From the NCBI GenBank assembly GCA_000701725.1, contig JNJQ01000025.1, forward strand, positions 1 to 32,263: DNA of 32,263 nucleotides, written 5' to 3'. The translations under genes were made by a program, and so were the position numbers. Positions 1 through 32,263 of this stretch are shown one piece after another. Numbering within the stretch: the first letter of the stretch is position 1; the number at the start of each line of letters is the position of its first letter. The notes beneath the pieces are model-generated. The model made no database searches. It was not told where the DNA came from and was given only the letters and a program-made list of their open reading frames with translations. Source of the stretch: Erysipelotrichaceae bacterium NK3D112 (lineage in GTDB: Bacteria > Bacillota_I > Bacilli_A > Erysipelotrichales > Erysipelotrichaceae).

Positions 1-800
1 TGTACCAGTCCGGTAAGCTCACAATCAAGCTTCCTGACAGTGTTCCTCCCAACGTTTCCCACTCCTTCGAGGTTCTCCTGCCGGCAGTTATCACAATCTT
101 CTGCTTCGGTCTGCTGAGATTCTTCATGGACAAGGTTGTTCACATGAACTTCTTCAACCTGATCGCTACAATCATGAGACCTGTACAGGCTATCATGACT
201 GGTCTGCCCGGCTACCTGCTGATCGTTCTGATCATGATGCTCCTGTGGTGGTTCGGAATTCACGGACCGAACGTAATGGGCGCAGTTACAACACCGTTCA
301 TGACAGCTGCTTATGCTGCTAACAACGAAGCTTTCGCTGCTGGCAAGCCGCTGCCGAACATCATCTGCACACCGTTCGGTTCTGCATTCTTCTCCCACAC
401 CGGTTCCGGTATCACCGGCGGTCTGATCATCGCGATCATGCTGTTCTCCAAGAGAGATGACTATAAGGCAATCGCTAGACTCGCGATCCCTTGCGGAATC
501 TTCAACATCAACGAGCCGATTATCTTCGGTATCCCGATGGTTATGAACCCTCTGCTCGGTATCCCGTTCTTCCTTGCTCCGGTTGTTTCCGTCACTGTTG
601 GTTACATCCTGACTGTTATCGGCATCTGCCCGAGATTCGGTGTTGACGCACCTTGGACAACTCCTACAGGTATCCTCGGATTCCTCGCAGCCGGCGGTAA
701 CTTCATGGGTGGTCTGTCTCAGCTCCTCGCATTCGCTACATCCATCCTCGTTTACACACCGTTCGTTATCATTTCGAACAGAAGCGCGGCTGAAGCATAA
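1..800 (+). CDS. PTS system lactose/cellobiose-family EIIC (partial, 5' end outside window)
   Basis: The reading frame is open from the left edge (first full codon at base 3) to the TAA at 798-800, so this is the C-terminal part of a membrane permease of the sugar phosphotransferase system. It would carry and release a phosphorylated beta-glucoside or related disaccharide across the cytoplasmic membrane. The fragment begins with the KLPDSVPPNV stretch typical of the lactose/cellobiose EIIC family and carries the conserved INEPIIFG sugar-binding motif near bases 506-529, between hydrophobic helices. An internal ATG at 126 is not the real start, because family-like sequence continues upstream of it. 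All Arg codons seen in this fragment are AGA, unlike most neighbours, which suggests high expression. The substrate cannot be fixed from this fragment. Confidence 0.93.
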   Translation, partial: YQSGKLTIKLPDSVPPNVSHSFEVLLPAVITIFCFGLLRFFMDKVVHMNFFNLIATIMRPVQAIMTGLPGYLLIVLIMMLLWWFGIHGPNVMGAVTTPFMTAAYAANNEAFAAGKPLPNIICTPFGSAFFSHTGSGITGGLIIAIMLFSKRDDYKAIARLAIPCGIFNINEPIIFGIPMVMNPLLGIPFFLAPVVSVTVGYILTVIGICPRFGVDAPWTTPTGILGFLAAGGNFMGGLSQLLAFATSILVYTPFVIISNRSAAEA

Positions 801-823
801 TTAAGCAAAGCGAAGACTGATTC

Positions 824-1132
824 ATGAGTAAGGCGTCAAAAAAACGCCAGAAACTTACTCAGGAAGAATTAAAAGCGGAGAACAAAAAACTCCGCAATGA
901 AATCGCACAAGGTTACATTAATAAAGAGGACTCAGAACGTATCGTTCAGATGCTGTCCACACAGAATCTGATCGCTTACGCGATAGTCCTCTTTCTTCCT
1001 CCGGTAGGGATCTGGTATATCTGGACAAGAAGAGAGAAGCTTCATCTGAACGATTCGTCCGTTTATTTATGGACATTCGTCGGATGTGTCATCCTTTACC
1101 AGTACATAAGACATTTCGTGCTTGGAGGATGA
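824..1132 (+). CDS. Small two-helix membrane protein, unrecognised
   Basis: A 102-residue protein that I do not recognise. The first 45 residues are very charged (lysine/glutamate rich) and look like a short coiled coil. Two hydrophobic segments follow at about residues 48-66 and 80-98, so it is probably membrane anchored. It lies 23 nt after the PTS permease stop and before a terminator, so it is likely co-transcribed with the permease. No clear Shine-Dalgarno precedes the ATG, so coupling to the upstream gene is possible. It might be a permease accessory protein, but nothing in the sequence shows this. Confidence 0.7.
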   Translation: MSKASKKRQKLTQEELKAENKKLRNEIAQGYINKEDSERIVQMLSTQNLIAYAIVLFLPPVGIWYIWTRREKLHLNDSSVYLWTFVGCVILYQYIRHFVLGG

Positions 1133-1143
1133 TTGTGTGAATG

Positions 1144-1171
1144 AAGAAGCTGAGTGTTCAGCTTCTTTTTT
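1144..1171 (+). terminator. Intrinsic terminator after the PTS unit
   Basis: Stem GAAGCTGA (1146-1153) / TCAGCTTC (1158-1165) with loop GTGT, extended by A-T pairs into a run of six T. It closes the PTS permease/small membrane protein unit. Confidence 0.9.
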
Positions 1172-1185
1172 CTGAATGTATCAAA

Positions 1186-1197
1186 TAAAATGTAATT
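1186..1197 (+). promoter_or_regulatory. -10 box directly before the RpiR regulator start
   Basis: TAAAAT at 1186-1191 lies 6 nt before the ATG at 1198. There is no Shine-Dalgarno sequence, and a -35 match is poor because that place overlaps the preceding terminator. The spacing fits transcription starting at or next to the ATG, giving a leaderless mRNA. Confidence 0.45.
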
Positions 1198-2064
1198 ATG
1201 AAAATGATTGACAGAATCAAGGATCGGGGCAACCTGACTCCGACGGAAAATGAAATCGTCAGATATATCCGCGAATCTCCCGAGAAAGCGGTCAATATGT
1301 CACTGGATGAGCTGGCTTCCACGATCTATGTATCCAAGTCAACCATCATCCGTTTCTGCAAGAAACTCGGTTTTCACGGACATAAGGAACTGTGTGTCGA
1401 ACTGGCAAAGGAACTGAATTCATTGGGTGCGGATGATATTGAAGTGAATGTGTCCATGCCGTTTTCAAAGAAGGACACGCCCATGGAAGCAGCCCGCAAA
1501 ATGATGCAGCTCAGCTGCAAGGCCATCAATGACACATATTCGGGAATTGCCATGGAACCCCTGACGGAACTGGCCTCACTGATTCATGAAGGCAGACCTT
1601 TTTCGGTCTATGCCTATGGGGAAAACTATCTGCCCGCACTGGATATTTCCAACCGTTTGCAGACACTTGGATATCAGATCGGCATCAGCGGGATTCCAGG
1701 CACCAATACCAGCCGGGCACTCAGCCAGCCCTCCGGCAGCGCCGCTCTGTTCATCTCATACAGCGGCAGAGAGCCGATGCTTGCCCAGTGCGCCAGGATT
1801 CTTTCGGAAAAGAACATTCCCGTGTATCTGATCAGCGGACCGTCCGCCTCTTCGCTCAAACGGCTTGCGGATACCGTTATCGAGGTCGGCTTCTATGAAC
1901 CGCAGCCCCGCGAGGTTGTGCTCGGCTCCAGAAATGCGATGTTCTATATACTGGATGTGCTTTATGCGGTCGTGTTCAATCTGGATGCGGATAAGCATAC
2001 GGCAATGCTGAAAGCGGATTATGAATACCGCCGCCGCAATACGGAGAGCACGGAAGGTCTCTAA
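1198..2064 (+). CDS. RpiR/MurR-family transcriptional regulator (HTH + SIS)
   Basis: A 288-residue regulator of sugar use. Residues 1-77 form the RpiR-type helix-turn-helix domain, with the recognition region around YVSKSTIIRFCKKLG (about 45-59). Residues about 110-260 form a SIS sugar-phosphate binding domain, with the typical SYSG element at about 187-190. Such proteins repress or activate carbohydrate genes in response to a phosphosugar. Its position just after a PTS permease suggests that permease operon as target; this is inference. A second ATG two codons downstream is an alternative start. The gene has its own -10 box and no visible ribosome binding site. Confidence 0.9.
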   Translation: MKMIDRIKDRGNLTPTENEIVRYIRESPEKAVNMSLDELASTIYVSKSTIIRFCKKLGFHGHKELCVELAKELNSLGADDIEVNVSMPFSKKDTPMEAARKMMQLSCKAINDTYSGIAMEPLTELASLIHEGRPFSVYAYGENYLPALDISNRLQTLGYQIGISGIPGTNTSRALSQPSGSAALFISYSGREPMLAQCARILSEKNIPVYLISGPSASSLKRLADTVIEVGFYEPQPREVVLGSRNAMFYILDVLYAVVFNLDADKHTAMLKADYEYRRRNTESTEGL

Positions 2065-2070
2065 ACACAG

Positions 2071-2099
2071 TTGGTTTTCTTGAATGAATCATGTAGAAT
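2071..2099 (+). promoter_or_regulatory. Promoter of the HAD gene (TTGGTT-17-TAGAAT)
   Basis: TTGGTT at 2071-2076 and TAGAAT at 2094-2099 are separated by 17 nt. The ATG follows 8 nt after the -10 box, leaving no space for a ribosome binding site, so the transcript may be leaderless. Confidence 0.55.
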
Positions 2100-2107
2100 A
2101 ACCGCAG

Positions 2108-2767
2108 ATGATCAAAGCGGTGTTATTTGACATGGACGGCATTCTCTACGACAGCGAATGCTGGTATCTGGAAGGAACGATCGATCAGCTCAGACAGTTC
2201 GGCTATACCGGGCCGGATGAGGCTGTTTTCGCTACGATCGGACTGGATATGGAAAGAAATTACGATCTTCTGGAAAAGCTGCTGGATTACAAAGTCCCCC
2301 GCGAAGAGATTATCCGGCACAATGAGGAGTACTTTAATGTGCTTCATCCGCTGGATTACAAAGCCATCATGTTCGAAGGAATACCGGAAGAGCTCAGAGC
2401 ACTCAGGCAGATGGGCATCAGAACCGCCGTCTGCTCCGCCTCACCGATGAGCATCATCGTCAACAGCCTGGAAGCCATGGGAATCAGAGATCTGTTTGAT
2501 TTTGTGGAAACAGGTGAAAATGTGAAACATCCGAAGCCTGCCGGCGATATTTATGAACTGGCCGCGGAGAATCTTCGGGTTGATAAAAAGGAATGTCTTG
2601 TATATGAGGACAGCCGCCTCGGCATTGAAGCCGGCAGAAATGCAGGCATCTTTACGGCGGCCCGTGAGGACAAACGCTTCGGCCAGGATCAGAGCCATGC
2701 GGATCTGATCGTCAAAGACATTCATGAACTGACAGAATGGATCAGAAAGGAAAATGCCTATGACTGA
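2108..2767 (+). CDS. HAD-family hydrolase, beta-phosphoglucomutase-like
   Basis: A 219-residue haloacid dehalogenase-superfamily enzyme acting in the cytosol on a phosphorylated small molecule, probably a sugar phosphate. The nucleophile pair is D8/D10 in DMDGILYDSE. Motif II serine is S110, motif III lysine is K143 (KPAGD) and the acidic motif IV is E167-D168 (EDSRLGIEAG). The helical cap lies at about residues 15-85, as in the phosphoglucomutase/phosphatase subfamily. The start is the first ATG after a promoter-like sequence. The gene overlaps the murA start by 8-14 nt, so the two are co-transcribed. Whether it is a mutase or a phosphatase cannot be told from the sequence. Confidence 0.9.
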   Translation: MIKAVLFDMDGILYDSECWYLEGTIDQLRQFGYTGPDEAVFATIGLDMERNYDLLEKLLDYKVPREEIIRHNEEYFNVLHPLDYKAIMFEGIPEELRALRQMGIRTAVCSASPMSIIVNSLEAMGIRDLFDFVETGENVKHPKPAGDIYELAAENLRVDKKECLVYEDSRLGIEAGRNAGIFTAAREDKRFGQDQSHADLIVKDIHELTEWIRKENAYD

Positions 2768-4019
2768 AATTATGAAAATAGAAGGCGGTCATCTTCTGGA
2801 AGGAGAAGTGACTGTATCCGGCGCAAAGAACGCGACGGTCGCCCTGATTCCGGCGGCGGTGCTTGCCAACGGTCCTGTCACAATTGTCGGCATTCCCCAG
2901 ATCGCCGATGTCAAAGCGCTTGCGGATATTCTGAAAATACTCAACGTGGAAGTGACCGAGGTTGCCAATGATCATCTGATCATTGATCCCAGCCACATGG
3001 AAAATACCGATCTGGATGATGATATCGTCACCAAGCTCAGAGCTTCGTACTACTTCATGGGAGCGCTGCTTGGAAAATACGGATATGTCCGCATGAAAAT
3101 GCCCGGCGGCTGCTATCTCGGCCCGCGTCCGATCGACCTGCATCTCAAAGGCTTTGAAGCCCTTGGCGCAAAGGTCACCTATGACAAGGCATGCTACACA
3201 ATTGAGGCGAAAAAGCTGAAGGGAGCCAAGATCTTCCTTGATATCGCAAGCGTCGGCGCAACCATCAACATCATGATGGCAGCGGTATATGCCGAAGGCA
3301 GAACCACCATTGAAAACGCCGCCAAGGAACCGGAGATCATCGATATCGCAACCCTCCTCAACAAAATGGGAGCGCGGATCCGCGGCGCCGGCACAAACGT
3401 GATCAAGATCGACGGTGTGAAGAGCCTTTCCGGCTGCTTCCATGAGATTATCCCCGACCGCATTGAAGCCGGCACTTTCATCATCATTGCCGCGGCGATG
3501 GCAAAGCGCATGGTCATCAACAATATCATTCCCCAGCATCTTGAGGCGCTTCTTTCCAAACTCAAGGAAATGGGCGTGAATATGGAGGTCGGCATTGACC
3601 GTGTGATCATTGAACGTTCTGAAAATCTCAAAAGCGTTGATATCACGACCAAGCCTTATCCCGGTTTCGCAACCGATCTGCAGCAGCCTCTGACCGCGCT
3701 GCTGACCCAGGCGGAAGGCGAAGGAAGGATCAATGAGACCATTTATATCGAACGCTTCAAGCATTGTCTGGAACTGGAAAAGATGGGAGCTGACATCGAA
3801 CTGATTCCGGCCGGCGCGATTATAAAGGGACCGACAAAACTCTACGGCACAAGTGTCAGCGCAACCGACCTGAGATGCGGCGCGGCAATGATCGTCGCCG
3901 GATTGATCGCAGAGGGCGTGACATCGATCAAAAATGTCTATCACATTGACCGCGGATATTCGGAAATCGACAAGAAATTAAGCATGCTTGGTGCGAAGAT
4001 CTGGCGGGAAAACATCTGA
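2760..4019 (+). CDS. murA: UDP-N-acetylglucosamine 1-carboxyvinyltransferase
   Basis: First committed enzyme of peptidoglycan synthesis: it transfers enolpyruvate from PEP to UDP-GlcNAc in the cytosol. The two-domain EPSP-synthase-like fold is evident over the full family length of about 419 residues. Near the N terminus is the substrate-binding lysine of SGAKNA (K23), and the catalytic, fosfomycin-reactive cysteine lies in GGCYLGPRP (C118). The DLRCGAAMIVAG segment near the C terminus carries the conserved arginine. ATG codons occur at 2754, 2760 and 2772. AAAGGA at 2745-2750 is too close to 2754 and better placed for 2760, so I use 2760. The start lies inside the end of the HAD gene. rpmE follows, as near the murAB locus of B. 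subtilis. Confidence 0.95.
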   Translation: MTEIMKIEGGHLLEGEVTVSGAKNATVALIPAAVLANGPVTIVGIPQIADVKALADILKILNVEVTEVANDHLIIDPSHMENTDLDDDIVTKLRASYYFMGALLGKYGYVRMKMPGGCYLGPRPIDLHLKGFEALGAKVTYDKACYTIEAKKLKGAKIFLDIASVGATINIMMAAVYAEGRTTIENAAKEPEIIDIATLLNKMGARIRGAGTNVIKIDGVKSLSGCFHEIIPDRIEAGTFIIIAAAMAKRMVINNIIPQHLEALLSKLKEMGVNMEVGIDRVIIERSENLKSVDITTKPYPGFATDLQQPLTALLTQAEGEGRINETIYIERFKHCLELEKMGADIELIPAGAIIKGPTKLYGTSVSATDLRCGAAMIVAGLIAEGVTSIKNVYHIDRGYSEIDKKLSMLGAKIWRENI

Positions 4020-4030
4020 CAGAATTATTC

Positions 4031-4059
4031 TTGTCACGAAAAAAGCGATGTGATAATAT
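4031..4059 (+). promoter_or_regulatory. rpmE promoter (TTGTCA-17-TAATAT)
   Basis: TTGTCA at 4031-4036 and TAATAT at 4054-4059 with an exact 17-nt spacer. The predicted transcript begins near 4066, leaving a leader of about 50 nt before rpmE. Confidence 0.7.
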
Positions 4060-4072
4060 TTATTAGCACTTT

Positions 4073-4098
4073 CTTTAAGCACGCATAGAGGCTTAAGG
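4073..4098 (+). promoter_or_regulatory. Leader hairpin upstream of rpmE
   Basis: CTTTAAGC (4073-4080) and GCTTAAGG (4091-4098) form an 8-bp stem with one G-U pair and a 10-nt loop. It ends two bases before the Shine-Dalgarno GAAGGGAG (4101-4108). The placement is what an autoregulatory ribosomal protein leader would show. I cannot confirm that it matches a known L31 leader family. Confidence 0.5.
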
Positions 4099-4115
4099 CA
4101 GAAGGGAGACGAACC

Positions 4116-4319
4116 ATGAAAGAAAAGACTCATCCGAAGTATTACCAGGCGAAGGTTGTCTGCACCAGCTGCGGTAGCGAATTTGTTACAGGTTCAACAC
4201 TGAAGGAAATCAAGGTTGACACATGCTCAAATTGCCATCCGTTCTACACTGGCCGTCAGAGATTCGCTCAGGCACAGGGTCGTGTTGAAAAGTTCAATAA
4301 GAAATACGGACTCAAATAA
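4116..4319 (+). CDS. rpmE: 50S ribosomal protein L31, zinc-binding type
   Basis: A 67-residue protein of the large ribosomal subunit. It keeps two Cys pairs, one in VCTSCGSEF and one in [10 protein letters not shown], so it is the zinc-containing (C+) form of L31 rather than the zinc-free paralogue. The ending [13 protein letters not shown] is typical. A strong ribosome binding site GAAGGGAG precedes the ATG by 7 nt. The gene is a single transcription unit with its own promoter, leader hairpin and terminator. Confidence 0.97.
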
Positions 4320-4341
4320 GAAGCTGCGTAAGCAGCTTTTT
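4319..4341 (+). terminator. rpmE terminator
   Basis: AAGCTGC (4321-4327) and GCAGCTT (4332-4338) pair around a GTAA loop, followed by a T run. It begins right after the rpmE stop codon. Confidence 0.88.
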
Positions 4342-4553
4342 AAATTCATCCCTGCCCAAAATGGTCAAAATGAACAGTTGCCGTTTTGGACAATCAGGTC
4401 TGTATCGGTTCTGTGACTGAACAGGTGATACCGTTATACATGCGAACACGATGCTTAACTGTCTGAACGCTGTATAAAGCTCAGACCATTCAACTTGCCC
4501 TCCCCAGGGAGGATAGAAGCCGGTCTTCATGATTGTGCTTCTGTCCTTTTTTT
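4342..4553 (+). ncRNA. Candidate structured RNA between rpmE and rpoD
   Basis: This is the only gene-free stretch above 300 bases (4320-4631), and it can form successive helices. A 9-bp hairpin pairs CCAAAATGG (4356-4364) with CCGTTTTGG (4381-4389). GGTCTG (4397-4402) pairs with CAGACC (4482-4487) and encloses two arms: TATC-G-GTTC / GAAC-GATA (4403-4430), and TTATACA (4434-4440) / TGTATAA (4471-4477) with an inner GCG/CGC. A short CCTCC/GGAGG hairpin follows, then a 10-bp terminator. The layout resembles a three-way junction element with an expression platform, or a small RNA. I matched it to no known riboswitch, T-box, 6S or SRP RNA. Its own promoter is unclear: TTGCCG-17-TGTATC (4378-4406) is weak and would start inside the element. 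Confidence 0.5.
4511..4553 (+). terminator. Strong terminator upstream of rpoD
   Basis: GGATAGAAGC (4511-4520) and GCTTCTGTCC (4537-4546) form a 10-bp stem with one G-U pair and a 16-nt loop, followed by seven T (4547-4553). It ends 78 nt before the rpoD start, so it terminates something transcribed from the rpmE-rpoD gap, or acts as an attenuator. Confidence 0.88.
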
Positions 4554-4592
4554 GTGAATTTTCCTTCACTTTTTCGTTTTGCATCTGTGTAG

Positions 4593-4598
4593 TAAAAT
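4593..4598 (+). promoter_or_regulatory. Likely -10 box of rpoD
   Basis: TAAAAT at 4593-4598 lies between the upstream terminator and rpoD. The -35 place (near 4570) is only T-rich. A leader of about 28 nt would include the AGGAAGG ribosome binding site at 4617-4623. Confidence 0.5.
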
Positions 4599-4631
4599 AG
4601 ATACATCGATATAGGCAGGAAGGTAATCATA

Positions 4632-5792
4632 ATGAAAAACGAACAGGGTGAACTGAAAACTCTGGATGCTGTCTGTAGTGAATTTCTGGAACGATCCCAG
4701 AAGGGTGAGGAAATCACCCAGAAAGATCTGATGGAAGAAGCCGAAAAGAACCATCTCAGTGAAGAGGAAGAGGATCAGCTTTTTGACTGGGTACAGCAGC
4801 AGGGTATTTTCTTCAGCAGCGATGAAGAGATGCTTGATGAGGAAGCAGGAACGGATGACGCATCCGAAGACGATAATGAGCGCGGACCGGAAGAAGAGGA
4901 TGAACCGGAGACGGATGATTTTCCGGATCCTTATATTGAAAAAGGCAGGCGGAAAACCGTCGGTGATTCCGTCAAAGTATATCTGAAGGAAATCGGGCAG
5001 ATTGCCCTTCTGAGCGCCCAGCAGGAATACGAGGTCGCGAAAAAAGTGGCTGAAGGGGACAAGGAAGCCAAGGATCTGCTCATTTCGAGCAATCTCAGAC
5101 TTGTCGTGGCGATGGCAAAGGAGTATCTTAACCGCGGGCTCTCTTTCCAGGATCTGATCCAGGAAGGCAATATCGGTCTGATGAGGGCGGTGGAGAAGTT
5201 TGATTATTCCAAGGGATTCCGCTTCAGCACATATGCGACATGGTGGATCAGACAGTCCATGGTCAGGGCGATTGCGGACCAGTCCCATGACATCCGTCTG
5301 CCGGTGCATATGACCGAGCAGATCACACGTGTCAAGAAAGTCGAACGCCAGCTTCTTCAGGAGCTGAACAGAGAACCGACCGCGGAGGAAATCGCCGCGA
5401 AAATCGACGGCATGACAGCGGAGAAAATCCGCGATATCCAGAAGATCAGTCTGGATACGCTTTCGCTTGAGTCGCCGGCCGGCGATGAGGACAACAGCAC
5501 CCTCAGCGATTTCATCCAGGACACAAGCGCGGTCGATCCGGTGGCATATGCCAACAGCTCCGTGCTGCGTGAACAGGTGGATATGTTATTGAAGGAGCTT
5601 CCGGAAAGAGAAGAGAAAATTGTTAGAATGAGATTCGGACTGGACGGTACCGGCAAGCCGAAAACACTTGAGGAAGTCGGCAATGAGTGCCGTGTCACAA
5701 GGGAGAGAATCAGACAGATTGAATCCAAGGCACTGCGCAGACTGCACCGCTCGATGCAGATCAACAAACAGTTCAGGGATCTCAGAGACTAA
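4632..5792 (+). CDS. rpoD: Primary (housekeeping) RNA polymerase sigma factor
   Basis: The sigma-70/SigA subunit that directs RNA polymerase to most promoters; 386 residues, close to the Bacillota norm. Residues 1-60 resemble region 1.1, followed by a very acidic linker (about 63-98). Region 1.2 starts near GDSVKVYLKEIGQI (111-124). Region 2 runs about 150-220 with the -10 recognition segment YATWWIRQSMVRA (201-213). Regions 3 and 4 follow, with the -35 recognition helix in VTRERIRQIESKAL near the C terminus. AGGAAGG precedes the ATG. prfA follows after 12 nt, so the two are an operon. The usual partner dnaG is not nearby, which is an odd location for this gene. Confidence 0.97.
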   Translation: MKNEQGELKTLDAVCSEFLERSQKGEEITQKDLMEEAEKNHLSEEEEDQLFDWVQQQGIFFSSDEEMLDEEAGTDDASEDDNERGPEEEDEPETDDFPDPYIEKGRRKTVGDSVKVYLKEIGQIALLSAQQEYEVAKKVAEGDKEAKDLLISSNLRLVVAMAKEYLNRGLSFQDLIQEGNIGLMRAVEKFDYSKGFRFSTYATWWIRQSMVRAIADQSHDIRLPVHMTEQITRVKKVERQLLQELNREPTAEEIAAKIDGMTAEKIRDIQKISLDTLSLESPAGDEDNSTLSDFIQDTSAVDPVAYANSSVLREQVDMLLKELPEREEKIVRMRFGLDGTGKPKTLEEVGNECRVTRERIRQIESKALRRLHRSMQINKQFRDLRD

Positions 5793-5804
5793 GGAGGAAA
5801 TGCG

Positions 5805-6881
5805 ATGGATGCAGTCAGGACAAAACTGACCGAAATCGAAAACAGATACAATGCCATCAGTGACGAAATGCTGAAAGAGGAGGTCTACAGCAACCCCTCA
5901 AAACTGACCAGACTGTCGAGGGAACAGGCCTCGCTCAAGCAGGCGGTGGATGCCTGGGTGCAGCTCAGAAGTCTGGATGAGAGAATTGAGCAGGCGGATG
6001 AGATGCTTCATGAAAATGATGAAGAGCTCAAAGAGATGGCAAGAATGGAGAAAGAGGAGTGCGAACCGGAACGTGACAGACTTCTGGAACACATCCAGCA
6101 TCTTCTCATTCCCCGCGATCCGGATGATGACCACGACGCCATCATGGAAATCAGAGGCGGCGCAGGCGGTGATGAAGGCAATATCTTTGCCGGCGATCTT
6201 TACCGCATGTATACGAAATATGCCGAATCCAAGGGCTGGAAGGTACAGGTGCTGGAAGCCTCCGTTTCCGAAGCGGGCGGTTTTTCCCAGATCATCTATT
6301 CCGTCAAAGGCACGGATGTCTACCGGGAACTGAAATATGAATCCGGTGTTCACCGTGTGCAGAGAGTTCCCAAAACCGAGGCGCAGGGCAGAATCCACAC
6401 CAGCACCGCAACCGTGCTGTGTCAGCCGGAAGCGGAGGAAGAGGATATCGAAATCGATCCGAAGGATCTGACCATCGAAACCCACCGTGCCTCCGGCGCA
6501 GGCGGTCAGCATATCAACAAAACCGACAGTGCGGTCAGAATCGTTCATCTACCCACCGGCATCACGGTCAACTGCCAGGAAGGCCGCAGCCAGATCGAAA
6601 ACCGTGAAACGGCAATGAGACTGATCCGCGCACGCGTTTATGAGGAGCTGCGCAGGCAGAAGGAAGAAGAGGAAGGCAAGATCCGCCGCGCCAAGATCGG
6701 CACCGGCGACAGATCGGAAAAAATCCGCACATACAACTATCCGCAGAACCGTGTCACGGATCACAGAATCGGCCTGACCATCACCCAGCTTGACAGGATC
6801 ATGGAAGGCAAACTCGACGGCATTATCGAGGGACTGCTGGCGGAAGAGGAAAAGAGAAAACTCGAGGAGAATGCGCAGTGA
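5805..6881 (+). CDS. prfA: Peptide chain release factor 1
   Basis: Recognises UAA and UAG in the ribosomal A site and triggers peptide release. The 358-residue length is standard. The N-terminal helical domain is followed by the codon-recognition element, here P-K-T at 189-191 in RVPKTEAQGRIHTS, which is the RF1 type rather than the SPF of RF2. The catalytic GGQ motif is at 233-235 in SGAGGQHINKTDSA. AGGAGG-like sequence (AAGGAGGAAA) precedes the ATG. Downstream the stop codon overlaps the prmC start (GTGA), so the factor and its methyltransferase are translationally coupled. Confidence 0.97.
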   Translation: MDAVRTKLTEIENRYNAISDEMLKEEVYSNPSKLTRLSREQASLKQAVDAWVQLRSLDERIEQADEMLHENDEELKEMARMEKEECEPERDRLLEHIQHLLIPRDPDDDHDAIMEIRGGAGGDEGNIFAGDLYRMYTKYAESKGWKVQVLEASVSEAGGFSQIIYSVKGTDVYRELKYESGVHRVQRVPKTEAQGRIHTSTATVLCQPEAEEEDIEIDPKDLTIETHRASGAGGQHINKTDSAVRIVHLPTGITVNCQEGRSQIENRETAMRLIRARVYEELRRQKEEEEGKIRRAKIGTGDRSEKIRTYNYPQNRVTDHRIGLTITQLDRIMEGKLDGIIEGLLAEEEKRKLEENAQ

Positions 6882-7747
6882 GCAGATTTTCAGAAAGTGT
6901 GAGGAAATACGAAAAGCTCTGTGATCAGAACGATATCCCCGCCGAAACCGTGATGGCATATCTTGTTGAGATTTCCCAGCGGGAGCGCTATAACCTCTAT
7001 GCCAATTTCAATGAGGAGATGCCCCCGGAGCTGGAAGCGGAATTTGACGCGGGCATGAAGCGCATTCTGAATGATGAACCGATGGCGCATGTGCTCGGCT
7101 ACAGCTGGTTCTACGGATATAAAATGATCGTCAACGGCGATGTTCTGATCCCCAGAGTTGAAACGGAAGAGCTCTGCGCGCAGATTCTTGCGCGGATCGA
7201 TGAGTTTTTCCCGGATTATGAAACGATTGAATGCGCGGACATCGGCACCGGTTCCGGCGCAATCGCAATTGCGGTGTCGCTGGAAGAGCCCAAGGTGCGC
7301 ATGCGTGCCACCGACATCAGTGAGGAAGCGCTTCAAACCGCCAGAAAGAATGCGGAGATCAATGGTGCAGAGATTGAATTCACCGCCGGCGACATGCTTG
7401 AGCCGCTGATTGAAAAAGGGGTGAAGCTGGATATTCTGATCTCCAATCCGCCCTATATCCCCGCGGATGAGCAGATGGAGAAATCGGTTGTCGATTTTGA
7501 ACCGCATGTGGCATTGTTCGGCGGTTCTGACGGTCTGTATTTCTACCGCAAAATCTTTGCCGGCTGCCGCAGACTTCTCAAGGAAAAAGCCTTCATGGCA
7601 TTTGAAATGGGCTGGGATCAGCGGGAGCGCATGAGCAGGCTCGTGGAGGAGATGCTGCCGGAAGCGGAGTATGAAATCGTCCGCGACATGAACGGCAAGG
7701 ACCGGATGCTCTTTGTATATTTCAATCTGAACCGGAAGGATTCCTGA
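6878..7747 (+). CDS. prmC: Release factor glutamine methyltransferase
   Basis: Methylates the glutamine of the GGQ motif in release factors using SAM. The 289-residue protein has an N-terminal helical substrate-binding domain (about 1-85), the IPRVETE segment (91-97, usually IPRPETE), SAM motif I DIGTGSGAIA (121-130) and the catalytic NPPY at 190-193. It starts at GTG 6878, overlapping the prfA stop, with GAGGAG ending 9 nt upstream. The order prfA-prmC is conserved across bacteria. Confidence 0.96.
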   Translation: MSRFSESVRKYEKLCDQNDIPAETVMAYLVEISQRERYNLYANFNEEMPPELEAEFDAGMKRILNDEPMAHVLGYSWFYGYKMIVNGDVLIPRVETEELCAQILARIDEFFPDYETIECADIGTGSGAIAIAVSLEEPKVRMRATDISEEALQTARKNAEINGAEIEFTAGDMLEPLIEKGVKLDILISNPPYIPADEQMEKSVVDFEPHVALFGGSDGLYFYRKIFAGCRRLLKEKAFMAFEMGWDQRERMSRLVEEMLPEAEYEIVRDMNGKDRMLFVYFNLNRKDS

Positions 7748-7762
7748 GCGGAATCCTTTTTT
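7736..7762 (+). terminator. Terminator of the rpoD-prfA-prmC operon
   Basis: AAGGATTCC (7736-7744) pairs with GGAATCCTT (7750-7758), loop TGAGC, then a T run. The loop contains the prmC stop codon, so terminator and gene end overlap. Confidence 0.9.
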
Positions 7763-7785
7763 AATAACTGCTGTTTTCAAAAATC

Positions 7786-7815
7786 TTGAACAGAAAAAAC
7801 ACTGTGCAGTATGAT
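7786..7815 (+). promoter_or_regulatory. Sortase gene promoter (TTGAAC-18-TATGAT)
   Basis: TTGAAC (7786-7791) and TATGAT (7810-7815) with an 18-nt spacer. Transcription would begin near 7822, so the leader is extremely short and barely includes the GGAG at 7823-7826. Confidence 0.6.
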
Positions 7816-7829
7816 AAAAACCGGAGTAC

Positions 7830-8615
7830 ATGATGGCAAAGAAGAAAAAGAAACTCACAAAGGCCGGACAGATGATCCTGGATCTCATACTGGTGATATC
7901 CCTGTGCACCGCGGCATACAGCGGATACAGACTGTGGAAGGAAACAGAAAAGTACAGGGTTGCCGGAAAGTCATATGATGATATGCGCGAAACGGTTGCC
8001 AGGAAGCCCAGGCCTGTTTCCTCTGATGAGGAGCCTCAGGAGAGGGTGATCGACTGGGACGCGCTGAAAGCTCTCAATCCGGATTTCTTCGCATGGATTG
8101 AACTGGAGGACAGCACGATTGATTATCCCGTGATCCAGGGCAGTGACAATGCCTGGTATCTGAAACATCTGCCTGACGGAACGTACAATGATGCCGGCAC
8201 GATTTTCATTGATGTGGAAAATCATACGGATTTCTCCGATCGGGTCACCGTTTTCTATGGTCATCACATGCTCGATGATCCGCTCATGTTCGCGGAGGTT
8301 GAGAATTTCAAAAATCAAAGCTATTATGATACACATCAGAAATTCCTGATCCATACGCCGGAAGCGGAGTATGAAATGTATCCGCTGGCCGGTTATGTCA
8401 CCAGCGGCACCGCGGGTTATGTGCAGCTCTCATTCGGAAGCGATGAGGAATATGCGGCCTATGTCAATGATTTCATTGCCCGCTCTGATTTCACTTCACA
8501 GGAAACCTTCTCACCGTCAGATCAGATCCTGATGCTGTCAACATGTTCATATGATATAACTGATGGCAGATATGTTCTGATCGGCAAGCTGAAAAAGGTT
8601 TCCGGTACAGACTGA
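7830..8615 (+). CDS. Class B-like sortase
   Basis: A membrane-anchored cysteine transpeptidase that would attach surface proteins to the cell wall or assemble them. The 261-residue protein starts with a lysine-rich tail and one signal-anchor helix (about residues 14-30), with the enzyme outside the cell. The catalytic set is visible: His in YGHHM (H145), Cys in LSTCSYD (C239) and Arg in GRYVLIGK (R247), and the sequence around these resembles SrtB. Two ATG codons are adjacent (7830 and 7833), either of which may be used. No protein with a C-terminal sorting signal is in this window, so the substrate is elsewhere. Confidence 0.9.
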   Translation: MMAKKKKKLTKAGQMILDLILVISLCTAAYSGYRLWKETEKYRVAGKSYDDMRETVARKPRPVSSDEEPQERVIDWDALKALNPDFFAWIELEDSTIDYPVIQGSDNAWYLKHLPDGTYNDAGTIFIDVENHTDFSDRVTVFYGHHMLDDPLMFAEVENFKNQSYYDTHQKFLIHTPEAEYEMYPLAGYVTSGTAGYVQLSFGSDEEYAAYVNDFIARSDFTSQETFSPSDQILMLSTCSYDITDGRYVLIGKLKKVSGTD

Positions 8616-8656
8616 CAAAAATACTGCGTATACACATATTTGGGGGAGGTAAGAAA

Positions 8657-9316
8657 ATGTATACAATCAAAGACTTATACGATCTGGATCACACCATTGC
8701 AAAAGAATATCTTGAACAGTACACATATCCCTGGGAAGCGCTCAAGGGCATCAAGGACCTGATCATCAGCCTTGGTGAGAAACTGGACAAAGAGGAATAC
8801 GATGAGGTCAGCGAACATGTATGGGTTCATAAGACAGCGAAGGTCTTCCCTTCCGCATATCTTGGCGCACCCTGCATCATCGGCCCGGAAACAGAAGTCA
8901 GACACTGCGCATTCATCCGTTCCAGCGCTCTGGTCGGCGCACACTGCGTGGTCGGCAACAGCTGCGAGCTGAAGAATGTCATCCTCTTTGACAATGTGCA
9001 GACACCGCATTACAACTATGTCGGCGATTCCATTCTCGGTTATAAATCCCACATGGGTGCAGGCTCGATCACTTCCAATGTCAAGAGCGATAAAGCGCTT
9101 GTCGTAGTTCACAACCAGGGTGAGAATATCGAAACCGGTCTGAAGAAGTTCGGCGCGATGCTCGGCGACAATGTCGAGGTCGGCTGCAACTCCGTCCTGA
9201 ATCCGGGCACCGTCATCGGCAGAAACAGCCGGGTTTATCCGACTTCCTGCGTCAGAGGCGTGGTTCCCGCCTTCAGCATTTACAAGAACAACGGTGAAAT
9301 CGTCAAACAGAAATAA
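8657..9316 (+). CDS. Left-handed beta-helix (hexapeptide) acyl/acetyltransferase, GlmU C-terminal-like
   Basis: A 219-residue protein rich in hexapeptide repeats from about residue 60 to 205, which would form a trimeric left-handed beta-helix. The segment HYNYVGDSILGYKSHMGAG resembles the acetyltransferase half of GlmU, but there is no nucleotidyltransferase domain, so names such as UDP-GlcNAc pyrophosphorylase would be misleading. Residues 1-55 are helical. It may acetylate a sugar or sugar nucleotide; the substrate is unknown. A very strong GGGGGAGG ribosome binding site precedes the ATG. Confidence 0.78.
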   Translation: MYTIKDLYDLDHTIAKEYLEQYTYPWEALKGIKDLIISLGEKLDKEEYDEVSEHVWVHKTAKVFPSAYLGAPCIIGPETEVRHCAFIRSSALVGAHCVVGNSCELKNVILFDNVQTPHYNYVGDSILGYKSHMGAGSITSNVKSDKALVVVHNQGENIETGLKKFGAMLGDNVEVGCNSVLNPGTVIGRNSRVYPTSCVRGVVPAFSIYKNNGEIVKQK

Positions 9317-9323
9317 TCATATG

Positions 9324-9346
9324 ACGGCGGCTGAAAAGGCCGCCGT
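9324..9346 (+). terminator. GC-rich hairpin between acyltransferase and GH3 genes (weak terminator)
   Basis: ACGGCGGC (9324-9331) pairs with GCCGCCGT (9339-9346) around a 7-nt loop. Only three T follow, so it may be an attenuator or RNA stabiliser rather than a full terminator. It ends just before the AGGAG of the next gene. Confidence 0.5.
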
Positions 9347-9361
9347 TTCAGGAGAATTGCC

Positions 9362-11335
9362 ATGAGTCTTCGAAAAGTCGCCTGTGCGTTTCTGGCGTCC
9401 TTATTGATGCTTTGCGGATGCGCAGGGAAGAAAGTCAGCGAAAGCGGAACAGCAGCGGAGGAATCCGGACAGATTGAAGAAACATCATTGCCCCAGGAAA
9501 CCCCTGAGCCGACCGCACGCGAAAAGGCTGAGGAGCTTCTGGCATCCATGAGCCTTGAAGACAAGGCCGGCCAGCTTGTGAATATGGCGGTGCGCACATG
9601 GAACGGTGAGTCTTTCACGGCAATGAATGATGAGGTCAGACAGATGTTTGCCAGATATCATTTCGGCGGGATCTGTCTGTTCGCGGAAAACATCACATAT
9701 GACAATGCTATGACGGCGCAGCTGACCCAGGACTTTCAGCTGGCGGTCACGGAAAGCGGCGGTGTGCCGATGCTTGTCAGCGCCGATCAGGAAGGCGGTT
9801 CCATATACCGTCTTGTGTCGGGCACAGCTACCCCGGGCAATATGGCTTTAGCCGCCACGGGCGATCCGGGAAATGCCTATAAAGCCGCAGAAATCATCGG
9901 CAGCGAGCTGTCAGCTCTTGGCTTCAACACCGATTTCGCACCGGTTGCGGATGTTAATTCCAATCCGGCCAATCCGGTGATCGGGGTCCGCGCTTTTTCG
10001 GATGATCCGTTCATGGTTTCGCTGTACACCCAGGCATATGTGCAGGGACTGCAGGAACGCGGGATTGTGCCCGGTCTGAAACATTTCCCGGGACATGGTG
10101 ATACCGCCTCGGACAGCCATACCGGTCTGCCTCTGATTGAAAAGACAAAGCAGGAGCTGGAAGATTCCGATCTGATCCCCTTTGAAAAGATGATCCGCCA
10201 TGGATATGCCGATCTGATCATGACCGCGCATATTCAGTTTCCTTCCATCGAGAAGGCGGTATATACGAGCCGGTATGACGGCAATGAAATCAATCTGCCC
10301 GCCACACTGTCCAAGACGATTCTGACGGACATCGTCCGCAATGAACTCGGCTTTGAGGGAGTGATCATCACCGATGCGATGTTAATGGACGCTCTGGCAG
10401 TGCACTTTGATCCGATGGACGCGGCCTCGCTTGCCCTGAATGCGGGAGCTGATATGCTGCTGATGCCGGTCAATGTGAACGGCACTGATTCCATTGCGGA
10501 AATGGACGCGTATATGGAAGGACTCATTGGCATGATCAACGACGGCACGGTTCCCTTTGCAAGAGTTGATGAGGCAGTGTTGAGAATCCTGACTCTGAAA
10601 TATGAGCGAGGCATCATGGACGCTGAATACAGTGCACAGAAAACAGAACAGCTGAAAGAAGAAGCGGATCATATCGTCGCAAGTCAGGAACATCAGAACA
10701 CGCAGATCGCAATCAGCGATGAGGCGGCGACCGTGCTTGAAAACAACGGCGTGCTTCCCCTGGCTGCGCAGCCCGGCATGCGTTTTCTTCTTTCCGGCAT
10801 GAACACCGTTCAGACGAACATGCTCGCACACGCATACAATCTTCTGGAGAGCGAAGGGTATATTCCCGCCGATGCAGAGGTCAGTGTGATTGACGGCAGC
10901 TGGGCGGAAGGATATCCGCAGATCTATGAAAGTCTGGAAGACACCGATGTATTGATCCTGACGGACTCCATGTACAGCGCCGATCTGATCGACACATACA
11001 ATTACGGTCTGATTCCGGCCGTGACGGATCTGATCCGGACCGCCCATGAATATGGTGTCAGTGTGATTGTGATCAGCTGCGCGCTTCCGTATGATCTGCC
11101 GCTGCTGCGTGAGGCGGACGCATTGCTGGCAGTCTATAATCAGACCGGACTTCCCGATTGCGATGACGCATTCAATCCGCTTGGAGCGTACGGTCCCAAT
11201 CTGGCCGGAGCGATGGATGTGATCTTCGGAAAAGTTTCGCCGAAGGGTAAGCTTCCGGTGGATATTCCCGCCATTGAGGACGGGACATTCACCGATCAGA
11301 ATACATACAGCAGAGGAGATGGACTGACATGGTAA
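9362..11335 (+). CDS. Glycoside hydrolase family 3 lipoprotein, beta-N-acetylhexosaminidase (NagZ) type
   Basis: An exported lipoprotein of 657 residues that would remove N-acetylglucosamine from cell-wall fragments or glycans. The signal peptide ends in the lipobox LCGC, with the lipidated Cys at residue 20. A threonine/glutamate-rich linker precedes the GH3 barrel (about 55-410). The barrel has the NagZ signature KHFPGHGDT (240-248) with the Asp-His pair in DSH (251-253), and the nucleophile Asp in ITDAM (D338). A second alpha/beta domain (about 455-640) follows, as in the long Bacillota NagZ forms. AGGAG precedes the ATG by 7 nt. The stop overlaps the next gene start by 7 nt. Confidence 0.92.
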   Translation: MSLRKVACAFLASLLMLCGCAGKKVSESGTAAEESGQIEETSLPQETPEPTAREKAEELLASMSLEDKAGQLVNMAVRTWNGESFTAMNDEVRQMFARYHFGGICLFAENITYDNAMTAQLTQDFQLAVTESGGVPMLVSADQEGGSIYRLVSGTATPGNMALAATGDPGNAYKAAEIIGSELSALGFNTDFAPVADVNSNPANPVIGVRAFSDDPFMVSLYTQAYVQGLQERGIVPGLKHFPGHGDTASDSHTGLPLIEKTKQELEDSDLIPFEKMIRHGYADLIMTAHIQFPSIEKAVYTSRYDGNEINLPATLSKTILTDIVRNELGFEGVIITDAMLMDALAVHFDPMDAASLALNAGADMLLMPVNVNGTDSIAEMDAYMEGLIGMINDGTVPFARVDEAVLRILTLKYERGIMDAEYSAQKTEQLKEEADHIVASQEHQNTQIAISDEAATVLENNGVLPLAAQPGMRFLLSGMNTVQTNMLAHAYNLLESEGYIPADAEVSVIDGSWAEGYPQIYESLEDTDVLILTDSMYSADLIDTYNYGLIPAVTDLIRTAHEYGVSVIVISCALPYDLPLLREADALLAVYNQTGLPDCDDAFNPLGAYGPNLAGAMDVIFGKVSPKGKLPVDIPAIEDGTFTDQNTYSRGDGLTW

Positions 11336-11967
11336 ACAGAATCAGAAGGTTTGATCCCTATGATACCGAAGAAATGGCGCAGATACTCCGTGATGAAGGT
11401 GTGATTTCGGTCGTGACCGACACTGTTCACGGTTTATGTGCGAGAATGGATTCACTTAAAGCACAGGAAAAGCTGCGCGACATCAAGCACAGACCGAAGG
11501 ACAAGGCGTTTCCGGTGATGTGCTGCGATCTCAGACAGATTGAATCAATTGCATATGTGAATGAGAACGGCAGAAAAGTGATCAATGCATTCATGCCCGG
11601 TCCGGTTACCGTGATTCTTGAAAAGAGAAAGGAAATTCCGGATTTTGTGAATGGAGGAATGCCCACACTTGCCATCCGCATGGCGACTAGTGAGGCCCTG
11701 GAAAAACTGATCCGGGCCGTGGGATGTCCGGTGCTGATGACCAGCGCAAACCGTTCCGGCGAAAAAACATGTGAGACTCCCGAAGAAATTGAGCTTGCAT
11801 GTACGGGATTGGATGGTATTATGAATGGCATACCGCGGTTTCACGAGGCCAGTACGATTATCGACTGTTCAGGTGAACAGGTGAAAATCCTGCGGAAAGG
11901 ACCGGTGAGTGAGGAACAGGTCATGCATGTCCTCGCCCAGGCACCGGATTGGAAGGAGAACGAATGA
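11329..11967 (+). CDS. YrdC/Sua5-family L-threonylcarbamoyladenylate synthase
   Basis: Makes threonylcarbamoyl-AMP from threonine, bicarbonate and ATP for the t6A37 modification of ANN-decoding tRNAs. The 212 residues contain only the YrdC domain, as in TsaC, without the C-terminal Sua5 domain. Visible elements are the [10 protein letters not shown] strand-loop (usually TDTVYGL), the lysine/arginine-rich [11 protein letters not shown] and the [10 protein letters not shown] segment. It starts inside the end of the GH3 gene behind AGAGGAG, and its stop overlaps the glyA start. A gene of this family also lies between prmC and glyA in B. subtilis (ywlC), which supports the assignment. YciO-like paralogues are the alternative. 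Confidence 0.85.
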
Positions 11968-13181
11968 AAGACAAGTTACTCGAATCAATGATCCAGGCGG
12001 AATATCTTCGCCAGAAAAACAACATTGAACTGATCGCATCTGAGAACTTCTGCTCAAAGGATGTCAGAGAAGCAGCCGGTTCCATTCTGACCAACAAATA
12101 TGCGGAAGGCTATCCCGGACACAGATACTATGGCGGATGTGTCAATGTGGATGCCGTGGAAGATCTTGCCAGAAACCGCGCGAAGGAACTCTTCGGTGCG
12201 GATCACGCAAATGTTCAGCCGCATTCAGGCAGCCAGGCAAACATGGGTGTTTACATGAGCGTGCTCAAGCCCGGTGACAAGGTGCTTGGTATGGATCTGG
12301 CAGCCGGAGGCCATCTGACCCATGGCGCCAAGGTTTCTTTCTCAGGCAAGCTGTATGATTTCTATTCCTATGGCGTTGACAAGGAAACCGAATGCATCGA
12401 TTATGACGCAGTCAGAAAGGCAGCCATGGAGCTGCAGCCGAAGCTGATTGTCTGCGGTGCCAGCGCCTATGCAAGAGAGCTTGATTTCAAGGAATTCAGA
12501 AAGATTGCGGATGATTCCGGTGCCATGTTAATGGTTGATATGGCGCATATTGCAGGTCTTGTCGCAGCCGGATATCATATGAATCCCGTACCTTATGCGG
12601 ATTTCGTGACAACCACAACCCACAAGACACTCAGAGGTCCCCGCGGCGGTATGATCCTTTGCAGGGAACAGTATGCCAAGGCGGTTGACAAGGCTATCTT
12701 CCCGGGTATCCAGGGCGGCCCGCTCTGCCATATCGTCGCAGCCAAGGCTGTATGTTTCTATGAAGCGATGCAGCCGGAATACAAGGAATATATCAGACAG
12801 CTTCTGTCCAACTGCCAGACTCTGGCAAACACACTCTCAGCGGAAGGCTTCCGTCTTGTCTCAGGCGGCACTGACAACCATCTGATTCTGGTTGACACAA
12901 TGTCCATGGGCATCAGCGGCAGAGACGCCGAGGTTGCGCTGGATGAAGTGAACATCACCGCCAACAAGAATGCGATTCCGTTTGATACCCAGAAGCCCAA
13001 TGTCACATCCGGCATCCGTCTTGGCACAGCAGCCATGACCACAAAGGGATTCAAGGAAGCGGAATTCGAACAGGTCGGCAAATGGATCGCCGAAGTTCTC
13101 AAGAACAAGGACGATGATGAGCTCAAGGCAAGAGTGCGCCGCGAGGTTATTGCCCTGACAGACAGATTCCCGTTTGAATAA
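11964..13181 (+). CDS. glyA: Serine hydroxymethyltransferase
   Basis: PLP enzyme interconverting serine and glycine while loading one-carbon units onto tetrahydrofolate. The 405-residue protein has the typical start [11 protein letters not shown], the HSGSQANM segment, and the PLP-binding lysine in [14 protein letters not shown] (about K221). I choose ATG 11964, behind GGAAGGAG at 11951-11958, not the in-frame TTG at 11949. The ATG overlaps the preceding TGA (ATGA), so the two genes are coupled. Closeness to upp repeats the B. subtilis glyA-upp order, although two genes have been inserted between them here. Confidence 0.97.
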
Positions 13182-13188
13182 GAAACAT

Positions 13189-13216
13189 CAAAAAACGCAG
13201 GCAGCTGCGTTTTTTG
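13189..13216 (+). terminator. Terminator after glyA
   Basis: A perfect 12-bp inverted repeat, 13189-13200 against 13205-13216, with a GCAG loop, GC-rich inner part and A/T flanks (T run 13210-13215). It can work in both directions. Confidence 0.92.
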
Positions 13217-13248
13217 ATTGTTTGAAAAAGGCAATCATTTGTTTTGTC

Positions 13249-13257
13249 TGTTATAAT
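13249..13257 (+). promoter_or_regulatory. Extended -10 promoter of the Cof-type HAD gene
   Basis: TG-T-TATAAT (13249-13257) is a perfect extended -10 box. No good -35 lies 17 nt upstream, as expected for this promoter type. The leader is about 18 nt with AGGAG at 13271-13275. Confidence 0.65.
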
Positions 13258-13282
13258 TTTTAGCGGAAAAAGGAGAATACTC

Positions 13283-14122
13283 ATGAGCAAAATCGTATTT
13301 CTTGATGTCGACGGAACTCTGATCAATTACAATACAATCTGTCCGGAAAGTGCAAAGAAGGCAGTGGATCTGGCCAGAAAGAACGGGCACAGAGTCTATA
13401 TCTGCACAGGATGTTCCAAAGCGGAAATCGAACAGCGCGATCTGCCGGAGCTTGACGGCATGATCGGCGGCAATGGCGCCTATGTGGAGGATGCCGGGGA
13501 AGTGGTCATGCATCAGGGTCTGTCAAAGGCGGATGTGAAGCACATCGTTGACTGGTGCAATGAAAGACATCTCGGTTTCTATCTGGAAGCCAACTCCGGC
13601 ATGTACTGCAATGATTACATGCTTGAACAGGGCCCGGCAACCATGATCAAATATGCGACCGGCAAAGGCGCGGACATGGCAAAGGCACAGGCTTCCGCCA
13701 GCGGCTTTGTCAATTCCTTCATTCATCTGAGCGGAGAGGATCTCTATCGTGAGGATGTCAACAAAATCAGCTTCATCCTGAGCTCCTATCAGGATCATCT
13801 GGATTCCAAAACTGAATTCCCTGAGCTGATTGCCAACACATGGGGCGGCAAGGGCGAACTTGCGCTGTTTGGCGATCTGGGTCCCACGGGCATCACAAAA
13901 AAGCACGCCATCGAAGTTCTGCTGAACCATCTGGGTGCGGATCAGAAGGATACCATTTCCTTTGGCGATGCCAAGATCGATCTCTCCATGTTTGAACTTT
14001 GCGCATTCAATGTGGCCATGGGCAATGGCGGTCCGGAGATCAAGGAAGCGGCTGACTACATCACAACCGATGTTGATGATGACGGTCTCTACAACGCATT
14101 CAAATATCTGAAACTGATCTGA
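13283..14122 (+). CDS. Cof-type HAD-IIB phosphatase
   Basis: A 279-residue cytosolic sugar-phosphate or nucleotide phosphatase of the HAD IIB group. The nucleophile motif is FLDVDGTL (D8, D10) and the last motif is GDAKIDLSMF, a variant of the common GDGxNDxxM. The cap domain lies between about residues 80 and 190. The start is ATG 13283 behind AAAGGAG; an in-frame TTG at 13244 lies upstream of the -10 box and is rejected. The gene is alone between two terminators. The substrate is unknown. Confidence 0.88.
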   Translation: MSKIVFLDVDGTLINYNTICPESAKKAVDLARKNGHRVYICTGCSKAEIEQRDLPELDGMIGGNGAYVEDAGEVVMHQGLSKADVKHIVDWCNERHLGFYLEANSGMYCNDYMLEQGPATMIKYATGKGADMAKAQASASGFVNSFIHLSGEDLYREDVNKISFILSSYQDHLDSKTEFPELIANTWGGKGELALFGDLGPTGITKKHAIEVLLNHLGADQKDTISFGDAKIDLSMFELCAFNVAMGNGGPEIKEAADYITTDVDDDGLYNAFKYLKLI

Positions 14123-14138
14123 GAAATCAATGCAGAAC

Positions 14139-14163
14139 AAAAGAGCGGGTGATCCGCTCTTTT
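14139..14163. terminator. Bidirectional terminator between convergent genes
   Basis: AAAGAGCGG (14140-14148) and CCGCTCTTT (14154-14162) around a GTGAT loop, with A and T tracts on both sides. It serves the HAD gene on the plus strand and the glycosyltransferase gene on the minus strand, whose stop codon touches it. Confidence 0.9.
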
Positions 14164-15256
14164 ACTTTCTGAAACGGTTTGTCAGGAAACGGTGGAAATC
14201 AATGAAGTCGCCAAGACTGATCACCTCATCCCGGATCAGTGCAGCATTTTCATGATAGCGGGAAGAGGATACAAGTTTGCGGTAATTCTCATACAGAGCA
14301 GCGACGGAAAGCTCATCCTCATCCGCCATGATGCCAAAGCCGTATCTTCTTGCGGCAAGCGCGTTGGAAGTGCGTCCGTAGCTGTGATCCGTAATGATCA
14401 GCTGGGGAATTGCGTCCCTGGCACATGCGCCGCAGATGAAATCATTGCCGTCATGAATGCATACAGAAGCCGTATGCAGAACATCATCACGGTGTGAGGC
14501 GAGGAAATGGATGTTCTGTGATTTTTCTGCCTCCACTCCGTCAATGCACGCATAGACCGGATAGGGGGCGCCTGAGAAAGCTTCAATGATCATCTTTCTG
14601 ATGGCCGCGGGCTTTCTGGCGATTTGCGAGAAGCTGATATAAATGCCTTTGGGTTCTGAACAGAGCTCACCCTGCAGAGCGGCGGTGCCGTATCTTCTGA
14701 AATTGGCTTCCAGCGGCATCGGCTGAATCTGAACAGCGCCAAAGACCACCCGCTCCGTGCAGTAATCGTAAAGATCGCTGATCCGGAACACCTGTTCAAA
14801 GCCTTCGGCGGAAAGCACCTGGTTGATGGGCTGGAGAATGCGGACCGCAAAGGATGCGGTGCGGTAAATGGATGAATTGACAACACAGACACAGGGAATC
14901 TTTTTCTTCCTGGCCGCGATCACAGCCGCGATTCTGTCCATGACGATGACAATGTCCGGCTTAAACTGGTCAATGGCATTTTCCATACATTCAAGATCAT
15001 CAACAAGATAATCCTTTGACGCCCCTCCGCAGCCGTACATCCATTCTTCATAACAAAACTTATCCCGTTTGAAAAACAGCGGTTCCTTCGGTTCTGCCGC
15101 ATCATAAAGAGAGGCGGTGGGAATGCTGTTGTCGCGGGATGCGCTGATTGCGACGGCATGCTGGCGGGATGACAAAAGATCACACAGTGTGCGTGTGAAG
15201 TGATAGGCGGCATCGGCCTTCGCATAGACAATCAGCGGGGCAATCAGAATCTTCAT
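14162..15256 (-). CDS. Probable GT-B-fold glycosyltransferase (UGT-like)
   Basis: A 364-residue protein with the outline of a GT-B glycosyltransferase. The N-terminal [20 protein letters not shown] looks like the acceptor domain start of UGT enzymes. The C-terminal half holds [20 protein letters not shown] followed by [15 protein letters not shown], reminiscent of the donor-binding region where UGTs have HGG and N. Similarity is distant, and donor and acceptor are unknown. I choose ATG 15256 (complement of 15254-15256); the upstream GTG at 15271 lies inside the promoter. The gene stands alone on the minus strand, divergent from upp. Confidence 0.6.
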
Positions 15257-15262
15257 GATAAG

Positions 15263-15268
15263 ATTATA
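15263..15268 (-). promoter_or_regulatory. -10 box of the glycosyltransferase gene
   Basis: On the minus strand the consensus TATAAT lies at 15268-15263, only 6 nt before the ATG at 15256. There is no ribosome binding site, suggesting a leaderless mRNA. Confidence 0.6.
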
Positions 15269-15273
15269 CACCC

Positions 15274-15305
15274 GCTTGCAAGCACACCTTCATTTGGAAT
15301 ATCAT
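15274..15305 (+). promoter_or_regulatory. upp promoter with a palindrome over the -35
   Basis: TTGCAA (15276-15281) and TATCAT (15300-15305) are separated by 18 nt. The -35 lies inside the perfect 10-bp palindrome GCTTGCAAGC (15274-15283), which also sits just upstream of the -10 box of the divergent gene. It may be an operator; the regulator is unknown. Confidence 0.5.
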
Positions 15306-15332
15306 TTAGGGAAAGAACTGGAGGATTATAAA

Positions 15333-15953
15333 ATGCTTGATATACTGAATCACCCGCTGATTACTCACAAACTGACAATCATGCGCAACAAGGACACCGG
15401 CACAAAGGATTTCCGTGAAAACCTGGATGAGATCGCTGAACTCATGGCTTATGAGGTCTGCCGCGATCTGCCCGTCAAGCCGGTTGATATTGAAACACCG
15501 ATGGGACCGTGCGTCGGTTATGAACTCTCCAAGGAAGTCGTCATCGTTCCGATTCTGCGTGCCGGCATTGGCCTGCTCGACGGAATCAGAAGACTGGTTC
15601 CGACTGCCAAGGTCGGCTTCATCGGCATGTACAGAGATGAAGAGACACTTGAACCTCATGAATACTTCGCAAAATTCCCGAAGAATCTGGAAGATGCGGT
15701 TGTCATGGTAGTTGACCCGATGCTCGCCACCGGCGGTTCCGCGGTTGATGCCATCACCATGATCAAGAAGCGCGGCGCAAAGAATATCAAACTTGTCTGC
15801 CTGGTCGGCGCACCGGAAGGCGTCAAGGCAGTCCGCACAGCACATCCGGATGTCGATGTCTATCTGGCAGCCCTGGATGAAAAGCTGAATGAGATCGGCT
15901 ACATCGTGCCGGGTCTCGGAGATGCCGGAGACAGAATTTTCGGAACCAAATAA
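15333..15953 (+). CDS. upp: Uracil phosphoribosyltransferase
   Basis: Salvages uracil to UMP using PRPP, in the cytosol. Length is 206 residues against about 209 normally. It opens with the typical [20 protein letters not shown], and the PRPP-binding loop DPMLATGGS is at 128-136. I choose ATG 15333 behind TGGAGG (15319-15324); the longer frame from 15255 runs through the promoter. The stop TAA overlaps the next ATG (TAATG). Confidence 0.97.
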
Positions 15954-16156
15954 TGGAGCTGTCTCACTTTCTCGCAAAGACCGCCGTATATCTGATCTGT
16001 CTGGCCGCGTCCTGGTATGGAATGTCCGCTGTGGATTATGAGAAGATGCTGCGAAAGAATCACGTCGTTCAGGCACAGATTCTCTATGTCCTGATTATCT
16101 TCTCGCTTGCTTATCTCAGCGGCTCATTCATCCTTGCGTTCATATACCGAATTTAA
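15953..16156 (+). CDS. DUF1146 family small membrane protein (YwzB-like)
   Basis: A 67-residue protein with two hydrophobic helices (about 8-26 and 44-64) separated by a basic/acidic loop with DYEKMLRKNHVVQAQIL. That pattern matches the DUF1146/YwzB family of Bacillota, which is encoded near the atp and murA region in B. subtilis. The function is unknown. The start overlaps the upp stop by one base, so translation is coupled. Confidence 0.75.
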   Translation: MELSHFLAKTAVYLICLAASWYGMSAVDYEKMLRKNHVVQAQILYVLIIFSLAYLSGSFILAFIYRI

Positions 16157-16173
16157 CAGATGGAGGATTGCCT

Positions 16174-17124
16174 ATGCGTCTGAGTCTGATCATTCCATGT
16201 TTCAATGAGGAAGAGGTCCTGAACCTGTTCATGGACAGAACCGCTCCCGTGATTGAGACAATCCGCGAAAAACACGGAATTGACACCGAATATATTTTCA
16301 TCAATGACGGTTCAACGGACGGCACGCTCGCCATCCTGAAACAGCTCCATGCGGAAAAACCTTCGGTGCACTACATCTCATTCAGCCGCAATTTCGGCAA
16401 GGAGGCAGCGCTTTATGCCGGCCTTGAAGCGGCGGACGGAGACTTTACCGCGATGATGGATGTGGATCTTCAGGACCCGCCGGAAATGCTGATCCAGATG
16501 GCGGACATCCTGGTCTCAGGCAGGGCGGATTGCGCCGCTGCCAGACGCATGAACAGAGACGGGGAACCGTTTCTGCGCAGCTGGTTTGCGAGAAGATTCT
16601 ATTCCCTGATCAACCGCTCCGGCAATCCCGATCTCGCAGAAGGCGTCAGGGATTACAGGATGATGACAAAACAGGTCAGGGATGCGGTGCTCTCCATGTG
16701 CGAATACAACCGCTTTTCCAAAGGAATCTTTGCCTGGGTCGGTTTCCGGACAGAATGGATTCCCTATGAACATACGGACAGGGCGGCGGGAAAATCCAAA
16801 TGGAGTTTCAAAGACCTGACTTACTACGCCATTGAAGGGCTGGTCGGCTATACGGTCAAGCCGCTGGAAATCGCGGCCTGGGCGGGAATTGTATTCTTCC
16901 TGCTTTCCATGATCGGTATCGTGTTCATCATCGTGCGCAAGCTGATCTTCGGCGATCCGGTGGCCGGATGGCCTTCACTGGTATGCATCATACTGTTCTG
17001 CAGCGGTGTGCAGCTGTTCTGCACCGGCATTATCGGGCAGTATCTTGCAAAAACATATCTGGAAGTCAAGAAGCGTCCGGTATATATCGTTGCGGAAACA
17101 GATCAGGCGTTTCGGAAAATGTAA
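16174..17124 (+). CDS. GT2 glycosyltransferase, polyprenyl-phosphate sugar synthase type
   Basis: A 316-residue membrane enzyme that would transfer a sugar from a nucleotide donor to undecaprenyl phosphate on the inner membrane face. The GT-A domain carries NDGSTDG (44-50), SFSRNFGKEAA (69-79) and the DxD-containing MMDVDLQDPP (94-103). Two transmembrane helices follow at about 230-253 and 266-292, as in GtrB/DPM1-like proteins. The start is ATG 16174 behind TGGAGG; an in-frame TTG at 16168 is too close to it. Lipid-linked sugars of this kind feed teichoic acid or polysaccharide decoration. Confidence 0.9.
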   Translation: MRLSLIIPCFNEEEVLNLFMDRTAPVIETIREKHGIDTEYIFINDGSTDGTLAILKQLHAEKPSVHYISFSRNFGKEAALYAGLEAADGDFTAMMDVDLQDPPEMLIQMADILVSGRADCAAARRMNRDGEPFLRSWFARRFYSLINRSGNPDLAEGVRDYRMMTKQVRDAVLSMCEYNRFSKGIFAWVGFRTEWIPYEHTDRAAGKSKWSFKDLTYYAIEGLVGYTVKPLEIAAWAGIVFFLLSMIGIVFIIVRKLIFGDPVAGWPSLVCIILFCSGVQLFCTGIIGQYLAKTYLEVKKRPVYIVAETDQAFRKM

Positions 17125-17131
17125 CAGAGGT

Positions 17132-17174
17132 AAAGCTCTCCCGGGGTGAAAATAATAACTGAAGGGAGAGCTTT
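17132..17174 (+). promoter_or_regulatory. Hairpin that encloses the ribosome binding site of the MazF-like gene
   Basis: AAAGCTCTCCC (17132-17142) pairs perfectly with GGGAGAGCTTT (17164-17174), leaving a 21-nt loop. The 3' arm contains the GGGAG that would be the ribosome binding site for the ATG at 17179. A weak T run follows, so the hairpin may terminate, sequester the site, or both. Confidence 0.6.
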
Positions 17175-17178
17175 TATT

Positions 17179-17706
17179 ATGAAAGACTACAAAAGCGACC
17201 TCTGGCGGAATTATATGCGGTACCGCAATGACCTGTATCAGGCCATCTCGCCGCAGACCGCCGAAGGCAGTATGATCTCCGAAGCCAACTGGGTGGAGCG
17301 CTCCAGGTATTTCTCCGGAGAGGACATGGGCATCTTCGTGGAGCCCGGCGATATCTGCTATATGGATTTCGGCCAGCAGTATCTCAATGAGGCAGGTTAT
17401 CAGCACTTCGGGCTGGTGATGAGCATCTGCGCAAAAAAAGCGCTGGTGATTCCGATGACCAGCAACACCGCGACCTATGCGAAAGCGTATGATCCGAAAG
17501 ACAATCCGCACGGGAAGAAGAACCTCATGCGGATCGGAAAGGTTGATGGCCTTTACAAGCAGTCCGTGCTGTTTCTCAATGATCTGCGCTATGTCAACAC
17601 GGCAAGGGTGATCGATATCAAAGCCCATATTCCGACGGACAGCACGCTGTTCATCACAGCTCAGAAACGGATGCTGGAAGTGATGTTTATGAATGATGAC
17701 GCTTAA
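17179..17706 (+). CDS. PemK/MazF-fold protein with an N-terminal extension
   Basis: A 175-residue protein. Residues 1-50 are a charged extension. From about residue 55 the pattern is that of the MazF/PemK SH3-like barrel: PGDICYMDFG, HFGLVMSICAKKALVIPMTSN and the later KQSVLFLNDLRYVN followed by RVIDIKAHIP. Toxins of this family are ribosome-independent mRNA endonucleases. No antitoxin-like gene is adjacent, and it lies between a glycosyltransferase and tilS, so it may be an orphan or domesticated member. I choose ATG 17179, because the upstream GTG at 17146 lies within the hairpin loop. The fold call is by motif only. Confidence 0.6.
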   Translation: MKDYKSDLWRNYMRYRNDLYQAISPQTAEGSMISEANWVERSRYFSGEDMGIFVEPGDICYMDFGQQYLNEAGYQHFGLVMSICAKKALVIPMTSNTATYAKAYDPKDNPHGKKNLMRIGKVDGLYKQSVLFLNDLRYVNTARVIDIKAHIPTDSTLFITAQKRMLEVMFMNDDA

Positions 17707-17741
17707 CAGCCGTAATCCATGGTAAGATTGTTTCCATACTT

Positions 17742-18968
17742 ATGGAAAGACTGGAAGGCACATGGCTGGTTGCGGTATCCGCGGGGCCCGATTCAATGGC
17801 TCTGCTTTCAATGTGCATTGAAAACGGCACTGCGTGCGAGGCTGCCCATGTGAATTATCACCACAGAGATCAGGCGGATGAGGAGGAAGCCTTCATCCGC
17901 CGTTTCTGCGCGGAAAACGGCATTCCACTGCATGTGCTGAACAAGCCGTTTGAATACACCGGCAACTTCGAAGCGGCAGCCCGGGCGTGGCGCTATGACT
18001 GGTTCGCTGAGATCGTCCGTGAAAACAATCTGCGCGGCGTGCTCATCGCCCATCATGAGGATGATCTGATTGAAACATACTTCATGCAGACAGAGAAGAA
18101 CATCGTGCCTTCATATTACGGGCTCAAAGCGGACATGATGTACAAGGGAATGCTGGTAAAGCGTCCGCTGCTTGCAAAGACAAAGGCGGAACTTGCCGCG
18201 TATTGCGAAGCGCATGGAATTCAATATTATATCGATCACACAAACAGTGATAAATCGCTTGCCCGCAACCGCATCCGCCATCAGTTCGTGGAGCCTCTGA
18301 AACGGACGGAACGGGATATGGTGCTGCGCGAGATCCGTATGAAAAATGCCGTCATGCAGGAGAGAAGCTGCCGGGTCGGCGCTTTGATCCGTGAGGGAAA
18401 GGCTCAGCTTTCCGCCTTCCGCAGAATGGAAACGGATGACCGTCTCGGACTGATCCGGAAGATGATTGAAAAAGAGAAACATTATTCCCTTTCCTTCATC
18501 CGCCAGATTGACGGAGTACTGATGAAAAAGAATGACTTTGACATTCCGGTGGATGAAAGACATCTGGTCCAGCAGGACGGCATGTTTTTCATGGTGATCC
18601 CGGCAAAGCCGTACAGTTACACATTCCGCAATAAAGATGAGCTTCTTTCCTTTGCGGGGGCAGACTGTTTCAGAATTGAAGAACCCTCATGCGGAGTCAA
18701 TGCGCTCAGTGTCAGTGAGGAGGACTTCCCGCTGACCATCCGCAATGTTCAAAAGAGCGACCGGATTGAAATGCGCTTCGGCACAAAAAAGATCCACCGC
18801 TTTTTCATCGACCGCCATATTCCGCTGTATCTGCGGCAAACATGGCCGGCTGTGGTGAACCGGGAACAGAAAGTTATTATGATTCCGGGACTGGGCTGTG
18901 ATGTCTCTCATTTCTCTGTCAGCCCCGATTTCAATGTGTTACAATTAACTGGTTCATACCTCAAATAA
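17742..18968 (+). CDS. tilS: tRNA(Ile)-lysidine synthase
   Basis: Modifies C34 of the CAU-anticodon isoleucine tRNA to lysidine with ATP and lysine. The protein has 408 residues. The ATP PP-loop near the N terminus reads SAGPDS (13-18), where SGGxDS is usual. Other family segments are AHHEDDLIETYFMQ and NRIRHQFVEPL. The C-terminal third (from about 290) is the tRNA-binding part. There is no clear ribosome binding site. tilS-hpt-ftsH order is widely conserved in Bacillota and supports the call. Confidence 0.94.
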   Translation: MERLEGTWLVAVSAGPDSMALLSMCIENGTACEAAHVNYHHRDQADEEEAFIRRFCAENGIPLHVLNKPFEYTGNFEAAARAWRYDWFAEIVRENNLRGVLIAHHEDDLIETYFMQTEKNIVPSYYGLKADMMYKGMLVKRPLLAKTKAELAAYCEAHGIQYYIDHTNSDKSLARNRIRHQFVEPLKRTERDMVLREIRMKNAVMQERSCRVGALIREGKAQLSAFRRMETDDRLGLIRKMIEKEKHYSLSFIRQIDGVLMKKNDFDIPVDERHLVQQDGMFFMVIPAKPYSYTFRNKDELLSFAGADCFRIEEPSCGVNALSVSEEDFPLTIRNVQKSDRIEMRFGTKKIHRFFIDRHIPLYLRQTWPAVVNREQKVIMIPGLGCDVSHFSVSPDFNVLQLTGSYLK

Positions 18969-18978
18969 AGGAGCTTTT

Positions 18979-19533
18979 ATGTGGGCGGAAAAAGATATTG
19001 ACAGAATTCTGGTAACAGAAAAGGAAATTGAAAACAAGGCAAAGGAACTCGGAGCAATTATTACCGAGGATTATAAGAAGATGGGAAGCGCTCCGCTTCT
19101 GGTCGGTCTGCTGAGAGGCTCGGTTCCGTTCTTTACGGAGCTTGCCAAAAATATCGATCTGGATATCGAATACGATTTCATGGATGTCTCCAGCTATGTG
19201 GGCAGACACTCCACCGGCGAGATCAGGATCATCAAGGACCTTGACACAGCCGTCAGCGGCAGGGATATTCTCCTTGTCGAGGATATCGTTGATACTGGCA
19301 AAACAATTCAGTCGGTGATTGAATTGCTTTATCATAGAGGAGCCTCAAGTGTGAAGATTGTCACACTTCTGGACAAGCCTTCAGGCCGTGTGAATCATCT
19401 GAAAGCGGATTATATCGGCTTTGAAGTCGGCAATGAATTTGTGATCGGTTTCGGAATGGACTTCAATCAGAAATACAGATGTCTTCCGTTCATCGGCGTT
19501 CTGAAACCGGAATGCTATCAGGACAAGGAGTAA
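18979..19533 (+). CDS. hpt: Hypoxanthine phosphoribosyltransferase
   Basis: Salvages hypoxanthine and guanine to IMP and GMP using PRPP. The 184-residue protein has the PRPP-binding motif LLVEDIVDTGKT with its acidic pair (E101, D102) and the earlier LLRGSVPF loop. AAAGGAG precedes the ATG by 6 nt, and the gene starts 10 nt after tilS. It is in the same operon as ftsH, which starts 4 nt after its stop. Confidence 0.96.
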   Translation: MWAEKDIDRILVTEKEIENKAKELGAIITEDYKKMGSAPLLVGLLRGSVPFFTELAKNIDLDIEYDFMDVSSYVGRHSTGEIRIIKDLDTAVSGRDILLVEDIVDTGKTIQSVIELLYHRGASSVKIVTLLDKPSGRVNHLKADYIGFEVGNEFVIGFGMDFNQKYRCLPFIGVLKPECYQDKE

Positions 19534-19537
19534 ATCA

Positions 19538-21409
19538 ATGCAGAGAAACAGACTGATCAATTATCTGCCGTATCTGATCATTCTGGTGGCGGTGCTGAGC
19601 CTGTTCAGTCTCAATGGTTCGGGCACCACATCCCAGCTTTCATATGAAGAGCTGAAGACAACACTCCAGAATGAGAAAATCAAGGAAAGTCAGATTTCGG
19701 TGGGCACCAATGTCACAACCGTCAAGGGCGTATATACCAACAGCAGTGACAAGCAGGTTGTCTTCACTTCCGTGATTCCTTCCACCAGCACTGAAATCGA
19801 AGCGCTGATCAAGGATCTCGACGGAGCGAAGATCACGGTGATCGATTCCGAGGCATCCAATGTGTTCCTCGATGCCCTGCTTTCGCTGATCCCGTTCCTG
19901 CTGTTCGGCGGATTCGCTTTCTGGATGATCAACCGGATGAACGGCGCAGGCGGTGCGAACAACCGTGCCTTTGAATTCTCAAAGAGCCGGGCAAGGCTTG
20001 AAGGAAAGATCCGGGTCAGATTCTCGGATGTGGCCGGATGCGATGAGGAAAAGCAGGAAATGGCTGAAATCATCGATTATCTGAAATATCCGAAGAAATT
20101 TGAAAAGATGGGCGCCCGCATTCCCAAGGGTGTGCTGCTCAGCGGTCATCCCGGCACCGGTAAAACCCTGCTTGCCAAGGCAGTGGCCGGTGAGGCGAAT
20201 GTGCCTTTCTACAGCATTTCCGGTTCAGACTTCGTGGAAATGTTCGTCGGTGTCGGCGCATCCCGTGTGCGTGACATGTTCAAGAAAGCGCAGCAGACCG
20301 CTCCGTGCATTATCTTCATCGATGAAATTGACGCGGTCGGCCGTCAGAGAGGCGCAGGCTTCGGCGGCGGACACGATGAGCGTGAACAGACCCTGAACCA
20401 GCTGCTGGTTGAAATGGACGGTATGGAGGACAACACCGGTATCGTCGTCATCGCGGCGACCAACCGTCCCGATGTCCTTGACCCCGCGCTGTTAAGAGCC
20501 GGCAGATTTGACAGACAGATCACGGTATCCCTTCCTGACCGCAAGGGCAGAGAGGCGATCCTCAATGTTCATGCCAGAAACAAGCATTTCGCCAAGGATA
20601 TCAACCTTGACGCGCTTGCCAAGAGAACACCGGGCTTCTCCGGTGCCGATCTGGAAAACGTCCTCAATGAGGCGGCTATCCTCGCAGTCCGTGAGAATGC
20701 CGAGGAAATCGATATGGGACATATCGATGAGGCGATTGACAGAGTCATGATGGGTCCGGCCAAAGTCAGCCGCACCTATGATGAAAAGACAAAGAAACTC
20801 GTTGCGTATCATGAGAGCGGACATGCGATTGTCGGTCTCTTCCTTGAAAACGCGCAGGTTGTGCAGAAGGTCACGATCATTCCCCGCGGTCAGGCAGGCG
20901 GTTATAACCTGATGACTCCGAAAGAGGAAAAGATGATGAATACGAAGAATGACCTGATGGCATCCATCACTTCCTACATGGGCGGACGTGTTGCCGAAGA
21001 GATGTTCTTCGATGATGTCACAACCGGTGCGGTCAACGATATCGAAAGAGCGACCAATCTGGCCAAGGATATGGTCACACTCTATGGTATGAGTGATCTC
21101 GGACCGATCAAATACAACAGCGGCAATGAGAATGTCTTCCTCGGCAGGGATTATAATTCACCGAACAATGTCTCCGGTGAGGTTGCCTATGAAATCGACC
21201 AGGAAGTCAGAAAGATTGTCAACGGCTGCCATGACAAGGCAATGGAGATCATCAGGGCGCACAGCGATGAGCTCGAACGAATTGCCGCGGCGCTGATTGA
21301 ATATGAAACCCTGACAGCTGAGCAGATTCAGCGCGTCGTCAAGGGCGAGGATATCTCCTCCGACTTCAGTTCAAAGAAAAACACGCAGCCGGAAGCAGCC
21401 GCTGCCTGA
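19538..21409 (+). CDS. ftsH: ATP-dependent zinc metalloprotease FtsH
   Basis: Membrane-anchored AAA+ protease that extracts and degrades membrane and regulatory proteins. The 623-residue protein has two transmembrane helices (about 8-25 and 110-131) around a small extracytoplasmic domain. Walker A is GHPGTGKT (203-210), with His where Pro is usual, Walker B is [10 protein letters not shown] (259-268), and the second region of homology contains [19 protein letters not shown]. The zinc site is HESGH (425-429). The tail from about 600 is low complexity. AAGGAG from the end of hpt serves as ribosome binding site. Confidence 0.97.
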
Positions 21410-21421
21410 TCATTGAAACGG

Positions 21422-21451
21422 AACCGTTCCCGTGAAAAGGAGCGGTTTTCT
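21422..21451 (+). terminator. ftsH operon terminator
   Basis: AACCGTTCC (21422-21430) pairs with GGAGCGGTT (21439-21447) with one G-U pair and an 8-nt loop, followed by TTTTC. It closes tilS-hpt-ftsH. Confidence 0.85.
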
Positions 21452-21577
21452 TGTATATTAAGAATTTCAATGCGTCGGTGGGGAAAGGTGGATATTTGCC
21501 ACAGAGCGATAGAGACGATGAAGATACACTGAAAACAGCAGCGGTATTTAACAGAGCTGAGAAATAGAGTTTAGCTA

Positions 21578-21769
21578 TTATTTACGGAAGTGTTCTGAAT
21601 CAATACGATACATATCATGGAGACAGAAAGGGCAGAGCACACTGTCATCTTCATCTGTCTTAAGATGGTAAAGCTGGCGCAGAGTAAGCAGGTCTTCCAG
21701 GGGGACGTTTTCGGTGTAACCACATTTGATACATTTCATCAATACAGTTTTGTCTGTAGATTCGGTCAT
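21578..21769 (-). CDS. Small zinc-ribbon protein overlapping the transposase gene
   Basis: A 63-residue protein with two Cys pairs, CIKC near the N terminus and CPFC near the C terminus, which look like a zinc ribbon. It starts at an ATG (complement of 21767-21769) preceded at 6 nt by a very strong GGAAGGAG on the minus strand. Its first 110 bases overlap the 3' end of the transposase gene in another frame. The ribosome binding site and the Cys pattern argue that it is real. It may assist transposition; function unknown. Confidence 0.6.
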   Translation of the reverse strand: MTESTDKTVLMKCIKCGYTENVPLEDLLTLRQLYHLKTDEDDSVLCPFCLHDMYRIDSEHFRK

Positions 21770-23108
21770 TAGAGACTCCTTCCAACGGATTATAGGTGTC
21801 CGCGTAAACAAGTGTAGCGCCGCATTTGCACCGAAGCATATCACGATTGAAGTCATCACAGATAGAGGTCCTGAATCTGATTCTTCTTAACTTCTCTTTC
21901 CGTTCCTTCTCACGCTGCTTTTTCAGCCTGGTTGCTTTCCGGCTCTGGTTCATAAGCTCATAAATACGCTCCAGCTGGGATCGCTTCTTGTTGTTATAGA
22001 AACCATAATAACGGACAGTACGGAAACCTTCATCGGGAATGTGAATGATCATCTTCTTAAGAAGATCCAGACCGGTTTCCCTGACGTCAATCCGTTCTTC
22101 AGTTTTATGGTCATCATAGAACCAGCTTACTTCATCTGTCTTCTTGTTGTATGAAATAATTCTGCTTTCAGCCATGGCGGGTCTGCCGGCATAACGCATC
22201 ATATAATTGACGCAGCCGGCGACATCTTTGGAGTATGACTGATTATTATGGTTTTCAGGATCTTCCTGCATATATTTCGCATAGACATAAAAACCATTGT
22301 CCTGCTGTTTATAGCTGTTATTTCTGTAACGCGTAAACTCATTACCGAAGTGTTCCTGCATCAGACGGTTGATCTCATATTGCCAGGTCAGCCTCAGATT
22401 CTTGAAATCAAAGTGATGGAACGTCTTGACGGAATCTTTGACGGGATCATAAATCAGTTCAGGTACGAGGGCATGGATATGAGGATTCCATTTGAGATCG
22501 CGTCCGAACGTGTGGATTGAAGCGATCATACCGAAAACCATGGCATCTGAGAAATTACGATAAAGATAACGGTTATCTCTGTCATTACGGATTTTACCGG
22601 TTTTACCGCGCCTGCGTTTTTCACGGCGGTAGATCTTTTCGTTGGTGATTTTGCATATTGTGTTTCTGGCGGCGATGAACAGAAGATTGAGAGAAGATCG
22701 GTCTTTGCGGAAAAGGAGCCTGTAATTCTCGGGAATAGTGAAGACAATATGTCTGTGCGGTGTGTCAACACACATGGTTTCCGCCTGAATAGCGAGCTTT
22801 TTCTGATATTTGATTCCGCAGGATGAGCAGAAGCGGGAATGACATTTATGATTGAAGATCATCCAGTTACCGCAGTTCTCGCACTCAAAAGCATCATAGC
22901 CAAGATAAGAGGTATTGCAAAGCAGGGTCTTCTGGACATTATCAAGAACGCATTTACGTGCTTTACCGGTTTTGTCCATTTGAACAAACCAATTATAGTG
23001 CTTCCAAAGTAAGTCCTTGATTCTCGGCTTATCGGGATTGTAGTGCATGTCATCACATGTCAAAACACCATGATGCGGGTATTGCGTGTATAAATGGGTA
23101 TCTACCAT
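21660..23108 (-). CDS. IS91-family (Y2, HUH) transposase
   Basis: A 482-residue rolling-circle transposase. An N-terminal zinc-binding domain carries FECENCG and KCHSRFCSSCG (about residues 74-98). The catalytic HUH motif is HIH (210-212) in WNPHIHALVP. The tyrosine pair is Y302 and Y306 in NYMMRYAGRPAMAESRI, the YxxxY arrangement of IS91 enzymes. A further Cys pair, CKC, lies near the C terminus. ATG 23108 is preferred to TTG 23114, since a perfect TATAAT ends 6 nt before it on the minus strand. The frame is intact, so the element could be active. Confidence 0.88.
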   Translation of the reverse strand: MVDTHLYTQYPHHGVLTCDDMHYNPDKPRIKDLLWKHYNWFVQMDKTGKARKCVLDNVQKTLLCNTSYLGYDAFECENCGNWMIFNHKCHSRFCSSCGIKYQKKLAIQAETMCVDTPHRHIVFTIPENYRLLFRKDRSSLNLLFIAARNTICKITNEKIYRREKRRRGKTGKIRNDRDNRYLYRNFSDAMVFGMIASIHTFGRDLKWNPHIHALVPELIYDPVKDSVKTFHHFDFKNLRLTWQYEINRLMQEHFGNEFTRYRNNSYKQQDNGFYVYAKYMQEDPENHNNQSYSKDVAGCVNYMMRYAGRPAMAESRIISYNKKTDEVSWFYDDHKTEERIDVRETGLDLLKKMIIHIPDEGFRTVRYYGFYNNKKRSQLERIYELMNQSRKATRLKKQREKERKEKLRRIRFRTSICDDFNRDMLRCKCGATLVYADTYNPLEGVSNDRIYRQNCIDEMYQMWLHRKRPPGRPAYSAPALPS

Positions 23109-23114
23109 ATACAA

Positions 23115-23120
23115 ATTATA
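23115..23120 (-). promoter_or_regulatory. -10 box of the transposase gene
   Basis: TATAAT on the minus strand at 23120-23115, 6 nt before the ATG at 23108, with no ribosome binding site. The arrangement equals that before the glycosyltransferase gene. Confidence 0.55.
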
Positions 23121-23150
23121 AATGAGCAGACACTATCGCATCTGCTCATT
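23121..23150. repeat. Inverted repeat at the transposase-proximal end of the IS
   Basis: AATGAGCAGA (23121-23130) and TCTGCTCATT (23141-23150) form a perfect 10-bp inverted repeat with a 10-nt spacer. It directly abuts the transposase -10 box, so it could be an IS end structure or an operator controlling the transposase. Confidence 0.75.
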
Positions 23151-23159
23151 GTGGTCTGT

Positions 23160-23182
23160 GGTCACTTTAGTGACCTTTTTTT
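23160..23182 (+). terminator. Plus-strand terminator behind the IS
   Basis: GGTCAC (23160-23165) and GTGACC (23170-23175) around a TTTA loop, followed by seven T. It is oriented to stop plus-strand transcription, yet the nearest coding sequence to its left is on the minus strand. Confidence 0.8.
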
Positions 23183-23215
23183 ATCAAAGAGGGATGATTC
23201 CCGTGGAAAAGATGA

Positions 23216-23251
23216 CATAACATTGTAGAATGTTATGGATGGCCCGGCCAT
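23216..23251 (+). promoter_or_regulatory. Promoter-like region with two palindromes
   Basis: CATAACATT (23216-23224) and AATGTTATG (23229-23237) form a perfect inverted repeat that contains a TAGAAT -10-like box (23226-23231). The perfect palindrome ATGGCC-C-GGCCAT follows at 23239-23251. Together they look like operator sites for the operon beginning at 23276. The -35 is poor. Confidence 0.4.
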
Positions 23252-23275
23252 TTGAATAAAAGACGGTAATGAAAC

Positions 23276-23665
23276 ATGAATAAGTATCTTAGACCTGTGT
23301 TGATGACCCTGGCATGCGGAATCGGCGGCGGCATTGTGATGGCACTGCTCCTGCTGTATATGATGATTACGACGGTATTCACCACCGGCGGATTGGGCTT
23401 TGTGCTGGAACTGCTGGTGGCAGCGGCTCTGCCGTTATGCCTGAATGTCGTCCGCAATGAGGGGATTTTCTTGAAGACAGCCCAGTTTCTCATGGTGGCT
23501 GTCTCATTCACCATTTCCATGTATTATGCCGGATATGTCAGCGCACCGGCTGATTTTGCCAATATGAATGCGGCAATCATTGTGGTTTCCGCCATTCTGC
23601 ATGCCGTATCGCTCGCGTCATTTCTGATCGCGGCCGGCATCCGTAAATTCATTCTGAAAAAATAA
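23276..23665 (+). CDS. Small four-helix membrane protein, unrecognised
   Basis: A 129-residue protein, almost all hydrophobic, with four predicted membrane helices (about 7-31, 38-56, 67-88 and 100-122) and a basic C terminus. I do not recognise a family. No good ribosome binding site precedes the ATG. It stands 37 nt before the GH2 gene and is probably the first gene of the GH2-hslO-dusB-yitT unit. Confidence 0.65.
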   Translation: MNKYLRPVLMTLACGIGGGIVMALLLLYMMITTVFTTGGLGFVLELLVAAALPLCLNVVRNEGIFLKTAQFLMVAVSFTISMYYAGYVSAPADFANMNAAIIVVSAILHAVSLASFLIAAGIRKFILKK

Positions 23666-23702
23666 GCGGACTGTGCTTGATGCGCATTGAAAGGAAACAG
23701 CC

Positions 23703-25430
23703 ATGAAACTGTTCACGGATTGGGGAAAGAATATTGATCTCAGAGCACCCTTGCAGGAGTATCCGCGCATGCAGCTGCAAAGGGACAGCTATACAAATCT
23801 GAACGGTGTCTGGGAATACCAGATCACGGAAAGAAACGGTGAACCGGATCCTTCGAAATGGAAGAAGATCATCGTTCCTTTTGCGCTTGGCTCCGCGCTT
23901 TCCCATACCGATGAGCAGCTCGAACCGGGCAAGGCTCTGTGGTACCGCAAACAGTTCGCATACAAACCGTCCATTCTGCATACATGGCTGAATTTTGAGG
24001 CGGTGGATCAGTTCTGCACGGTTTATATGAACGGCATTGAGGTCGGCTCCCATGAAGGCGGCTACACACCGTTTGGCTTTGATATCTCAAGCATGATCAA
24101 ATATCAGAATTCCCTGATGGTCCGCTGCATCGATGACAGCGACAAGGGGGAATATGCCTATGGCAAACAGAAACTGGAACACGGCGGCATGTGGTACACA
24201 CCTTCCTCCGGCATCTGGCAGACCGTATGGCTTGAGGATCTTCCCGAACATGCGGTGCATGATATCAAAATCACGCCGGATTATGACAATTCAGCCGTCA
24301 TTCTTGATTTTGCCGGCAATTTTGACCAGGCGCATATCGTGATCAGCGCAAACGGAACTGTTGTGCACCGCGGTCTCACCGACTCCATGCATTATGAGGC
24401 GGAACTGGATGATGTGCATCCATGGACGCCATCGGATCCGTTCCTTTATGACCTTTATGTGCAGACCGAGGACGACGTGGTCAAAAGCTACTTCGGCATG
24501 CGCAGATTCTCCGCCGGCCATGACAAGGAAGGCACCGTGCGCTTCTGTCTGAACAACCGTCCGCTGTTTTTCAGCGGTCTTCTGGACCAGGGGTATACAC
24601 CGGATGGATTGATGACCTATCCGGCTGATGAGGCGATGGTTTATGAGCTGACCAAGATCAAAGCCATGGGTTTTAACATGCTCAGAAAACACGTGAAGGT
24701 GGAATGCCGCAGGTGGTATTACCATTGCGACAGGCTGGGAATCCTCGTCATGCAGGATATGCCAAGCGGCGGAATCTATGATTATAAATGGCAGACCGTC
24801 ATGCCGACGATCGGCTTCAAACAGGAAGACCATGACAACCCGAAACTCGGCAGAACGGACAAGCGGGCCAAGCAGGTTTATTACGATGAGCTTGACGGGA
24901 TGCTGGACAACCTGTATAACTGCACATGCATCTTCGCGTGGTGCCCGTTCAATGAGGGCTGGGGACAGTTTGACTCAAAGGAAGTCACGGATCATATCCG
25001 CGCATATGACTCCACCCGTCTGATTGACAGCGCCAGCGGCTGGTTTGACCAGGGTGCGGGCGACTTCACCAGCATTCATGAATACTTCCTTCCGTTCCGT
25101 GTGAGACCGACAAAGGAAGGCAGGATTTATATTCTGAGTGAATTCGGCGGCTATTCCTATATCGAAAACGGTCACAGCGATGCGGAGAAATTATACGGTT
25201 ATAAAAAATTCACGGACAAGCTGGAGATGGATGCCTCGGTGAACCGGCTGTATGAAAAGCTGATTTACCGCAATATCCGCAAAGGACTGTCTGGATGTAT
25301 TTACACGCAGGTCAGCGACATTGAGGATGAGTGCAACGGACTCTTCACCGCCGACCGCAAAATTATCAAAATCGATGAAAAGAAAATGCGCAGGATGAAT
25401 GAACGCCTGTACAGGAGAATCATGAAATGA
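23703..25430 (+). CDS. Glycoside hydrolase family 2 protein
   Basis: A 575-residue cytosolic beta-glycosidase (beta-galactosidase/glucuronidase/mannosidase clan). The sugar-binding jelly-roll domain is at about 1-180, the immunoglobulin-like domain at about 185-270 and the TIM barrel from 275. The acid/base glutamate is E418 in FNEGWGQFD and the nucleophile is E480 in LSEFGGYSY. There is no signal peptide. It lacks the extra C-terminal domains of LacZ and is a compact GH2. AAAGGAAA precedes the ATG. Its stop overlaps the hslO start (ATGA). The sugar specificity cannot be told. Confidence 0.92.
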   Translation: MKLFTDWGKNIDLRAPLQEYPRMQLQRDSYTNLNGVWEYQITERNGEPDPSKWKKIIVPFALGSALSHTDEQLEPGKALWYRKQFAYKPSILHTWLNFEAVDQFCTVYMNGIEVGSHEGGYTPFGFDISSMIKYQNSLMVRCIDDSDKGEYAYGKQKLEHGGMWYTPSSGIWQTVWLEDLPEHAVHDIKITPDYDNSAVILDFAGNFDQAHIVISANGTVVHRGLTDSMHYEAELDDVHPWTPSDPFLYDLYVQTEDDVVKSYFGMRRFSAGHDKEGTVRFCLNNRPLFFSGLLDQGYTPDGLMTYPADEAMVYELTKIKAMGFNMLRKHVKVECRRWYYHCDRLGILVMQDMPSGGIYDYKWQTVMPTIGFKQEDHDNPKLGRTDKRAKQVYYDELDGMLDNLYNCTCIFAWCPFNEGWGQFDSKEVTDHIRAYDSTRLIDSASGWFDQGAGDFTSIHEYFLPFRVRPTKEGRIYILSEFGGYSYIENGHSDAEKLYGYKKFTDKLEMDASVNRLYEKLIYRNIRKGLSGCIYTQVSDIEDECNGLFTADRKIIKIDEKKMRRMNERLYRRIMK

Positions 25431-26317
25431 AAGATGAAATTGTAATTGCCCAGGCCATGAACGGCCAGGTACGAATCCACGCGGCCAGAACGACCGCCCT
25501 GGTTGAGGAGGCGAGAAAGGCGCATCACTGCATGGCCACTTCCGCCGCCGCGCTTGGCAGAGTATTGAGCGCCACCGCAATCATGGCAAGTGATCTGAAA
25601 AATCCGCAGGAGAAAATCACCTCGGTGATGAACGGGCATGGCCCGGCGGGAACCGTGCTTGCACAGGCGGACGGCGCCGGCAATGTCAGAGGCTTCATCG
25701 GCGATCCTTCTCTTTATCTGGTCCGTGAGGACGGACATCTCGCGGTAGGCCAGGCGATCGGCACCAACGGCACCCTGACAGTCACCAAGGATCTCGGTCT
25801 CAAGGAACCGTTCTCCGGTGTCGCGCAGATCCGCAGCGGTGAGGTCGGCGATGACTTCGCATATTATTTCGCCATTTCCGAACAGACTCCTTCCATCGTC
25901 GGTGTCGGTGTTCTGGTTAATCCGGACGGTACCATCCAGGCTTCGGGCGGTCTGTTCATCCAGCTGATGCCTGGTGCCAAAGAGGAGGCCATTGAAAAAT
26001 GCGAACAGGTTTCGGCAATCCTGAAACCGGTCTCCACCCTGATCAATGAAGGCCACAGCTGTGAAGAGATCATCCGCATGTATTTTGAGGATGCGGAAAT
26101 GCTCGGAACCCGCGATGTCAGATGGCACTGCGGCTGTTCCAGGGAACGCTTCGCGGTTGCACTGAAGCTGCTGGACGAAAAAGAACTGACCGAGATGATC
26201 GAGGATGGCAAAGGCGCTGAAATCCATTGCCATTACTGCAATACCTACTACAATTTCACCTCCCGTGAAATCAGAGAGATTCTGGAGAGCAAACGTGCTG
26301 AAAATCGGCCCGCTTGA
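25427..26317 (+). CDS. hslO: Redox-regulated chaperone Hsp33
   Basis: A holdase chaperone switched on by oxidation. The 296-residue protein has the whole family layout. The C-terminal zinc redox switch is intact: C235 and C237 (HCGCS) and C268 and C271 (CHYC). The start ATG overlaps the GH2 stop by 4 nt, and the end overlaps the dusB start by 23 nt. In B. subtilis hslO also lies downstream of ftsH, so the IS and the GH2 pair look inserted into an older block. Confidence 0.96.
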   Translation: MKDEIVIAQAMNGQVRIHAARTTALVEEARKAHHCMATSAAALGRVLSATAIMASDLKNPQEKITSVMNGHGPAGTVLAQADGAGNVRGFIGDPSLYLVREDGHLAVGQAIGTNGTLTVTKDLGLKEPFSGVAQIRSGEVGDDFAYYFAISEQTPSIVGVGVLVNPDGTIQASGGLFIQLMPGAKEEAIEKCEQVSAILKPVSTLINEGHSCEEIIRMYFEDAEMLGTRDVRWHCGCSRERFAVALKLLDEKELTEMIEDGKGAEIHCHYCNTYYNFTSREIREILESKRAENRPA

Positions 26318-27278
26318 ATTGAAAAACCGCTACATCGCGGCACCGCTTGCCGGCATCTCCAATCCGGTTTACCGCATGATGTGCATTGAGCACGGGGCGG
26401 CGCTTACGGTCAGTGAGATGATCAGCGACAAGGCGCTTCATTATAAAAATGCCCGTACGCAGGATATGTGCGCGGTGTATGAGAATGAGCATCCGGTGGC
26501 GCTTCAGCTGTTTGGCAGCGATCCCTCCACAATGGCGGAAGCGGCTGAATACCTGACGGAAAACACTCCATGCGATATCATCGACATCAATATGGGCTGT
26601 CCGGTCACCAAGGTGGTCAAAGCCCATTCGGGCAGCTGGCTCATGACCGATCCGGATCTGGCTTATGACATCATTAAGGCGGTAAAGGATCACACCGACC
26701 GTCCGGTCACAGTGAAAATCCGGGCGGGCTGGGACAAGGATCATATCAGCTGCGTGGAAATCGCAAAACTTGCCGAAAAGGCGGGGGTCAGCGCCATCGC
26801 GGTTCACGGGCGCACCAAAGGCCAGCTTTACAGCGGAAAAAGCGACAACAGCTATATCCGCATGGTGAAAGAGGCGGTGAGTGTTCCGGTGATCGGCAAT
26901 GGCGATGTCAAAACCGTTGAGGATGCACAGCGGATGTTTGCGGAAACCGGATGCGACGGCATCATGATCGGCAGGGGACTGCTTGGCAGACCATGGTTTC
27001 TGGAAGAACTTATTGCTTATGAAAAAGGCTTGCCTTTTGCGGTACCCTCCTTTGAGGAAAGACTGGATCAGGCATATGATTATGCCGTACGCTTATGCGC
27101 ATATGAGGGTGAGCATACCGGCATGTGCATGATGCGCACCATGGCGGCGTGGTATCTTTCCGGCATGCCCTATGCGTCAACCTATAAAAACCGTCTCTGT
27201 CAGGTTCAGACCCTGGCTGAGATGGAACAGACTCTTGATGAGTATCGAAAGAGACTGAAAGCAGAATACGCTTTCTGA
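26295..27278 (+). CDS. dusB: tRNA-dihydrouridine synthase, DusB-like
   Basis: FMN enzyme that reduces uridines in tRNA. The 327-residue protein starts with LKNRYIAAPLAGISNP, carries the catalytic cysteine in DINMGCPVTKV (about C102), then AVHGRTKGQLYSG and IGNGDV-like FMN phosphate segments and DGIMIGRGLLGRPW. The segment after the cysteine reads AHSGSWLM where small residues such as GAGAALL are usual. I choose the GTG at 26295 behind GGAG (26284-26287), since family-like sequence starts there. The longer frame would lie inside hslO. Confidence 0.92.
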   Translation: MLKIGPLELKNRYIAAPLAGISNPVYRMMCIEHGAALTVSEMISDKALHYKNARTQDMCAVYENEHPVALQLFGSDPSTMAEAAEYLTENTPCDIIDINMGCPVTKVVKAHSGSWLMTDPDLAYDIIKAVKDHTDRPVTVKIRAGWDKDHISCVEIAKLAEKAGVSAIAVHGRTKGQLYSGKSDNSYIRMVKEAVSVPVIGNGDVKTVEDAQRMFAETGCDGIMIGRGLLGRPWFLEELIAYEKGLPFAVPSFEERLDQAYDYAVRLCAYEGEHTGMCMMRTMAAWYLSGMPYASTYKNRLCQVQTLAEMEQTLDEYRKRLKAEYAF

Positions 27279-27288
27279 GGGACGATCA

Positions 27289-28146
27289 ATGAAATTCAAC
27301 CGCAGGGACTGGAAATACATCCTTGGTGTGACCGTATCTGCCATTATCTACTCATTCGGCATGAACACCTTCGTCAAATCCGGAAACCTCTTTCCGGGCG
27401 GATATGCCGGAATCGCAAGACTGCTTTCACTTCTGATCGGGGAGTATCTTCATATCTCTGTCTCATTCAGTGTCATCTACTTCACGATGAATATCATCAC
27501 AACCCTGATTGTCTGGAAGAATATCGGACACAAGTTTGTGCTGTATTCTGTTCTGTGGTTTACGGAAACATCCATTCTGACCCAGCTGTTTGTGCTTCCC
27601 CAGCTCACCAATGATCCGCTTCTGATCTCGGTGTTCGGCGGTGTCATCAACGGCATCGCGGTCGGCATCGCCCTGCGATTCAACGCGTCCAGCGGCGGCA
27701 CGGACTTCATTGCCATCGACCTTTCGACAAGGCTGAACATGCCGACATGGAACTACATCTTTGCCGTAAACGCAGTGGTGCTTGTGCTTGCCGGTCTGAA
27801 CTTCGGCTGGAACCAGGCGCTTTACTCAATGATTTTCCAGTATGTCTCCAAGGAAGTGGTCAACACCCTGCATCAGCGCTACAAGCTCAAGCGGCTTCAT
27901 ATCGTCACCGATTATCCCGAAGAGGTTTCCCAGGCGATCTTCTCGATCTGCCGTCACGGCATCACCAAACTGAAGTGCACCGGGGAATATTCCCACCACG
28001 AACATTCACTTCTTCTGGTCACAATCAATGCCTTCCAGAAGGATGACGTGCTTCATGCCGTGGCTTCGGTGGACCCCAAGGCGTTCATCTCCATCAATAC
28101 GGTTGAAAAGATTGTCGGTTCCTTTTACCAGGTTCCGCTGGAATAA
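27289..28146 (+). CDS. YitT-family membrane protein (DUF161 + DUF2179)
   Basis: A 285-residue integral membrane protein of unknown function. There are about five to six membrane helices over residues 8-195, with the family hallmarks MNTFVKSGNLFPGGYAGIAR and RFNASSGGTDFIA. A cytosolic alpha/beta DUF2179 domain occupies about 205-280. It starts 10 nt after dusB and is the last gene of the unit. Confidence 0.9.
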   Translation: MKFNRRDWKYILGVTVSAIIYSFGMNTFVKSGNLFPGGYAGIARLLSLLIGEYLHISVSFSVIYFTMNIITTLIVWKNIGHKFVLYSVLWFTETSILTQLFVLPQLTNDPLLISVFGGVINGIAVGIALRFNASSGGTDFIAIDLSTRLNMPTWNYIFAVNAVVLVLAGLNFGWNQALYSMIFQYVSKEVVNTLHQRYKLKRLHIVTDYPEEVSQAIFSICRHGITKLKCTGEYSHHEHSLLLVTINAFQKDDVLHAVASVDPKAFISINTVEKIVGSFYQVPLE

Positions 28147-28161
28147 GAAAAGCATTAACAG

Positions 28162-28181
28162 ACGGCTTCATGCCGTTTTTG
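28162..28181 (+). terminator. Terminator after the YitT-family gene
   Basis: ACGGC (28162-28166) and GCCGT (28172-28176) around TTCAT, followed by a T-rich stretch. The stem is short but GC rich. Confidence 0.75.
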
Positions 28182-28214
28182 TTTTATGATAGTTGACAGG
28201 GAGGGTAACTTCTT

Positions 28215-29072
28215 ATGAAAACAGGACTCGTACTCGAAGGCGGCGCCATGCGCGGACTGTTCACGGCCGGCGTGATTGATGTCATGATGGAAAACGGAAT
28301 TGAGTTCGACGGGGGCATCGGCGTTTCCGCCGGAGCTGCTTTCGGCTGCAACTATAAATCAAAACAGATCGGCAGACCGTTCCGGTACAATACAGCATAC
28401 GCACGGGATCCCAGATACTGTTCCGTCCGCTCCCTGTTATTCACGGGAGATCTCTACGGAGCGAAGTTCTGCTATGACACACTTCCCAACAAGCTTGACC
28501 GGATGGATGTTGAAACATATCTGGCCAATCCGATGAAATTCTATGTGGTTGTCACCGATGTCGAAACCGGTGAGCCTTTCTATTACGATCTGCAGGGCCT
28601 GGATGAAAAAGACATGGCCTATATGCGCGCTTCCGCTTCCATGCCCATCGTGTCAAGAGCGGTTGAAATCGACGGCCATTCGTATCTCGACGGCGGCATC
28701 AGCGATTCCATTCCTTTGAAGAAGTTTGAGGAAATGGGATATGAGCGCAATGTGCTCATTCTGACAAGACCTGCCGGCTACCGCAAGACACCGACACCTC
28801 AAATCATGGACAGACTTCTGAAAAAATACCCGGCGGTGGCTGAGACACTGAAAAACAGGCATATTGTCTACAACCAGACCCTGGACTATATTGAAGAAAG
28901 AAAACAGGCAGGCGCAGCCTATGTGATCTGTCCGCCCCAGCCGCTCAAAATCGGAAAAATCGAACATAATCCGGAAGTGATGCGCAATGTTTATTATCAG
29001 GGCAGAAGAGAAGCACAGAAGCATATTCCCGCGGTGCGGGAATTCCTGCGCAGAGCAAAAGAGGAAGTATGA
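28215..29072 (+). CDS. Patatin-like phospholipase
   Basis: A 285-residue lipid acyl hydrolase with a Ser-Asp dyad. The oxyanion loop is GGAMRG (9-14), the nucleophile is S38 in GVSAG and the second dyad residue is D159 in YLDGGISDSIP. It resembles the YjjU/RssA-type bacterial patatins. A GGGAGGG ribosome binding site precedes the ATG. Its stop overlaps the start of an esterase gene (ATGA), so the two hydrolases are made together. The natural substrate is unknown. Confidence 0.92.
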   Translation: MKTGLVLEGGAMRGLFTAGVIDVMMENGIEFDGGIGVSAGAAFGCNYKSKQIGRPFRYNTAYARDPRYCSVRSLLFTGDLYGAKFCYDTLPNKLDRMDVETYLANPMKFYVVVTDVETGEPFYYDLQGLDEKDMAYMRASASMPIVSRAVEIDGHSYLDGGISDSIPLKKFEEMGYERNVLILTRPAGYRKTPTPQIMDRLLKKYPAVAETLKNRHIVYNQTLDYIEERKQAGAAYVICPPQPLKIGKIEHNPEVMRNVYYQGRREAQKHIPAVREFLRRAKEEV

Positions 29073-30046
29073 GCGAAACGAAGAAGACAATCCGCCGGCA
29101 GATCAGACCGGTCGGGACTTTCATGAAAATGATGATGAGTCAGCCGATGAAGCCTGAGATGATTCAGAAGGCGGATCAGGCATTCGCAGCGGCCGCATCC
29201 GGAAAATGGATGAGCCTGAAGACAAAAATGAGACAGGAATACATCGAGCGCAATGACGGCTCCGTATTGCGCATCTGCGTCGTTACGCAAAGAGGCCGCA
29301 AACCGGAAAACGCGACCGCCCTGTTATGGATGCATGGCGGCGGATATGCGCTGGGACTTCCTGAACAATGCGTCATGTTCGCGGACCGTCTGGTGCCTGA
29401 TACCAATACCGTGATGATCCTGCCGGATTACCGCAAAAGTTATGAGGCGCCTTATCCGGCGGCTCTGGATGACTGCTATCTGACTCTGTTATGGACAGTG
29501 CTCAACGCGAAACGGCTGGGCATCCGCACGGATCAGATCTTTGCGGGCGGAGAAAGCTCAGGCGGCGGTCTTGCGGCAGCATTATGCATGTATGCAAGGG
29601 ATCTCGGGGAAGTGAATGTCGCGTTTCAGATGCTGCTGTATCCGATGATTGACGACCGTCCGACGGGCTCCAACACCAACAACACATCACCGGTATGGGA
29701 TTCCGCAAAAAATGACGCCGCATGGCTCATGTATAAGGGAAACGCCGCGGACGCGGATTTCTATTGCGCCCCGGCCAGACAGACAGATTACACGAATCTT
29801 CCGCCGGCCTTCTCAATTGTCGGCGACGCGGATCCGTTTCTGGATGAGACGCTCACCTATATGAAGAATCTCTACAAGGCGGACATTTATGAAATGCATA
29901 AGGTGTTTAAAGGCTGCTATCATGCCTTTGATATGCTCAACCTCAGCGCGCCGGTCACGAAAAAGGCGGCTGCTCTGGAGAGGGAAGCTTATCAGTATGC
30001 GCAGAAGAATTTCTTCGCCGCCCAGCCATTGCAGGAAGAGAGCTGA
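29069..30046 (+). CDS. Alpha/beta hydrolase of the hormone-sensitive lipase (HGGG) family
   Basis: A 325-residue cytosolic esterase. The oxyanion HGGG motif is at 89-92, the nucleophile S163 lies in GGESSGGG, the acid is in VGDADPFLDE (about D255) and the histidine is H285 in GCYHAFDM. Residues 1-60 form the helical cap typical of the family. It overlaps the patatin gene by 4 nt and ends inside a terminator. Likely substrates are short acyl esters, by family inference. Confidence 0.9.
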   Translation: MSETKKTIRRQIRPVGTFMKMMMSQPMKPEMIQKADQAFAAAASGKWMSLKTKMRQEYIERNDGSVLRICVVTQRGRKPENATALLWMHGGGYALGLPEQCVMFADRLVPDTNTVMILPDYRKSYEAPYPAALDDCYLTLLWTVLNAKRLGIRTDQIFAGGESSGGGLAAALCMYARDLGEVNVAFQMLLYPMIDDRPTGSNTNNTSPVWDSAKNDAAWLMYKGNAADADFYCAPARQTDYTNLPPAFSIVGDADPFLDETLTYMKNLYKADIYEMHKVFKGCYHAFDMLNLSAPVTKKAAALEREAYQYAQKNFFAAQPLQEES

Positions 30047-30060
30047 ACAGGCTCTTTTTT
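30037..30060 (+). terminator. Terminator of the patatin-esterase unit
   Basis: AGAGC (30039-30043) and GCTCT (30051-30055) with a TGAACAG loop, followed by a run of T. The loop starts with the esterase stop codon. Confidence 0.8.
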
Positions 30061-30135
30061 CTTTGCGTCTGAGATTTTTGGAAACCATATCTCTGCGCAG
30101 ACGATGCGATTTGCACAGAAAAGATGTACCCGCAC

Positions 30136-30163
30136 TTTCAAAATGAAAAAGCTTTGGTACAAT
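30136..30163 (+). promoter_or_regulatory. MATE gene promoter (TTTCAA-16-TACAAT)
   Basis: TTTCAA at 30136-30141 and TACAAT at 30158-30163 with a 16-nt spacer. It shows that the in-frame ATG at 30124 is not used. Confidence 0.6.
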
Positions 30164-30195
30164 GGTATGGCTTACGGGAAAAGGGAGGAAGTCTT

Positions 30196-31563
30196 ATGAA
30201 TCTGTTCAAACCGGTGGATATGACAAAAGGCAATCCGGTCAAAGTGATCATTGCCTTTACGATACCGATGTTAATCGGAAATGTGGCCCAGCAGCTCTAT
30301 AATACGGCGGACTCTATCATCGTAGGACGTTTTGTCGGTGACAATGCCCTGGCGGCAGTCGGCAGCGCCGGCCCGATCCTGAACCTCATGCTTGTATTGT
30401 TCATGGGAATTGCGACCGGTGCGAGCATCATGGTTTCCCAGTATTTCGGATCCAGAAAACGTGAGGAGCTCTCAAAGACGATCGGTGTGTGCATCACGCT
30501 GACATTGATTGCATCACTGTTCATCACAGCCGTCGGTCCGTTTATCACCCGTCCGCTGTTAAAGCTTCTGAATACACCTGAAACAATCATTGACTGGTGT
30601 CATCAGTATCTTGTCATCATCTTCATCGGCATGGCCGGAGGCGGACTTTACAATATCCTCAGCGGTGTGCTGAGAGGTCTTGGCGATTCGGTTTCCGCTC
30701 TGATTTATCTGCTGGTGGCAACCTTCCTCAATATCATCCTCGACCTTGTGTTTGTGGCATATTTCAAAATGGGTGTCGCGGGTGTTGCCTGGGCTACGAT
30801 TATCGCCCAGTTTGTCTCGGCAGCGCTGTCCCTTTACAAGCTGACCAGAATGCAGGATCTCTTCGATATGAAAAAAGAGTATCTCATTCCCGATAAATTC
30901 TATTCCGGACGTCTGATCCGTCTCGGTCTGCCTTCCGGTGTGACACAGGCGATCTTCTCCATGTCCATGATCGTAGTTCAGTCTTTGACCAACAGCTTCG
31001 GCGAGATGTTCATCGCCGCCAATGTCATCGTCATGCGCATCGACGGATTCGTGATGCTGCCGGCCTTCTCATTCGGCTCCGCCATGACCACCTATGCGGG
31101 CCAGAACATCGGTGCAAGACAGATAGACAGAGTGACTGAAGGCGCAAAGAAGGGAACCCTTGTCGCGATGGGAATCTCCGCAGTATTGACTGCCATCATT
31201 CTTCTTTTCGGCAAACATCTGATGGCAATCTTCACGGATACCCAGGAACTGATCACCTTAAGCAACAACATGATGCGCATCATCGCCGTCGGCTATGTGC
31301 TCATGGAAGTGACGCAGTGTCTTTCCGGCATCATGAGAGGCGCGGGCGATACAGTGACACCGATGTGGATTTCAATCATCTCTTCCGTCGCTTTGCGTAT
31401 TCCGCTGGCCTATGGTCTTGTATGGCTGAGCAAAACCCCCGAGCTGCCACAGGGCAACTGCGCCATGATGTATGTGTCGATGCTGTTAAGCTGGTCGGCA
31501 GGCGCATTGCTCACATTCCTCGTTTACAGAAGAGGCGCCTGGAAAGAAAAGGCAATGTTCTGA
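30196..31563 (+). CDS. MATE-family efflux transporter
   Basis: A 455-residue multidrug and toxic compound exporter with about 12 membrane helices in two MatE repeats (about 15-175 and 235-400). The first helix region has IPMLIGNVAQQLYNTADSI and FVGDNALAAVGSAGPI, hallmarks of the family, and the second repeat has AYAGQNIGA-like TTYAGQNIGARQ. AAGGGAGG precedes ATG 30196 by 7 nt. It is monocistronic, between a promoter and a strong terminator. The substrate cannot be inferred. Confidence 0.93.
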   Translation: MNLFKPVDMTKGNPVKVIIAFTIPMLIGNVAQQLYNTADSIIVGRFVGDNALAAVGSAGPILNLMLVLFMGIATGASIMVSQYFGSRKREELSKTIGVCITLTLIASLFITAVGPFITRPLLKLLNTPETIIDWCHQYLVIIFIGMAGGGLYNILSGVLRGLGDSVSALIYLLVATFLNIILDLVFVAYFKMGVAGVAWATIIAQFVSAALSLYKLTRMQDLFDMKKEYLIPDKFYSGRLIRLGLPSGVTQAIFSMSMIVVQSLTNSFGEMFIAANVIVMRIDGFVMLPAFSFGSAMTTYAGQNIGARQIDRVTEGAKKGTLVAMGISAVLTAIILLFGKHLMAIFTDTQELITLSNNMMRIIAVGYVLMEVTQCLSGIMRGAGDTVTPMWISIISSVALRIPLAYGLVWLSKTPELPQGNCAMMYVSMLLSWSAGALLTFLVYRRGAWKEKAMF

Positions 31564-31565
31564 TC

Positions 31566-31615
31566 AAAAAAGCCTCTGTATGAATGATGATTCATTCACA
31601 CAGAAGCTTTTTTTT
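31566..31615. terminator. Long bidirectional terminator
   Basis: A near-perfect inverted repeat with TGAATGA (31581-31587) against TCATTCA (31592-31598), extended outward through TCTGT/ACAGA and GC pairs to A and T runs. It ends the MATE gene and the convergent minus-strand gene, whose stop is at 31615-31617. Confidence 0.92.
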
Positions 31616-32175
31616 CAATTACCATTCTTCAGGTCTTTTCCCACCTGAATCAGGTTCTGCAGCTGCATCCTGTGCAGCAGCAGGTCATCTTCACCGGGAT
31701 TGAGCACACAGGCGGCGACTTTGCCGTTGAGAAGCAGGAAGTTCAGCAGATCCTCCTTGTCAGCGATGTAATATGCCTCGTTTTCCCTGAGTTCGGGTTT
31801 GAACGCCTTCAGTTTTTCCATATTGGAGAAGATGGGGAGATAGCGCTCATCATCATCGGCGAACATGATATCCACACGGTCGATGTCACCGGCTTTGATT
31901 TCACTCTTTCCGAGTGCTTCCTGTTTCGGGAAGGCGGCCATGCAGAAGGAGACATCCTTTGCGATATGGAGGGTGAGATCGCTTAATGCATTATGAATGC
32001 CTTCCGCGGAAAGCGGAGCTTTTCTTTTTTCAAGCAGGGTTTCCAGAACGAAATCGGAAGGGGTTCTGGTCAGGGCGGTAATCAGTTTCATTAGTGAACG
32101 CAGGAGACCCCGTCCATAATCTCTGATTTGGGCGGGGAGGAATGCGTTCCTGCTTTTTCTCCTCGTATATTGCAT
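31615..32175 (-). CDS. SseB-domain protein
   Basis: A protein of up to 186 residues. Residues about 85-180 match the SseB N-terminal domain pattern: IMFADDDERYLPIFSNMEKL, then AYYIADKEDLLNFLL and AACVLNPGEDDLLL. The role of such domains is poorly known; they occur with secretion and enhanced serine sensitivity genes. The start is uncertain. The ATG at 32175 has a TATAAG -10-like box almost touching it, and the next ATG at 32091 has no ribosome binding site. Residues 1-28 may therefore be untranslated leader. Confidence 0.6.
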   Translation of the reverse strand: MQYTRRKSRNAFLPAQIRDYGRGLLRSLMKLITALTRTPSDFVLETLLEKRKAPLSAEGIHNALSDLTLHIAKDVSFCMAAFPKQEALGKSEIKAGDIDRVDIMFADDDERYLPIFSNMEKLKAFKPELRENEAYYIADKEDLLNFLLLNGKVAACVLNPGEDDLLLHRMQLQNLIQVGKDLKNGN

Positions 32176-32263
32176 TCCTTATATTGTTATCCATCCGCCT
32201 GTAAAACGAACGGTTCTGATTTGTTTGATCGGCACTGATTTCCCGTTATCAAGCATGACGCGG

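Follow-up and report, generated by a model that had tools for sequence, protein, structure and literature searches.

In Staphylococcus aureus, UCCCC motifs of small RNAs (sRNAs) and of the icaR 3'UTR pair with Shine-Dalgarno (SD) sequences (PMC3868564, PMC9217828). 6S RNA, a regulator of another shape, folds as a rod with a large central bubble and a long closing stem (PMC8876501). In this study, we analysed a structured RNA of about 155 nt encoded between rpmE and an RpoD-like sigma factor gene of Erysipelotrichaceae bacterium NK3D112 (G000), within a window of 32,263 nt (contig JNJQ01000025.1; all window features below are on its forward strand). Judged from sequence comparison, it is a previously unlisted, narrowly distributed structured RNA family in uncultured Erysipelotrichaceae. 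The reading we prefer, with a probability of roughly 0.45, is that of a small regulatory RNA, specific to this lineage, that has a C-rich seed and its own terminator and would act against SD sequences.

The neighbouring gene rpmE (ribosomal protein L31, 4116-4319; TIGR00105 and NF000612) is followed by its own terminator T1 (4321-4341; -10 to -13 kcal/mol). Behind T1 come a diverged stretch (about 4342-4394) with no resemblance even between close relatives, the conserved RNA from P1 to the terminator T-run (4395-4553, as delimited by an alignment of six species and by covariance-model matches), the sigma-gene promoter (4571-4598) and the sigma gene (4632-5792). The -10 element of this promoter, TAAAAT at 4593-4598, lies 39 nt from the T-run in five of the six genomes that carry the RNA and farther away in G078, by an insertion. 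In most of the RNA-less relatives examined, a normal rpmE terminator is soon followed by a sigma promoter with the same form of -10, and the rpmE-sigma gap was short in those checked. Upstream of rpmE, a leader hairpin (CUUUAAGC...GCUUAAGGCAGAAGGGAG, 4073-4108) shows compensatory changes and is kept across the genus; because of its sub-threshold match to the Rfam family L31-Firmicutes (18.7 bits, threshold 33.3), it is probably a variant of the L31 autoregulatory leader. In G003, the sigma gene does not come directly after rpmE (G003:C44:10580-11300); what does come there looks by eye like a transporter gene and an FMN riboswitch.

The initial annotation had placed the RNA between rpmE and the housekeeping rpoD. 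The first flank is confirmed and the second is indeed an RpoD-like sigma gene, but the housekeeping rpoD lies elsewhere, linked to dnaG (G000:C2:190513-191670, about 560 aa). The dnaG-linked RpoD scores above the cut-off of the RpoD equivalog-domain model RpoD_Cterm (401 vs 354 bits), the sigma gene of the window below it (337 vs 354 bits). The latter is a diverged RpoD paralogue, not the housekeeping gene. A second RpoD-like sigma gene adjoining rpmE, besides the dnaG-linked rpoD, is widespread in the genus.

A DNA search over 70 genomes of the genus gave a clear match in five further species. The RNA thus occurs in 6 of the 70, as a single copy that in every case has rpmE on one side and the sigma gene on the other. 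With a covariance model of the six carrier sequences, exactly these six were recovered in the genus (157-173 bits), and over 273 genomes of the family all non-carriers stayed below 27 bits. The exact pattern from P4 to the terminator is confined to the same carriers. Weak model matches in other genera (24-26 bits) were rejected, as they were without the invariant parts. Phage and plasmid collections held no match to the RNA. In viral contigs, the P4 pattern was absent and none of four 18-mer matches was upheld by the covariance model, by which a single match in other genome contigs (L083) was likewise not a member. In a named collection, the records containing a 20-base core were mostly Erysipelotrichaceae MAGs; among these were RUG isolates, whose names we read as pointing to a rumen origin. 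The sigma proteins of carriers are 77-97% identical to that of the window, with the closest relative, G084, at 97%, and 72% is the highest identity among the RNA-less members of the genus that were searched. These identities and the distribution of the carriers fit one acquisition within a single subclade and vertical inheritance thereafter.

A structured RNA had been proposed for the whole of 4342-4553, and the structure signal is real, since the folding energy of these 212 bases, -69.4 kcal/mol, is better than that of all 200 shuffles (mean -49 kcal/mol; z -4.96). The conserved part is smaller, however, and folds differently from what was drawn. The 9-bp hairpin of the initial annotation (CCAAAA.../...TTTTGG, about 4355-4390) belongs to the stretch that is not conserved, and even G084 lacks it; the closing helix drawn there, GGTCTG/CAGACC (4397-4402/4482-4487), is not kept as a full helix and shares bases with the covarying P3. 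The two arms correspond approximately to P2 and P3. The alignment of the gap among relatives with a covariation check, which had been suggested there, bore fruit in the form of the homologues in five further species and compensatory changes in P3.

The variable hairpin P3 (GUCUGA/UCAGAC, 4461-4486) pairs 4461-4466 with 4481-4486, and five of its six pairs occur as at least two Watson-Crick types. We wrote the helices P1 and P3 by hand from the sequences of the six species and permuted the partners. All 36 of 36 P3 pairs were kept with own partners, against a mean of 23.4 with swapped ones, and of 720 permutations just the one with the true partners reached 36; by this test P3 is the best-supported helix of the RNA. 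The closing helix P1 would join CAGGU (4395-4399) to ACUUG (4493-4497). By duplex energies it is weak in the window, and long duplexes are formed in G014, G078 and G085; the 5' strand of relatives reads GAGGGC or AGGGC. Its own-partner value was reached by 28 of 720 permutations, and because own partners do better than most permutations, P1 pairing is likely rather than proven.

The arm P2 (4402-4454) pairs GUAUCGGUUC with GAAC-A-CGAUGC (4402-4411 with 4444-4454) around a conserved inner loop (UGUGACUGA ... UGAUACC). With 33 of its 53 ungapped columns invariant, it varies too little for much covariation, and the conservation of its 5' strand and loop goes beyond the need of pairing. This surplus, together with the constant sigma neighbour, would suit an RNA that works chiefly through a protein bound at the P2 loop, for example RNA polymerase or the second sigma factor. 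However, a small clade easily keeps its neighbours, the fold does not resemble that of 6S RNA and the 6S candidate lies elsewhere in the genome, so that the chance of this reading appears slim. A slender one, too, falls to the idea of a new RNA class dedicated to the second RpoD-like sigma factor of rumen-type Erysipelotrichaceae, which would sense a ligand or a protein through the invariant P2 loop and would set sigma supply or the activity of sigma or RNA polymerase.

Rfam searches of the window and its relatives, at gathering and permissive thresholds, gave no relevant match, 6S, riboswitches and T-box included. This agrees with the initial annotation, which had seen no riboswitch or T-box parts, and a combined-term literature search found no description of an RNA between rpmE and the sigma gene. 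Its suggestion of a 6S-like RNA did not survive. The size of about 155 nt and the vicinity of a sigma gene, and nothing else, speak for 6S RNA or a second 6S paralogue, but there is no RF00013 match, the fold is a three-way junction, unlike the rod shape with its central bubble that defines 6S RNA (PMC8876501), and the genome holds a separate, better candidate (G000:C2:127589-127769; 40.8 bits, E 9.4e-7, curated threshold 46.4), which contains GGGCACCCACCU. We give this identity almost no credence.

The invariant GCCCUCCCCAGGGAGGAUAGAAG gives a C-rich hairpin, P4 (CCCU(CCCC)AGGG, 4498-4509, or alternatively CCUCC(CCAG)GGAGG), which adjoins the terminator and is our proposed seed. The terminator with its T-run (AGGAUAGAAG...CUUCUGUCCU, 4510-4553), already recognised earlier, is strong in all six carriers (-16 to -22 kcal/mol); its outer stem is invariant and its inner stem varies with some compensation. 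P4 and the terminator together have 41 of 52 columns invariant in the six species, next to the figure for P2 given above, and in the same genomes the sigma gene has 91 of 383 third codon positions and 18 of 98 fourfold sites invariant. By this comparison, the RNA is under stronger constraint than the silent sites of the sigma gene. No partner that could hold the terminator 5' arm before the 3' arm is made is common to the six, and from this we infer constitutive termination and a discrete 3' end. With no conserved antiterminator, the RNA would most likely end as a discrete transcript, either an sRNA or one derived from the rpmE 3'UTR.

This bears on the possibility of a cis-acting attenuator, a riboswitch or protein-binding leader in which P1-P3 sense a ligand and the terminator serves as expression platform for read-through from rpmE to the sigma gene. 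Its position upstream of the sigma gene is constant in 6/6 carriers and the junction has a conserved P2 loop, which speaks for such an element, and we read from the alignment a potential pairing between UUCUGU in P2 and AUAGAA in the 5' arm of the terminator. However, this pairing is just 6 bp including a G-U, and we rejected it as an antiterminator for being too short and not favoured in folds. The terminator 5' arm has no conserved competitor, no mutually exclusive antiterminator was found, riboswitch and T-box models do not match, and the conserved promoter of the sigma gene sits after the terminator. We consider an attenuator unlikely, though it deserves some weight. Of the regulatory leader or discrete sRNA offered by the initial annotation, the discrete structured RNA with a terminator stands; the role as a sigma leader has lost ground, given that a -10 belonging to the sigma gene itself follows the terminator and that no antiterminator is conserved.

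Control by a leader peptide was also considered. The series NTG-TAT-CGG-TTY-TGT-GAC-TGA could be an ORF of six codons and a stop; it is in frame in 6/6 carriers, and the change of TTC to TTT in G084 is synonymous. On the other hand, the start in the window is CTG, the change of GAC to GTC in G085 is non-synonymous and the upstream purines belong to P1. Only two substitutions exist in total, so they are no test of coding, and we regard this reading as very improbable. By alignment, a longer ORF across the RNA is open in G078 and closed in the other carriers, and it was rejected.

According to the preferred reading, P1, P2 and P3 would form a three-way-junction body, and the constitutive intrinsic terminator would set the end of the RNA. 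The P4 hairpin would present its C-rich seed for pairing with the G-rich SD of target mRNAs, whose translation would then be blocked. Since no conserved promoter was found directly upstream of the RNA across the six carriers and the rpmE promoter is strong in all of them, the RNA may come from rpmE transcripts that read through T1; a weak, unrecognised promoter is the other conceivable source. We infer its transcription, its discrete 3' end, the anti-SD action and the targets from sequence. A conserved C-rich motif, as in RsaE-like sRNAs, is present (CCCUCCCC, without change in the six species), and the P4 hairpin is similar to the SD-pairing UCCCC motifs of S. aureus (PMC3868564, PMC9217828). 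Against the sRNA reading speak the lack of a conserved upstream promoter and the state of P4 in the complete fold, where it is closed into a hairpin with just its 4-nt loop unpaired; moreover, the seed alone leaves the strongly constrained P2 body unexplained.

It is also conceivable that the RNA is a stabilising or regulatory element of the rpmE 3'UTR that acts in cis on the rpmE mRNA. It follows rpmE with its strong promoter, no promoter of its own having been found, and cis pairing between SD and 3'UTR is known for icaR (PMC3868564). However, rpmE retains the normal terminator T1 in 6/6 carriers, and there is no sign of co-evolution of its SD, because the SD is identical in RNA-less relatives. 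We find this reading doubtful.

Candidate targets of the proposed sRNA were sought in the six carrier genomes with a single pattern, TGGGGAGG before ATG, which gave about 25 SD-like matches. In G000, G084 and G079, a MarR-type gene, so named by reading its sequence, has CCCTGGGGAGG at its SD; this is exactly the reverse complement of the RNA segment CCUCCCCAGGG (11 complementary bases). Because the match was picked from about 25, the three additional bases carry no significance by themselves. The leader of this gene keeps AAGTACCCTGGGGAGGATAC between species whose flanking DNA has diverged; this near-palindrome, which overlaps the SD, might serve either as an operator or as a site for an sRNA. 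The match is only a lead, since it was chosen after the fact, involves a near-palindrome and belongs to a gene for which the remaining three carriers gave no match at the cut-off applied.

The restriction of the RNA to one subclade and one site makes carriers and non-carriers directly comparable. Should it act as proposed, the uncultured Erysipelotrichaceae, for which little RNA regulation is known, would gain an sRNA that pairs with SD sequences; should it control the second sigma factor, this would represent a new layer of sigma control.

Among known systems, 6S RNA (RF00013) is similar in length and in having a sigma gene as neighbour, but the present RNA is a P1/P2/P3 junction that does not match its model, and the 6S candidate of the genome lies at a different locus. 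The closing helix, the two arms and the terminator are shared with three-way-junction riboswitch candidates that have terminators; here, there is no conserved antiterminator and the downstream gene has its own promoter. The S. aureus icaR 3'UTR (UCCCCUG) also has a C-rich motif downstream of a coding gene, and the present RNA is possibly likewise derived from an mRNA 3'UTR, although it is set apart from rpmE by a first terminator and shows no special conservation of pairing with the rpmE SD. It is not related in sequence or by Rfam to the RsaE/RoxS-type sRNAs and the RNAIII UCCC loops of Firmicutes, and it has a larger junction body and is limited to six Erysipelotrichaceae species. What it shares with them is a terminator at its end and a C-rich motif suited to SD pairing.
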